A stretch of 64,000 nt of DNA from Aurantiochytrium sp. KH105 (Eukaryota > Sar > Bigyra > Thraustochytrida > Thraustochytriidae): positions 496,001 to 560,000 of the forward strand of contig BGKB01000022.1 in assembly GCA_003116975.1 (NCBI GenBank). Reading direction: 5' to 3'. Made by a program: the position numbers and the translations under genes. The notes under the pieces are model-generated. The model saw only the letters and a program-made list of their open reading frames with translations, was not told where the DNA came from and ran no database searches. Each line of letters starts with the position of its first letter. Position 1 is the first letter of the stretch. Below, one piece after another: positions 1 to 64,000 of the stretch.

Positions 1-95
1 AGGTTTACTTCTCGTCCTTTTCGACTGCCAATGTTCTTGATTCCGAGGATGATAAGAGAAATGGTCAAGAATCGGCACATACTTCTTCATCAACC

Positions 96-203
96 ATGGC
101 AAACAGCGAAAAGCGCTTTGGCATCGAAGCAAAGCTCGTGCGGGCTCGCGCGAAGGCTGGCCTTGCTGACAGAGACACGGCGACGCCATGGGCGGCCTGC
201 TGA
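96..203 (+). promoter_or_regulatory. Upstream ORF overlapping the SDR start codon
   Basis: An ATG at 96 opens a 35-codon frame that ends at a TGA at 201-203, past the SDR ATG at 188 and in a different frame. If it lies in the mRNA leader it would lower initiation at 188. Alternatively, transcription starts downstream of 96 and the frame is irrelevant. The sequence cannot decide between these. Confidence 0.3.
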
Positions 204-1054
204 GCAGCAGCGTTGCTGCAGATGAGTTCTCCGGCAAGACGGTCTGGGTCGTCGGCGCGAGCTCGGGCATTGGAGAGGCCATGGCTGAGGCGTACTACCA
301 ACGAGGTGCCAAGGTTATCGTCTCGGCGCGGCGCGAGCAGGCGCTCGAGGACCTCGTGCAGCGAATGAAAAGCAGTCCCGCCGCGCCTGGCGCTGACGCC
401 AAGGCACTCGTCGTCGACACGGCGGATCTCGATAAAGCCAAGGCGAACGCGGAGGCCGCACTCGAGGCCTTTGGCCCTATTGACGTGGTCGTGCTGAGCG
501 CAGGAATCAGCAATCGCGGATCCGTGGCGGACACTGACATCAGCGTGGAGCAGCGACTGTTTCAGGTCAACTTCTTTGGCACGGTGGCAATTACCAAGGC
601 GATGTTGCCCCATTTCTTCGAGCATGGCAGCGGATGCTTTGTTGTCGTGAGCAGTGTACAGGGACTCATGGGGCTTCCGCAGCGCGCTCCGTACGCAGCC
701 TCCAAGCATGCGCTGCACGGATACTTTGAGTCGCTGCGCGCCGAGGTCGCCCACAAAAATGTGGCAGTGCACATTGTTTGCCCTGGGTACGTCAAGACGG
801 ACCTCTCCAACAGGGCGCTCACGACCAGTGCGTCGGCGGAGTACGCCAAGACGGATGAGACGACAGCGTCTGGATTCGAGCCCAAATATGTAGCGGAGCG
901 CTCGCTGACCGAAATCAAGAACAAGAAGGAGTATATTGTCATTGCGCAGACTAAGGCCGTTCTCGCACTTTGGCTTCGCAAGCATTTCCCAAGTGTGCTG
1001 CGCAAAATTATGAACGCCCGAGGCAAGGCTGCAGACACTGCGCACGCTGCTTAG
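188..1054 (+). CDS. Short-chain dehydrogenase/reductase (SDR), DHRS7-like
   Basis: A 288-residue NAD(P)-dependent oxidoreductase of the classical SDR family. The N-terminal cofactor loop GASSGIG lies at residues 23-29, the LSAG motif (the usual NNAG) follows beta-4, the catalytic Ser is near 155-156 in VVSSVQG, and the catalytic YxxxK is Y169/K173 in YAASK. The basic, hydrophobic C-terminus (LALWLRKHF) could touch a membrane. The family reduces or oxidises carbonyls and alcohols on lipids, steroids or retinoids; the substrate cannot be read here. The start at 188 is the first in-frame ATG and sits 15 residues before the Rossmann fold, which suits a cytosolic or ER-facing member. A short upstream ORF overlaps this start. 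The last ~15 codons and the 3'UTR are duplicated immediately downstream. Confidence 0.9.
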   Translation: MGGLLSSSVAADEFSGKTVWVVGASSGIGEAMAEAYYQRGAKVIVSARREQALEDLVQRMKSSPAAPGADAKALVVDTADLDKAKANAEAALEAFGPIDVVVLSAGISNRGSVADTDISVEQRLFQVNFFGTVAITKAMLPHFFEHGSGCFVVVSSVQGLMGLPQRAPYAASKHALHGYFESLRAEVAHKNVAVHIVCPGYVKTDLSNRALTTSASAEYAKTDETTASGFEPKYVAERSLTEIKNKKEYIVIAQTKAVLALWLRKHFPSVLRKIMNARGKAADTAHAA

Positions 1055-1310
1055 AGCTTGTCGTCATAAAAAAAGCCTTGCCCTGACTGGTCGAAGAGCG
1101 AATTTTGGATTTTGTAAGATTCTGTTGAGATTGAGCTTGAGATCCTGCGCAAAACTATATGAACGCCCAGGGCAAGGCCCAGAGCAAGGCCGCGGACATT
1201 GCGCACTCCAATTGGAGCTTCTCATCGTCGAGAGCCTTCCCCTGACTGGCTGATGAATAAATTTTGGCTTTTGTAATAGGCCTCGCTTTTTTGTTGAGAG
1301 CTTGAGAACC
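1000..1310 (+). repeat. Tandem duplication of the SDR 3' end and 3'UTR
   Basis: Copy 1 (about 1000-1145) holds the last codons, stop and 3'UTR of the SDR gene. Copy 2 (about 1146-1310) repeats the same order of landmarks with divergence: CTGCGCAAAA, ATGAACGCCC, GGCAAGGC, GCGCAC, GGAGCTT/AGAGCTT, CCCTGACTGG, ATTTTGG and TTTTGTAA. Copy 2 has small insertions and no SDR stop in the same place. An AATAAA (1256-1261) lies inside copy 2 only, so the functional poly(A) signal may come from the duplicated copy. Confidence 0.8.
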
Positions 1311-1494
1311 TCATGGCTGTTTTTGAAATATTCCTGGCATTGGTGCGCCGTCAACAGCAGTCGTACTCCACGGAGCATTCCTTCTTGCTTGTTTTATTTT
1401 CAGAATGGAGCGTGTATGCTTCGACGTTGAAAACCGATACTTGGTTTGTCTTCTGAATTGAAACGCTTCAATGATTATCCCTGGCTTGACGAGT

Positions 1495-1495
1495 C

Positions 1496-1565
<70 letters not shown>

Positions 1566-1592
1566 CTGGCTGGCCTACTGGCTGGCCTACGA
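1495..1592. repeat. (GGCT)n tetranucleotide microsatellite
   Basis: About 18 nearly perfect GGCT units followed by interrupted units (GGCCGACTGGCTGGCC). It lies in the spacer between the SDR 3' end and the 3' end of the PAN-like gene. The rest of the spacer (1310-1494 and 1593-1909) shows no gene. Confidence 0.95.
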
Positions 1593-1909
1593 GATCGGGA
1601 AGAAGGTAGGCACCTGCAAGCAACCAATCTCCTTCATTTGAGTGTCTCGTCTTTGCGAAATGTAAATTTCTATTCCTTCCCCTTCTTCTTATTCTTCGCG
1701 CACCCAACTTGTGCGAAAAATTGCGCTTCGTGCGTTTCTCTGCGCCTGTTGGGCGCCACTACTCGTGCGGAGGAAAGAAATGATTCGAATGGGAAAGATG
1801 ACTTTTTTTGGAGGTTAGAAGGAGGCAATCGAATGCGACCAAGTGCAACGAGGCGCAACGGAATGAGAAGGGCCTGGCGTTGTCGTTGTGGTGTGACAAC
1901 GAATGGTAC

Positions 1910-2470
1910 TTAATTTTTGTCAAACGATTCTTCTGAGGATTCCGACCCGGAATCGTCGATATCCTCTGCCTTGGGCTCTTCGGAATTCTCTGCCGTGAGC
2001 TCTTCGGAGTCCTCCGACCCGGCGTTTTTACTCTTGGCCCACACAGGGTAGTAGCAGTTGTTGTGGTTATACGTCTGGTAGGCCTCGTAGCACACGACTC
2101 CATACTTGGGCTTGTACGCACCAACGCGGCCAGTGTGAACCTCGCACGTGTGACGGTGATCGCGGTTGTCGTACTCGTATCCGGTGCAACCATGGGTGTA
2201 GAAGCAAAGATTTGCGCATTGGTACTTGCTCCAGATATTCCGGTAGAGCTTGTAGTCTCCGGTTCCGTAGGGCGAGCCCCAGTGATTGGTTCGTTCGCGG
2301 CAGAAACCATAGCCAACAGTCCTGAAGGCTAGGCACCTATACGGATAGCCGCCCTCCTTGTCTGCGAGAAGACTTTCTGCCTCAGACCGGAGACTGGCAG
2401 CTTCACTCATGGTCGCCAGTACCATCATCACCAGTACCAAGAGAAGGCTCGAGCGCATGCTTGTTTCCAT
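1910..2470 (-). CDS. Secreted cysteine-rich PAN/apple-like protein
   Basis: A 186-residue protein starting at the ATG at 2470; no ATG lies further upstream in frame. The first ~25 residues form a signal peptide: a short basic stretch, a long Leu/Val/Met core, then a likely cut in MSEA/ASLR. The mature part has about eight cysteines, including the C-x3-C-x5-C-x-GYEYD core and a later C-x-V pair that resemble the PAN/apple fold, a carbohydrate- or protein-binding module of extracellular proteins. The last ~40 residues are acidic and Ser-rich with repeated SEE/EDSEE elements. The leader carries an AGTG repeat. Secretion is well supported; the PAN assignment rests on cysteine spacing and is moderate. 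Binding partner unknown. Confidence 0.75.
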   Translation of the reverse strand: METSMRSSLLLVLVMMVLATMSEAASLRSEAESLLADKEGGYPYRCLAFRTVGYGFCRERTNHWGSPYGTGDYKLYRNIWSKYQCANLCFYTHGCTGYEYDNRDHRHTCEVHTGRVGAYKPKYGVVCYEAYQTYNHNNCYYPVWAKSKNAGSEDSEELTAENSEEPKAEDIDDSGSESSEESFDKN

Positions 2471-4021
2471 CTTGCACCTTGGCTCGACTTGGTACTTTTC
2501 TTGCTTCTTGTTCACTCACTCACTCACTTACTCTCGACCGCAATGGTCTTGATCAATACGATCGGGCTCTCCAAAAGGTTTCGGATTTGCCCTTCGGTTG
2601 ATGCGCTCGTCTCGGAGCCAGCAAATGCCGCTCGCCTGCTCTCCCGCTCGCTCTCTCGAGTCCCGTGATTTCGGTCTTGTAAGATTGTCGTGCACGATGC
2701 CCAGCGTGGCGGCCGCGAGCATCTACCTTCTGTGCGTCGCGCCAAGATCCTTCCTCACCAACGCCCCCCTGCACACGTGCACACGTGGCCTATACCTCGA
2801 CTTTCGAGACGCCCAAATGTTGCTCCATTGTATCTACCGCATGGCATTCTGCATTCTGTTGTGCCCAGCTTTGCACCGGTTCCCTTCAAGTTTCTCTTCA
2901 AATGCAGCAAAGATTGCGCCCCGGCCAACGTGGAAACGTGCTTCCCCCGCAAAAAAACAGAGGCAGGCGTCGATGGTTCGCGTGCGATTCTATGCATGCA
3001 TGCTTGCTTGCATGTGCGCGCGAGTCGACTGGCTGCAGTGATGGCCGGGAGAACGCGCGCCAACGTTCCTCGATCGTATCGCATCGCCTCGCATCCGCGT
3101 CGCCTCGCATCGCGTCGCGTCGCATCGCGTCGCGTCGCGTCGCGTCGCATGCGTCGTCGCGCTCCGCGGCCCCCTCAATGGTCACCACCTCGCCGAGGGC
3201 GCAGCGTCTGCAGGCGGCCGCGCCGGACGCCGCGACGCGAGCGAGGGCGCGAGCGAGAGAGCGATCGGCACGTGGAACGAAGAGAAAGATGTTCCCAAGC
3301 GAATTCCATGAACGGGAGAGGGAGGGCCGTCTCGGGGAAAGATACGGGGAATGAAGTGGGAGAGCGGAAGAAGATGGGAGAACGGGACGCGCGGCCGCGG
3401 AAGATCCTTCGTCTCGGCCGGTAATCGCGCGAGAGGAAAGGTGAAACAAGTTTCTGTTTCTTGGCCAGCGGCTCTCATCGTCCGGGCTGCTGCGCTTGGC
3501 GTCTAGCACTTGGTTAGACAGTGGGCGAGTCGAGAGCCGCAAGAGCAAGGCCAAGACGTATGTACACACCGGTTCATGAGAATGCAGTGTGTGCCTCGGC
3601 TGGGCCTGGCCTGGCCTGGCTTGGCTTAGCTTTCTTTGAACGCTGATTCTGGCGTCGATGTCGGTGAGGCAAGATGCAGAGGCGACGGGATCTCAAGCTG
3701 TCGCGTTTTCTTTAGCAGCGGCGAGAGTGAGAGACGGAATGCAGCGCAAACGCTTCCTGCGTGATGATTCGAAATGATGGCCTTTGCACGAACAAGTCTT
3801 GATGGTCCCCATACCGCGACTTTTTCCTAGGATCACGATCTTCACGACTGACTTTTAACGAATTCACCTGCCAGTATGAGAGGGTAAAAGAAACTTTCGA
3901 TGGCCATCTTTTTTGAATGCATATGTCAAGGCAGTCTGATGCAAGGAGCTCCAACAGCAAGTAAGGCAGCTGCTCCGGTTTTGCGACTTCCATTTCGTTG
4001 CGATGTGTACACGTTTGCTGA
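2471..4021. other. Non-coding spacer between the PAN-like gene and IFT20
   Basis: No convincing gene on either strand. It holds the CACT repeat of the PAN-gene leader (2513-2528), a GCAT/GCTT patch (about 2990-3016), and a pentameric GCGTC/GCATC array (about 3078-3160). A GGCCTGGCCTGG patch lies near 3600-3630. Several frames stay open only because of these repeats. The region contains the presumed promoter of the PAN-like gene and the 3'UTR of IFT20. Confidence 0.7.
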
Positions 4022-4423
4022 TCAATTCAATTCATTATTGCTAAGCTTCTCAATGAGCGCGAGCTGGTCCGCTTCAACCTTGGCGAGAGAGTTGAGCTGC
4101 GTCTCGAGACGTTCGAGTTCTGCCTCACGTTCCTGCAGCAAGAGCATGCGCTGACGCTGTTTCTGTTTGCGCGTCTCAATTTCTGCGTCTACAAGGTTGC
4201 GCTGCCCAATGGCGCGCAACTTTTCCTTTTCAATAATTTTGGCCTGCGCATCTAGCACCTGCACAAAGGTCTGCACATTTTCCGTAAAATCCCCAACTTT
4301 GCTGGCAAAGTCGCGGCACTCGTCGCGGAGCTCGCCAGTGTTCTCGAACTTTTCGTGATCAAAAACACGAATGTTGGCCGCATCGTCAAAGGACACGGTC
4401 ACGTCCGCGAGCGGCTCGCCCAT
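4022..4423 (-). CDS. IFT20: Intraflagellar transport protein 20
   Basis: A 133-residue, mostly coiled-coil protein that matches IFT20 in length (human 132) and along its whole sequence: an N-terminal FDDAANIRVFD segment, ELRDECRDFASKVGDF (human ELKEECKDFVDKIGQF), EKEKLRAIGQRNLVDAE (human ENEKMKAIGARNLLKS), and a C-terminal KVEADQLALIEKL. IFT20 is a subunit of the IFT-B complex and also works at the Golgi, sorting membrane cargo to the flagellum. The start is the ATG at 4423; a (GAGC)n repeat lies just upstream in the leader. Its presence implies the organism builds flagella, for example zoospores. It shares a 497-bp divergent spacer with the methyltransferase gene. Confidence 0.93.
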   Translation of the reverse strand: MGEPLADVTVSFDDAANIRVFDHEKFENTGELRDECRDFASKVGDFTENVQTFVQVLDAQAKIIEKEKLRAIGQRNLVDAEIETRKQKQRQRMLLLQEREAELERLETQLNSLAKVEADQLALIEKLSNNELN

Positions 4424-4920
4424 CTTCAGCAAGCCCTTCGTTCGCTCGCTCGCTCGCTCGCTCGCTCGCTCGGTAGGATGGGCGTGCGGGCGGTCGGTCG
4501 TTCTGGTGCCTGACTGTCTAAAACACTGACTGCTCCGCTCCAGTCAACTGACCCAAACAGGCCTTCTTCCTTGGAGCTCCGCTCCACGCGCGCCCGCCCT
4601 GTTCAAGTGTCGCGTCTGCGAATGTGGTACTCGCGAGTGCGCTCCTCCCGCGCACGCTCGCTGCGCAAGAACTTGCTTCGTCAGGCGCGCGAGGCCAGAC
4701 CAGCTTGAAAGAGAGTCACACCACGCAGCGGTGGCCAAGAAGTGGTCTAACGGCACTTTTGCGGCGGCAAACCACAGAGCGCTCTCACAACATTGGCAGA
4801 GAGCTGGATGGATAGGAGATAGGGATGGGTTGTCCTTCCCGTGCCTGACACGAACTAACGAGCGACAATCGCGAGTTCCGAGCACGTACGAGCAGCGCCT
4901 CGAGAAGAGTCCCGCGCAAG
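4424..4920. promoter_or_regulatory. Divergent intergenic promoter region (IFT20 / methyltransferase)
   Basis: A 497-bp gap between the divergent starts of IFT20 and the METTL21-like gene must hold both promoters. No TATA box or recognisable factor site stands out; the only clear structure is the GCTC repeat on the IFT20 side. Confidence 0.5.
4442..4472. repeat. (GCTC)n microsatellite in the IFT20 leader
   Basis: Seven to eight perfect CTCG units beginning about 19 bp upstream of the IFT20 ATG, so they are very probably transcribed in its 5'UTR. Confidence 0.9.
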
Positions 4921-6027
4921 ATGCTCGCTGGGCTGGCCAGCCTTCTTGCGGGCGAGGAAGAGAGGTTTTGCCAAGAAAGCGAAAACCGCATCATCTTTCG
5001 TAGCGACTGGGACACCTTTGCGTTGCCAGCATACTTTTGCAAAGAGTCAAATCAAGCGAGCAGTAGCACGGTACCCGATTCATCAAGGCAAGAGAGCGTC
5101 AAGACGGTGTCTGAGTCAAAGCTCGGTATCGACTTTACTCGAGCGTGCCAGCATGACTTCACCATCGAACTAAAGTCCGCGGCGCAGGACTGTTCCAAGG
5201 TCACAGTTCGGCAACTCCCAGACGAAGATGAACAGCTTGGCGCTGTTGTCTGGGACTGTGGACTTGTCCTTTGCCGCATCTTAGACCGTATAACCGCTCA
5301 GCTTGGGCCCGATTGGTTGCACAAAACTTTGGTTGTTGAGCTTGGCAGTGGAACGGGGGTCGTGGGTCTCTGTGCTGCGCAGCTCGGCGCAAAGCGGCTT
5401 GTTCTATCGGATCGCGCAGAAATGCTCGAGCTTCTTACAAGTAATTGCAATGGAACTCTTGCGCCAAACTCTTTGGCGCAAACCTCCGCATTTTCATGGT
5501 ACGTTTTAGTGTGTGCTCTCACTGAAAAGCTGACAAACAAGGGTTTGAGGGCCTCTTGAATGAGAGACTGACTTTTCGTTGGTCAAATGAAGGGGCGAGA
5601 GCCTTTTGCCAGAGTTTGAGAGACAGCCAGATGAGGAGATTGCCCGTCTCGTGCTGTGCTCGGACGTATTGTATGCTTCCGAATCGCATCCGCAGCTTCT
5701 TCGGACGCTCGACCAAATGCTTGATGGTGCCACCGCGGTCTTGCTAGCAGTCAAGTTTCGCAAGCCAGCGTAAGTCCCCTACTTGAATGCCTCTCTTTCC
5801 TTCCTTGAGGAAAGTACGCGTCCGCATCAAGTCTAACAACTCGAGCCTCGCTTTTCATTTCTACTTTTTTTTCTGTGGCAAAAAACAGCATCGAGATTGC
5901 GTTTCTCCAATCGCTGGAGGAACTTGGTGTCCAAGTCTACGCGACGCCTCTCGCGTGGTGCGAGGAGGCAAAACGCCATGCGGGTCAACAGACAGCATTA
6001 TCTGTGTTCTATCTCTTTCGCCCTTGA
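4921..6027 (+). CDS. METTL21-type protein-lysine methyltransferase (three exons)
   Basis: Exons 4921-5498, 5593-5769 and 5889-6027 join in frame to 297 residues. Both introns obey GT-AG (GTACGT...AAG, 94 bp; GTAAGT...ACAG, 119 bp). The join across intron 1 restores the family's W-G motif (SFSW/GES). A seven-beta-strand fold is visible: motif I VVELGSGTGVVGL, acidic SD at the end of beta-2, then VLCSDVLYASESHP (the family's post-IV DVxY motif) and a C-terminal beta hairpin ending VFYLFRP. METTL21/methyltransf_16 proteins methylate lysines on chaperones, elongation factors or similar substrates in the cytosol. The substrate is not predictable. Only this gene in the window needed introns. AATAAA at 6115 is its likely poly(A) signal. 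Confidence 0.85.
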
Positions 6028-6345
6028 ACAATTTGGATACTCGTGAAGCTTTTCGCAGTGCCTTCAATGCCAAAGACCATTTCCAATGCCAAAGGAACAA
6101 ACCAAATCAAGGGAAATAAATCGCTGCTTCTAGAGACCTATACCTCTCATCCCATCAAGCCCGAGAAAGGGTTTCATTGATGTGAGTTCTAAACAATAAA
6201 AAGTTTCAAGTTTCAAAGTTTTTTTTTATATAACCTTCAACGGCTATACAGGAACAGAGATGATCGCTCGCGGATTGGTTCGTGTCGCTGCGATGTGTGC
6301 AATGATGCATGCGCGGCGAAGGGACTCGCCGTGACAACGTAGCCC
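6028..6345. other. Spacer with poly(A) signals and promoter of the STAND gene
   Basis: A 318-bp spacer with AATAAA at 6115-6120 and again at 6195-6200, a run of T near 6220, then the presumed short promoter of the next gene. No gene is seen. Confidence 0.6.
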
Positions 6346-9300
6346 ATGGCGATGAACCCTGCGCGGTATGAAGTGTCACGGAGACGCCCACGGACAGCCG
6401 ACGATGCTGGTGCAGCTACGTCCAAAAATGACAGGCGCGCAAAGTTTCGAGACTCCTTGTTTCCTGAAACCTTTCGCAAAAGAAGCGAATTTGCACGCAT
6501 TATGGACATGCCTATCGAGCGCGTGACGCACAAACGAGCCGACATGCACGCATATCTGTCGCTCGAGACGGGTGTTGATCCTGACCTGGACCCTCGTTTC
6601 TTCAAACCATCCGAAGAAGCAATCGAGGTCTTTGTACGCAGGCCCAAGCTACAGCAAGAGGCCGAAGAGCGCGCGGCCTCATCAGCACGTAGAGCCAGCG
6701 ATGCTCGCGAAAAGGCGAATGCAGCGCGCCCGCGTTGTCAGTCTCGTAAATCTAGCACCCTCAATCATGCTCACACAGAGACCGAGGTCACTCCAGTGCC
6801 GCGACGAAGGCGCACGACCAAGAGCAGCCCCAAAGGCAGAAAGTCCTTGTCGAACGCAAATTCCTTCACCAGCATTAGATCGTCACTTACTGTGTGCGCC
6901 TCCCCAGGACCCCAAGATTCACGGGGGAAAGGTTCGCCGAGCCACGAGCATTTCCAAGACCGATATGGTCGAGATGAGTTTCATCGTTTACGAAATGGAC
7001 CCGCATCGAGAAATCAAGGATTGTCTTCAGAAGGTCTAGCGCTTGCTCTTGCGGCTGGGGAACACCAGTTGAGTTTGGCGCTTGTCTTGCACGCCTCCAC
7101 GGTTGGAATCGAGCATACCCTCACGGTCCAGGCAGCCAAGAACTTGCGACATTGTCTCTTGGCGCAGAAAAAGACAAGAGAGGCCCAAGAACTTGAGCGG
7201 AATCTGGAACAGACTCTCGTCAAGCTCCGTAAACGTCTCGAGCTGAAGCGTACAACAAAACAAGCCGCGAGCAAAGACGCCAAGGCTGCTGATGCGACCA
7301 GGGAATCATCCGAAGAAGATGCATATCAGTCAATGCGTCGGACCATTGCACAAGCACGCAGCAATGATGAGAGCAACGCGCAGAAGCTTCCCTTTGAGAG
7401 GTCAATATTTACGCCCGTAGAGTTTGCTGGATCCTTTGGCCTCTCGAAAACCCCGCCGAGCAAAAGGACTATTTATCCGCGCTGGAATGAGTTTCGAGCG
7501 GAGACAACGCTGGATGTCGATGGCGCTTCGTACGTGCTTCGAGACTCTGTATCTGTACATTTTGTGTACAAGCACTCTGACGATGAAAAACGAGACCACG
7601 GGGAGCTGGATAGACTGGGCATTGTGCGAGTCAATCCAAAGGAACAGAGAGATATTACGGAAGGAAAAGGAACGCTGGAATTGAATCCGAGTGATGTTGT
7701 AGCGACTCTACCTGTACCCTCGGGCAAAGAAGGTACAGTGGTATTTCGCGGAAATCAATTTACTGACGTTGGCTCCTTTTCCGTGCACTATCTGCTTCAC
7801 GGGAGTTTCTTTTCGATCGGATCCTCTGCCGCGTTCGACATTTGCCACGTCCATATTAGCCTCGTCTTGCTCAACAAGGATATTCGTAGCGGCGACGCAA
7901 TTCACATACAGTACAGCTCCAGCTTAAAACAAGGTCAGCTTCAGTGCGACTGGATTGGCCTATTTCGCGAGGACGACGAGTACGAAGAAGAGGATGAAAA
8001 CTATAATGAGTACCCCGATGATCAACGGAGTGGGTCGCCGGACACCTGCATCCTGCGTTTGTCTTTGGGACCCGAGAGGTCCGGAGAATGTGTGATCGAT
8101 GAAGATCAGGCGCGGGGGCTGCGGCCCGGGGCTTATCATGTGCGTAGTTTCTACGAAGCAGGAGGCACATATGTAGAGACGGGAAAGTCAGCATCGTTTA
8201 TAATTCGTGTACGCGAAAGCGTGTATCGCAGTCGTTCCATGGGCATCGAAAGGCACGTGCGTATGTGTATCATTACGAATCCAGGGGACCTCAAGCAAGA
8301 CCGTTTGGCTCTCCGCGAAGCGCTAAATGAACGCCTCGAGGACTTTAGGCGCCGCTATCGCGTCCAAATCACGCTTGTCGACCTCGCTGATCATATCATT
8401 GCTGATGATATGTGTGCCGACAAACTCGACGACTTGTCGCGAGGCATGAGCGGCGTGGAAGCGCTGTTTCACGAGATCGAGGCTTGTCGGCCCTTCAACT
8501 TTCTTCTTGTAGCAGACCGTTTCGGATGGTTGCTCCGAGACGGCGTACCAGCGCGACTGGAGCGCATGATGCCATGGCTTCAGAGTGAGGCGACCAAACA
8601 GCGCAGCATTCTCGACGTTGCGGCCGAATTTGCTGTGGAGACTCCTCTGGCCCAAGGCGAGGATAGTGACGTGGAGGCCGTCCTTTTTTGGAAGTGCACA
8701 CGAGCAGATCCGCTCGACGCAGCCTTGGGAAATACAATGGAGAACAGTAACCCGGAGAGACTCGAGGCAGACGCTGATGAGAACTTTGATGGGTTGCTGC
8801 GGCTCGAAGAGAGAATGTGGCGCGAGTGCGGGCTTGAAGCACTTTCCTACGAGTCCATCGAAGAGTTGGCGTCGAACACTGCAGACCAAGTTCTAGACGA
8901 GCTTGAGGCTGTATTCCCTGAAGAAGCAGTGCCTTCTGCGCGGCGCGTCGTCATGTGCAGCATGGAGTCTGTTGCCAATCTCTACCGTCGGCGCGTGGGA
9001 GAACTCTCGCCTGGCTTTCAGCAGATCATGACCTCTTTAGAAGCGTTTGCGCTGTTTCTTCCCCGAAATCTCCCGTACTCATTGCACGACCTCACGGAGC
9101 TTCAGGTAAAGATGGTGCGCAAGACGGTACGGACTTTGGGTGCCGATGCAGAGGCGACATTGCGTGAACGATTGGGAGACTCGCTTTTCTTGCCTGAGAT
9201 AAATCCTACATGGTCGCGCGTTGACTCGTGCGCACCAGATGTATGGGATAGGGGCACGCCTCTTGCTCTTGTGGCGAGCCCCCTTGCGGGCAAATCGACT

Positions 9301-10599
9301 CTCGTCTCGCTTTTGATGGAAAATTTGCATGCATCGATGCTTCCCTGGGGCGACCTGACTCCAACGGCGACGGAGCTCACAACAAGGCAGTTCTTTGTGC
9401 ACAAGGGCACACGGCATATTCTGATTGGGCTGTTTCTTGGTTCGTCGTCCAAGTTTCGAACCGGGGCCTCGATTGCCTCGTACGTGGTCCAAGAAGCCTT
9501 GGAAGCGCTAGGAGAAACCACAGTACTAGGATCTATGGGGCTGGGTTCGCCTTCGCAGGCGCAGCATCAACAGCAGTCTGCGGGACATCGTGGAGTCGAT
9601 TTCGACGTCTTGATTCCGGTACTTCAGAGACACAAAGCGCGCCTGATTCTCGTGCTTGATGATGTTGATGAAGTCGGCGTGAACTGGCTGCCCCGAACAC
9701 TTGATCCATTTCTCTTTCGTGTCATCATGACGATGAAACCAAACTCCGCTGCATATCAGAGCGCCAAACAGCGCCTCTTCAACTTTGCATATCTAGCTCA
9801 AGCTTTCCCGTCAGATTTGCTGGACAAATTGGAGAAAGGCGCAGGAAACGTGCCAGCAGCAACGCTGCGTTCCGTCACAGGGAAACTGACGTCCCGCCAA
9901 ACGTGTGCTGGTCTTGACGCGATTACGGACATGAATGCAGTCACGACTAAACTCGTGAAAAAGTGTATGGCAGAGCTTGGGTCCCATCAAGGCAAGGCAG
10001 CAGAGCTATTACAGTTGTGCAAATCGGACCCGACGTGGTGGTGCCACATATTTGAACGCGTGAATCCGGCGTCGTTTAAGCGACAGCTTATTTGCGATGA
10101 CGCGACGATTGGTCGCTTCAATCTTGTTCTCTTTGCTTGGGAGGCTAACATCCTGAATGAGTCTGGCCATCTGTCCGCAATCAAGGCCCTTTCAACGCGG
10201 GATCTCGTGCATGACATTCTAGGGCGTCTTGTAAAGCAGCGACCAACTGCTGGACTGATGCTGCAAGTTCTCGTCCGGCCCGCGAACAAAGCCGTGGCAG
10301 AGCGTGAACTCATGAGCATAATTGAGAGTCACCGCCACTGGAATGCGGTACACTACAGTGTGGCGCGCAGATTCTTTATCGAAACGATTGCGGAGCCTGT
10401 CGCTGGCAAACTCGTTTTGCGAAATCAGTGGCTTCGGGAGACCATTGAAGAGTTCCTGCACACAACGAGCGTCCCCAAGCTGACTCATCATCAGCAGTCT
10501 ACGCTTCATATCAAATCGGGGTCGCCGCAATCCACAATGGGGGGACGTCAGCGTCGTCTTTCGCATTTTATGTCTGCTGCAAGCCCATCTAGTCCATGA
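6346..10599 (+). CDS. SKICH-like / DUF4062-like / STAND NTPase giant protein
   Basis: A 1,417-residue single-exon protein. Residues 1-370 are basic and disordered with a helical patch. Two beta-sandwich modules follow (about 390-495 and 497-625). The second has the SKICH-like pattern with DWIGLF (D535) and PGxYxVRxxYExGGTYVETGxSxxF; the first is a degenerate copy (DRLGIV). Residues 634-728 resemble the DUF4062 domain that precedes NACHT domains in NPHP3/NWD1-type proteins, ending in CRPFNFLLVADRFGW. A P-loop NTPase follows: Walker A SPLAGKST (K983) and Walker B LILVLDDVDE (D1105/D1106). The C-terminal ~300 residues are alpha-helical with no clear WD40, TPR or LRR repeats. STAND NTPases are signalling switches that oligomerise on ligand binding; a cilium-related or immune-like role is possible but unproven. 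Confidence 0.75.
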   Translation: MAMNPARYEVSRRRPRTADDAGAATSKNDRRAKFRDSLFPETFRKRSEFARIMDMPIERVTHKRADMHAYLSLETGVDPDLDPRFFKPSEEAIEVFVRRPKLQQEAEERAASSARRASDAREKANAARPRCQSRKSSTLNHAHTETEVTPVPRRRRTTKSSPKGRKSLSNANSFTSIRSSLTVCASPGPQDSRGKGSPSHEHFQDRYGRDEFHRLRNGPASRNQGLSSEGLALALAAGEHQLSLALVLHASTVGIEHTLTVQAAKNLRHCLLAQKKTREAQELERNLEQTLVKLRKRLELKRTTKQAASKDAKAADATRESSEEDAYQSMRRTIAQARSNDESNAQKLPFERSIFTPVEFAGSFGLSKTPPSKRTIYPRWNEFRAETTLDVDGASYVLRDSVSVHFVYKHSDDEKRDHGELDRLGIVRVNPKEQRDITEGKGTLELNPSDVVATLPVPSGKEGTVVFRGNQFTDVGSFSVHYLLHGSFFSIGSSAAFDICHVHISLVLLNKDIRSGDAIHIQYSSSLKQGQLQCDWIGLFREDDEYEEEDENYNEYPDDQRSGSPDTCILRLSLGPERSGECVIDEDQARGLRPGAYHVRSFYEAGGTYVETGKSASFIIRVRESVYRSRSMGIERHVRMCIITNPGDLKQDRLALREALNERLEDFRRRYRVQITLVDLADHIIADDMCADKLDDLSRGMSGVEALFHEIEACRPFNFLLVADRFGWLLRDGVPARLERMMPWLQSEATKQRSILDVAAEFAVETPLAQGEDSDVEAVLFWKCTRADPLDAALGNTMENSNPERLEADADENFDGLLRLEERMWRECGLEALSYESIEELASNTADQVLDELEAVFPEEAVPSARRVVMCSMESVANLYRRRVGELSPGFQQIMTSLEAFALFLPRNLPYSLHDLTELQVKMVRKTVRTLGADAEATLRERLGDSLFLPEINPTWSRVDSCAPDVWDRGTPLALVASPLAGKSTLVSLLMENLHASMLPWGDLTPTATELTTRQFFVHKGTRHILIGLFLGSSSKFRTGASIASYVVQEALEALGETTVLGSMGLGSPSQAQHQQQSAGHRGVDFDVLIPVLQRHKARLILVLDDVDEVGVNWLPRTLDPFLFRVIMTMKPNSAAYQSAKQRLFNFAYLAQAFPSDLLDKLEKGAGNVPAATLRSVTGKLTSRQTCAGLDAITDMNAVTTKLVKKCMAELGSHQGKAAELLQLCKSDPTWWCHIFERVNPASFKRQLICDDATIGRFNLVLFAWEANILNESGHLSAIKALSTRDLVHDILGRLVKQRPTAGLMLQVLVRPANKAVAERELMSIIESHRHWNAVHYSVARRFFIETIAEPVAGKLVLRNQWLRETIEEFLHTTSVPKLTHHQQSTLHIKSGSPQSTMGGRQRRLSHFMSAASPSSP

Positions 10600-11056
10600 C
10601 GCGCCGGTGGCGCAGGATGTCACTTGCATTCTTCTTTGACGAAAGAGGCAATTTTACTTTATTCGATCAAACTGGTGCTGGTCCAACAATCCTCTCGATG
10701 CGCTGCCCAGACGCATGGTGTCTCCAATGTTATGCATTCAGCTTCGGATCGAAGATGTCGCACCAGGACCAAAGACTTTATGTAGCGGCGATGATGCAGC
10801 GAGGGAACAATAGCGAGACAGCGATGAGCGCAAAAGTCATGTTTTTTTTTATCAGACAGATGAGCAGCAAACATCACGGGAAGGCAGGATGCTCGCGTGA
10901 ACTTGCGACCACTCAATCTTGTAGATCGAACAGTAGGTATAAAATTGCATGAAGATAATTGTTACTACGTTTGAATCGTAAATTTGAATGAGAAAGTGAT
11001 TGGGGGAGGAAAATTCAGGGACACATATAATTTACACACTCGTGCAAAATGTGCGT
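10600..11056. other. Spacer between convergent genes
   Basis: A 457-bp AT-richer stretch holding the 3' ends of the STAND gene and the kinase gene, with a T-run near 10843-10850. No gene is seen. Confidence 0.6.
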
Positions 11057-12430
11057 TCACCGATTGCGCAAAAATGGATGAGCTCTGAGCTCAGCGAGAC
11101 CGGGCCGCAAGGCAGGGTCAGTCTGAAATATCCTGTCGAGAAGGTCAAGGAAGAGAGGGGATACACGAAGGTCGTCGCTGACACGTCCCTTGGCAATGAG
11201 ATGGCGCATGACGGCAGCCGTCCCTTTCCGGCTCCGAAGATGGAATCGAGGACAACCCGGACCAGGCTGGTCAAATGGAAAATTCCCCGTAAGTAAGACA
11301 AAGAGACAGACTCCAAAGGACCAAATGTCGCTGGCAACCGGATCGAGTGTCGCCCCTTGGACGTGGTGAAAGACCTCGGGGGCCATGTAATTGAGCTTGC
11401 CCGTGAAGCTGGACGATATGTGAGCCCACTCGCCAGATTCTGGAGAGGTGAGTCGAAGAGGCGCCGCGAGTCCGAAATCCAGCAGAAGGATGTCGCCTGT
11501 TTGGGTGGAAAGGCAAAAGTTCTCGAGTGAGATGTCCCGATGGGCAATTCCCAAATTGCTCAGGAACTCGATCGAGGCAAGCATTTGTGCGGCCATGCCT
11601 TGCACGGCGTGCTCTTCAAAGCCTTTGCGCGAGAACCTGAAACGGTCACGCGTGGCATCCAAGAGACTTGAATCAGCGTAGGGCATGACGGCAAAGGAGA
11701 AAGCAGGCGTGTCGTAGAATCTGTCGAGCGGCAAAATGTTACGATGGCCAAACTTGCTCACGAGGCCATGGATAATAAACTCGCGAGCGTAGCGGAGCGG
11801 GTCCACCTCAAGATGGTCCGCGCTCTTGCCGAGCACTTTGATGACCTTGATGCCGCTTTCACTGCAGCTCGCGCCCGAGGCTTGGGCAGGGCCCGTTGCG
11901 ATTGATATTGTGCGAGGTTCCTCTTCATTCTCGACGTGGGCGATGACGCGCTCGAACATGAAGACCTCTTGTGATTCTGTGTCGAAGAGCATTTCGCGCT
12001 CCGCGCCATTTCTGAACTGATTGATGATTTCTGCGCTCCTTGATGGAAGAGCAGAAGCAAAGGCCGTGGACATGCTGCTTGAATGCTGGCCGGCAGCGCA
12101 GCCAAGATGAAAATCCGCAATAGCTCCCCAAGCGGAGAGCTTGGCGAATTCCCGTCGGGCCTCTTCAAGCCTGATGCGAGCGAACTTTTTGGCGTTTGGG
12201 TCTTTTTCCTTGTGAAATTTGCTCAACAGCTCGGTCATTTGTGTTCGCACAAAGGCTTCTCTTTGCGCGCTCTTTTGGCGCAGCTCGGTGGTCGGGGGGC
12301 TATTCCAGGGGTGCAACCGAGGGGGCCCCTCTGGGCTTTGTGCGGTTGTCGCCGAAGGTTGCTGCTCCAGTGCCGCCCCAGTAGGAGCTTGTGTCATGTT
12401 TTCGCTCGTGCTGGGGTCCATTGCATTCAT
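11057..12430 (-). CDS. Protein kinase without a clear glycine-rich loop
   Basis: A 457-residue protein from the ATG at 12430. The first ~150 residues are Pro/Gln/Ser-rich, then a helical basic stretch. The kinase domain fills the C-terminal ~310 residues: the beta-3 lysine in GIKVIKV (K198), the alpha-C glutamate probably in YAREF, the catalytic loop HRDISLEN (D299), LLDFGLA (D318), the activation segment ending MAPEVF, then DIWSFGVCLFVLLTGNFPFD and a final subdomain XI with RPGLAELRAHPFL. All catalytic residues needed for phosphotransfer are visible, so it is predicted active. No GxGxxG is visible where the nucleotide loop should be. The HRDISLEN loop is, as I recall it, common in stramenopile Ser/Thr kinases. 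Substrate unknown. Confidence 0.88.
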   Translation of the reverse strand: MNAMDPSTSENMTQAPTGAALEQQPSATTAQSPEGPPRLHPWNSPPTTELRQKSAQREAFVRTQMTELLSKFHKEKDPNAKKFARIRLEEARREFAKLSAWGAIADFHLGCAAGQHSSSMSTAFASALPSRSAEIINQFRNGAEREMLFDTESQEVFMFERVIAHVENEEEPRTISIATGPAQASGASCSESGIKVIKVLGKSADHLEVDPLRYAREFIIHGLVSKFGHRNILPLDRFYDTPAFSFAVMPYADSSLLDATRDRFRFSRKGFEEHAVQGMAAQMLASIEFLSNLGIAHRDISLENFCLSTQTGDILLLDFGLAAPLRLTSPESGEWAHISSSFTGKLNYMAPEVFHHVQGATLDPVASDIWSFGVCLFVLLTGNFPFDQPGPGCPRFHLRSRKGTAAVMRHLIAKGRVSDDLRVSPLFLDLLDRIFQTDPALRPGLAELRAHPFLRNR

Positions 12431-14229
12431 GGTTGGATGCGCCGATATTGTATGTTTTGTTTGGGGTGCAGTTTGCGGCGAACGGAGTTGACTTGTTGGT
12501 TTCCCTGGATGGTTCACTCGTCCTCGTCGTAGATGCAATGGCAGATACGATGCAAATGCTATGCGCTGATAGATGTGTATTGATGGATCCCTGTCGCGAG
12601 ATGTTTCGTGCGTGTGGATGTGTGTGTGTCTTTTCTTGTTTTTTCTGTTGTCTGAGTGTCTGTCTGAGATATGCTGTGTCCGTCCAAGTCTCTGGCGATG
12701 TGATCACATGTTGGCTCAGGGAACGCAGGCGCTGTGCTGTGGTGGCCAGAAGGATCTCGATTCGACTCTCGCGCTCGTCTTACTGTTGCTCGGAGCAACA
12801 GCAAGGGTACATAGCGACTCGAGACCGAAAAAGAAGAAAATCGTCACCGCCCTCTCTGCAGCCCACCGCGGCTGCTGCTGCAGGGCCTCCGGCCCGGCCG
12901 GCGCGCCGGGGCTGCGTCGGCGCGGGCTCGCGTCCGCCTCGTCCGGGCAGCCGCGCGTCTTCGCCGGCGCCGCCTTGCTCGCCTCTGGCGCCAGTGGTTG
13001 GCCGCCTTCTCTCGCAGGTCGTCTCCGTCGCGCTGCCGGGGACGATCGGATCCAGCCGCCCTCGACCTCGCGGCGGCTCGCAGCGGGGGGGGGGGGGAGC
13101 GGGCGCGGGGGCGCGGGCGAGCGCGGGCGCGCGGGCGGGCGTGGAGCGGGGCGTGCGCGGGCGCTGCGGATCGGGGTCTGTCTGTCTGTCTGTCTGTCTG
13201 TCTCGCTCTCTCTTTGGCGCTCTATCTAGCTATCTTTTTTCCCACCGCCGTTCCAGCCGCGCGTTCCGTTCTCCAAGTTCCGCCGCCGCGATGGGCCCCT
13301 TTCGCCCCGCGCGGATAGGCCTCTTTACGCCGCCGCGGATATCCTCGGGGACGCAGGATATTCTCGCGCGAAAAAGGGTTGCGCGCCCGTTGCCGGAACG
13401 GGCGCGCGCGCCGGCGCGGTGCGAGAATGTGCTGCGCGCGGGGCGACCCTCGCGGCGGGAGACGGCCGGAGCGGCCGGCGCGCGGGAGGGCGAACGCGCG
13501 CGCGCAGGGCCGAGGAGCCGGAGCCGGAGCCGGAGCCAGAGCCGGAGCCGGAGCCGGCGGAGGCACGTCTGCAGCGGCGCAAAGGGGGCGGGGACAATAA
13601 CGATGCGTCCCCGTCCAGTGATATGACTTGCTCTGCGAGGCAGCAGCAGACAGCGGCAGCAGCAGCTACTGCACGGCTGCTCGAGGGCCGGAAGGTCGGC
13701 GGCAGGCTCTCGATCTCGAGCTGCTGGCCTCTTTCCCCTCGTCCCCTTTCGCGCGCTGCGACGTCGAGACGGGAGCTCTCCTGTGGCCCAAGACCTACTG
13801 CCACTTGGGCTTTGTAGTATGTATGTATGTGTGACTGTATATGCATCATTGGAGACGAGGATATCCGTTGTGAAGTGACCCGGGTCCCAGGCCGCCCGCG
13901 GCTCTCATACTCACTCACGGGCAGACAGACAGACTCACAGTCAGGCTCAATTCACGACTTGCGCTGCGACACTTGCAGTGAGTGTGTCGGGCTTGGTCTC
14001 GGACTCGGACTCAGACCCGAGCTGGGCCAGACTGGTGCGAAGGGCTTCGGGCTTCAAAGAAGCCGTGCAACGCATCGTTTGCCCGACACCAGAACTCTGC
14101 CTAAGAGCTGAGCTGATTCGCGTGCTACAGTTGATTTCAGCGAATGGCCTACACGACGTGAGCTAGCAGGCGTGCAAGAAGTTAAGGAAGCAAGCACGTG
14201 GACGAGAGAGCCTCCACGGGTGTGTCGGC
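12431..14229. other. GC-rich divergent spacer with short tandem repeats
   Basis: About 1.8 kb between the divergent starts of the kinase and the ankyrin-like gene. It holds a (GTCT)n microsatellite at 13176-13203, a (GGAGCC)n array at 13514-13557, a short GTAT repeat near 13813 and a G-run near 13085. Frames open in it encode only Arg/Gly/Pro/Ser-rich low complexity. I see no gene. It presumably carries both promoters and leaders. Confidence 0.6.
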
Positions 14230-16893
14230 ATGGGCGGCGCTGTGGCGTCTGTGCCGGCGAACGCGAGTCTAGCCAAGGCCAGCCTCCAGGTGCAGACCTT
14301 GGCGCTTCGCTCTCAAATGACTGTGAATCGCTTGCTTGATGTGCCAGCAAGCAGCGATGATGTTCCAGTGCAAGCAGTCCCGGGCTGTGGCACTGAACTG
14401 CCCAGCCACGGGCAGCGCGCCACAGAGGCCGTGAAGACGTCTGTGGCGCAAGTGAAAATGCCAGCGTCCTTTGGAATGAAAGAAATGCTCATGAAAGCCC
14501 GCCGAGAGTCCTATGTTGTTAGCGGGGCAGATGATAATAGAGTTGAGGCCAGCACTCTTCGTGACACGGAAGCTGCGTGGAAACGCGCTGCGGGACTTCG
14601 CGGGGAGGATCTCCCCAAGGTATCGAATGCAGAACGAAGAAACCGATTCAGCATCTCTGCAAAACCCTCTCGTTCAAAACGACCACGGAGGTACTCTGTT
14701 GGGGATCCGGATGCACCGGAATGCCCCCCTTGGGAGCCAGAGGTTGCTCTTACGGCTGCGAGCAAGCTTGGCAAATTGCATCGACATTACCCGTTTTCGG
14801 ACTTCTCGCGGGTAAAATTGGAAGAGCATCTTGCAAATGCCAGTACTCATGCTTCGTATTATAGCAGTCTCCATAAAGGCGAGCGTTCCAGAGGGGAAAC
14901 AGAAATTCGTGGTGATGACGCCCCATCTCACTCGTCAAAGAGCAAGAGCAAGAATAACAACAACAACAACAATGATGATGATGACGACCGCGATAATGAT
15001 CATGTCAATGAAGACAAAAGGATGAAAAACGATAATCGTGCTGTGGAGGAATTTGAAAATGATAATCATGTGCGAAGAAAGTTTGATGGAGAACACGGCG
15101 CAGATAAAGACAAGAGAGATCAACAGCAACAAGAAGAAGAAGAAGTAGAAGACGACCTGGCAGGATTTGTCATGAGCGATGAGGACGACGAGAAGATGCT
15201 CGACGCACTCGATGCTGTGGAGGCGACGCGAAGAGCAGCGCAACGCATTCAACTCAACGAGGTGCTCACGCAAGTGACCATGCTAGAGTGTGCCGCAAAC
15301 AGGTATCGTGCGCTGTCTGGATCATCGTGGCGTCCAAGTCGCGTCAAGTTTACACAGCAAGTATTGCGGCCTCTCTTTCTCGATATGATGCGGACCCACG
15401 CATACGAGCATGTGGGCCTGGACCCTATCGAGGAGATTGCGAAAACTCGCATCGTTGATTTTCTCGATGCGTATATGGCAGTATGCGCCGAGAAATTGGA
15501 TACGAACCGACTCCGTATGGAAGGTGAGCCTTCGCGAGCGAAAATGCTGGCCGATTACTGCGTCCTGCATGGGTGTTCGTTTGTCAAGGGCTACGAAGAA
15601 CTTTGTGCACACGGATGGGATGTATCACGGAGCTCGCTAGGCTTGAAGGCTTTTGTTCGCGACGAAGAATACCCTGTGGGAACTGATGCAACGCTTGAAG
15701 CTCTTTGTGCGTCCATTCGCGCAATCGACTTGACACAAACCCGACGCGCAATCCCAAGGTGTACCGACACGCAGATCGCGCAAGGACTCTTGCTGGCAAT
15801 CAGCGCCGACATACCCGACAGTAGAATTATTCGTCTACTGCTCAAGGACGTGAACAGCGGAATGCAGCGCAAAGCCCTCTTGCTCGCAGCTTCACGCGAT
15901 CGAGTAGATGTTCTCGTGTTGCTAGGTCGGTTACTTTCGGAGATTCCGCATGCGGTGCTGCATGAGGCGCTCATTGTTGGTGCAAAGCGTGGAGCCTTGC
16001 GCACAGTTCGAGCCATGATGGGTTTTGCTGACCACGCGACCCTTGAAAAGGCCATTGCAATCGCGGCAGCAATGGACCATGTACACATTGTGCGGCGCTT
16101 GCTGCCCCTCATGGAGCCTGAAACTTGGAAAATATTGTGGGCAATGGGCGGAGAGCGCACCAAGCGCTTCCATCATGTGCTTGCGACGCAAGAACGATTC
16201 CGTTGGGCTCGATACGGCACGGAAGTACCCGTGCCTGATCAGACTCCAAGAACCCTAGATGCAACGAGTCGAGTGTGCCATGATTTTCTGCACGTCGACC
16301 TCTTGCTCAGTACTCTGCAAGTGCTACACGGCATTACGTTTGATCAACGCAGTATGTGCGACTTGGAGGCAGGAGCGGGGCATGCTGTTCTCGCAGCGTG
16401 TCTTTCGCAGAGCTTTCGCCGTGCGGTTGGCTTTGAAGAGGATCGCGAGCTCTCTCAGCGCGCGAGACTGGCCGTGGAACGATTTGAAGCCGACATGGAA
16501 AACCTTTTCGTTCCGAGCTTTGAGGAGGTCGAGGTGGCCCAGGATGAAGACACTGCCGCTACAACCACAAGTATTCCCGAAATTCATTTCAAGAAGGGTG
16601 GAAGGCCACAGCAACAAGCCATTCTCCATGAATTACAGCAGGCGCACTTGATTTTGACGACACCAATGGCCGTGCGTGCTCTGGACGTGCGCGCGCTCCG
16701 CGATGGTGCGGTCCTTGCTGTGTACGCGCCATCCTCGGACACGCGTCTTGTGCAGCGAAAGCGTGCGCTGTGCAAGCTGCATCGCATAAAGAACCCTGTT
16801 GATGGTTCTTTAATTCTCTGGGATGTGTACTTGCGCCGAAATGATGAAATTGGTGAGCCCTTTACTGAAGAGACACATCGGGTTATTATTTAG
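14230..16893 (+). CDS. Ankyrin-like repeats plus Rossmann methyltransferase-like domain
   Basis: An 887-residue single-exon protein. Residues 1-230 are basic and disordered. A run of Asn/Asp (about 240-260) and an acidic Glu/Asp/Gln region follow to about 330. The middle (about 480-650) consists of ~33-residue helical pairs such as RKALLLAASRDRVDVLVLLGRLL and LHEALIVGAKRGALRTVRAMM, which look like degenerate ankyrin repeats. Residues ~690-887 resemble a class I methyltransferase: CDLEAGAGHAVLAAC (D711) as the SAM-binding loop, then AVGFEEDRELSQRARLAV, reminiscent of the DOT1/KMT4 arrangement (DLGSGxG then GxE). The GxGxG loop is imperfect, so activity is uncertain. It could act on a protein substrate recognised by the repeats; this is inference only. 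Confidence 0.6.
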   Translation: MGGAVASVPANASLAKASLQVQTLALRSQMTVNRLLDVPASSDDVPVQAVPGCGTELPSHGQRATEAVKTSVAQVKMPASFGMKEMLMKARRESYVVSGADDNRVEASTLRDTEAAWKRAAGLRGEDLPKVSNAERRNRFSISAKPSRSKRPRRYSVGDPDAPECPPWEPEVALTAASKLGKLHRHYPFSDFSRVKLEEHLANASTHASYYSSLHKGERSRGETEIRGDDAPSHSSKSKSKNNNNNNNDDDDDRDNDHVNEDKRMKNDNRAVEEFENDNHVRRKFDGEHGADKDKRDQQQQEEEEVEDDLAGFVMSDEDDEKMLDALDAVEATRRAAQRIQLNEVLTQVTMLECAANRYRALSGSSWRPSRVKFTQQVLRPLFLDMMRTHAYEHVGLDPIEEIAKTRIVDFLDAYMAVCAEKLDTNRLRMEGEPSRAKMLADYCVLHGCSFVKGYEELCAHGWDVSRSSLGLKAFVRDEEYPVGTDATLEALCASIRAIDLTQTRRAIPRCTDTQIAQGLLLAISADIPDSRIIRLLLKDVNSGMQRKALLLAASRDRVDVLVLLGRLLSEIPHAVLHEALIVGAKRGALRTVRAMMGFADHATLEKAIAIAAAMDHVHIVRRLLPLMEPETWKILWAMGGERTKRFHHVLATQERFRWARYGTEVPVPDQTPRTLDATSRVCHDFLHVDLLLSTLQVLHGITFDQRSMCDLEAGAGHAVLAACLSQSFRRAVGFEEDRELSQRARLAVERFEADMENLFVPSFEEVEVAQDEDTAATTTSIPEIHFKKGGRPQQQAILHELQQAHLILTTPMAVRALDVRALRDGAVLAVYAPSSDTRLVQRKRALCKLHRIKNPVDGSLILWDVYLRRNDEIGEPFTEETHRVII

Positions 16894-16933
16894 AAATGAT
16901 AAAAGAAGTAACGAATGAACGAAGGAAGCCGGC

Positions 16934-19186
16934 TTAGTAGGTGTCGACCTTGCCAGCGACAGCCGACTCGGTGGTGGCACCACGGTTGAGGCAGGCGCTG
17001 ACGAGGGTGACAATGCCACCAACGACCGCAAGAGCGACGGCGACGAGCGCGATGATCTGGCCCACAGCCGAGGCGTAATAGGTCTCGTAGTCCTCCTTCT
17101 CGCCACCGACCTCGGCGTACACCGGGGCGCTCCGAACGGTGAGAAGAGCACCGAGGAGAATGCCGCCGCCAATGACAGCGAAGAGACCGCTGACGACGAC
17201 AAGGGGGGCCTTGAGGCGGAGGCCAGCGAGGAAGCCAGCAAACGAGGAGATGATGATGAGAACGAGCGCCGAAATGAGCATCTTCTGGGCGGTCTCGAAC
17301 TTGGCCTTGTCGGTGTTGTCATCCTCGCAAGCCGCAACGCGCTCCTCACGGGTGGCGCCACCACCGGGAAGGGCTGTCGAAACGGCCGCAACGAGGGCCG
17401 AAGACACGGTCGGGTCGACAAGATCACCAGCAAAGGCAGCGGACATCACTCCGATGCACTCCGCGCTCGTCTGGACGCTCGCGCAGTAGCCGTTGAAAAT
17501 GGCGTTGGCCAGAGCAAGGCTCGACGCAGATTCGGAACCAGTCGCGTCGGCGGCTTGGTACGCGGCAAGGATGAACGAGCGAAACGAGCTCTGGGCGTCG
17601 CACTCGAAGGGACTGCCCTGGAGGGCGAGGCCAGTGCAGAGACCATAGCCAGTAGCGTTGAAGAGATCGGGGACGACACCCTGCTCAGCGGTCGAGGTTG
17701 TGAAAGCGGGGTTGATTGCACCAGGGTCCACGAGAAGAGTACCAAGCTGCTCGAGAGTGAGGCCCAACGCTGCACCCGTATCGAGGGCATCCTGAAGAGC
17801 AGGGGTGGCCGTAACGAGACTCTCGAGGAGCGCAGCGGCGGTCGCGGCATCGGAATCGGCGGGAATCAGGAGCGAGCCGATCTGCGAGAGGACCGACTCC
17901 GTGGCCAAAGCCTTGAGGAAAGTGACAAAGGTGCAGTCGGGGGCGTCAGTAGAGTTGAGCGCGGTCATGGCGAAGAGATCAGCGGCTGACGCGACAGTGC
18001 ACAGCGGGTACTCATCAGTGCTGTTGAGAAGAGGGAACTCCAGCTCAATATCCGGGCACTCACTCACGACGCCACCATCGCAGAGGAAGGAGAGGAGCTG
18101 AGCGAGAGGAGAGAGATCATAGATGGGGCCGTAAGGGGCGGTAAGGCCACGAGCATAGGCATCGTAGCCAGCGACAGCAGCTTTGACGGTCAGGAGAGAC
18201 TCGGTAGAGAAGTCACTGATGCCAGCAACATTACCGTAGCTCGCCTCAATCCCATCCTTCGTCGTGGCACCTGACAGAGCAATCGTACCGAGAACTGTTG
18301 CAAAAGTCTCGATGGTTGTCGCATTCACAGCAATGGTTTCGGCTACGAGTCCCTGAAATTCAGCAGCGATGCTGGTAGACTCCCCGGCAGCATACGCAAG
18401 GAAGTAGTTGCCAATAGCATTAACGAGGAGCGCATCAGAGGTGGAACCTTCAACATCGAGAGCGAACAACTCGGCCAGGGTAAAAGGGTTTTTGCCGTAA
18501 TTAGCCGCACAGCCCGAAATTTCGAGCAAACTCAAAGTATTATCACCCGCGAGCGATGTTGCTGCACTACCATCGTACGTAACCGTGCATCCCAGAGAAT
18601 TTGCTTCACCGGTGATGTATGAAACCAACCCAGAGGAGGTCTGCACGGCGCTCTTGACGCCTTCGAGGCCCGCAACGGTCTGAGTGGAAAATTCGCTGTT
18701 GATGTACGTGTTGAGGCCGAGGGGAATGCCGCCGAAGACCAGGTCGACCGTGCCGGTCAGCTCGGTGTACTGCTCGGTGAGCGCGGTATCAAGGGAATCG
18801 AAAGCACCGCTGGTGCCGGCCACGATGGCGGCGGTCTCGAAGGTGGAGCCTTCGGCGTAGAACTCCTCGCAAGTGGTGAATTCCTCCTCAATGCCGAGGG
18901 CGCCGCCGAAGGCCTCCTGGGCCGGGAAGAGCGGCCAGAAGGAGGTGACGGGTCCGGAGGACTTCTCGAAGATGGAGTACTTTTCCTCGGCGGCGGAGCC
19001 GACGGTACAGGCGGGGTCGAAGGTGGCGGTGAAGATGCCGAGCGAGCCGAGGTAGGTCTCGGAGCACGCCTCGACGGGCGGGAGCTCGACGACGACAAAG
19101 TTCTCGCTGACCGCAACGATAACGATCATGATCGCGCTGAGCATGGAGAAGCCCGAGCCCACGAGGGCGACGGGCTTGGACACCAT
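16934..19186 (-). CDS. Four-TM surface protein with a ~570-residue extracellular loop
   Basis: A 750-residue protein starting at the ATG at 19186. TM1 (about 8-30) follows a short cytosolic head. Then comes a Cys- and Ser/Thr/Ala-rich loop of about 570 residues with N-glycosylation sequons (NATT, NSTD, NATG). TM2 (about 610-632), TM3 (about 637-660) and TM4 (about 690-718) precede a short tail ending in Tyr. TM1, a large first loop, then three helices is the topology of claudin/PMP22/SUR7-type tetraspans, but the loop is far longer than usual and I find no family signature. The loop looks repetitive and alpha-helical. A plasma-membrane or cell-wall-facing adhesion or organising role is possible. 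The leader has a (GCAA)n repeat directly before the start. Its stop lies 40 bp from that of the preceding gene. Confidence 0.7.
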   Translation of the reverse strand: MVSKPVALVGSGFSMLSAIMIVIVAVSENFVVVELPPVEACSETYLGSLGIFTATFDPACTVGSAAEEKYSIFEKSSGPVTSFWPLFPAQEAFGGALGIEEEFTTCEEFYAEGSTFETAAIVAGTSGAFDSLDTALTEQYTELTGTVDLVFGGIPLGLNTYINSEFSTQTVAGLEGVKSAVQTSSGLVSYITGEANSLGCTVTYDGSAATSLAGDNTLSLLEISGCAANYGKNPFTLAELFALDVEGSTSDALLVNAIGNYFLAYAAGESTSIAAEFQGLVAETIAVNATTIETFATVLGTIALSGATTKDGIEASYGNVAGISDFSTESLLTVKAAVAGYDAYARGLTAPYGPIYDLSPLAQLLSFLCDGGVVSECPDIELEFPLLNSTDEYPLCTVASAADLFAMTALNSTDAPDCTFVTFLKALATESVLSQIGSLLIPADSDAATAAALLESLVTATPALQDALDTGAALGLTLEQLGTLLVDPGAINPAFTTSTAEQGVVPDLFNATGYGLCTGLALQGSPFECDAQSSFRSFILAAYQAADATGSESASSLALANAIFNGYCASVQTSAECIGVMSAAFAGDLVDPTVSSALVAAVSTALPGGGATREERVAACEDDNTDKAKFETAQKMLISALVLIIISSFAGFLAGLRLKAPLVVVSGLFAVIGGGILLGALLTVRSAPVYAEVGGEKEDYETYYASAVGQIIALVAVALAVVGGIVTLVSACLNRGATTESAVAGKVDTY

Positions 19187-19190
19187 GATT

Positions 19191-19210
19191 GCTTGCTTGC
19201 TTGCTTGCTT
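19191..19210. repeat. (GCTT)n microsatellite just upstream of a start codon
   Basis: Five perfect GCTT units immediately before the ATG (reverse strand) of the four-TM protein gene. Confidence 0.9.
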
Positions 19211-19720
19211 ACTGCTCTTCCTTGATTGATTGTTTCTTCTTCTCGGTCGAGCGGGTTAGGGGTTTGCTGTGCCGTGCCTGCGGACGCGTCCGGCCGAGTA
19301 GCCGCCTCGGCTTGGATTGGACCGCGAGCTGCGCCCCTTCCTTCCTCTTTGTTGGTTTCTTTGTTTCTTTATCTGAAGCGCGTGCGCGGTCCTGGCTCTC
19401 CCTCGCCCTCTGGCTGCGGGGCTGTCATTTCGAGGGCCAACGCGTGCAGTGGCGGTCCTGGCGGCTGCGACTGCACACGTGGCGCCGCCCTCCTCCGACG
19501 TTCACTGCCACCTACGGCCGCAGGGGCCGCGGAGGAAGGCGCGCGTTACCTCCCCTCGCGCGCCCCCCCCGGCACTCTGTCCCCAAGCTCCGCAGAGGTG
19601 GCGGCCCCGCGGCGCGCGGCTGTGGGCCGGCGCGTGCACCTGGCCGGCTGCTCGCGGAGGAAGAGAGGGCGCGAAAAGTTTTTGGACTAGGGGTGAAAGA
19701 AAGCAAGGACATTGAAACAG

Positions 19721-19756
19721 AAGGAAGGAAGGAAGGAAGGAAGGAAGGAAGGAAGG
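19721..19756. repeat. (GGAA)n microsatellite
   Basis: Nine near-perfect AAGG units within the 3.7-kb spacer. Confidence 0.95.
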
Positions 19757-20410
19757 ACGGCGAGAAGGGCAAGGCACGCAACGCACGAAGGCGGGAAGGA
19801 AAGCAGTAGTTAGCGGCAGCGGCGCCCAGCTAGCTGTGCGAAGCTGGCCGAGCTCGGTCTCGAGCTCGAGCTCGAGACCGAGACCGAGGCGGAGGCGACA
19901 CAGCTCAGGAGGCGGTGGCAGATGTGTTTTTCGGCATGGCGCAACAGCGATGGCACGGCCGCCAGCAGCAGGCGGTGTTCGACTGGACTGCCTGCTGTGC
20001 CGGGCACGAGGATTGCTCACTTTGTTTTTTCTTCTTATAATCCACCCTTGCTTGCCTTTATCTTTTACCCATACTACTTTACTAACCGATCTTTTGAGCC
20101 AATCGGTCATGAAGGGTGATGTAACCGGCGTCTCTCTCGGGCCGTGCGTGGCTTGCACTCCTGCGTTGTGTCTTCCGTATCGCACTCATCGCGAGGCGTG
20201 GCGAGGCCGGGCGAGGCGAGGCCAGGCGAGGCGGGGAAGTAGCGAAGCGCTGCAGCCTGGAAGGACAGTCGGGAGAGAAAAGAAAGCCGGGAGGGCGCGC
20301 GTGTGCACGCGCTGGGAAGCTAGCCGCCACCGCCGCCAGTGGCCAGAGGGGGATGGAAGGAGGGAAGGCACGTAGGGAGGGAGCGAGAGAGTGAGGGTGG
20401 AATCCACAGC

Positions 20411-20522
20411 GGAGGCCCGCAGAGGGGACGCCGTGGCGACGTCCAGTGGCGGGCAGCACGTCGTAAGGAGGCCCGCAGAGGGGACGCCGTGGCGACGTCC
20501 AGTGGCGGGCAGCACGTCGTAA
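20411..20522. repeat. Perfect 56-bp tandem duplication
   Basis: Positions 20411-20466 and 20467-20522 are identical (begin GGAGGCCCGCAGAGGGGACG, end CACGTCGTAA). Complete identity in a non-coding region points to a recent slippage or unequal-exchange event, or to an assembly artefact. Confidence 0.95.
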
Positions 20523-22854
20523 AAAGGAAAAAGGAAAAAAACACACTCGCACGCACCAAAGCACTGGCAACTTTGCTCCATCGTGTAAAGAAGAAAAACA
20601 CCATGGAAAAACAGCGGGGGCGATCCATGGATCGGCGGGCCCTGGATCGCACGCACGCATGCGCAGCATCGCTCGCGCGCCTCGCTCCGCGACCGCGACC
20701 CCCGAGACCGAGAGCACCCTCGCCGCAACCCTCGGGAAGCAGGCGTGGCTGCTGCCGCTCCGAGTCCAGGTCGCTGGCGGCGGATGGACGTCGGTCGGTC
20801 GGTTGGCTGCGGCACGTGCTGCGCGCGGCACGCGCCGCGCGGCGGCCACTCTTGACCTGCCTGCCAGCCTGAGCCGAGCAGGCCGCGCCGCGCCGCGCCG
20901 CGCCAAGCCAAGCCACGCCAGAGCAGAGCGGAGCGGAGCGGAGCAGAGCGAGGCTCGCGCGAGACGCGCGTACGTACGCGGGAGTGGAGTGAAGTATGCC
21001 GTCGCAGGCGCAGGGCAGTGCGGTGCGCTGCGGTGCGGTGCAGCCAGCGGAGGTGCGAAGCCGTGCGGGCGCCAAGATCTGGCACGAAGGCGGCGGCGGC
21101 TCTGCAGGAAGGAGGAGGAGGGGAGGAGGGCGCACGCGCTGCACTGTCTGCGCGGGTAAGTAGGAGCAGGATAGCGAAACAAGCAGCAGGGGAAGTAGCG
21201 CAAGGGAGAAAAAAAGAAGGGGTCCGGACGCTGCAGCTGACGCCAAGCGGCCGGGACCGCGCGGCCCGCTTTAGCGGGCTGACTAAGTGCCAGTCGACCG
21301 GCGTGAGAGTGGCGGGCGCTCAAGGACCGACCGGCGGCGGACGTGCGTTCGACGGCCTCCGCGGGCCTGCACGGCGCTGCGTCGCACTGCGCTGCACTGC
21401 GCTGCGCTGCACTGCAGCGGCGGGACCGCAAGAAAGGAAGAATCAAGGTGCGCAACGCGGGCTGTCGAGTGGTTTTCGTGGATTCCGTGGATAATGTAGA
21501 TGAGCGCATTGGTTGATGCCGCGTCAGGCTGCTGCAGGTGCAGCTGGTAGTGGCTGGTTTTGGCTGGTGCTAGGCGGAGCGACTACGAGCGAATGTGACA
21601 CGAGCGAGCGCAGCCCGGATTGGACAGACGGGTGCACACACACGCGCAAACGTAGTAAGCTTTTTTGGATTGGAGGGGAAGAAGAAAGCGCGTGTGCACC
21701 AACTTGAACCGGCAACGCGAGGCAAAGGCAGGGACGCCAAGGGACGCCTCTTGGAGCGAGGAGCGTCAGCGATCGCGCGACTGCGAGGAGCGAGATCAAG
21801 CGCTGCCTGCAGCTGCAGGAAGCGACATGCGACAGCGACCGACGGGGCGAGTGACAACGCTTCGTTTGAGCGGCTCGGCATCAAGGTTTTTCTTTCTGTT
21901 GATTTCTTGTAAGGTTGCAGCGAACCTTGGTCAGACGCAGGCAGATTCTTTCCTTTGTTACAGTTAGTTCAGGTCAAGCCAAGTCGTAGTCGATGCTGAA
22001 TAATGGCAATCTTATCGCCAGCGCTTCGCGGCGCGCATCGACCTGTCCGGTAGCGGGCCGGGCCGCTCGCAGTCGCTGTCGCTGTCGCTTGCCTGCCGCT
22101 GCGGCAGCTGCTCCTGACAACTGCAGATTTATCAGCCGCATTGCCAAAGATAAATTTTGAGGGAAAGATGAAGGGAGTCCCCGTGCACACCCCCAAGCAT
22201 CATTCTCACGGCGAGAACAATGCACTCACACGCACTCGCAACCGGCTGCGGCAGCGGCCTGTACGAAACGCACGGAACGCAATGTAGTATAGCAGTACCT
22301 TCCGCCTTTGCCACCATTGACATTTGCATCTGCCACTGGCGGCCTGGCTGGCAAATGATAGGCCAAGAGCATGGCATCTGCATGGCGCAGGCAGTGAGTT
22401 TCGAAGATGAAGTACGCGCGCTCGGAAGGTAACGTTCGGGCTCCCAAATTACTCCTTCGCGTGCGAAAAAGTGTTCTAGGTGTTGACCATGGCGAGATCA
22501 AGACCGTCGACATTCGACATCATCTCGTTGCAGTTTACTTTACGCCATGGCCGGAACCGCGCCTCCGCTTCGAAGATAGTACAGCACTAAAAATTAAAAC
22601 AGGGTACTGCGAAACCCCAAATGCAGAAAAGTGGACATCTCGCACGACGAGATTTGACGACGTGAGAGCACTCTCGCCGGCCTGGGTGATGCGCGGACAC
22701 ATGCATTGTCGCGACGACAGCTTCGCAAAGCGCAAAGCGAAGCAAGCCGCTCTGCTGAGTCGCCGATCGCCGGCAACCTCGTCCGTCTCCGTCTCCGTCT
22801 CCTGACAAGAAGTGCCCTGGCTGGCTGGCTCACTCACTCTGTCAGAACAACAAC

Positions 22855-23913
22855 ATGTTGGAGGTCGTGGACTGCAGCAGGCGCGAGCTCCTGCGACTCG
22901 CGGCTCAAGAGTCTGAGGACATTCTCGATGCTGGCGCCAAGCAAGGAGCCCTCACACTGGAACGCGAATCTAGCCATGGCGCTACCATGCTGGAAGCTGC
23001 AAAACCTGCTCCAGAACGGCCTCGTCTCTCGCAACCGGGACCCATGGCCAGGACCAGCACAACCAAGGCCCAAGGCCTCGTGGAGTTCTTCACCCAGGCC
23101 GAGGGCAAGTGCAACTGGATTCCCATCGAGGCGCCACACAAGACCCCAAGTCGCTACATGGAATTCTTTCCACCATCGTCGACGCAAGCGCCCGACGCAG
23201 AAATCATCACACCCACTGCCACCAGCAGCGGCAACAGCGGCAAAAAGAGTCGCGTGCGTAAGGAGCCCTCCAAGGCTTGTGCGCTTTGCACGCATCCTTT
23301 TCCTGTCAGCTCTCTCGAAGCCGTTGTGTCACGCCAGGCAGTCTACAGATTACGTCAAAAATGGGCCAAGCAGACCGGCAGCAAGGACAGTGAGATTGAC
23401 GAGAAAAAGTTCAGATTCCGCCTCTACGATGAGTTGCGCGTTTGTTTGTTCTGCTCACAGCTTTTCAACGACTACGGCGCGTCCTCTGACACCGACGACG
23501 AAGATCCGCAACCAAGACGTCCCAAACCTGCCAGACCGATGAATCACGAGGAACCAATCATTGTCACTGTTGTTGGCAAAGCCCGTCTTGAAGAAATTTT
23601 CTTTGACAAGTTGGCTATCAACGGTGAGAAGAGGAACGCACACAAGACCATCAAGACCACAAGAGCACAATTGCAAACGCCAGATTTGTGTTGTCGCAAA
23701 GGTAAAAATTCGTGCTCTTCAACAGCACCAAACTCGGCCGCTGCTAGCAGCGCTGTCCTTTCTCGATTTTCCAACTTGTCCTCCCCCGAGGGAAAAGAAG
23801 GCACGCCCTTTTCTCACCGCCCTTCTCCGCCAAGCATACCCAAACCAATTCGCACGCCAGTCAGAACGCCTCCATCACGCGCACGCCCCAAAGCCCACCC
23901 ACATCTCGAGTGA
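22855..23913 (+). CDS. Uncharacterised C2C2 zinc-binding protein
   Basis: A 352-residue protein from the ATG at 22855, which follows an ACAACAAC leader. I do not recognise the family. The core (about 140-205) has two CxxC knuckles 51 residues apart: CALC (C142/C145) with HPFPVSSLEAVVSRQAVY, and CLFC (C197/C200) with SQLFNDY. Between them is a helix with RLRQKWAKQ and a KFRFRLYDEL segment. This arrangement looks like one treble-clef or zinc-ribbon-like module. The N-terminus is helical and acidic. The tail after residue 255 is Ser/Pro/Arg-rich and probably disordered. A GT-AG intron after about 23620 is conceivable, because a GTGAGA follows the codon for N, but the frame stays open without it. 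Confidence 0.65.
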   Translation: MLEVVDCSRRELLRLAAQESEDILDAGAKQGALTLERESSHGATMLEAAKPAPERPRLSQPGPMARTSTTKAQGLVEFFTQAEGKCNWIPIEAPHKTPSRYMEFFPPSSTQAPDAEIITPTATSSGNSGKKSRVRKEPSKACALCTHPFPVSSLEAVVSRQAVYRLRQKWAKQTGSKDSEIDEKKFRFRLYDELRVCLFCSQLFNDYGASSDTDDEDPQPRRPKPARPMNHEEPIIVTVVGKARLEEIFFDKLAINGEKRNAHKTIKTTRAQLQTPDLCCRKGKNSCSSTAPNSAAASSAVLSRFSNLSSPEGKEGTPFSHRPSPPSIPKPIRTPVRTPPSRARPKAHPHLE

Positions 23914-24273
23914 CCGATAAAATCTCGCGGATAGACTGACATGACACTGACATTGAATCCTCTTCAAGCTGCAAGCAATCCACAAGCAAGAAGCTGCTCG
24001 TTCCTTTCTTTCAAATTGACAACCAGCACAATAGGTAAACAAACCTCCAAATCCAACTTGCTGATCCCCAGTGATCACCACCACGACGTTAGGACAAGAA
24101 ACATCATTGTCATACACATCCATTCCATTTAAACTTTCATGTAGTAAGCATGCCCAATCACAGGAAATTGTCAATCAGTCACGCAATTTGAAGTCCCTCA
24201 CCCTGTCTGTCCTCGCAATAGAAATCGCCCATCCACCCTAGATTGGTTCACTCGGCCCAGACATCATCACATC
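23914..24273. other. Spacer between convergent genes
   Basis: A 360-bp stretch holding the 3' ends of the C2C2 zinc protein and CENP-I. It is less GC-rich than its surroundings and shows no gene. Confidence 0.6.
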
Positions 24274-26943
24274 TTAGTTATTGAGCGCCGCGATAAACGT
24301 CTTCATAAAAACCTGCAAACCATGACAGTTGTTCTTGCGCAAATGGTTGAGAAGATCGAGCGGGTCGAGCTGGTGCGCGTGGTCCAGGCCTGTACGTTCT
24401 GCGAGATCAGCAGCAAACCCAGCAAAAGGCGCCGAAGTCATCATGCCAAAAGCACGCCCCACCTCAGTATCGCTCACCTCGACTCGCTCCAAACCGCGAA
24501 CGAGTCCGTGTCGCTCCGCGTCGCGAAAGAGCAGCGAGCCCACCGGCTCCGGGGCCGCGCCTGGTGCTGCCTTGCCAAACCACAGAATCTGGCAATAATC
24601 CCAAATATACGCATTGAAAATATCAATCTTCTCAATGCCATTGCTGAACCCACGCTGGCGCGCGCGCTGCATTGCATCTGCCTCGCTCTGCGCACGCGCA
24701 CGAATGTCCTCACGTAGCTGTGTAAATCCTTGCAAATAGTCCACCAAGACTTGCGCCATCGCCGACACGCCCACGCACGAAGGCGCAAGCAGCATGCGGT
24801 ACACCACGCCCGGCGACGGCGGTACGATGAAAGGAAGCCCGTGCTCCGCATGCAAACGCGCAACGCTTCCAAAAAAATCCGCGGCGGCTACTTGCAGAAG
24901 CGGATGGTCCCGCTCAGAGACGAGCCCCTGCACCAGCAACTGATCCGTGTATCCAATTAGCTCGTACAGGACCTTGTAGTAATTTACACCTCCCGGCAAG
25001 GGCACAAAGCGATGCTGCGCACCACCTTGCTTTCGACCTGGGCGGTGAGGCGCGCCGCTGCTTCGGTCAAGATGCGTTTCCCAGTCAATGATTGCCCAGT
25101 TCTGCATCAGACAATGCAGGCAGGAAATGATGCGAGCCTTGACTTGTACCGACGCCGTCTGGTAGACACGCTGCAGCGGCAAGAGCACGTCACGGCGTAA
25201 GTCCTCATAGTTGCGAGGCTGCAAGCGCGACACCAGTCGCAACAAGGCATCCGTGTGGTGCGCCCCATTCCACGTTTCGAGGTAACGAATACAAAAGTTC
25301 TCGAGCTCGGGCAAAGTCTGCTGCATAAAATCAGCAAAGTCCGCCATCGCCAGCATCAATTTTGCCTGCATTGCAAATTGCGCGGCGCGCTCTGCACTCC
25401 GCGATCCCGCGCTCCGACGAAGCGAAAAGAAATCCTCCTCAATCAAATATGGCAATGTCTGGCGCAGACGCATCACTTGGTCGTCCCGTGGCTCCACACA
25501 CAAGAGATGCTGAAACATACTATCGCGCAAGATCGCCGAGCACCGGTCGGGAAATACTAGCTTGCCTCGGGCCAGTGCGCGTGCCAGTTCCCGCGTCGAC
25601 CTCACCTCACCCACGTTTACGTCATCGTCTCGCGCTCGCGATGTTAATGCTTCTGGCAGTTCCTCGACCTCATCGTTGCGAGCCTCGCGCTTCATACCGT
25701 ATGATCGATCTGGGTGTCTTTCCTTTTGCGTTGTCTGCGGAGGCGCGCTGGATTCCTTGCTCTTTGCCCTTTTCCGAGGTGCGCGACGGCTTACGGCTTT
25801 GAGGTCGGCGCCCCACGCTTCGTCTGGTGAGCGAAAGAAGCCAAGGCGTGGACGCGCAAACTTGGACGGGACCGTGCCGAGTAAATCTGGCGCATACTGC
25901 GCATACAAGTCGCTCAAAAGCAACAGAGGCCCAGCATCCTGGCCGGTTTCAATCAAGTTACTCACAAGCGCTCCCAAGCGCTCTGCGCGAAACACTGTCA
26001 CGTCCTTGCGCCGCGTCAACATGTAGAGCAGTCTGCACAGCGGAGCCCGCGTGCTCTCGTAGTCAACATAGTGGAACAGCACACCGTAGCACTTGTGCAA
26101 GGCCTCCGTGCCGCCTCGTGATAGCTTGCGGTTCACGAGAATGAGCCACTTGAGCGTCATCACCTTGCACTTGAGAGACAGCGAGGAAAACAGTCCCAAA
26201 AGGTCCACCACGACCGGGGCTTCCACGGGAGTTCGCGGCAAGAGGCATCGCAACAGCGCACCAACTTCGGACTTTTTACATTTGCGGTGCGATGCAAGCT
26301 TGATAATACGCTGCAAACCAGCATTGGAAAGTCCACGTTTACGGCTTGCGCCCAACAGATCGTCCAGCAAGTTATCCATGCTCACCTCTTCAAACGCATG
26401 CCCTTGGGCATGTTGTCGTCCGTCAAGAGCTGATTCCAACGTGTTTAGAACCTCGACCACGTTGGAATCATCTTCAGGTTCGTTCCTTGCGTCCTCGTCT
26501 TCGTCCTCATCACCTCGTTTACGCTCGGCAGGGTCTTCCCTGCTACTCATTTTGCTTCTTGTGCTGCCTCCGGAGATTCCTAAGCGAGCAGAGTCTTCAT
26601 CGAGAAGATCTTGAGCCGACCGTGCCGAATACGGTGTCCTGCTGTCAGTGCCGCCTTGAGCCAGAAAATCATCATTGTCATCTTCGTCATAATCATCTTC
26701 GACATCGTATTCATCGCGCTCTTGATTGTCTTCCTCATCCTCAATTTCATCCTCGTCTACCTCGCCCTCATCGTCATCAAGTTCGGCCTGCAAGGTCCGC
26801 CGCCTTCGTCGCTTGGCGCCCCTCGCGCCCCGCCGCGCCGTGCGCGTGCGTTTGGCTGTGGATTTTCTTGCAAGTGCATCGAGCTGCTCCTCAAAGCTGC
26901 GCGCGGCCGCGCCCTCGCGCTCCTGCGCCTCCCCGCCCTCCAT
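24274..26943 (-). CDS. CENPI: Centromere protein I (Mis6-like)
   Basis: An 889-residue protein from the ATG at 26943. Residues 1-200 are disordered with a basic patch (RRGARGAKRRRRR), long acidic runs and Ser-rich segments. From about 205 to the end it follows CENP-I/Mis6: LQRIIKLASHRKCKKSEVGALLRCLLPRTPVEAPVVVDLL, then LKWLILV, YGVLFHYVDYESTRAPLCRLLYMLTRRKDV and FRAERLGALVSNL, all diagnostic of the helical-repeat Mis6 domain. CENP-I is a subunit of the CENP-HIKM part of the constitutive centromere-associated network and helps load CENP-A and anchor outer kinetochore proteins. The gene is single-exon and divergent from the mitoribosomal gene. The highly acidic N-terminal extension is longer than I expect for the family. 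Confidence 0.88.
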   Translation of the reverse strand: MEGGEAQEREGAAARSFEEQLDALARKSTAKRTRTARRGARGAKRRRRRTLQAELDDDEGEVDEDEIEDEEDNQERDEYDVEDDYDEDDNDDFLAQGGTDSRTPYSARSAQDLLDEDSARLGISGGSTRSKMSSREDPAERKRGDEDEDEDARNEPEDDSNVVEVLNTLESALDGRQHAQGHAFEEVSMDNLLDDLLGASRKRGLSNAGLQRIIKLASHRKCKKSEVGALLRCLLPRTPVEAPVVVDLLGLFSSLSLKCKVMTLKWLILVNRKLSRGGTEALHKCYGVLFHYVDYESTRAPLCRLLYMLTRRKDVTVFRAERLGALVSNLIETGQDAGPLLLLSDLYAQYAPDLLGTVPSKFARPRLGFFRSPDEAWGADLKAVSRRAPRKRAKSKESSAPPQTTQKERHPDRSYGMKREARNDEVEELPEALTSRARDDDVNVGEVRSTRELARALARGKLVFPDRCSAILRDSMFQHLLCVEPRDDQVMRLRQTLPYLIEEDFFSLRRSAGSRSAERAAQFAMQAKLMLAMADFADFMQQTLPELENFCIRYLETWNGAHHTDALLRLVSRLQPRNYEDLRRDVLLPLQRVYQTASVQVKARIISCLHCLMQNWAIIDWETHLDRSSGAPHRPGRKQGGAQHRFVPLPGGVNYYKVLYELIGYTDQLLVQGLVSERDHPLLQVAAADFFGSVARLHAEHGLPFIVPPSPGVVYRMLLAPSCVGVSAMAQVLVDYLQGFTQLREDIRARAQSEADAMQRARQRGFSNGIEKIDIFNAYIWDYCQILWFGKAAPGAAPEPVGSLLFRDAERHGLVRGLERVEVSDTEVGRAFGMMTSAPFAGFAADLAERTGLDHAHQLDPLDLLNHLRKNNCHGLQVFMKTFIAALNN

Positions 26944-27401
26944 GTCGTGCGCACGCACGCTCGCTCGACGCTCGCGCGCGCGCGGAGCACGCTAACCGTC
27001 ACACTCTCGTGCGGGTTTGCCGCCCTCGGCGATTCCTGCTCCCCGGCGAATCCGCGCGGGGGCACGCTAGCGTTCCCGTCCCCCCGTTGTTCGCAAATGC
27101 GCGCAGTCTCGTCAGCCACCGCGGCGAAACAAGTAGCCCCGAAGCCGGCGGAAACACCTGCGAGAGCAGGGCCGGGCAGGGGGGCAGGAGGGGAGAAGAG
27201 GACGGGCGGCGGCGCGACCATCGAGAGGCGAAAAAAGCGCAAAGCGACTCGGACGCGAGGCCGGCGCAGCGCAGGCGCGAGCGCAGCAGCGGCAGCGCGG
27301 AGCGGAGCGGAGGGCGCCCGGCCCGGCCCGCGCGAGGCGGCACCCCCGCCGACCGCGTAGCACGTCGCGTCGCGCAGGGAGCCCAGGCCCGGGAGAGCAG
27401 G
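26944..27401. promoter_or_regulatory. Divergent promoter region (CENP-I / mitoribosomal protein)
   Basis: A 458-bp GC-rich gap between two divergent starts. It contains CGCGCGCG and GAGCGGAGCGGAG patches but no recognisable TATA or factor site. Confidence 0.5.
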
Positions 27402-28301
27402 ATGATGATGGCCGCGATGCTGGCCGCCAGGACGACGATGGCGGCCGCCGTGCGAGGGCACGCGTGGACGCCGGCCGCGGCCGCGTGGGCCGCCGGCGGC
27501 GCGGCGGGCGCTCGCAGGATGATGAGCGATGACGTCACCGCGGGCAACAAGGACAAGTTTTCCAACGTGGACGCCGGCAACAACCCGCGCCAGCAGCGGC
27601 AGAGGCAGGGCAACAACAGGAATAACAACAACAACAGGAACAACAACAACAACAACAGGAACCAGCGCGGCGGCAACTTCCGCAAGCCTCTCGTGCACCC
27701 TGTTCTTGGCCTCCGCCCGGGCAACTCGCTCAAGGTTTTGGTTGGCGAACGACCAAATGCTGGCCTCGTGCCGCTCGATATGCGCGAGGAAATCTATCAG
27801 CTGCACAAGACCGACCCAGAGGGCAAGGGCGACATTGTGCGCATTTCCAACATTACGGGCCTTTCCGTGCCCAGAATTCAGGGTATCATCAAGCTGCGCC
27901 AGTTCGAAAAGGACTACGAGCGCGATGTGCTGAACGGCGAGCCTCTCGACCAGACCCTCGACCAGGAGTTCCGCAACATCTTCGGTGAAAAGAGGTCTTG
28001 GAAGAACCACGTTTCCTCCGAGGGCATCAAGGAACGTCTCAAGGGGGTGAAGATCGAGTACAAGTTTTACCGCGAAGGCGAGACAGCCCCCGATGGCGGG
28101 AGTTCCGCTGCCGAGCTGGCCGCTTCGAGTCACCAAAAGCCTTGGCGCGTCGTCGACGTCGAAAAGGTCTATGGCAAGGAGGTGAAAAGGACGTCCAAGT
28201 TCCTTTTTCGCAAGGTCGAGCCCAAGCCCAAGCATCTCCGTGGCGGGCCTCCTTCCACAAAGAAATCCAACCGCCACTTGCGTCTCCCTGCGGTGCACTA
28301 A
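27402..28301 (+). CDS. Mitochondrial small ribosomal subunit protein mS45/Bot1-like
   Basis: A 299-residue protein from the first of several adjacent ATGs at 27402. Residues 1-40 are rich in Ala and Arg with no acidic residue (ends GAARR/MMSDD), a typical mitochondrial transit peptide. An Asn/Arg/Gly-rich linker follows (about 65-90). The conserved part (about 95-200) reads HPVLGLRPGNSLK..., DMREEIYQLHKTDPEGKGDIVRISNITGLSVPRIQGIIKLRQFE, matching the pattern of the eukaryotic mitochondrial regulator/Bot1p (mS45) family: a helix, then a helix-turn-helix-like LS..GLS..RV.AI..L. The C-terminus is basic. Its role would be in the mitoribosome small subunit. The targeting signal is clear; the family call is moderate. 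Confidence 0.65.
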   Translation: MMMAAMLAARTTMAAAVRGHAWTPAAAAWAAGGAAGARRMMSDDVTAGNKDKFSNVDAGNNPRQQRQRQGNNRNNNNNRNNNNNNRNQRGGNFRKPLVHPVLGLRPGNSLKVLVGERPNAGLVPLDMREEIYQLHKTDPEGKGDIVRISNITGLSVPRIQGIIKLRQFEKDYERDVLNGEPLDQTLDQEFRNIFGEKRSWKNHVSSEGIKERLKGVKIEYKFYREGETAPDGGSSAAELAASSHQKPWRVVDVEKVYGKEVKRTSKFLFRKVEPKPKHLRGGPPSTKKSNRHLRLPAVH

Positions 28302-28753
28302 GTTTCTCAAATAGCTAAATATGGTGCGTGTGTGCCTGCCTACCTGCCTGCTGCGACCCGCTTCAACCTGTGCGAGCAAAGATTAGATTTCGCTTTGCCA
28401 GCAGTAATGATTTTTTTCCTGGACGAGGAAAATTCTGTGCTTCGAAGCTTCAAGCTGGCCCACAAGCTAGACCACGTGCCACGCCCTATAAGATTCTTTG
28501 CTCGATGCTAGACTGATACTGGTGCCTTCTCCTCCAAAAAATTTAAAAAAGAAAAATAAAAGTAAAAATGACAGTGAAACACAACCTCGCCGCTTGATTT
28601 GAGATGGCCGACGTCAATCAAATCTACCTTTTCAATCAGCTTGTCAGATTGTCTTCACACCTCACACAGAGAAAGCTTTGGTAGCGAAGAGGTTTCTACA
28701 AATAATAAACCAAGCAAGCAGGCAATCTTTTTGAAAACTTCAAAGTAGGCCTA
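28302..28753. other. Spacer between convergent genes
   Basis: A 452-bp AT-richer region with an AATAAA at 28555-28560 for the upstream gene and A-rich runs. No gene is seen. Confidence 0.6.
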
Positions 28754-30382
28754 CTACACAAGCATCTTGCTCTTGACAAATTGCTCACATGCCGCCCTTA
28801 CATGAGGCTGCATGCGAGACCAAATCTGCGCGAGCTCGCGGCGCTTGTCGCGCACTTCCTGTGAGCGACGGACGTTTGCGGCTGTCTCACGCGCAAGCAA
28901 TCGAGGGTCACGCAATTCGGCAAAGTTCTCGGCGCCAAGATTACGTCGTCCGTTCATCGAACTGTGCAGGTACCACATGGCCGAGCGCGCAGCGTCATCA
29001 TCCCAGTCGGACACCTTGGCAGCTACTTTCTCCATGACCCACGGGCTAGCGTGAAAATCAATTCCGGCAATGGGCAAAGTGGTCTTGCGCAAGGGTGTTG
29101 ATGTTCGTGTCGCTTCTGCATGCAGGCGATCCAATGCTGGGATCCACCTCCCTGGTGCATATTTAAAGCGCGTCACCCAACGCGCTGCGACGCGCCGCAA
29201 CATGAGCATGTCGCCCTTCATCCCACCGAACGAGGCGCGGCACAAGATGCTCCGAATGACTGTCGCTTCCTGCGCGTCTGTGAGCGCGTCGGCGCGCCCG
29301 AGCAAGGTTTCGACGCTCGGAGGGCCGCGCGAACCTATTGCTGCTGATCCTTGCGTAAATTCGTCGGCATCATCATTTTCGCCATCCTCGCCCCAATCTA
29401 CTGGATCCTTGATAGGACTACTGCTCACTTCGCGCACAATCTCTAGACATCGAAGATAGTGCTTTGATTTGAGAGCCACGCCTGCGTTTTGCGCCAACAT
29501 GAGCCACACGAGATCCGAAAAGCCGGAATGCAAGATGCTGTCTTCCACGATAATAACCGGCATGCGACGGAAAAAAGACTCTTCGTCGACGATGAGGAGC
29601 TCTGTTGCACAAAAGACGGCTGCACTCGACAACTTTCGACGAACGGACTTTTGCAAGAGGGACTTAAGCACACCGACGCTGAACTGCGAACACCTCTCAC
29701 CGCGCTTCCATCGCGCACGCAAATCGCCATCTTGTTCACAGAACAAGCCTGCTCCAACAGCTCCAACAAGCGTTGCCTTCTTGCCACTCTCAACTGCACT
29801 GTCATTGGCCTTTTCCATTTCCAAGGCAACTCGGCTGCCTCGAAAGTCACCACCACCGATACTTGTCTTCTTGAATAACACAACAGCGTCGAAGCACAAC
29901 TTCGGGTCACCAGCACGAGCCGTCCAGCATCCGCCGTAGCGAAAGGCCTCAAGACGCGGGCGCAGGGCAGCTGACCGCATCATCATGTCCATGGCATTGC
30001 GCGCCCCAGGCTTGTCCGCGCTCAAGCGCGCAGGCTTGACTTTTCGTGGCGATTCAGGCTTTGGTGTTTCTGAAGGATCGTCTTGCGAGAGGTCAACGGG
30101 CTCACCAGGGGTCAGAGGTCTCATTGTTGGCTCCTGTTTGCCCTCGCAGCGGTCCACGTGCATTTGCGCCGTGGACCGGACCAGATCCTCACCGCACAGC
30201 GGACACGAGACGAATCCACTCGCCGGGCTCGTTATCTCCTTCTCGTCCTCCTTATGCGGGTGTTGTTGTTGCCGCCGTCGTTCTTGGTTTCCTTTGTTCT
30301 TCTTGTCTGGCGTTCCTGCCCCTCGTGCGCTTTCCAGCGCCCGCTTCCGCTTGGGCGTCGCGCCCACGAGAAAACGCTCCAT
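28754..30382 (-). CDS. UBZ4-type zinc-finger protein of unknown function
   Basis: A 542-residue protein from the ATG at 30382. After a basic, Lys/Arg/Gln-rich head comes a Rad18-type ubiquitin-binding zinc finger: C60-x2-C63 ... H75-x3-C79 (SCPLCGEDLVRS...HVDRC). Such UBZ4 fingers bind ubiquitin in DNA-damage proteins (Rad18, SNM1A, WRNIP1, FAN1). The remainder (about 135-540) is folded but I do not recognise it. It has CATELL..., RRMPVIIVEDSILHSGFSDLVWLMLAQNAG and ASFGGMKGDMLMLRRVAARW, and no nuclease, helicase or ligase motif. A ubiquitin-dependent nuclear role, such as repair, is the best guess from the finger alone. Confidence 0.65.
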   Translation of the reverse strand: MERFLVGATPKRKRALESARGAGTPDKKNKGNQERRRQQQHPHKEDEKEITSPASGFVSCPLCGEDLVRSTAQMHVDRCEGKQEPTMRPLTPGEPVDLSQDDPSETPKPESPRKVKPARLSADKPGARNAMDMMMRSAALRPRLEAFRYGGCWTARAGDPKLCFDAVVLFKKTSIGGGDFRGSRVALEMEKANDSAVESGKKATLVGAVGAGLFCEQDGDLRARWKRGERCSQFSVGVLKSLLQKSVRRKLSSAAVFCATELLIVDEESFFRRMPVIIVEDSILHSGFSDLVWLMLAQNAGVALKSKHYLRCLEIVREVSSSPIKDPVDWGEDGENDDADEFTQGSAAIGSRGPPSVETLLGRADALTDAQEATVIRSILCRASFGGMKGDMLMLRRVAARWVTRFKYAPGRWIPALDRLHAEATRTSTPLRKTTLPIAGIDFHASPWVMEKVAAKVSDWDDDAARSAMWYLHSSMNGRRNLGAENFAELRDPRLLARETAANVRRSQEVRDKRRELAQIWSRMQPHVRAACEQFVKSKMLV

Positions 30383-31009
30383 CTCGTCCACCAGAGCAGG
30401 TCTTCCCCCGTTGCTGACCCGGTGACAACGCCGCGAAGGGCGACGTAGGATACGTTGTCGTCGCTTAGCTCAGCTCAGCTCTCTATGTCCTTGCAGCGGG
30501 CAGCCGGCACGACGGTCCCGAAATGGTTCTATGAAGACTCCTCCTCGTCGTCGTCGTCGTCGTCGTCGTGGTGGTTGAGCTCCGAGGGGAAAAAACAAAA
30601 ACTTCCGTCGCCAAAAGTCGCTCTCAGACATCGCTCTCAACTGCAAGAACGTATCAATCTCAAGAGAGATCGCTCTCAAGGAACATCGTTCTCATGCATT
30701 GCCATCGAGCTGTGGCTAGCCCAGGAATCAGGGACTACAAACGTTTTCAGCATCTCGGAAGTGGCTCCCTGCTCTACGACTGACCGTGACATGAGTAGTC
30801 TATTAGTACTACGTGCACCAATCAACGGCCAAAACGCACGATTTTAAGCCAAAGCAAACAGCATCCACGTTTACCCTCGTTGACACACGCCGGTGCGAGA
30901 GATCGATACGCGGAGAAAACTTCCTCGATAGACCTTGGCGCGCTCTCGTCTCGACGTTTGGGGCGCTTGTTCTGCAGAGCGTTGCAACCCCCGCAAAGCA
31001 TAGATTCGA
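30383..31009. promoter_or_regulatory. Divergent promoter region (UBZ4 protein / kinesin)
   Basis: A 627-bp gap between divergent starts. It holds a (GTC)n trinucleotide run at about 30543-30570 and a GCTCAGCTCAGCTC patch near 30468-30480. No gene is seen. Confidence 0.5.
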
Positions 31010-33697
31010 ATGACGACGGAAAAACACGTTGACGAGGATGAGCACAAGTGGGACAGCAACGTCGCAGAGGGTGACGGCCTGGAGAGCGTGCGTCGGAGTA
31101 CACGCGCGAATGCATCGTCCAGAAATCCCGTGCGCGTGGCCGTGCGCTGTCGGCCAATGAATAATCGAGAGTTGAGCGAAAATCGGTCAACCGTTGTGCA
31201 CGTTCAAGGGCGCACCGTGACAGCCCGGGACGAGCGCATGGACTTCGACTATGGCTACGGGCCGGATAGCTCGCAGGATGAGGTGAACAGGGATATCGGA
31301 CGCGAGGTCGTAAACAATGCGCTCTCGGGTTACAATAGCGTTGTTTTTGCTTATGGCAAGACAGGCTCAGGGAAAACCTTCACCATGACTCAGCTGATTG
31401 ACTTTGTCCTCGAAGAGCTACTTGCCGCTGCAGCTTCGAAGCAGGCTGCATCCGCAAAGGCCGACGCGAGCTCAGCGAACATACAATTGCACGCATATTA
31501 CTTTGAAATTTACAATGAGGACATTTACGATCTCTGGGGCCCATCCGGCAGACGCAAGGTTTCACGGCCAATGTTTGTAGACCGCAAGACGGGCTACGCT
31601 GACCTGCAAAGCCTCGGGATCACAAAAGAGTCAGTACGTGGTCTGAAAGAGATGCAAGCCTTGCTCGGAAAGGGCCGTGATGCTCGGGCTACCTCTGCAA
31701 CGAAACTCAATGCTCACTCAAGCCGAAGTCACGCAATCCTGCGTCTTGAATGCACGCAAAGTGGGTGCGCTGTCGGAGGACATGGCAATGCCGCTGCCGT
31801 AAGAACCTTTTCGTGTCACGACTTGGTGGATCTAGCAGGCGCAGAGAACACACGAGCCAGCGGTGCAACTGGCGTGAACCAGGCCGAGGCTGGAAAGATC
31901 AATCAGTCGCTCGTCACCTTACAACGCGTCATTGAGGCTCTCTTTCGTATCTCCAAGCTGAACGCGCGAAGAGATGCCTCGAGCCAGCATCCGGCTCAGG
32001 TTTTTGTTCCATATCGCGACTCCAAGCTCACGCATCTCCTGCGGCCCTCGCTTGGAGGAAATGCCAAGGCGTTCATGATTGCCACAGTTAGCCCAGCAGA
32101 CCGCGATGCGACGACATCGACGCTTGACTACGCGCGCAAGTGCGCTCAGGTTGTTAACCACGTCAAAGTAAATGTGAGCGAAAGCAAACAGGAGGCCACG
32201 AAGGAGTCCAAGAAGGCGCTAGGAAAGTACAAGGCCGAGGTTGACGCGCTCTCGCGCCAGCTCAAGCTCACGCAAGCCCAACTTGTCGAGCAACGTGCAG
32301 TAGATCGCGGTGAGAGTGCGTTCGCAGACACGCTTTGCGCCAAGGACGCACGAATCGCTGCGCTCGAGCAGCAAGTGACGCAGATGCGCGCTGAAAGCGC
32401 TCTCAAGTCAAAAGAAATCGAGGCCATGCGGCTGCGCTCAGAAGAGGTTGTCAAGTCAAGCCAAGATCTCCGGGAGGCCTTGCAGCACGAAACGTCGCGT
32501 ACCAAACGCGCACAGGAGAGAGCTCAGTTCAGCGAAGAGGGGTTGCGACACTACAAGACAATCAACGAGGCGCTATGCACTGCAATTGACAAGCTGCAGG
32601 CCGTTCTTCCCGGGGAGCACGCCACTCCTCACGGGGTGGCTGACGCTGCCGCATCTGCTGCCAGCGCCAAAGCTAAAGCCCAAGCGTCAAATCGTCGCAT
32701 GCGCAATGGCTCCAGCAATGCTGTCGCGTCTGCCGATGCCGATATTGAAAGTGAAGATGACGACGACGATGATGATGGTTTCGAGTCTTGCACGGAGAAC
32801 GCGAATCCTAACGCGCGCAAGACGCGGACCATGAAAGAATTTTCTGGTACGCTCGAGTCACTCGCAAGAGAGCGTGACTTTGTGCGACAAATGGCCGCGG
32901 CGCACATCGGCAGTCTCGAGTCGCAGCTCGGAGATATCGCCGCCCACCGCGATGAGCTGTACCGTCTCACTGCTAATCATGTCGCCAAAGCCATGGATCA
33001 TGTGCAGCGTCTTGAACAGTCGGTTTTGACTGCCAAGGATCGACTTGGTCAAGCCTTCGAGGACAGCGATCACGGCGACCTCTCGAATGACGACCTTCAA
33101 GAAGTTCTTGCCACCACCCTTACGGTGATGTTCGTTGTTTCTGAGCGGCTTTGCGGGACAATGAGCGAGGATCTCGACCACGTTCGCCTTCGGCTTGCAG
33201 AAACTGCGCCATCCTCGCCTCCAGGTCCTCCTCCGACGGTTCGTAAGTCGACCCGTCCAGAACCACGATCTCGAGCCCTTCGGAACAAGCAAAATGCTCT
33301 TCGCAGCGCATATCGGCCTCAGACAGAGGTAAAACGTGCCCCACATAGCGCTTCGCGGCAAGCTCGGAGCGAGACGAGAAGCCGACGACGAGTGCCTTCG
33401 CCCGCCGGCAGGCTCGATCTGAATACGACTGCGGACTTTTTCGATCTCCAAAGTGGGAGCGAAGCCTCTGACAACGAGCAAACAACGGCAACGGATCCGC
33501 TCAAACCTGTACTGCAGCCCCGTGATCAAAAGATTGAGCCCAAAACAATCGAGCGTACGCCCTCGCGCGGAGTGTCCGAGTTTTTGGAAAGTATGGATGC
33601 CATGGCGGCTGCCGATCTTTCGGAACTCGGCATATTTGGCGACGAGGATGACGAGAACCACGACGGCTTTGCAACTCCCGTTGGCTCCCCACGGTAG
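31010..33697 (+). CDS. Kinesin with N-terminal motor
   Basis: An 895-residue microtubule motor. The motor domain covers about residues 40-390: start strand VRVAVRCRP, P-loop GKTGSGKT (116-123), switch I SSRSH (237-241), switch II DLAGAE (274-279), then NQSLVTLQRVIEAL, YRDSKLTHLLRPSLGGNAKAFMIATVSP and STLDYARKC. Coiled coil follows (about 400-560), then an acidic DDDDDDGFES run, a second coiled region and a disordered basic tail. Switch II has Ala-Glu where nearly all kinesins have Ser-Glu. I cannot place it in a named kinesin subfamily. An N-terminal motor suggests plus-end movement, which is a family generalisation. Confidence 0.9.
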   Translation: MTTEKHVDEDEHKWDSNVAEGDGLESVRRSTRANASSRNPVRVAVRCRPMNNRELSENRSTVVHVQGRTVTARDERMDFDYGYGPDSSQDEVNRDIGREVVNNALSGYNSVVFAYGKTGSGKTFTMTQLIDFVLEELLAAAASKQAASAKADASSANIQLHAYYFEIYNEDIYDLWGPSGRRKVSRPMFVDRKTGYADLQSLGITKESVRGLKEMQALLGKGRDARATSATKLNAHSSRSHAILRLECTQSGCAVGGHGNAAAVRTFSCHDLVDLAGAENTRASGATGVNQAEAGKINQSLVTLQRVIEALFRISKLNARRDASSQHPAQVFVPYRDSKLTHLLRPSLGGNAKAFMIATVSPADRDATTSTLDYARKCAQVVNHVKVNVSESKQEATKESKKALGKYKAEVDALSRQLKLTQAQLVEQRAVDRGESAFADTLCAKDARIAALEQQVTQMRAESALKSKEIEAMRLRSEEVVKSSQDLREALQHETSRTKRAQERAQFSEEGLRHYKTINEALCTAIDKLQAVLPGEHATPHGVADAAASAASAKAKAQASNRRMRNGSSNAVASADADIESEDDDDDDDGFESCTENANPNARKTRTMKEFSGTLESLARERDFVRQMAAAHIGSLESQLGDIAAHRDELYRLTANHVAKAMDHVQRLEQSVLTAKDRLGQAFEDSDHGDLSNDDLQEVLATTLTVMFVVSERLCGTMSEDLDHVRLRLAETAPSSPPGPPPTVRKSTRPEPRSRALRNKQNALRSAYRPQTEVKRAPHSASRQARSETRSRRRVPSPAGRLDLNTTADFFDLQSGSEASDNEQTTATDPLKPVLQPRDQKIEPKTIERTPSRGVSEFLESMDAMAAADLSELGIFGDEDDENHDGFATPVGSPR

Positions 33698-34079
33698 CGG
33701 CGTCGTGTGCTCAATCGGAGGATGGAATTGCTCCAGGTTTGGTTTGCAGCGCAGTCTCTGACCAAGCCATCTATCTCCCTCGGCCAATCGAAATTAATCT
33801 TGTTCGTTAGTCCTCTTGCGGCCGAGCATCTTGATATACACCACGAACGGCAGAGACCCCTGCGCTCCATCTCTAGACTAGCGCAGGGCCACCCACGCTG
33901 GCCGCTTCTCCATCCGCCCGCCTACGAGCAGCAAGCAGGTTTGCGTCCCGCTCGGGGCCGTCGGCCAAAGTCCAGCCTGGGGAGTTCGCAGTTTTGGTTG
34001 GCGGCGGCAGACTGCAGAATCGCGAGTCTGGACGCGGCCGCGGGCGAGCTCGCGCGAGCGAGGCAGGCCGCGCAGAAGC
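33698..34079. other. Spacer between kinesin and aspartoacylase-like gene
   Basis: A 382-bp tandem spacer that must hold the kinesin 3'UTR and the next promoter. No gene is seen. Confidence 0.6.
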
Positions 34080-36971
34080 ATGGCGGCGCCCCTGGCGGCG
34101 CGGGCGGCGGGCCTGCGCGGCGGGCTCGGAGCCGCAGCCGCCGCAGCCGCCGCAGGCGCTCGGCCGGGCGGCCATGCGCGGACATGGACCAAGTGGAGCT
34201 CTGCAGCTGGTGCTGCGCGGAGCCGCAGACTCTGCGGCAGCGCGGGCAGCAGCACAGCCCCAGGCGCGGACGTGGGCGCTGGCAGCGGACCGGAGGAGCT
34301 CCCGCGCTCGACCGGAAACACGGGCGTCCCGTATGTGTGGCGGTTCCAGGCAGCGGAGCCAAAGATGGATGGCCTCGCGTCTGAAAAGCACGCCAACATC
34401 AAGAGCACGCCCCTTTTCGAGCAAAGCGAAAAACGCGTCACGGTCTTGGGCGGTGTACACGGAAATGAGCTCGTTGGCATTAGAGTTGTCAAACGTCTCT
34501 TGAGCGAACTTGAGGCCGGGCACTGGGAAATTGACCAGCAAGGCGCAGAACTCGTGCTCGGTCTCGGTAACCCCGAAGCAATCAAAAAGGGGACCCGAGG
34601 GAGCGCCCCGGGAGGCGACCTGAACCGATCGTTCCCTCTTGAGCTTGCAAAGTCGATTGAAGGCGGAGAGAGAGCCGAAGCGGGGAAGGCGCAGCAACTC
34701 AATCTGACATTTGAAGAGCAGCGCGCTCGAGAGCTCGGACCGCTACTGATGAAGACGGATATATTGCTCGACATTCACGCCGCAAATACTCCGTCGGATC
34801 CCTTTATCCGCATCGCCGGTCGGTGCACCGAGGACCACATGCGCGTGGCAAGCTGGTTCGCTGGCCTTTCGAACCAGGAGGAGTCTCGAATGAAACTTCT
34901 CCTCGACCCCTTTTACCGAATCGGAGGTAAAGTCTGCACCACAGATGAGTTTGTCAACGTATTCGGCGGCACTGGAGTCTGTCTCGAAACGGGGCTGTAC
35001 AACGATATCAGCATGGAACAAGAGTGCTACACGCGCTTAGTGGAAATGCTCAACCACGAGGTCGGCTTGCGCGATACAGGCAAGGCGTCTTTCTCGTGGC
35101 CAGCAGTCATGCCCAGCTCAAACATTTTTCTCCGTCCTTATGGCGTGACGCATCTTCGCGTTGTCAAAGAGAAGAACACGACGTTTGACGAGGCGAACTT
35201 TGCTCAGCATGCTTCGGAGCTCAAGGAGGGTGAAGAACCGATGAACGATGCACAGTCCCCGAATCCCGCGGTCACGAGCCAGTCGTCGCCGCGGCGAGCA
35301 GCAGAGGCGACGGTTGCTGAAGACCTCACGCCCAGAAATGAGCATCCGAGGGAGGCTGCGACGCAGGCGGAAGACATTTGGGACAACGCTGACGTCTTTC
35401 AGAGTCTAGACCTTCCCGTTGAGCAAGACAATAGCACGTCGCCATACACTGCCGAGGCCAGCGCGAAAGCTACAGACGACGTTGAGGAAGTCGATGACTT
35501 TGAGCTGTCGTACAATGATGTGAGCGAGATTATGAGTCTGAGTGAGATCCAGCACGTGCACCCGTCTATGAAGATCAAGGACCTCAAGCCAGAACTCGAG
35601 AGGCCGAACGACGAGAGTGATGATACGAAGGAGAAGAAGTCAAAGGGAGGTTTTTGGGTGCAGAATGCGTATTCAAATCTCTTCCGCCCCTTTGAGGTTG
35701 TGTCTTCACATCTTCTCACGGAGCGCGGCTTTGCCTTTGAAAAGGGTGTTGGCGAGAGAAACTGGCAAGTCGTCCACAAGGGTCAGATTCTGGGCAAGTA
35801 CGCGGAGGCCTCCAGGTCAATGACCGGCGGCACTGAGCAGAGCGCTGAGGAGCCTGTGAGTGAGGAGCTCTATGTTGCGCTCGAGAACATGTACGTGCTC
35901 TTTCCCAAGCCAGAGCACTTGCGTACGGTGCATCGCCCGTTGTATTGGCTTGCCAGAGAGATTGATCTTCCACGAGCTGCAACGAACCCCGTGATGGCAT
36001 TTCGCACGACCAAGGATGGCTTGTTTACGTGGCGGCAATTCTCCCGGTACTTGGAACGCCTCTACACTAAGAATCGCACGCAGTTTCTGGAACACTTGCA
36101 TCTGTCACCTGCCCTTCAGCGCAAAGGTGCGAACGACCCTTGGACGTTTGTGTCCCCAGAAGGAAATCAGCATTTCTCTACCAACACTGGCGAGCTCGCC
36201 TCGAAATTGACTTCGCAAGTTCTCGGCGACGCAATGGGCGGACGAGCAGCTTTCCGTATCCACGAACTTTTGGGCCGGTACCGTGAGCTTGATGATGATG
36301 ACTACGTGCGCAAGGATCTGCGAGATTCGATGGTGTACTTTCCTTTTGAGAATTCGCGCTTTAAGAAGGAGGGCCTGCTGGTGTATCCCACCACACGCCG
36401 CGTTGCGGGCGAGCATTTCTTGCAGTGCGGTTCTCCCTATGTCTCCCCACGTATTTCAATGCCTTTTGCGGTCGAGCGTTTCGACAAGGGCAAAAAGTCA
36501 TTCTTGGGCGTCGCCCCGCTTGGAGAGGATGCCAACCCTGACGAGGTGCGCGGCGAACTAGAGGAGATTGCCAAGGCTGTTCAATATAGCCTCCCATGGG
36601 TGGATTTGGTCGTTCACGACAACTATATTTTGAGCGAGGTAGAGATTGAAGGTGATGCGTACCTTATGTGCGACCACACGCTTCCAGATCGATCAAATCC
36701 CACCGTGGAGACCGTAAGCGTGCGTGGCACCAGCTTTCCCAGTGTCGGCGCCACGTACTACAGTTTGTGGAAGGTGATGTACACTCTTTCGCTTTGCCGT
36801 CGCGCTGGCGGAGCCCAAGATTCCCTGGCAGAGATCCATCCTGTCTTTTCTGTTCGTGGCGAGTTGCTGAATGAGTTTGCCTGGCAGCGCGAGCTTCCAG
36901 AGCCTATACGCCCTGTGTATCGCGAGGAGGCGCCCAACTATCCTCTTCCGCGCGCCTCGGACGAGGAGTAG
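34080..36971 (+). CDS. Aspartoacylase/AstE-like zinc hydrolase fused to a large unknown domain
   Basis: A 963-residue protein. Residues 1-105 are Ala/Gly/Arg-rich, possibly a mitochondrial presequence; an in-frame Met at 34365 is an alternative start. Residues ~118-390 form an aspartoacylase/succinylglutamate desuccinylase (M14-like) domain: GGVHGNE supplies zinc ligands H127 and E130, DLNR (N182, R183) binds substrate carboxylate, DIH gives the third ligand H233, and CLETG holds the candidate catalytic Glu. The family removes acyl groups from N-acyl amino acids. An acidic linker (~395-520) leads to a ~440-residue C-terminal region with FRPFEVVSSHLL, DSMVYFPFENSRFKKEG and CGSPYVSPRISMPFAVERF, which I do not recognise. 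Aspartoacylases are normally about 310 residues, so this is a fusion. Confidence 0.75.
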   Translation: MAAPLAARAAGLRGGLGAAAAAAAAGARPGGHARTWTKWSSAAGAARSRRLCGSAGSSTAPGADVGAGSGPEELPRSTGNTGVPYVWRFQAAEPKMDGLASEKHANIKSTPLFEQSEKRVTVLGGVHGNELVGIRVVKRLLSELEAGHWEIDQQGAELVLGLGNPEAIKKGTRGSAPGGDLNRSFPLELAKSIEGGERAEAGKAQQLNLTFEEQRARELGPLLMKTDILLDIHAANTPSDPFIRIAGRCTEDHMRVASWFAGLSNQEESRMKLLLDPFYRIGGKVCTTDEFVNVFGGTGVCLETGLYNDISMEQECYTRLVEMLNHEVGLRDTGKASFSWPAVMPSSNIFLRPYGVTHLRVVKEKNTTFDEANFAQHASELKEGEEPMNDAQSPNPAVTSQSSPRRAAEATVAEDLTPRNEHPREAATQAEDIWDNADVFQSLDLPVEQDNSTSPYTAEASAKATDDVEEVDDFELSYNDVSEIMSLSEIQHVHPSMKIKDLKPELERPNDESDDTKEKKSKGGFWVQNAYSNLFRPFEVVSSHLLTERGFAFEKGVGERNWQVVHKGQILGKYAEASRSMTGGTEQSAEEPVSEELYVALENMYVLFPKPEHLRTVHRPLYWLAREIDLPRAATNPVMAFRTTKDGLFTWRQFSRYLERLYTKNRTQFLEHLHLSPALQRKGANDPWTFVSPEGNQHFSTNTGELASKLTSQVLGDAMGGRAAFRIHELLGRYRELDDDDYVRKDLRDSMVYFPFENSRFKKEGLLVYPTTRRVAGEHFLQCGSPYVSPRISMPFAVERFDKGKKSFLGVAPLGEDANPDEVRGELEEIAKAVQYSLPWVDLVVHDNYILSEVEIEGDAYLMCDHTLPDRSNPTVETVSVRGTSFPSVGATYYSLWKVMYTLSLCRRAGGAQDSLAEIHPVFSVRGELLNEFAWQRELPEPIRPVYREEAPNYPLPRASDEE

Positions 36972-37414
36972 CCTTGACAAGTCTGAACGTGATGTACCAA
37001 CAAAATCTTTTTTACCATTCTTGATGCTTTTTTTTTTATTCTACTGGTTTGGAACATTTGGCTCTTTTGCTTTGCGAAAAGCACATCGCATCATTTCGAC
37101 AAATGGCGCCTCTTGTGGCGACCAAACTTGCTCGTTGGTCAAAGTACGGAAAAAAGAGAGAAATCTTTACTGTCGATCACTTGACAGATGTGTAATTTTT
37201 TTTTAATGTTCTTTTCAGCGCCTGTGTCCGCAGTGAAAGCATGTGTATTTGCACATGCATTGAAATGCAGATACAAGAGTCCTGCTTCCGAATTTGCCAT
37301 GTGTACAGTCCATTCATCTGGCAACCTGATTTTAGAAAAAAAATAAGTATCGGCAACTTGATCGAAACACGGACAAGAAATAGGTGGGAAGGCGATGTGA
37401 CCTTCTGTTCGTTC
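36972..37414. other. Spacer between convergent genes
   Basis: A 443-bp AT-rich region with poly-T runs near 37028 and 37198. It holds both 3'UTRs. No gene is seen. Confidence 0.6.
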
Positions 37415-40400
37415 CTAGCTTGCAAAAACACGCACCTTGACGAGCTGGCCGAGCGCATCACCCATTGGATCTGTATCTGGGTCGCCCGGAATCAAGATGG
37501 GTTCGCCGTTCGAGTCACTCGTATTGTCATGGTCAATTTCACCTCTGCTGTCCCCTGCATCGGGACTTTGGCCAGGTGACCGAGAAGCATGATCTCCCGT
37601 CCTCGATGGTTGAGAACGACAATTCAAAAGGTACGTTCCAAAGCCAGAGCGCTTGTCAGCAAGCCAACTGCCCACAAAGGCGTTCTCTGCTTGGGCATAT
37701 GGAATCGTTTTGGGGTACTTGACACGACCCTGACCATGTCGCTGACCGTGAATGAAGACTCCGGTAAAGACGTGGCCGTTGGCTTTAGTGAGAGTCCCCT
37801 CACCGTGCATGAGCCCGCCTTGCCAATCGCCACGGTAACAAGAGCCGTCAGGATATGTCGCGATGCCCCGTCCACTGAAAGCATCGTTTACAAATGCGCC
37901 CTCGTAGCAAAAGCCTGCACGATCATCGAGCCGTCCTTGACCATGACGTTTATTCTTGAGCCAGTCGCCCTCGTATACGGCTCCACTCTTGTCGGTAAAC
38001 TTGCCCCGACCGTGCCGGCACCCATCAAGTATATCTCCTTCGTAAACTTCTTGGAGAACGGTACCTGGGTTTGTCGTGAAGCAACCTGTGCCGGTCATGC
38101 GGTCGTGCGAGAACTCGCCGGTATACACGCTTGTGTCACTGAAGTACATTGTACCCATCCCATGGCGTTGATTGTTCTTCCACTGCCCCTCGTACCGATG
38201 TCCGTGTTTGGTGTACACCATGACACCCTCTCCGTTAATTTTGTTTTCGGCAAATTCTCCTTGCAAGACATTGCCATTGGCGAAGGTGTATTTTCCACGG
38301 CCGTTGCGCTTTCCACGGAAAAATGCGCCATGGTAAACTGATCCGTCTTTATAGGTGAAAATGCCAATTCCATGCAAGGATCCCTTGAAGAATGTGCCAA
38401 CGTAATGCGCTCCAGAGCCAAAGTAGAGCTGGCCTTGGCCGTGCTTTTTGCTTTGCTTCCAATTGCCAACATAGACGCAACCACTTTTTCGATACAAGTA
38501 GGTCCCTTGTCCGCAAGCAGTTCCGCCAGAAAATTTGCCATCAAAAATGTCCCCATTGGCGAGAACCAAAATCCCTGCCCCACCCATGCGGCCAAGTTCC
38601 CATGTTCCGTCGTAGAGTTCTCCGGTTGCAATGTTTTCCAGTCGCCCATGGCCATCGTAGCGCCCAGCAAGCCAAGTGCCCGTGTATACGAAGTTCGATC
38701 CGTAGGAGCAAACCCCATAGCCGTGGCGGTTGTCCTTGAAGAAGTGACCCCGGTACACTTCGTTATTGAGCGCAATCTTAAGAATGCCAGGTCCTTCAGC
38801 GGCCCCATCCTTGATGCGTCCGACGAAAGTGTCCCCATTCGCCTTTGTGAATGTGCCTGTGCCGTGGAATTTCCCCCTGCAGAAATCACCACGGAAAGTA
38901 TCTCCGTTTGCACTCGCAAGCTGGCCTTTCCCTTCAATAAATCCGTGCGACCAGCGACCTTCGAGCTTGTCTCCGGCAGGCGAGGTTTCCACACCGAAGC
39001 CGTGACGCAGATTATAACGCCATTCTCCTTGAAAAATTGTCCCGTCGGCCTTGCGGAGCGTGCCCTTGCCATGTCGCACATTGTCTCTGAAATCGCCGCG
39101 ATACTCGGAGCCATCCCCGTAGCGAAGCGTGCCATTGCCGCAGAGCTGACCTTGAACAAGAGGCCCAGTGTACAAGGCCGTGCCAATACGACGAGTCCCA
39201 CGACCATTGCGAACCTTGTCACTGTATACTGTTTGAGGGTCAATGTGGTCTGGAATACGAAACGGTCCCTTGCGCTTTGGTGGCTTCTTTTTTCGCTTTA
39301 CTGACTTGGTCTTGCTCGATTCATTCCGACGTAAGCTGTTATCCTCGCTCGCATTCTCATCAAGGCCAACAGGCTTGCAAGCACCCTCTTGTTGGAGACG
39401 CGCAAGTTCGCGTTTGAAGGTGTCCATGTCGAGGAAGTCACTTTTCGAGGCATCATCTCCGTCGTCTGATGCACGCCGTGCTTCGAGTGCCGCTCGTGCC
39501 TCTACCATGGAGAAATGAGGCCAGCGGTCATCTGGCACTGGCTCGATGGAGAGCCTTGGTCTAAGAATCGGCAAAATGTCTTCGTTGTTGGCCTCTGGGG
39601 CGTTGGAAGGGCTCTCTGTTGATGAATGTTGGCAAGTTGTACGCCGACGACGAGATTGCTCGCGCTGTTTGAATTTGCGCTCGCGCATGAGAATATCGTT
39701 GAGCTTGGAAATCATGTCTTGGCGCGAGGCGAAGATGCCCAATTTTCTCGCTTGCAGATGCATGAGCAGCTCTTGGTTTGTGAGCGCCTCAGGCACAATT
39801 TCCCCCATGTGGTGTCCGTCGATATCAAGATTGTTGGAGCAGTTACTGCAGTGTGGAAAGATATCGCAGTGGTTGAGATGCCAACAAGCGGGACAAAGCC
39901 AGTTGTGTTCGCGACGGTGAATTTCAAGGGCCTCAAAGCTCTCAAAGGACAGCTCACAGTGACCCCAATTACAGTCGAAGCGACCTTGATTCATTTCAAA
40001 GGGCGGGTCCCACTGTGTCTCCGTGTTGGCAGTGTTGTAGTAAAAGACTGCGTTCGTTTCAGCGTCGCGCATTTCTTTCCAGGTGTCCACCTTGCGTAAT
40101 ACCCTACTCCGCATGAGCAGGATGCGCAGAGGGACGCCTTTGGGCACGACACGTTTCTGTTCGAGAAGCAGTTCCTCGCGTCGTTTCCGGCCCAGCCTGC
40201 CCCGCGCCACCGCTTGCATCTGTATTGCGGCGGCATGTTTCCGTCGAAGGTCGCGCACGAGTGCTCGCGCGACTTGGCGTCTTCGCGCAGACTGAATTTT
40301 GCGAGCGGCATTCTCGAGGCGCTCTTCCGCGTCTCGTTTCACCTGTTCCTGTCGTGCCTCTTCGTGCGCGAGCCACGCCAGTCTGTAGGCGAGACGCGCT

Positions 40401-40444
40401 TTCGCCTCACGCCGTAGACTTTTTCGTTCGCGTAGGCCATCCAT
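37415..40444 (-). CDS. IQ-WW-C2H2-SAP-MORN repeat scaffold protein
   Basis: A 1,009-residue single-exon protein from the ATG at 40444. In order: a basic coiled coil; two IQ motifs (about 48-62 and 73-88) that should bind calmodulin; a WW domain (about 121-148: W122, YY, W145, P); a Cys/His cluster (about 158-202: C158, C163, H176, H180 then CPAC...C...C); a SAP-like helix pair (about 221-252); a disordered Ser/Lys region; then about 22 MORN repeats of ~23 residues (about 420-940; YxGxWxxxxxHGxG) and a Ser/Asp tail. MORN arrays form extended beta structures that bind lipids or proteins and are common in flagellar and cytoskeletal scaffolds. The combination with WW and IQ suggests a calcium-responsive scaffold. 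I know no standard gene with this order. Confidence 0.88.
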   Translation of the reverse strand: MDGLRERKSLRREAKARLAYRLAWLAHEEARQEQVKRDAEERLENAARKIQSARRRQVARALVRDLRRKHAAAIQMQAVARGRLGRKRREELLLEQKRVVPKGVPLRILLMRSRVLRKVDTWKEMRDAETNAVFYYNTANTETQWDPPFEMNQGRFDCNWGHCELSFESFEALEIHRREHNWLCPACWHLNHCDIFPHCSNCSNNLDIDGHHMGEIVPEALTNQELLMHLQARKLGIFASRQDMISKLNDILMRERKFKQREQSRRRRTTCQHSSTESPSNAPEANNEDILPILRPRLSIEPVPDDRWPHFSMVEARAALEARRASDDGDDASKSDFLDMDTFKRELARLQQEGACKPVGLDENASEDNSLRRNESSKTKSVKRKKKPPKRKGPFRIPDHIDPQTVYSDKVRNGRGTRRIGTALYTGPLVQGQLCGNGTLRYGDGSEYRGDFRDNVRHGKGTLRKADGTIFQGEWRYNLRHGFGVETSPAGDKLEGRWSHGFIEGKGQLASANGDTFRGDFCRGKFHGTGTFTKANGDTFVGRIKDGAAEGPGILKIALNNEVYRGHFFKDNRHGYGVCSYGSNFVYTGTWLAGRYDGHGRLENIATGELYDGTWELGRMGGAGILVLANGDIFDGKFSGGTACGQGTYLYRKSGCVYVGNWKQSKKHGQGQLYFGSGAHYVGTFFKGSLHGIGIFTYKDGSVYHGAFFRGKRNGRGKYTFANGNVLQGEFAENKINGEGVMVYTKHGHRYEGQWKNNQRHGMGTMYFSDTSVYTGEFSHDRMTGTGCFTTNPGTVLQEVYEGDILDGCRHGRGKFTDKSGAVYEGDWLKNKRHGQGRLDDRAGFCYEGAFVNDAFSGRGIATYPDGSCYRGDWQGGLMHGEGTLTKANGHVFTGVFIHGQRHGQGRVKYPKTIPYAQAENAFVGSWLADKRSGFGTYLLNCRSQPSRTGDHASRSPGQSPDAGDSRGEIDHDNTSDSNGEPILIPGDPDTDPMGDALGQLVKVRVFAS

Positions 40445-41546
40445 GGTGCAAAAGACTTGGCGTCACGCTCTTGAAGAACGGACGAGGGGCGCGGACGCGA
40501 TGGCGCTGATGATTGGTGCCAGACGGACCGGCGCAGAGCTGCCGGCGCGCGCGCAGGCACGAGTCAGCCTTCTGCCAGAGTGTTGTGCTACGGCATGCTA
40601 TTCGTTTGACTATCAGACAGACAAGCGGTCAGTTCTCAAACGGTGTGCGCTACGATTTGGTTGCTCTCTACTATTGTTTGTTCTCAAAGGTGTGTGCTAT
40701 TTTCTTTTTTTCTTTCTTTACTTTTTTGGACGCAGCATGCATTACACTGCCACTGCCAGAGAGAATGGAAGGATGAAGACATTCTCAGAGACAAAAAAAT
40801 GAGTCGAGGCCGACGGAAGTGGCCGTCGTCCGTTTGCGCGTGCCTGCCTGCGTGCATTTTCATCTTTTTCAAAAAGAATTGAAAAAAACAAAACAAAATA
40901 AAAAAACAAGGACAAAAACAAACGAGACTTTACGTTTGTTGGTTGCTGGAGAAATCATGAAAGTAGAGTACTACACGCAACGAAGCCGACTCAATATCTT
41001 TGGCTCTCAGGCCGTGTTTCTCGTAGCCAGATGAATTTCGGCCAGAAACGGCAGCTTTGCAATCAAGCGTTTTGACGCGTGTGCAGCAACGCGAGATCTT
41101 TGCAGAGATGAAAGGTATACACTTGATTAAAGCGTGTTGTCACATGAGCTGGGGATGAATCTTGGCGACAAACGCGCCGCCACCGCTGTAGCTTCTGCTA
41201 ACTGCATTTCATCTACCTCTGGCTATTGCTCTTACAAACAGTAAAGTAAGTATCGCGGCAACGACAAGTTTGCTAAAACAGTAGCCCTGATTGGTGCTGC
41301 GACAAGGAAATTGTACAAAGCAGCTGTCGTTCTTTGCCGGTCAATAAACTGACAGTCGACTGAGAAATGCGAAAGCTCGCTTATACCTACCACTTCGTAT
41401 TCAGAAATTTCCGGTGCATACCTGAAACGGCCCGGACAAAGTGCTGCCTCTCTGGAATGACGCGACGCAGTTTGGTAAAGAAGCATTGCAGGCAAGCGAG
41501 CCGGCAGTTATTTGCGGCCCGAACCAGCCATGGCAGATGAACAGTC

Positions 41547-41609
41547 TCCGATTAAGGCTTGACTTCCTCCGATTCAGGCTCAACTCCCTCCGATCCAGGC
41601 TTGACTCGT
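41547..41609. repeat. Three tandem copies of a ~20-bp unit
   Basis: Three adjacent imperfect units of the form CTCCGATTCAGGCTTGACTT differ at two to four positions each. They sit in the large spacer and have no known role. Confidence 0.8.
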
Positions 41610-43892
41610 AAGCGGAGCGGCCGCAGTCAATTGTTTGCTGGCTGGCTCTTAAGACAGAGGCCGCGGCCGGTACCGCTGGCCGGGGAGGCTGCGGCCAGTG
41701 AAATCCGCAAGACGAGCTGCCGGACGGATCAACACTTCTGGCTGACTGGCAATAACGAGGCTGGAAGGCCCTAGGCCAAGGCGTAGAAGAACGCAGGGTA
41801 GAAGCCGGAGAGGTGTTAATAAAAAAGCGCGCCGTCAAGATCATTTTGCAAGAACTCAGCTTCAACATCCGGTTTCTGATCAGCAAAGGGCAGCTGGCGG
41901 GCGGTGCATGGTCGGCGACTCTGCCTGCCACTGTAGACGTAGTCGACTTTTTTGGATGCCTGCCTGCCTGCTTCTTTTTTTCGGCCGCCATGGGACCGGG
42001 GCAGACGAAAGAATCCTCCAGGGGCGGAGTGATGGCGCGAGTAGCGGTCCCAGAGAGTGTAGAGAGCACTTCTACGCCGCCCCACCACTGTGGCAGGCAA
42101 GATGAGGCAGGTAGGTAGGCCTGCAGGGCGACATAATCCGCCTGTTGGCAGTGGCGGGTGGGATGAATTCGGCAAGCCAGGGCCTAGCCGGACCGCGGTC
42201 GTCCGTTCGTCGGCGCAGGCCGATGCAGACGCGCTCGAAACCGAGCCTTCGCGGGATGGCTGGCAGCCAGCTGGCCAACCGGCCGGCTTGCAGTCCAGCG
42301 GCCACGCCGGCGGCGGAGGATGGCATCGCCTCCGCTGCCGGCGTCTCTCCCCGCAGTCTCCCTTTGCTCAGCAGCCCTGCGAACAAGGCAGTGGGCGAGC
42401 AGGTACCACAGTGCGCACGCAGCCTTGCTGGCCTCTGCGAAGCTACTGACCTCGCAATAGCTTCCTCATAGGGGAGGGGTATTGGGGGGCTGTGGGTCAG
42501 ACGCCCGATGCAGAAGCTAGCACGCACGCGTACAGGTGCGCAGGAGAAGCAGCTTCCACCTGTGAGCCGACCAGCCAGCCAGGCCCCGCGCGGCGCCGCC
42601 CCAGGCCCCGGCTTCCTTGCGCGGCTTGCGCGGCTTGCGCGGTTTGCGGGCTTCCTCTCGCTCGCTCGCTCACGGCGGGCGACGCTAGGCGCGTTCCCGA
42701 GACGCGATTGGCGGCACGGAAGAACTCGAGGAGATCGCGAGACGCGACAGACGCGGTGTGGCGCGGGAAGCGGGAAGCGACCGCTTTGTTGGAGACGCGG
42801 TATGGCGAGGCGAGGCGAGGGGCCAGACGCGATTGAGACACAACGAGTCTCGAGAGTGTCGGAATCTCGAGACTACTCGAGACTCCTCGAAACCCGAGAC
42901 GCCGAGACTTCAGGTATAGGCGGCCGACACGACGCGTCTGGGAGTGGCAACGGAGACAGTGCAGCGTAGGCGATCGCGTCGTTCTCTCTGTAGAGAGACC
43001 AAAGGCTTTCTAAAAATGGGGAGGGGAGGGGGGACCCGTGCCGCAACGAGCGAGAGACTGCCTGACTTGTGAGCGTGAGCGGTGAGCAAGCGACCGTGGC
43101 GAGTGAATGAAAGAATGGGTGGGTGAACGAATGTGGAATGACCGCTGCGACATGGCCGTCAAAGGATGCGTTGCGTCGCCAGGGAGCAGAAAAGTGCGTT
43201 CTTCCCCTATTTTGGTTCATCGTCGTCTCATTCCATTCTGCGTCCGTTCCCGCGCTTGCACGCTTGCACGTACGGTGACGCGCGCGACCGGACTCGCGGG
43301 CGGGCTGGCTGGCCATGGTGGCTGGCTGGCTGGCAGGCTGGCTAGCTGGCGGCTTTGGCCCCGAGACGACTCGAAAGTGAAGGCTGGAATGGCGTGCGGG
43401 TGCGCGAAACGGAGGCTTGCCCCGGCTCGCCCAGGCTCGCGCTAGTCCGCACGCCAGCCAGGTAGCCAAGCACTGCTACGAGGCCCGCTCGCCCACGCAC
43501 GCACGCACCCGGGCGCCCAAAAAGTGCTTCCCTCGCTGCCGCCCCGTCCTGTTCCGACTCCCTAATCCCGTTCATTCATGCTCCATTCACGCACCGCCAT
43601 TCCTTCCTTCTTTCCTTCCATCCCTCCTTCCTCCCCTGGCCTTCCTGCTCCCCGCATCTCCTGCTAGTTGCTTTCCTGGCCTCGGCCGGTCAGTCGTTCG
43701 AGGTCGATGGACCGGTTGGTCGCGGCTCCGCGGCGGCTCCGCGGCGGCTCCAGGCGAGTTGGCATCCGGAAGCCGCGCAGAGGCGGGGGGGGCGAGGCGC
43801 GGTTCCGAGGCCCTCGACCTACCGCGTGCCTGGAGCGAGCTCGCGCTGCGGCCGTGCGTCTGCGGCGGGACTGCCACGCTCGCGGGTGACCG

Positions 43893-43938
43893 CGAACGAA
43901 CGAACGAACGAACGAACGAACGAACGAACGAACGAACG
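43893..43938. repeat. (CGAA)n microsatellite
   Basis: About eleven perfect GAAC/CGAA units, followed by interrupted units to about 43955. Confidence 0.95.
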
Positions 43939-46257
43939 GACGAGCAAACGAACGAATTCTTTTCTTCTTTCGTTTCATCCGTAGTAGATCGATCGATTGG
44001 TCCATTGATTGATTGGTCAATCGACCGGAGCTCGCAGACCGAGCCGCGGGACGCGATGTGCGGCCAGCAGCGGCGGCCAGGTCCCAGGGCGGCGGAGGCA
44101 GGCGAGGCGCACATTGAGAGAGCGAGAAGGCGCTTGAGGGCGGCCAATGGCGGGCGGATCCGCGCAAGGCAGGCGGGGCAGGCGCGCGAAGAGGCAGATT
44201 CAATTCGCCGGCAAGACGCCGCTGCGGACAGATGCGGAGCAAAATAGCTTCCTCCCTAGCTTCTCCCTCCGCCGGTGCCCCCGCAGCCGTAGCCCCCACA
44301 CGCGCGCGCACACCGTGGGGCAGCCTCCTGCCGGTCCGACAAGCGAAGCTAGCGAAAGGAGGGGTTGAAAAGCGGCAGGGCGCGAAGGGAAAAACGTGTT
44401 GGCGGTTGAAAGCAGCGCGGCCACCTGCGAGAGAGCAAGCGAGCGAGAGAGAGCTCGCGCTGCGCCTGCGTCTGCGACTGCGAGTGTGTGCGTACGTGAT
44501 CTCGCTCCTGCCTCGCCTTGCCTGCTGCTGCCTGCACTGACTGGCCAGGAGGGACGGACTTCTGCGCGGCGAACACGGGTGTGCGCCGCGAAACTGTTGG
44601 CTCGCGGCGGATCTCTCCCAGCCTGCCTGCCTGCCTCCCTCTCGAGCGATCTCGGAGGGGAGATCATCGCGATTCCTCTCCTCTCCTCTCCTCCGTTCCT
44701 CTCCTCGCCTCGCCTCTGCAGATGCTGCCGCGGTCGCCGACGCCATGGCCGCTGCGCTGCGCTGTCCACGAATCGCAGGCGGCCGGCGCCTCTCGGGCGG
44801 GTCTCGCGGGCCGCGAGAACTGCCGAAAGCGAGTTGGCGTGACCTTCGTGGGTGCGCGAGAGAGTGCGTGAGCGAGGCCGCGCTGCCAGAACTGCACTCG
44901 CCACTGACAGCCCCGCACTGCCAGCACGGCGAGCGCGAGATCTGGATGGCGCAGCCCAGGCCAGCCCAGCACGGATTACGCCGCTCCCGGTCTTGGCCTG
45001 GCTGGTCGCTCGGGTTTGGGTGGTTGGCTGGGTCGGGTGATTGGCTGGCTGGTTGGCTGGTTGGCTGGCGGGTCGCGTCGCGTCGCGTCGCGTCGCGTGC
45101 AGCTTAGCTGGTCACCGGAGCAGCAGCGCAGACGCCGGAGAAGGCGACCGATGGTGGCGGCCAGCGGCAACAACGCGGGCTCGACTTCCGAAGTCCGCGG
45201 CGGTGGTCACGGGCTGGCGACACGAATGACGACACGCGGGAGCAGAGGCGGGCGAAGCTCGGCCAGGCGCGCGGCTTGGCCTGGTGGCAGGGTGGCTGGC
45301 TGGGCTCGGCAGGGCTGTACTAGATGTATGTTAAGTTACATACACCACAACGCAGCACGGTGCGGTGAGGTGCAACGAAAGGCGGAGGAGCGCACTGCGA
45401 GACATCGAATTTGGAATGAAAGAGCTGGAATGAAATGGAGTGGACTGGAATGAAATGATGGTAGGTGCGGTGCGGTGCGGTCCCGTCGCAGCATAGAGCA
45501 GGCGCGAGCTGCAGCTCGCCATGGTGGCTGCTGCGATCGAATGCAATGCAGCGCTACTATAATGCAACCCAAGGCGACGCTGCAGTACAATGTCGGCACA
45601 GTGCGAGTCAGTGCAGTGCAGCGCAGTGCCGCAGAGATGCGCCATGAAGGAGAATAAGAACCGGGGCAATGCGGCACAAGGCATTCGCCGCTGCTCACAC
45701 GCCAGCACGCGCTCGCACCGCAGGCAGCAAGCAAGCACGCGATCGCTCGCTTCGTTCGATCGATCGGTCGAACGGTGGAACGAAGGAACAAACAAAGCAT
45801 TGGTCGACCGGCCGATCGATCGATCGATCGCCAGCCAGCCGGCGCCGGTGGCGACGGGACAGCCAGACACTCGTGCGCCAACCGAGTCTTCGTGCGAGCG
45901 CCGGGCTCGCGCTCGCAGTGCCGCCAGCCTGACTCGCATCGCAGCGGGGGCTGGGCAGCGCAGCGCGGGGGCTGGCTGGCTGGCTGGCTGGGGTGAGCGA
46001 GCGATTCGGCTCGCGGCGGCGAGCAGCGGCCTTGGACCGACGCGACGCGGGTCGGGTCGGGTCGGCTCCAGCGATGGGTGGTGGGTGGAGGAGGGAGCGG
46101 CGACGAAGGACTGAATGAGGCAATGAATGAATGGGCCTAAATGAATGAGCGACTGAATGAACGAACGAATGAATGAATGAAAGAGGCAGGCGGCGGGAGC
46201 GAGTCCTGGCGCCGCCCAGGCTCCGAGCGCGGCGCGGCGCAGGGAGGAAGGAGAGGC

Positions 46258-46258
46258 G

Positions 46259-46289
<31 letters not shown>

Positions 46290-46294
46290 ACGGG

Positions 46295-46342
<48 letters not shown>

Positions 46343-46343
46343 C
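46258..46343. repeat. (CAGG)n microsatellite
   Basis: About 21 units of GGCA/CAGG with one interruption near 46290. Confidence 0.95.
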
Positions 46344-46970
46344 CTGGGCGCGGCGAGCGACGCGGAGGCCAGGCGGAGACGACGCGGGCTGGAGAAGAGG
46401 CGGGGCGTTACGGGACATGCGGCGGGCGGCGGGGCTCGCGACGGAGAAGCTGGAGAGAAGCAGGTGGCTTTGGTAGGCTCACCCCGCAGCCGCCGCGCAC
46501 ACTCTCTGCGGCCGTTCTTGCATAAAATCGGCAGCTGTGGGAAAACCTGCAGCTTCTGCCAGCTTGCTGCCTGCGTGGAGGAGCGGAAGGTGCGACTGCG
46601 GGGAAAGGGGAGCTGTGAGCAGCGGGGTGGTGGAGTGTGGGGCTGTAGGCTGAGGGAAGGCAGGAAGAAGGGGGCGGGGGGGAAAGAAAGCAAGCAAGCA
46701 ACAGATAGAGAGAGAGCCAAGGAGGGACAGCGACTCCGGCGAGCAGCGCAAGTGCGAGCAGCGCAGGCGCGGCGAGGAGAGGAGAGGAGAGGCGAGGCAA
46801 GCGAGGCGAGACGCAGCGGCAGCAGAACCTCAGACGCAGCGGGCAGCGCGACGCGAGGCGAGAAGCGCGGGCGGGAGGGCGGCGGGCAGGCGGCGGAGGC
46901 GCGACCGAGGCGGGCGCGCGCGAGGGCGCGCGGGAGCGCGCGGGCGGGTCGCGCGCGAGCTAGCTGGATA

Positions 46971-46990
46971 GCTCGCTCGCTCGCTCGCTC
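46971..46990. repeat. (GCTC)n microsatellite upstream of the zinc-finger regulator
   Basis: Five GCTC units about 130 bp before the ATG at 47119. They are followed by a palindromic stretch with repeated CTAGCTAGC/GCTAGC units (about 47015-47037). Confidence 0.85.
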
Positions 46991-47118
46991 ACTTGCTCGC
47001 CACGGCGGCTCTCAACTAGCTAGCGAGCTAGCGAGCAGAGGCGAGGAAGCGGCAAAACCGCAACGCTGTGCGAAGGGAGGGGCCGGTGGCGAAGGGCGGC
47101 TCATGGCTGGGGAGATCC

Positions 47119-49019
47119 ATGGCGAGCAACGATGAACGTGCCGCAGACCACTCCTCCTCCTCCTCCTCGGGGTTGACACGAATGATGAACATCATTGGGT
47201 CCTCGGGCGCCGCCTCCTCTTCCTCCTCCGGTGCTGCAGCATCATCATCTGCGCCGGCATCGGCACAGGGCTCAGCAGGACACCCGTATAATTTGGATGT
47301 TATTTCTCGAGCCCTGCACGGCCAACAACCGCCACACAATACAGGAACCAGCAGTAATCATTCCAACCCAGGCTTCAATGGGAATGACAACAACAACCAT
47401 AACAACACCAACAACAACACCATGAACGCCTTTGGAGCTTCGGCGTCTGCGTCCGGGAAAAAGTCTTCTTCGCATGCTGTGCCATATAACTACATGTCTC
47501 AGAAACCACAAATGGGCTATGATCATCATCTCCATGAACAATACCAAATGCATTACTCACCGCAGGACCAACAACAACAGCCGCAACGGCAGCAACAGCT
47601 ACTGCAGCAACAATTGCAGCAGCAATACCTCCAAAATCAAGGCCGACAGCAGTACAACTCTCTCAAACCTTCATCCTCAGTACCTACAATGTCAGTCTCA
47701 CAACACTCGCAAGCGTCATCACAGAATCCTAGCTTTTCGCACCAGCAACAGCAACAGCAACAACACTCCCCGCAACGACAACCGTACAAGATGGCCGAAG
47801 ACTACGCGAGCTCGTCAGTCTCACGATCGACGAACCCACTCAACGCATCTCTCACTTCCGGATCGCACCTTTCCGACTCCCCGGCGCTGCATGCCCAGCA
47901 GCAACTTCAATCCAACGCCATTCCATCTCAATTTTTTAACCATCAGCATCAACAGCAGCAACAACAGCAGCACAACGATCAGAATGCTCAAGTATCGTAC
48001 CATCATCCCTCGCATCCGTCGCAATATCGCAGCCACCCGCAGCAACAACAGCAGCAATTCAACCCCGTCCAGAGCGTGCAAGTTGAGCCATCTTCATTGG
48101 GAGCATCCGCCCTTGGAAAACGCAAAGCAAACGCACCGCAGCTCGAGCCCCCTCTTCATCAAGCTAACCGCGTGGAAGTGACACAAGAGCAGCTCCGCGA
48201 GGCGGGACCACGCAGAAGCCGTAGTAGCAGCAGCAGTAGCAGCGGCAGTAGCAGCGGCAGCGACAGCGGCAGCGGCAGTCCGAGCAGCAGCAGGCCCGAC
48301 CACGATGCCGATCAAGGCGACCTTAGTACCCTCGACATACCCGATGCTCCGGCCTCTCACGAGCGCGTTCGGGGCCAGAACTACATGGTCAAGGGAGTTG
48401 TCAAGCGATGGGACGGGAAGCGTTTTGCTCGCACCTGCGAGACAAAGGGTTGCAACAAGCTCGCGCAAGGGACGACCAACCAATGCAAAAACCACGGTGG
48501 AGGGTCTCGCTGCACAATTGAAGGTTGCCCTCGCGCCGCGCGCGGAGGATCCAACAAGTGCGCAGCCCATGGCGGTGGAAAGCGTTGTGCTGCCAAGGAC
48601 TGCAAGCGCGCCGCCATTGGTCGCAATCATTGCCGGCGCCATGGCGGCGGGAAATTCTGCGATGTGCCTGACTGCAAGCACGCTGCGCGTGGCAAGTCCA
48701 AGTACTGTGCAATGCACAAACGGAATCTGAAAACGCTCGGGACTGTTACGGCTTATCCCACTCCCACAGGGATGGACTTTTCGAGCATGAACCTTCCCAA
48801 GCAGCAGATTCAGGTACATGCCCGGCACCAGCCATCTCAAATGCTCTTTCCCACCGCCTACGACTACGCCATGGGCACGGCTAGCAGTGGTCCAAACGCC
48901 GGGGGCAATCTCGGGCCTCCTCCAGCTCCTCAAAACCGACCGGGTGTCCTTCAGGGCTTGGGTCAGCCTTTCGCGCCCGGTGCCCCTCACGCCCTTTATT
49001 CGAGCCAACAGCAGCAGCC

Positions 49020-49053
<34 letters not shown>

Positions 49054-49090
49054 TATCAACAACAACAGCAACACCATCACCACAACCACC

Positions 49091-49122
<32 letters not shown>

Positions 49123-49212
49123 CAACATTTCTCGCTCCCCGCATCGTCGGCGTCGATGTCGGGCTCTTCACATTTCGGCTTTTCGCATCAGCATCGCAAC
49201 CAGCCCCATTGA
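47119..49212 (+). CDS. WRKY19-like zinc-finger protein with poly-Gln tracts
   Basis: A 697-residue protein from the ATG at 47119. The N-terminal ~380 residues are Ser-, Asn- and Gln-rich with several poly-Gln runs. A Ser/Gly run follows, then a zinc-knuckle array at about 433-535: repeats of C-x4-C-x9-C-x2-HGGG (CETKGCNKLAQG, CTIEGCPRAARG, CAAKDCKRAAIG, CDVPDCKHAARG), each ending in CxxHGGG or CAMH. This is the WRKY19-like zinc-finger family, expanded in oomycetes and other stramenopiles, usually annotated as putative transcription regulators. The tail has a long Gln run followed by a His run (about 640-680). Prion-like composition and a DNA/RNA-binding array suggest a nuclear regulator. Direct evidence for DNA binding in the family is limited. 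Confidence 0.85.
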
Positions 49213-50492
49213 TATCTGCTGCAGCTGATCATAATTTATTGCAATCGCACGCGAAGGTCCTCCCTCCCTCCATTGTGCAGTCGTGATGGTGGTAGCGGTG
49301 GTAGCGGTGGTCACCGTGCGACGGCAGCGGATGCTGCTGCTGCTGCTGCTGCTGCTGCTACTACTACTACTACTGCTATTACTAGTCTTACTACGAACCA
49401 AGAGTCCAGCCTTTGTGTGCTCATGCGCTCACCACCTATAATGACATGATGAAATTTCCATGATTGAAACACGAGACTGTGAATCCAGTACCGAGGCGCA
49501 CTTCTACCATGTCTGTCTTCTCCCCGACTTCCATAGTCCTTGCAAACTAGTTATCCCCCTCCTTCAACGCACAAAAGTCGATAACAAAAACTAGTGCAAC
49601 ACTACGCAACCAGGCCCCTAGATCCCCTCGCACGACGCGCAAAGCCCCGCAGCCGCGCCCCATGGCCGCGCAATGGAGTGCGCCCCTGCTTGCCGCCTAA
49701 TGCCGCTGTGGGCGTCTTTCACCCCCCGTCCGTCGCCACCACACCTGGCCGCCGCGTGCCTGGACAAGCAGCGCAAAGAGCAGCAGCCATGGCAGGAGCG
49801 CCCGCGCCCCTCGCTCGGCCCTTCCCGCCGCCTCGATCACGCGCCGCGCCGCGGCCCGGGCGGCGCAAGCCGGCTCCCCGCCGGCGGCCGCGGACGCCCC
49901 GCGCCGAGAGGCGCGTGCGCGGGCGGGCGAAGCGGGCGGCAAGCAAGGGAAGGAGCGAGGGAGGGAGGGAGCGAGGGAGTGCGCGTGCGGTGCTTCGTGC
50001 GTCGCGAGCTGGAGCAGAGGGCTGGATTTCCAGCGGGGCCGCGCGTGGGGTAATGTCTCCGGGTCTGGTGCGCGTGCGCGCCTGGGTTGTTCGTCTAAAT
50101 GCATGGGAAAGAGGGAGAGGCTATGCGAAGGGACCCAGCGCGCGGCCCCGCGGGAGAGGCGGGGACGCGCAGGGAGCCAAGAGGGCCGGCGCGCGCAATG
50201 GACTCGAAGCGCCGCGCGTGCACGTAAAGCAAAGCCGGCGAGGCCAGCCCAGGCCAGCCACGCAGAGCAGAGCAAAGCAAAGAAAAGCAAAGCGTGTTCG
50301 TCGCGGCGGCCTTGGCGGGCGCGGTCGCTTCGGTCGGTGCTTGGTCGCGCGGAGGGCCGCGGGCACCTACCTGCGCGGGCCGGTGACGAACGATTGGATT
50401 GATTGGACTGCGAGGCCCCTCGCGCACGCAAAGCCAGCCGCCTTGCTTGAAGAACGCGGGTGCAGGCAGAGCAAGAGACGCGCGGCGGCACG
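49213..50492. other. Spacer upstream of the giant glycosyltransferase gene
   Basis: A 1.28-kb stretch. The first ~400 bp (zinc-finger 3'UTR) contains GGTAGCGGTGGT and a (CTG)n/(CTA)n run at about 49329-49378. The rest is GC-rich (49620-50490) with Arg/Ala/Pro low-complexity frames and no recognisable gene. It presumably contains the next promoter and leader. Confidence 0.6.
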
Positions 50493-53400
50493 ATGAGCGG
50501 GAGTGAGTGCAGCGTAGACGCCTTCGCGTGGGTCGAGGCGAGCCAACACGCGCCGACGACGCTGGACTGGAGCTTGAACGGCAAGCTCGCGCCCAACTTT
50601 AACAGAAACCAAGTTGCCATCGTCGTGCCCGTGCTCAAGCTCGATGGGCTCCTTCCAGTCGCTTGCCGCGACTCCGAGGTGATCGCAGCCGGCACCCTCT
50701 TGGACGGCTCCCAGCAGAACTATACCGGGGAATGGTCAGAACAAGACCTCGGGTATCGCATCATCGTCAATGCACCCGTGGGCATCAACTCACTCGCAAT
50801 CTCTCTGGACAACCGATACGTCACAACGCTCGACTACTCCCCCTTGGAGCCCGAAGTCCGGCGCAATGTTCTCTATACCATCCTGGGCGCCGTTGGCTTT
50901 GCCTTTCTCTGGGTTCTTCTCTATATTGGCATCGACTCTTGTCGGCGATACCGGCGTCGCCGCAGGCTCCGCCATCGAGACCGAGCCCGCGTTGCTGGAA
51001 AGGATGGCCCCGATCTCGAGTCCGAGCCCGAGTCCGTCGACTTTGAAGACCAAGAGAGTGGTCGCGGCAGCGGCAGCGGAGGCAGCATGAAATATACCAA
51101 TCTTTTGCGCCAACAGCGGCCCGAGAAGCGCACGCGCGAGGTGCAGCAAATGCAGCTCAAGGCCCATCGTGAAATTCGGGACGCTGCCATGGTCAAATTC
51201 AAGACCTTTCTCCCCGAGGATCCCATGGCCGTCGCCGTCTGGCTTGAAACCTCGGTCTGTCATCTCGAGGACTTCAAGCAGGTTTATGGCATCACGCTCT
51301 TTGACATTGCGCGCCAGACGCACACCTATCTCCTGCAGAAGCTGCGCCCCGGCGGCGCCAAGGGCATGTCTTGGGAAATGCCCGAGTGGTCGCGCATGGC
51401 CCTCATTCGGGATGGCTACTTTTTCGTCATCGTGGTCATGGCCGAGCTCATTCTCGAAGGTTTCACCGGCTCCGGCGTCTTTACCAGCGAGCAAATGTCT
51501 CGAGGGACCAAAGACATGGTCACTATCGCCCTCGCCGTCGGTCTTTCCTGTGTATTGCCGTTCATGATGTCCATGAGCCGCAATGCTTCACCGTTTTTGT
51601 ACCAGCTTGTCCTTGCAAGCGTTCCCACGGTCCTTTGCAGAGACCTGACGGGCGGGATCATTTGCGCGTCCTTGGCTGGCGTTATTGCTTTTGTCATCAC
51701 CATTTGCATCCATCAATGGAATGCCGTATTGGCAGCACTCGTGGGGCTCATTGCCTTCGAGTTCGGACTCTTTATGCTCTTCGCTACGATGCTTTACCTC
51801 TTTCGTGTCCCGGATCCCCATGTTCAGTTGGCCGGAGGCAGGAACCCGATTTACCTCTTTCTCGTCGTACTCGTCATGATGGTTCCCTTTGCCCTTAACC
51901 GCCTCATTCACAAGGACTCCGACTACTTTTGGGTCGGCATTCACGCCGCGAGTATGTTTCTCGCCATCATGGTCATGGCGATCCGCATCCGCGTTCTCGC
52001 CAAGGCCTGGAACCTGTGGCTCCCCGGATTGCTGCGCTTGGCCTCGGAGATGAAGCAAGGCGATATTACCGAGAACTTGGCCTTGCGTACGCGTCGCGAC
52101 CGCGAAGAAGCATTGTGGATCGTGAACCGCAAGATCCCCGACAGTGATCAATGGAAACCGTACGAGGAAACAGCCACGGCCGGATTTTGGGAATACTATG
52201 GTATGGCGATGGAGGAACTTCGAAAAACGGCCATTGGCACGCCTGAACGCCGCTCCGGCGAGCTCTTTGACGGCAACGCCAACGAGATTGTCCACGGCGT
52301 CTTGTACTTTGTCATTCTCTCCTTCTCGGCCGTCCCTCTCTTCTTCTCCAAGGGCACCTCGAGCACGGTTTCGCGCGGCGTTCTCTTTGCCATGATTGCT
52401 TTTCTCTTTTCAGCTGGCACCATTGAACTTTTTGTTGGTCAGATCGCCGATGCCAAACAGCAAGAGAACCACGAGCTTCTCATCCCCGCGAGCAAGCGCA
52501 TCGTGCGCGTGATTGAACAAAAAATGCATCACGCGCGTCTCGAGGCCTACGGTCGTGTCATTTGCAGCTACCAGCTCACAGTTTTGCGTTGGTTCATTCT
52601 CGCCACCATTGTGGTCTATCTGCTTGAGCCCGCTGCGCTCTTTGTTACGCTGCCGTTCTCCACTGGGTACAACCTCGTCCTCTTTGCCATGATTTCGCGC
52701 ATGTTTCTCAGTGGTTACGCGGATCGGGCTCATGTTGCGGTGATCATGGGCATCTTGGTTGGCGCCTTTGTGTTTTTGCTCTTTTCCGTTGTCACGCTCT
52801 ATTCCACGCAGATCGCGCCTCTCGTGGTCCTCACATGCCTTGCGATTCGCGCCCTGCGCTACGTTGCACTGTCGTATGCAACCTTTGACAGCGGTGCTCC
52901 GATGCTCGTGTCCAACATGATTCTCGACGTTACGCGGGCGAGCTTTGTGCACATGATCCTTACCGTATCGACCGCGGTGCTCAGTTTTTGGGCTGGCGAA
53001 GCGGCCATGCTCAAGATTAACGAGTCCTTTTTCTCAAAGGCATCAATTACGTCTTCGGCGGCTATCTTTGCCTCGGCCATTGCCGCGACCGTGCTCGCCA
53101 ATGTTGTGGTCTATGGTTTCTACCCCTTTATGCGTCTGTTCCGCTTGCGTTCGCTCGTGGAGTGGGACGAGCTCGTTGAATATCGCGTCACCTGCTTTCT
53201 CGCCTTTCTCGCCGGCTTCGTCTACCTCTACCTCTCGCCCCTGTCCCTCGGCGCCCTGCTCGGATTTGTCACAGCCACCATCATTTACGCCCACACCGTG
53301 CGTCATCTTGTGCTGCAGCCGCGCAACACATGGCACAACACCATCGACCCTAACGACATTCCCATGACCAGTGGCAAACGTATTTTGGACGGCGGAGGTC

Positions 53401-56400
53401 TCACGCAGGTCAAGCCGGAAATTCGTGAGCAGCAGCTCGCAGATAAGCTGCGGACTGGCAGGATCAACGCAGTTCCACTGATCTTCGAAAACGGTGGACT
53501 TGGAGATCAGCTGCTCGATTTCATTGATCGCAAACGTCATCTCTTTTCGCGTAGTGCCCTTCGCGCCATCGTACCAACCGCAGGAGGCGCGAGCAGTACT
53601 GCCAATGTGAATTACGACTATCGCGCGACCGCCGAGGATGAGGCGCACACCTTTTTGCAAAGCATTATCCTCAACTTGCTCGAGACACTCATTGGGGACT
53701 GTCGCGCGGGCAATACAATCGTCCATCTCTGCGACCAGAACATCCTTTACAAAGAGGGCTTCATGGCCATTGGCATTCGTCGCAAACAAGCAAACAGCAA
53801 GCTTGGCGGCGGTGCACGGAGCGGCGCTGCGGCGCCCAACCGTCAGCCCCAGGGCGCTGATGCCATGATGATCACCAAGAACGGTACCACGTGGCGCGCC
53901 TCGCCGCTCTGGCGCTCGCAGGCTAACAATCGTCTGAACATCTACGTTGGCGTTGATCCGAGCCTGCTCCGGACTCACAAGCAAGCTCTTGCGGACCAGG
54001 ATCCCGCCACAGATATGGCTCTTGGCCGCATCGCGGAGTGCATGCTCCACGAATTCGTCGAGGACGCCACGCGAAGCCACGCCCTTGCTTCCGTCTCGGA
54101 GCTGGCCATGCTTGAGGCGCGCCGCGATGGTTTTCTCCCACGAAGCACGCGATGGCAGCTCGACCGCATGGCCGCTTCGCGCTTGGACCGCTTGACGCAC
54201 ACAAGGGACCAGACGGACCCCGAAGTAGAACGACGCAATGCCAACGCAAAGCGCCTACCCGTTGGCTGGCGCTTCGACAAGGCCTCCTGGGTCGAGACCT
54301 GCTCGGTGCAAAAGGAACTCGCGCTGGAAATTGGCGATTACTGTGATACACTTTTGGAAAAATCGCGGCACAAAGGTTTGCGAAGGTTCTTTTGTGGATC
54401 TGGTCGCAGGCAATGTAGCATTTTCTACCGCTGGGTGTATGTGTTCACCTCGGTGTCTCTGCGTCTCTGGTACATTGGTCTGCGTGGCGACATGCAGGTG
54501 CACCGCGAAGTGTGCGCCTATATCAAGCACGTTAACATTACCCCGTTCCCGATTGGCAACATCAACCTTTTGCTTTTCGTTCATAAATTCTTTGCGCGCC
54601 CGCTCTTTCTGCTGACCATTCACATTTTTGCGTGGTCGTGCACGCCTCTTTACATTCAATGCAAGGGCCGGAGCGCATGGGGCAGACTCAAGCCGCCGCA
54701 TGCCAAGCTGGGTCTTGAAACGCCCGGTCGCGCTGCCGATGTGCTTGCGCTCAAAGAAGCAGCGCGAGCCACAATCTTTGAGGTCCACGAGCTCCGCGAC
54801 GATGGACAGACACTGGTGCCCGGAATGCTTGCGAGCGTTCTCGACGAGATCATTCTTACGCGTATGAAGGAGCTCCGACCCTATTGGGCCGAGCGTCGTC
54901 GCATGTGCCGAGGCCGCATGCCCTTTCTCAAATTTTCGCGCGGTACGGAGCGTCTTCTTGAGCAGCAGCTCAAGCCACCAACCAAGACGATGGAAACCAC
55001 TACGCTTGCGCATACAGCGCAGGACCTGCTGATCATGGGCGGCGCAGGATCCTCGCACAAGACCATTCACCCAGCGCGCGCGGACAAGGTTGACGTCATC
55101 ATCGATGCCTCGGCAACGCTCTTTTACGTTTCCGGTGGCGTGACAACCTGCCTCATGCAGCTTATCAATCATGGGGGCGTCAACGAAGATTTTAACCTGC
55201 ACGTGCTGGCCGAAGTTGCGTCGAACTCGACGCCTCGGATCGCCGCGCCGACGCGCTGCGTTTCCTCGATCCACCCAATCCCACTGCATGATGTGACGAG
55301 CTCGCCCGAGTCCTCAATTCACTCCTCGCGGCCTTACTTTGACCTGGCCCTGCGAAAGCAGCGCACGACATCTTGGGTCTTGCGCGCGCGCTTTCACCCG
55401 CTGCTGCGTGAGCTCATTCGCGGCTGCTGTGAGCTCCAGGGCGTCGACGATCGCTCTTCCCAGGTGAACGAGTACTTTTCAGAGGTCGTGGTCGCCCTCT
55501 ACGAATTTTTTGAGCAGTACGATTGGAACACGGCCTGGACCGATGGCCTTACGTGGCGTGTTTGGGTGCAGACGTGGCTCACGATTCTCGAGGAGAAACC
55601 CACGTCTGTGCAGCGGCTCTGGGCGCCTTCACTGCCTGGCCTGCAAGAGTCGCTCATCTTCTTTTCCCAGACGCTGCGCTCGTTGTGCTGCGAGCTGCCT
55701 CGCGCCGACCTGTACCATTCATCGCACCATGGCATTGGCGCGCTCAAGGCTATTGTGCACAAGCAACGCTTCAAGTCGCGCGTCATTGTCTGGGATCACG
55801 GTATTCTTCTGCGTGAGCGCCTTGATCAGCTTTGTGCAGATGACTGTCTTCTGAACCCCTTTACACGAAACGCCATCATCGGTCTCACCCGTCTCACCGC
55901 GCGTCTCGTTTATAACACTGCCGATCTGATCTGTCCGTGCACAGACACCAACATGTACCGCTCCTGGATTTGTCTTATCGCCGGCCGACCCTCGCACGGT
56001 CCATTTGCGAAGCGCATTCAGCCTATTTCCAATGGCACACAGCCGCTGGACGACCAGCTGCAATACAAGCCAATTCGTGGGTTCTACGAGGACCCGAAGC
56101 TCGACGAGGCCGAAGGTCCCGTCGTCGATCCGGAACACGTCCACGTGGTCGCGCTTTCGCACGTTTTGCGCATCAAGGACATTGTCAATGCCATCAAGGC
56201 CGCTCATCATATTGTGTACACGCGCGGTGTCAGCGTGTACCGCTTGCACATTTTCGGAGGTCTCGACAAGGATCCCAAGTACACTGCAGAGTGCAAGCAA
56301 GCCATCACGGATCTCAAGCTGGAACCTTATGTGACACTGCACGGTCTCGGCGCCAAGCTCACGGTGCTCGCCAAGGGTGATCTCTTTATCAACTCCTCGT

Positions 56401-57737
56401 TTTCTGAGGGCCTCCCAATGGCCATTCTCGAGGCAGAGATGGCGCACATGGCCGTCGTATGCACAGACGTGGGCGGCTCACGGCAAGTCGTTCCGGACGC
56501 GCGCTCGCGCGCACCGCCACGAGACCCCGTAAGTCTGGGCAATGCACAGATCCTCACACTCTGTGGCTACTATGAAGAAGCCGATGACGCGAAGCTTGAC
56601 GACCTGCTGTTGAGCACCAAGGCCCGGCGCGGCCGCGAAGCGATTGGCGAGGCCAACTTTAAGCTTGCGATGAAGGGTCACCAGGAGACGGCTACCTACG
56701 ACAAGCACCACGACGTCATGCTGCAATACGCAACTGATCTCGAGGACCCTTCGGGTGTAAAATTGAATCCGCCTCCATATTCGGTCAAGGTCTTTAGTCC
56801 CATCAATGTGCAGGTCGCAACCGCGGGTCCGGAAAAGAAGAGGCGCGGCAAAAAGTCCAATGTTCAGCTCAAGCAAAAGTCGCGCTCAAAGGCACCTACC
56901 TCTGGCAGGTCGAACAGGTCCCGCGGACCCTTTGATGACGATGCCCGTTCCGCCGTTTCTCGAACCACCGCGCACACACGGCGCACCCCTCATGGCAAGT
57001 CATCGTATGCCGAGACAGAGCCCGAGGCCTTTGAAGACGAGGACTTTTACGAGGACGATAATGATGATGACTACGGCCAAGACGACGAGGACTATGAGGA
57101 GAGCGTCTTCACGGATGTGGACAGCACGCCACTCGACGATCTCGTGCCCCGGGTGGTGCAGCGGAGCTCCATGCAGCTTGACATGGACTACGTTCGCAAC
57201 GTGCGTCATGGGTCGCATCATCCGGACGAAGATGAATATGGCGTTTCCCCCTCGCCCTTTCGCAGTGGCGCGACCTCCCTGAGACCCATGTCGACCGTGA
57301 TGGCCGCTCTCCGGAGAAATTCGGCGACGCACTCAGCCGACGGTGAGCGCCGACAGTACGAACAAGATCGTAGCTTTGGCCACACCACAGGCGGGCGTTC
57401 AGAGGCGCCGTTGCAGCGCGCGGCAACATTGCTCGACCTGAATGGAGATGGGACACGCTCAGGAAGGTCCGGCCCAACTTCTTCGTCTCGAATCAGTGCT
57501 GGCATTCTGTCGTTGTTTCGCTCATCAGGACCGCAAGAAAGGTCGCCTGCGTCGACAGCTCCTGGTGACCACGGGTCGCAAGCGCTTTCGTTTCGGACGC
57601 GGGAGTATTCCGAGGACGATCTGGAAAAGGGCATTTACGGCGGTGCGAGGAGCAAGTACGGCGATGAGGACGTGGAGGCAGACCTTGACGACGAGGAAGA
57701 AGACGACGCTAGCGACTCGCGGCGGCGAAGGAGGTAA
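50493..57737 (+). CDS. Polytopic membrane protein fused to a PelF-like GT4 glycosyltransferase
   Basis: A 2,414-residue single-exon protein from the ATG at 50493. A ~120-residue N-terminal domain with a glycosylation sequon precedes TM1. A basic and acidic cytosolic loop follows, then about 18 hydrophobic helices between residues ~300 and ~960. A soluble region (~970-1280) and possibly two more helices (~1310-1390) come next. The C-terminal enzyme (~1530-2060) follows bacterial PelF: VDVIIDASATLFYVSGGVT opening, YHSSHHGIGALKAI, WDHGILLRERL (from 1767), an ISNGT loop, SHVLRIKDI, and SSFSEGLPMAILEAE with the GT4 E-x7-E (E1972/E1980), then VVCTDVGGSRQVV. The last ~300 residues are disordered. 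PelF makes the Pel exopolysaccharide from nucleotide sugars. This protein may synthesise and export a wall or matrix polysaccharide; that is inference. Confidence 0.85.
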   Translation: MSGSECSVDAFAWVEASQHAPTTLDWSLNGKLAPNFNRNQVAIVVPVLKLDGLLPVACRDSEVIAAGTLLDGSQQNYTGEWSEQDLGYRIIVNAPVGINSLAISLDNRYVTTLDYSPLEPEVRRNVLYTILGAVGFAFLWVLLYIGIDSCRRYRRRRRLRHRDRARVAGKDGPDLESEPESVDFEDQESGRGSGSGGSMKYTNLLRQQRPEKRTREVQQMQLKAHREIRDAAMVKFKTFLPEDPMAVAVWLETSVCHLEDFKQVYGITLFDIARQTHTYLLQKLRPGGAKGMSWEMPEWSRMALIRDGYFFVIVVMAELILEGFTGSGVFTSEQMSRGTKDMVTIALAVGLSCVLPFMMSMSRNASPFLYQLVLASVPTVLCRDLTGGIICASLAGVIAFVITICIHQWNAVLAALVGLIAFEFGLFMLFATMLYLFRVPDPHVQLAGGRNPIYLFLVVLVMMVPFALNRLIHKDSDYFWVGIHAASMFLAIMVMAIRIRVLAKAWNLWLPGLLRLASEMKQGDITENLALRTRRDREEALWIVNRKIPDSDQWKPYEETATAGFWEYYGMAMEELRKTAIGTPERRSGELFDGNANEIVHGVLYFVILSFSAVPLFFSKGTSSTVSRGVLFAMIAFLFSAGTIELFVGQIADAKQQENHELLIPASKRIVRVIEQKMHHARLEAYGRVICSYQLTVLRWFILATIVVYLLEPAALFVTLPFSTGYNLVLFAMISRMFLSGYADRAHVAVIMGILVGAFVFLLFSVVTLYSTQIAPLVVLTCLAIRALRYVALSYATFDSGAPMLVSNMILDVTRASFVHMILTVSTAVLSFWAGEAAMLKINESFFSKASITSSAAIFASAIAATVLANVVVYGFYPFMRLFRLRSLVEWDELVEYRVTCFLAFLAGFVYLYLSPLSLGALLGFVTATIIYAHTVRHLVLQPRNTWHNTIDPNDIPMTSGKRILDGGGLTQVKPEIREQQLADKLRTGRINAVPLIFENGGLGDQLLDFIDRKRHLFSRSALRAIVPTAGGASSTANVNYDYRATAEDEAHTFLQSIILNLLETLIGDCRAGNTIVHLCDQNILYKEGFMAIGIRRKQANSKLGGGARSGAAAPNRQPQGADAMMITKNGTTWRASPLWRSQANNRLNIYVGVDPSLLRTHKQALADQDPATDMALGRIAECMLHEFVEDATRSHALASVSELAMLEARRDGFLPRSTRWQLDRMAASRLDRLTHTRDQTDPEVERRNANAKRLPVGWRFDKASWVETCSVQKELALEIGDYCDTLLEKSRHKGLRRFFCGSGRRQCSIFYRWVYVFTSVSLRLWYIGLRGDMQVHREVCAYIKHVNITPFPIGNINLLLFVHKFFARPLFLLTIHIFAWSCTPLYIQCKGRSAWGRLKPPHAKLGLETPGRAADVLALKEAARATIFEVHELRDDGQTLVPGMLASVLDEIILTRMKELRPYWAERRRMCRGRMPFLKFSRGTERLLEQQLKPPTKTMETTTLAHTAQDLLIMGGAGSSHKTIHPARADKVDVIIDASATLFYVSGGVTTCLMQLINHGGVNEDFNLHVLAEVASNSTPRIAAPTRCVSSIHPIPLHDVTSSPESSIHSSRPYFDLALRKQRTTSWVLRARFHPLLRELIRGCCELQGVDDRSSQVNEYFSEVVVALYEFFEQYDWNTAWTDGLTWRVWVQTWLTILEEKPTSVQRLWAPSLPGLQESLIFFSQTLRSLCCELPRADLYHSSHHGIGALKAIVHKQRFKSRVIVWDHGILLRERLDQLCADDCLLNPFTRNAIIGLTRLTARLVYNTADLICPCTDTNMYRSWICLIAGRPSHGPFAKRIQPISNGTQPLDDQLQYKPIRGFYEDPKLDEAEGPVVDPEHVHVVALSHVLRIKDIVNAIKAAHHIVYTRGVSVYRLHIFGGLDKDPKYTAECKQAITDLKLEPYVTLHGLGAKLTVLAKGDLFINSSFSEGLPMAILEAEMAHMAVVCTDVGGSRQVVPDARSRAPPRDPVSLGNAQILTLCGYYEEADDAKLDDLLLSTKARRGREAIGEANFKLAMKGHQETATYDKHHDVMLQYATDLEDPSGVKLNPPPYSVKVFSPINVQVATAGPEKKRRGKKSNVQLKQKSRSKAPTSGRSNRSRGPFDDDARSAVSRTTAHTRRTPHGKSSYAETEPEAFEDEDFYEDDNDDDYGQDDEDYEESVFTDVDSTPLDDLVPRVVQRSSMQLDMDYVRNVRHGSHHPDEDEYGVSPSPFRSGATSLRPMSTVMAALRRNSATHSADGERRQYEQDRSFGHTTGGRSEAPLQRAATLLDLNGDGTRSGRSGPTSSSRISAGILSLFRSSGPQERSPASTAPGDHGSQALSFRTREYSEDDLEKGIYGGARSKYGDEDVEADLDDEEEDDASDSRRRRR

Positions 57738-58467
57738 ATCGCGTATGCGTTGCGTCTGCACTTTGATAGCGAAGAAAATCCCGGGTTGCCCGATGACGAT
57801 ATACGACCCTGGCAACCCTTTTTAGGAATTTGCACTAGCAACTAGAATGAATGTGTATCTGTTTTTGGTTACAGTCTTCAGGTTCTCGGACAGCTTGTGT
57901 TGAGATGCTGGCGCGTGTGTGCGTCGAAAGGCCTGCCATCCGTCCGAGTTCCAGGGGCCACCCACATCACGTTTGCGAGGAGGGTGGCAAAGCCAAATTT
58001 TGCAACAAGAGCATTGACAATTCCGCCAGACTCTCACTCCACGAAGTCGGCAGCGTCTCCAGCACCGCCATAACCTTGACCCGCCCGTGAAGAGCTCGCT
58101 CGCTCGCCGTCCTCTCCTCCCGCTCCTCCTCCAAGGCAGCCTTGGCAGAGCAGAGCCAGGACGAGCGCGGACGGGGAGAGCGCCGGCCAAGTGGATCTTC
58201 GCGCGGCGGCAAGTGGCGCAAAGCGCGGCGGCAAGTGGCGCAAAGCGGCGGCAAGTGGAGCAAACGCGGCGCGGCTTGGCGAGGGCGCCGCAGCAGAGGC
58301 GAAAGCGAAAGCAGAGCAGCAAATCCAATCCAGGCCACGCCAAGCCGGGCCAGCCAGGCCGCGCCGCGCCACGCCACGCCGAGCGAGGCCGCGCCGCGCC
58401 GCGCCGCGCCACGCGGCTCCCTCGCGCGCTGCCGCGAGCAAGGAGCGGGCGGAGAAGGCGGAGCAGG
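57738..58467. other. Spacer before the capping-enzyme gene
   Basis: A 730-bp spacer. Near 58200-58265 it carries three imperfect copies of a GGCGGCAAGTGGCGCAAAGC unit, and near 58330-58430 GCCGCGCC/CACGCC repeats. The frame is open from 58087, but that part is low-complexity and reads through these repeats. I place the start at 58468, where GCAGGATGG resembles a Kozak context. Confidence 0.6.
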
Positions 58468-61400
58468 ATGGCGGACGACTGGCGACGCCGAGATCGCGAT
58501 GGCCCCGGCGCGGGACCCGGCGGCGGCGGCGGCGGCCGAGCAGCACCGCGCGCGCAGAGGGGAGGCCGGAGCGGAGGCGGCGGCGGCGGCCGGAACGGCA
58601 ACTTTGGCCGTAGACATGGGCATGGTGGGAACAACAACAGCAGCAGCAACAACAGCCACAGCAACAGCAATAACAACAATCTTGGGAACTTTAGAGGCGG
58701 GGCCGCCGACCAGGGGAGCGGGTGGACAACCGTGGGCGGCGGAGGCCGCTTCTCGCACCCGTCGCCAACTTCGTCCGTGGCGTCCGGACCTGCCTCGGCG
58801 CCCATGCCACCCGGCGGTGCAGTCCCACTCAACCGACGAGATTTCTCTTCGCAAAAGGATGCCGTCGCGGCTGCCGGAATCTCCGAGAACCAGGAAATCA
58901 AAAATGTCAAGGTCGTGGAAGTCGGCGTTGGAGGCACGCTAGTGGAGCTGAAGCAAAACATCTTTGGTCTCGTGAGCGGACTGGAACTTCAATCTGCGAA
59001 CGGCACGCTCGAAGTCGTGGTTGTGACCAAAGTGCTGGCCTCGGGTCTTGTGCTTCTGCGCTGGGGCCTGGCACGCGAACCGGAAAAGGACGGTCCGCTC
59101 ATCATTCTCGATCTCAATGGCGTGCTCGTGAATCGGCCAAACTTCAAGGACCGTGGCCGCCACGGGCCTCCCGGCAGTCGCCCGACCTTTACGCGGCGAC
59201 CCTTTTGCGATGAATTCATCCACTTTTGCATGGAGCACTTTCATGTTGGCGTGTGGTCTTGCGGCAAAAGCCAGAACATGGAGATGGAACTCTTTGATGC
59301 GTATCCGGGACGGGTGCTCTTCCAATGGGACCAGGAGAAGTCCACCAATGAATGGCCTCGGAGGTCCGTCGTGTCCGAGGCGAAGCCCCTTTTTCTCAAG
59401 GATCTGAACAACATCTGGAGCGCCTTTGAAGGCCGCTTCACGGCTGCAAATACCTTGCTGCTCGATAACCACGCGGAAAAATTTGAGCGCAACCCCGTGG
59501 CAACCTGTGTCCTGGTTCCAGACTTTGATGCGCAACATCCTGACAACATCTTGAGCCCCACGGGTGACTTTTGCCGCGCGCTGGCACAGTACGCGACAGA
59601 AGCGACACGGGAAGGAAGTTCGCGTCCGGCAAGTCTGGATTCTATTCAGCAAGTCTACCTGCGCGATCGTCTGGCGACCGTCTTTACGTCGAGCGAGATC
59701 ATGAAGAGAAACTGCCCGGACCGAGATGTTGGCTTTTACATGCAACATCGCGACATACCGGGCCCGCGTGCAGAGCCTTTCCGACTCTCCAAGCTCCTTT
59801 CCGTTGGGCAAGAGCACAAGCGCTGGGTCGTTTGCGAGAAGTCGGATGGCGTGCGCCACATGCTTCTAGGCTTACCCGGGCCGGGACGCGAATGCTTTCT
59901 TGTCGATCGCGCATGGAATTTTCGCTACGTCGGTTCCTTCGAGGCCAACAACGCGGACGGTGATGAACTGGATTCCAAGGATGACTGGCTTCTGTTGGAT
60001 GGTGAGATTGTTGCTGAAAATGGGTACCTTATCTTTGACGTCGTTCGCCTCGGCGCACGAGACGTGGGTGCTCTTCCGAATTTACGTGAACGCATGAGCC
60101 TTTGGCACGACTTTCGTGGCGATCGTGATTCGCTTGGTAATCTTTCTTTGATTGACAAGGTGTTCGTGGACCTTTGTGAGATTTCGACGCTGCAAGAGGC
60201 GGCACACACCTTTACCTACCCACACGTGGGCGAGGTGTCTTGCGACGGATTGGTGCTTACTCCTCTGCAAAAGAATTATTACGAGTATACGGTCATCAAG
60301 TACAAGCCCGTGGAAGAGCTGACGGTGGACTTTCGCATCTTCACTCGGGATCTCAATGGTAAAAAGCCTCGCGTGCCATTACACTTGTCAGACCATGTCA
60401 CTGTCGCAGGGCGATCTGGAATGACAGACATTGAGACGAGCGAGGGCATAGTGGACGATAAGTTGCGTGATGAGATCAATCGACACGGCGGCAATCGCGG
60501 GCGCGGCGGATCGCGGAAACCGTCCAGCACGATTGTGGAATGTCGCTTTGACAAAGACTTGGGCGCATGGCGCGGGGTTCGCGGGCGTTTTGACAAGGTT
60601 CGCCCGAACTCTCTCCGAACGGGATGGAGCGTTATCGAATCTGTTGCTGAAGCCGTTTCTGTTGAGGACCTCATTCAGCGCGTCGAGGCACTAGTGCAAG
60701 AATACCCGGAAGGCATCATTGAGGAGAACGAAGTCGCCACGGTCGCTGCGCACTATAATGAGCGGCAAAGCGAGCGAAACAATAAGGGCAGGGATCAGCT
60801 CGATGCTGGCATTGCGAATCTGCGCAAGTTAAACAATTGGGCAAAGGCGGTCATGATTCACGAATGCTGCATGGGCAAACTGACGAACGGTCCGGAGACA
60901 AAGTCGTCCTCCGCGAGTCTGCCAGGTATTCCCAAGATGCTAGGACCGAATTCGAGAAATATGAGCCACAAGGCCGTCCGCGAAGCGGAGCGCGCGCAAC
61001 CCAAACGTCAGGTACCTATGCGCATTCTAGATTTGGCGTGTGGGCGCGGAGGGGACCTTGCCAAGTGGCGTGCGAGCGCGGCAACAATTCAGTCCTATGT
61101 CGGGGTCGATATTGCAAGCGTGGCACTGGAAGAGGCGCGTCGTCGCGCCCCCTCCGGCAATCAGCACGTCTTTGTGGAAGGAGACATCTCCGATCCTGCA
61201 CTGGAGGAGCATGAAGCCTTCAAGGGCCAATCATTTGATGTTGTAAGCACCCAGTTCGCCTTTCATTATCTATGCGGCGAGGAAGATCGCTGTGAGCGCT
61301 TCTTTTCGCTCTGCAGCAATGCGCTCTCCAGTCCCGCGCAGACTGTGGAAGGACAGGACACTTTCGAGCCGCTTTTGCTCGTGTCAACCACGGACGCAGA

Positions 61401-61776
61401 CGTCTTGCACGCACGCCAACCCAATTTCTCCAACAAGGTGTGCGCCGTGTCCTTTGCGGATCCTCTACCCGCTGATCCAGCAGACATCGCTTTTGGAAGT
61501 GCCTACAGCTTTTCCCTTGGCGATGCTGTTCAGGACTGCAAGGAGTTCGTTGTCCCCGAAGCGCGCATCAAAGCGATGGCAGCTCGCCACGGCCTCGAGC
61601 TCGTCGTCTCTCAGAACCTTTCTGCCTTTGTATCAGACAAGTGCAAGGCGTACGAGGCAATGCTGCACTCGATGTCTGTGATTGGTCACAAAACGCAGGG
61701 CAGGCCCCCGATGTCTCAGGACGAGTGGGAGGCCATTCAGCTTTACAAGATGATGGTCTTTAGAAAAACAAAATAG
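58468..61776 (+). CDS. mRNA capping enzyme: FCP1-like domain + guanylyltransferase + cap N7-methyltransferase
   Basis: A 1,102-residue fusion. Residues 1-100 are Gly/Arg/Asn-rich. Residues ~209-365 form an FCP1/NIF HAD domain: LDLNGVLVN (D215, N217), then RRPFCDEFIHFC, VGVWSCGKSQN, KPLFLKDLNNIW and NTLLLDNHAEKFERNP, close to the DLNG class known from plants. The guanylyltransferase (~430-690) has motif I KSDGVR (K458, GMP-binding lysine), LLLDGEIV, SCDGLVLTP and KYKPVEELTVDF. The cap methyltransferase (~780-1102) has LDLACGRGGDLAKW (D855 onward) and VVSTQFAFHYL. Together the second and third domains would add GMP to the 5' diphosphate end of nascent mRNA and methylate it at N7. No RNA triphosphatase domain is visible. 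The nucleophile D215 is kept, but the second HAD Asp is Asn. Confidence 0.9.
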   Translation: MADDWRRRDRDGPGAGPGGGGGGRAAPRAQRGGRSGGGGGGRNGNFGRRHGHGGNNNSSSNNSHSNSNNNNLGNFRGGAADQGSGWTTVGGGGRFSHPSPTSSVASGPASAPMPPGGAVPLNRRDFSSQKDAVAAAGISENQEIKNVKVVEVGVGGTLVELKQNIFGLVSGLELQSANGTLEVVVVTKVLASGLVLLRWGLAREPEKDGPLIILDLNGVLVNRPNFKDRGRHGPPGSRPTFTRRPFCDEFIHFCMEHFHVGVWSCGKSQNMEMELFDAYPGRVLFQWDQEKSTNEWPRRSVVSEAKPLFLKDLNNIWSAFEGRFTAANTLLLDNHAEKFERNPVATCVLVPDFDAQHPDNILSPTGDFCRALAQYATEATREGSSRPASLDSIQQVYLRDRLATVFTSSEIMKRNCPDRDVGFYMQHRDIPGPRAEPFRLSKLLSVGQEHKRWVVCEKSDGVRHMLLGLPGPGRECFLVDRAWNFRYVGSFEANNADGDELDSKDDWLLLDGEIVAENGYLIFDVVRLGARDVGALPNLRERMSLWHDFRGDRDSLGNLSLIDKVFVDLCEISTLQEAAHTFTYPHVGEVSCDGLVLTPLQKNYYEYTVIKYKPVEELTVDFRIFTRDLNGKKPRVPLHLSDHVTVAGRSGMTDIETSEGIVDDKLRDEINRHGGNRGRGGSRKPSSTIVECRFDKDLGAWRGVRGRFDKVRPNSLRTGWSVIESVAEAVSVEDLIQRVEALVQEYPEGIIEENEVATVAAHYNERQSERNNKGRDQLDAGIANLRKLNNWAKAVMIHECCMGKLTNGPETKSSSASLPGIPKMLGPNSRNMSHKAVREAERAQPKRQVPMRILDLACGRGGDLAKWRASAATIQSYVGVDIASVALEEARRRAPSGNQHVFVEGDISDPALEEHEAFKGQSFDVVSTQFAFHYLCGEEDRCERFFSLCSNALSSPAQTVEGQDTFEPLLLVSTTDADVLHARQPNFSNKVCAVSFADPLPADPADIAFGSAYSFSLGDAVQDCKEFVVPEARIKAMAARHGLELVVSQNLSAFVSDKCKAYEAMLHSMSVIGHKTQGRPPMSQDEWEAIQLYKMMVFRKTK

Positions 61777-61818
61777 GTTAGACGCTTTTTGCATGCCCCT
61801 GGTGTATCATTTCGGGTT

Positions 61819-63972
61819 CTAGGAAGGAAGCATGAGAGACTCTTCCAGGCTCTTGTAAGCACCTTGCTGCTTTTGTTGGGCAGCCCGCAAGTCTTCAATG
61901 AGTTTGCGCTCAAGATCCTCGAGGCGCTGCACCTCCTCTTCCTTTTGTTTGACTCGCTGCGCCTCGTGAGCGAGCTGGCGAGCTTTTTCTGCTTGTCGCT
62001 GCCGATGAAACTCTGCCTCGCGCCTTTGCTGCTCCTCGCGCTTCCGACGGACTTGATCCAGGCGCGCCTTGCGCTTTTGCTCCTTTTCCTGCAGCCACTT
62101 GGCCTCCATCTTCTTCTTTTCTGCAAGAATACGCTGTTTCTCCTCTTGGCACTGCTGCGTAAGCGTGCGCTTGTGTACGAATTGCTTTTTCAGGACCTCT
62201 TGTCGTTTCTCGCGAGCGTGCGTCCTCAGCTTTTTGTTCTTTTCTGTGTCTTGAATGATCAGCGTTGTGTTGCTTGCCTTGTGGTTCTGCAGCGCCTGCG
62301 AGCGTTCCAGGCGCTCTCGACGCTGCTCTCGGATTTGGTCCACCCGATCCTCGGTCTCTGCGATCTTCTTCTGCGTCGCGTCGTGCTCGCTCTTGAGATG
62401 TTGCAGACGGTTTTTTAGCAGCTGAATGTCTTCCTCCAGATTCTTGCGCTTTTTCTTCTCCTTGCGTAGGCCATCCTGTACTTCGGCAATGGTCCAGGTG
62501 CTTACCTCTGCATACTCTTCCGAGTCATCCTCGACCTCATTCTTTGCTGCTGTACTCCTTCCTTTTATGCCAGTTCGCAAACTCATGGGCGTTCCGGGTG
62601 TTCCGTCATCTTTGCTTTCTGCGTCATCTCGCTCGCGATCTTTGTCAGGAGATAGATTTAGGCTTTCCCGCTGCACCGATCGAGAGCTGCTCTTCTGGGA
62701 ACGTGGGCTACTTTGCGGTGATTCAGCATCATCGGCTTGCTGCGAGTGAAGACTGGTTTCTTCTTCCAGCCGCAAGCTGCTTTTCTCTTGCGAGCGAGCA
62801 CTGCTCTTTTCTTGCGAGCGAGCACTGCTCTTTTCCTGTGAACGAGCGCTACTTTTTTCTTGGGAGCGAGCACTGCTCTTTTCTTGCGAGCGAGCGCTGC
62901 TTTTTTCCTTTGAGCGAGCACTGCTCTTTTCCTGTGAACGAGCACTGCTCCTTTCTTGCGAGCGGGCACTGTTCTTTTCTTGCGAGCGAGCACTGCTTTC
63001 TTCCTTTGAGCGAGCACTGCTCTTTTCCTGTGAACGAGCGCTACTCTTTTCTTGGGAGCGAGCGCTACTCTTTTCTTGGGAGCGAGCACTGCTCTTCTCC
63101 TGTGAACGAGCGCTACCTTTTTGCGAAGACGCATTCTCGGATACGACTTTTCCATTTGACTCAGCTGCTTCGGACTCCTCGCGATTATTGTTCTCTTCGC
63201 TTTCGGAACTTGATCCCTCTTCGCGCCTCGGAGAGCGTTGCGATGACCTAGAGTTGCGCCGGCTTCTTGCACTAGCCGATCCCTCTTCTCTTGACTTTTC
63301 CTCGGCCACCTCGTCTTCATCCACATCAGATGCAAACTCTGCATTGTTCTGGTCGTCGTCGCCGCCGCCATTCTGCTTGGTTTCTTCGTCACTTTCTCGC
63401 TTTTCTTCCACGTCCTCTTCTGCATTCCTCTCGTCTCCCTCATCGTCAGTTCCCTTGGGAGTTTGCATGTCGCGAGATGAAGCTTTGTCGCCCTCGTTTG
63501 TCTCGTCAGGATCGCCAGCACTGAGCTCTGCTTTGGACGTCTCGTTCCCATCGTCGTGAGCGGAACTCTGGACGTCATCTCCATTCTTTGATTCTTGTTC
63601 TGCATTATTCTTTTCTTCTTCTTCGCGATGTGCATCTTCTGCGTACTGGATCTTGGAGGTCTTGTCATGACCAGGAGCATTCTCTTCCGGCTCATCGTTT
63701 GCTGCAGTGTGATTTTCCTCGCCGGATTCGGTCTTTTCTTCTCCTACTTCTGCGTCATCTTGTTTTTCCTCAGATTCAGGGTCGTCATCGAGCTTGTTTT
63801 CATCGTCTGGAAGGACATCACGGCCCTGCTCATCGTCCTCAGCTGCCTTTGCTTCGCCTGCTGCGTCGTCTTCATTTCCACGCTCCGCTTCCTCCTTGGT
63901 TCCTTGCAAACGACCGCTTCGCGGCCGTTCGTTGCCATCGGCATCGTTGACCTTTTCCTCGTTGTCTGCCAT
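61819..63972 (-). CDS. Acidic, repeat-bearing coiled-coil protein
   Basis: A 717-residue protein from the ATG at 63972. Residues 1-285 are highly acidic and hydrophilic. A tandem array of about 14 copies of an 8-residue unit SSARSQEK follows. A Ser/Gln stretch leads to a charged, mostly continuous coiled coil (about 480-700; Glu/Lys/Arg/Gln-rich, with TWTIAEVQDGLRKEKKKRKNLEEDIQLL). No known domain is seen. Its composition resembles cytoskeletal or flagellar coiled-coil proteins, but there is no specific evidence. Its stop is only 42 bp from the stop of the capping-enzyme gene, so the 3'UTRs probably overlap. Confidence 0.75.
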   Translation of the reverse strand: MADNEEKVNDADGNERPRSGRLQGTKEEAERGNEDDAAGEAKAAEDDEQGRDVLPDDENKLDDDPESEEKQDDAEVGEEKTESGEENHTAANDEPEENAPGHDKTSKIQYAEDAHREEEEKNNAEQESKNGDDVQSSAHDDGNETSKAELSAGDPDETNEGDKASSRDMQTPKGTDDEGDERNAEEDVEEKRESDEETKQNGGGDDDQNNAEFASDVDEDEVAEEKSREEGSASARSRRNSRSSQRSPRREEGSSSESEENNNREESEAAESNGKVVSENASSQKGSARSQEKSSARSQEKSSARSQEKSSARSQEKSSARSKEESSARSQEKNSARSQERSSARSQEKSSARSKEKSSARSQEKSSARSQEKSSARSQEKSSARSQEKSSARSQEKSSLRLEEETSLHSQQADDAESPQSSPRSQKSSSRSVQRESLNLSPDKDRERDDAESKDDGTPGTPMSLRTGIKGRSTAAKNEVEDDSEEYAEVSTWTIAEVQDGLRKEKKKRKNLEEDIQLLKNRLQHLKSEHDATQKKIAETEDRVDQIREQRRERLERSQALQNHKASNTTLIIQDTEKNKKLRTHAREKRQEVLKKQFVHKRTLTQQCQEEKQRILAEKKKMEAKWLQEKEQKRKARLDQVRRKREEQQRREAEFHRQRQAEKARQLAHEAQRVKQKEEEVQRLEDLERKLIEDLRAAQQKQQGAYKSLEESLMLPS
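62776..63117 (-). repeat. In-frame 24-bp tandem repeat (about 14 units)
   Basis: Near-identical 24-bp units (on the + strand GAGCACTGCTCTTTTCTTGC and variants) encode the 8-residue unit SSARSQEK. Variants such as SSARSKEE and NSARSQER mark older copies. All units keep the frame. Confidence 0.95.
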
Positions 63973-64000
63973 CGTGCGCTCGCCTATCTTGGTGCGTCAA

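What the first reader, a model, noticed from the sequence alone, without database searches (positions are those of the whole stretch)
58468..61776. Capping enzyme carrying an FCP1-like CTD-phosphatase domain in place of an RNA triphosphatase
One frame encodes an FCP1/NIF HAD domain, a guanylyltransferase with its GMP-lysine motif (K458) and a cap N7-methyltransferase. Guanylyltransferase-methyltransferase fusions are known in trypanosomatids, and viral enzymes add a triphosphatase. I do not know of one carrying an FCP1-like domain. FCP1 enzymes act on the RNA polymerase II CTD, whose Ser5-phosphorylated form recruits capping enzymes, so the fusion could couple capping to CTD dephosphorylation or simply dock on the CTD. 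The HAD motif is DLNG rather than DxD, so it may be a non-catalytic CTD reader.
Basis: partly seen in the sequence, partly recalled or inferred. Interest (0 to 1): 0.85.

Follow-up and report, generated by a model that had tools for sequence, protein, structure and literature searches.

The report
Second mRNA-capping enzyme with phosphatase-like domain
A single-celled eukaryote and several related algae carry an extra mRNA-capping enzyme in which an altered phosphatase-like module, of the kind that elsewhere acts on RNA polymerase II, is built onto the capping and cap-methylating parts; what the extra module does is not yet known.

Summary
It is not a chance join: 21 relatives pair the NIF region with capping domains, including a transcriptome protein and three named ochrophyte algae. 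NIF is the most conserved domain; the host's two alleles give dN/dS about 0.12. "In place of an RNA triphosphatase" is not supported: the same genome encodes a separate guanylyltransferase and a triphosphatase-like/methyltransferase fusion, so this is a second capping enzyme. D-x-N is not recent decay: it marks a wider NIF subfamily including plant proteins, while the nucleophile Asp, motif II Ser, motif III Lys and motif IV Asp are kept. Best reading: a second m7G-capping enzyme whose HAD domain binds or slowly processes a phosphorylated ligand, perhaps the Pol II CTD. A bolder reading, an HAD-type RNA 5'-phosphatase, is not excluded. No paper describing the fusion appeared in our searches. 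New variant of a known kind; biochemistry is needed.

The parts
58468..61776 (+). Whole gene: S1-like/NIF-HAD/guanylyltransferase/N7-methyltransferase fusion, 1,102 aa, stop at 61774-61776
   Evidence: 19 relatives aligned; second allele
58468..58845 (+). Residues 1-126: disordered Gly/Arg-rich tail
   Evidence: pLDDT under 50; RG/GR dipeptides in 14 of 15 N-termini counted
58888..59082 (+). Residues 141-205: probable S1/OB-like domain (five strands 143-199)
   Evidence: Models; Foldseek matches to ribosomal S1 domains; Pfam S1 below cut-off in 3 of 4 homologous pieces; no Pfam S1 hit in P0001 itself
59083..59607 (+). Residues 206-380: NIF/SCP-type HAD domain
59110..59118 (+). D215-L216-N217: HAD motif I, nucleophile Asp kept, acid/base Asp replaced by Asn
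   Evidence: 19 of 19 fusions that have the columns
59257..59259 (+). S264: HAD motif II
   Evidence: 20 of 20 fusions
59398..59400 (+). K311: HAD motif III
   Evidence: 20 of 20 fusions; Lys in all 21 stand-alone and 8 host NIF rows
59464..59466 (+). D333: HAD motif IV Asp
   Evidence: 20 of 20 fusions; Asp in all 21 stand-alone and 8 host NIF rows
59758..60342 (+). Residues 431-625: guanylyltransferase catalytic domain
   Evidence: Pfam mRNA_cap_enzyme 450-604
59839..59841 (+). K458: predicted GMP-lysine nucleophile
   Evidence: 20 of 20 fusions
60343..60687 (+). Residues 626-740: guanylyltransferase OB domain
   Evidence: Pfam mRNA_cap_C 683-736
60688..61773 (+). Residues 741-1102: cap N7-methyltransferase domain
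   Evidence: Pfam mRNA_G-N7_MeTrfase 844-1100; PDB sequence match to yeast and human enzymes

Best explanation
Shown: the gene encodes a conserved chain (RG-rich tail, probable S1/OB domain, D-x-N HAD domain of SCP/FCP1 fold, guanylyltransferase, N7-methyltransferase) and the same genome holds a separate capping set. Inferred: it is a second m7G-capping enzyme that takes RNA with a 5'-diphosphate, adds GMP through K458 and methylates the guanine; the triphosphatase step is done in trans (L019 protein) or is not needed for its substrates. The S1-like and RG-rich parts hold RNA. The HAD domain keeps the nucleophile Asp and the motif II, III and IV residues but lacks the acid/base Asp, so it most likely docks on, or slowly dephosphorylates, a phosphorylated ligand. 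The likeliest ligand is the Ser-Pro tail of Pol II or a linked factor, which would direct this enzyme to a subset of transcripts. Sub-odds: second capping enzyme about 0.85; HAD as protein phospho-ligand module about 0.4. The figure below is for the whole.
For: Catalytic motifs of GTase and MTase conserved in the fusions (K458, G461, R463, D511, E513, K611 and K613 20 of 20; MTase D863 and D881 17 of 17 rows that have them). NIF is the most conserved domain (mean pairwise identity 0.50, 190 pairs, against 0.35 GTase, 0.32 OB, 0.34 MTase). Separate GTase and TPase-like/MTase genes, each only 24% identical to the fusion over the aligned part. HAD fold nearest SCP phosphatases, which act on the CTD (PMC7281111, abstract listing and one passage). 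Host RPB1 has a Ser-Pro-rich CTD. S1-like evidence. Alleles dN/dS about 0.12.
Against: No activity, binding, localisation or expression data. HAD conservation above that of the catalytic capping domains, and RNA-binding-like neighbours, fit an RNA ligand at least as well. Motif I is not DxDx(T/V). The host CTD is mostly period 9 and fusion-specific conserved residues were not mapped onto a ligand. The triphosphatase match of L019 is just under Pfam's cut-off, and a genome search with the same family found nothing.
Confidence: 0.4

Rival explanations
1. HAD-type RNA 5'-end phosphatase: D215 removes the gamma phosphate of pppRNA (or another 5' phosphate), making the chain a self-contained three-step capping enzyme. 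A good leaving group could make the missing general acid tolerable, as recalled for P-type ATPases with Thr at that position (from memory, no call).
For: Position N-terminal to the GTase, as the triphosphatase in metazoan and plant enzymes (PMC2904801, passages); S1-like and RG-rich neighbours; highest conservation of all domains and nucleophile, Ser, Lys, Asp kept.
Against: Host has a triphosphatase-like gene elsewhere; the second Asp also activates water in the usual mechanism (PMC8069645, passage); no HAD RNA triphosphatase is known to me.
Confidence: 0.15
2. Cytoplasmic or other recapping enzyme, comparable in role to trypanosome TbCe1: it restores caps on uncapped RNA, with the HAD domain trimming or sensing the 5' end.
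For: Trypanosomes have two capping sets, one for recapping (PMC11417388, passages); a second set is present here; RNA-binding-like N-terminus.
Against: Recapping of monophosphate RNA needs a kinase; TbCe1 has one, this chain shows none in Pfam. Location unknown.
Confidence: 0.15
3. The HAD domain is a purely structural or protein-protein scaffold with no phosphate chemistry, as suggested for some NIF-fold proteins.
Against: Nucleophile Asp, motif II Ser, Lys and motif IV Asp are invariant, which a scaffold would not need.
Confidence: 0.2
4. Annotation artefact: two genes or a chance open frame joined in this assembly.
For: No RNA data for this very gene.
Against: Same pairing in 21 relatives, a transcriptome-derived relative, two intact alleles.
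Confidence: 0.02

Closest known systems
Trypanosome TbCgm1 (nuclear bifunctional guanylyltransferase/N7-methyltransferase)
   Same: GTase and N7-MTase in one chain; organism has two m7G-capping sets (PMC11417388, passages)
   Different: Fusion with a NIF/HAD and an S1-like domain; not compared by sequence here
Metazoan/plant capping enzyme (cysteine-phosphatase triphosphatase fused to GTase)
   Same: A phosphatase domain N-terminal to the GTase (PMC2904801, passages)
   Different: HAD fold instead of cysteine phosphatase; activity unknown; MTase in the same chain here
Human CTD small phosphatases (SCP1/CTDSP1, CTDSP2) and FCP1
   Different: D-x-N instead of DxDx(T/V); fused to capping domains
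Uncharacterised stand-alone D-x-N NIF proteins of plants and other eukaryotes
   Same: D-x-N motif I; 21 of 21 in the cleaned set
   Different: Not fused; lack the fusion-specific C265, S292, W296-P297-R298, N334-H335-x-E337 residues
Vaccinia capping enzyme D1 and related viral enzymes
   Same: Whole-chain Foldseek rank 1 (4ckc, E 7.6e-24, TM-score 0.22 to 0.28): GTase followed by MTase
   Different: No NIF domain; by sequence the closest PDB chains are cellular enzymes, vaccinia D1 not among the 31 hits at E<=1; no relative in one viral-contig scan

Membership tests
NIF/FCP1-type HAD family (PF03031) | Pfam NIF match above the curated cut-off | tested here: met
   44.6 bits against 21.8
NIF/FCP1-type HAD family (PF03031) | SCP/FCP1 fold | tested here: met
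Active FCP1/SCP phosphatase | DxDx(T/V) motif I | tested here: not met
   D215-L-N217-G-V; Asn in 19 of 19 fusions with the column
Active FCP1/SCP phosphatase | Motif II Ser/Thr, motif III Lys, motif IV Asp | tested here: met
   S264, K311, D333 in 20 of 20
Active FCP1/SCP phosphatase | Dephosphorylates the Pol II CTD | not testable with these tools
   Needs biochemistry
mRNA guanylyltransferase | KxDG nucleophile motif and the further conserved nucleotidyltransferase residues | tested here: met
   K458-S-D-G-V-R; K458, G461, R463, D511, E513, K611, K613 20 of 20, D460 18 of 20 with Asn in 2
mRNA guanylyltransferase | Catalytic and OB Pfam domains above cut-off | tested here: met
   44.2 and 38.8 bits
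Cap N7-methyltransferase | PF03291 above cut-off | tested here: met
   163.3 bits
RNA triphosphatase (TTM or cysteine-phosphatase class) | Matching domain in the fusion protein | tested here: not met
   No such family among the matches up to E 10
S1 RNA-binding domain | Pfam S1 above cut-off | tested here: inconclusive
   No hit in P0001; 3 of 4 homologous pieces 14.2-20.0 bits against 22; Foldseek S1 matches E 2.3e-3 and weaker
TbCgm1-like capping enzyme | GTase and MTase in one chain | tested here: met
TbCgm1-like capping enzyme | Nuclear, acts on spliced-leader RNA | not testable with these tools
   No localisation data; trans-splicing not tested

The most novel reading that the evidence does not exclude
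The D-x-N HAD domain is a third, so far unknown class of eukaryotic RNA 5'-end phosphatase (triphosphatase or 5'-phosphate proof-reader), so that this chain alone makes an m7G cap, as a second capping line for a set of RNAs in stramenopiles.
Probability: 0.15. Interest if true: 0.9.

Novelty: new variant of a known kind. Interest (0 to 1): 0.62.

Why it matters
It gives a eukaryote outside the trypanosomes with two m7G-capping sets, one of them a chain that joins a phosphatase-like and a probable RNA-binding domain to both capping steps. It makes testable whether capping is coupled in cis to reading or removing a phosphate, on Pol II or on RNA. It also gives a conserved and experimentally approachable context (for example Nannochloropsis) for a wide D-x-N phosphatase-like subfamily whose members in our hits carried no functional name beyond automatic ones.

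Tried and rejected
Viral origin or a viral copy of the fusion: one scan of viral contigs matched 60 stretches by pattern, none a relative by tblastn. By sequence the closest PDB chains are cellular enzymes. A deep viral origin of parts is not excluded; no GTase or MTase tree was made.

RNA triphosphatase by family search of the whole genome: PF02940 found nothing and no control rang. The triphosphatase-like part was found only by reading the second MTase gene, so one search was a false negative or below threshold.

CTD by the Pfam repeat model PF05001: nothing, control silent. It was found by searching PF04998 and reading the hits.

Whole-chain Foldseek was filled with GTase and MTase matches, so residues 130-430 were modelled and searched alone.

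Papers: listings held none describing the fusion (open-licence full texts only; subscription journals mostly missing). One search gave listings only. PMC11625350 (outline and abstract) was not useful.

Rows dropped: together gave 22 proteins; P0012 (no NIF), P0021 (near copy of P0018 with another C-terminus) and P0023 (starts inside NIF) were left out of A4, leaving 19 plus the window protein. P0038, a further NIF-plus-GTase protein, was found later and is not in A4. For the NIF tree 31 of the 70 new proteins were picked by hand; for ten of the 31 were dropped (long branches or likely pieces of fusions). The host rows are one allele of 8 of the 10 non-fusion NIF pairs. Several short rows fall inside the fusion group of the tree; they are taken as partial gene models, untested. 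The D-x-N count (60 of 70 by pattern, 1 with D-x-D, 9 without the pattern) is biased by a D-x-N query.

Full report
The finding. The frame 58468-61776 (+) translates into 1,102 residues without an internal stop. Pfam places NIF at 211-374, the guanylyltransferase (GTase) catalytic domain at 450-604, its C-terminal OB domain at 683-736 and the cap N7-methyltransferase (MTase) at 844-1100, all above curated cut-offs. Relatives P0002 and P0004 begin with similar residues, which supports the start codon.

Is it a real fusion? The first protein search gave 11 hits; 10 pair a NIF region with capping domains in the same order (P0009 gains its NIF hit; P0012 has none). A profile search gave 21 proteins at E<=1e-8, all with at least one capping domain; 19 carry a precomputed NIF hit, P0009 gains one, and P0023 starts inside NIF. 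In both searches only the roughly 8,000 candidates sharing most words were scored. P0038 from a third search is one more NIF-plus-GTase protein (NIF 6.9e-7, GTase 3.8e-17). Three hits bear organism names: Nannochloropsis oceanica, Chrysophaeum taylorii and Chrysoparadoxa australica, all ochrophyte stramenopiles; the other hits are unnamed. P0002 is a peptide from transcriptome MMETSP0098, a strain of the clam parasite QPX, called a thraustochytrid in titles cited by PMC6011583 (passages). So in that relative the domains lie on one transcript. In the host genome (G000, 76 Mb; the genes looked at mostly come in pairs) the second allele on C12 is intact with 1,104 residues. Between the alleles there are 56 synonymous and 22 non-synonymous changes, dS 0.0755 and dN 0.0088, a ratio of about 0.12 by simple counting. 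No RNA data exist for this very gene.

Anatomy beyond the finding. Residues 1-126 are predicted disordered and Gly/Arg-rich; RG/GR dipeptides occur in 14 of 15 N-termini counted. Residues 143-199 form five strands in both models. The model of residues 130-430 (mean pLDDT 89.0, pTM 0.82) has Foldseek matches to ribosomal protein S1 domains and to an eIF2alpha complex chain at E 2.3e-3 to 6.5e-3 over 65-80 columns (the output gives no aligned range, so their place in the OB part is inferred). Pfam S1 matches 3 of 4 homologous N-terminal pieces, below its cut-off, and does not match P0001. An S1/OB-like domain is likely, not proven.

A second capping set. PF01331 finds, besides the fusion's two alleles, a GTase on C132 (110.3 bits) and C8 (108.9 bits). 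The L014 frame of 429 aa matches only GTase families in Pfam and fungal GTases at E down to 1.8e-31 in the PDB. PF03291 finds a second MTase on C85 and C277; its 907-aa frame has an N-terminal mRNA_triPase match, E=2.7e-4, 21.1 bits against a cut-off of 24. The genome-wide search with that same family found nothing, and a PDB sequence search with the chain matched MTases but no triphosphatase, so the triphosphatase reading is probable, not sure. The stand-alone GTase and MTase are each 24% identical to the fusion over the aligned part. 'In place of an RNA triphosphatase' is therefore not supported; the fusion is an additional enzyme in this host. Whether the named algae also have two sets was not tested. 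Trypanosomes have two sets too, nuclear TbCgm1 (GTase-MTase) and cytoplasmic TbCe1 (kinase-GTase) with TbCmt1 (PMC11417388, passages).

The CTD. The RPB1 tail in L035 and L036 holds many YSPSSP units, mostly spaced as YSPSSPAAA or YSPSSPAQA, that is with period 9. A Ser-Pro ligand is available, though not the classic heptad.

Mechanism. GTase and MTase activity follow from conserved motifs (inference). The HAD domain keeps what HAD enzymes use to bind Mg and phosphate and to form the phospho-aspartate, but lacks the acid/base (sequence shown, consequence inferred). I hold a phospho-ligand docking module or slow phosphatase for a protein, probably the CTD or a linked factor, as most likely (about 0.4). 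The boldest reading not excluded is an RNA 5'-end phosphatase (about 0.15). Recapping and scaffold are further rivals. Against my preferred reading: the HAD domain is better conserved than the capping domains, and its neighbours look RNA-binding; both fit an RNA ligand at least as well.

Novelty. GTase-MTase and TPase-GTase fusions are known. A capping enzyme joined to a NIF/FCP1-type domain was in none of the listings. I rate it a new variant of a known kind.

Limits.

Noticed in passing
L019 19-2742 (+), G000 C85; allele on C277 (L020): A triphosphatase-like domain fused to a cap N7-methyltransferase in one 907-aa frame: an unusual pairing of the first and last capping steps.
   Followed up: partly
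L035, L036 (G000 C30, C87): RPB1 C-terminal tail made mostly of nine-residue YSPSSPAAA/YSPSSPAQA units instead of heptads.
   Followed up: partly
L040 and L043 (G000 C168:126500-134500): An extra, shortened RPB1-like frame (574 aa, Rpb1_5 match 122.8 bits) in a stretch of 43.5% GC, with no second copy seen among the matches; origin unknown.
   Followed up: partly
L025/L030 and L026 (G000 C67/C157, C13): Two stand-alone D-x-N NIF genes in the same genome, candidates for the free-standing form of the fused HAD domain.
   Followed up: partly
window 50460-57737 (+): A 2,425-aa frame upstream with DUF3492 and glycosyl transferase group 1 matches, after a long stretch that looks membrane-embedded.
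   Followed up: no
window 61819-63972 (-): A convergent 717-aa frame with many SARSQEKS-type repeats and charged stretches; no Pfam match.
   Followed up: no
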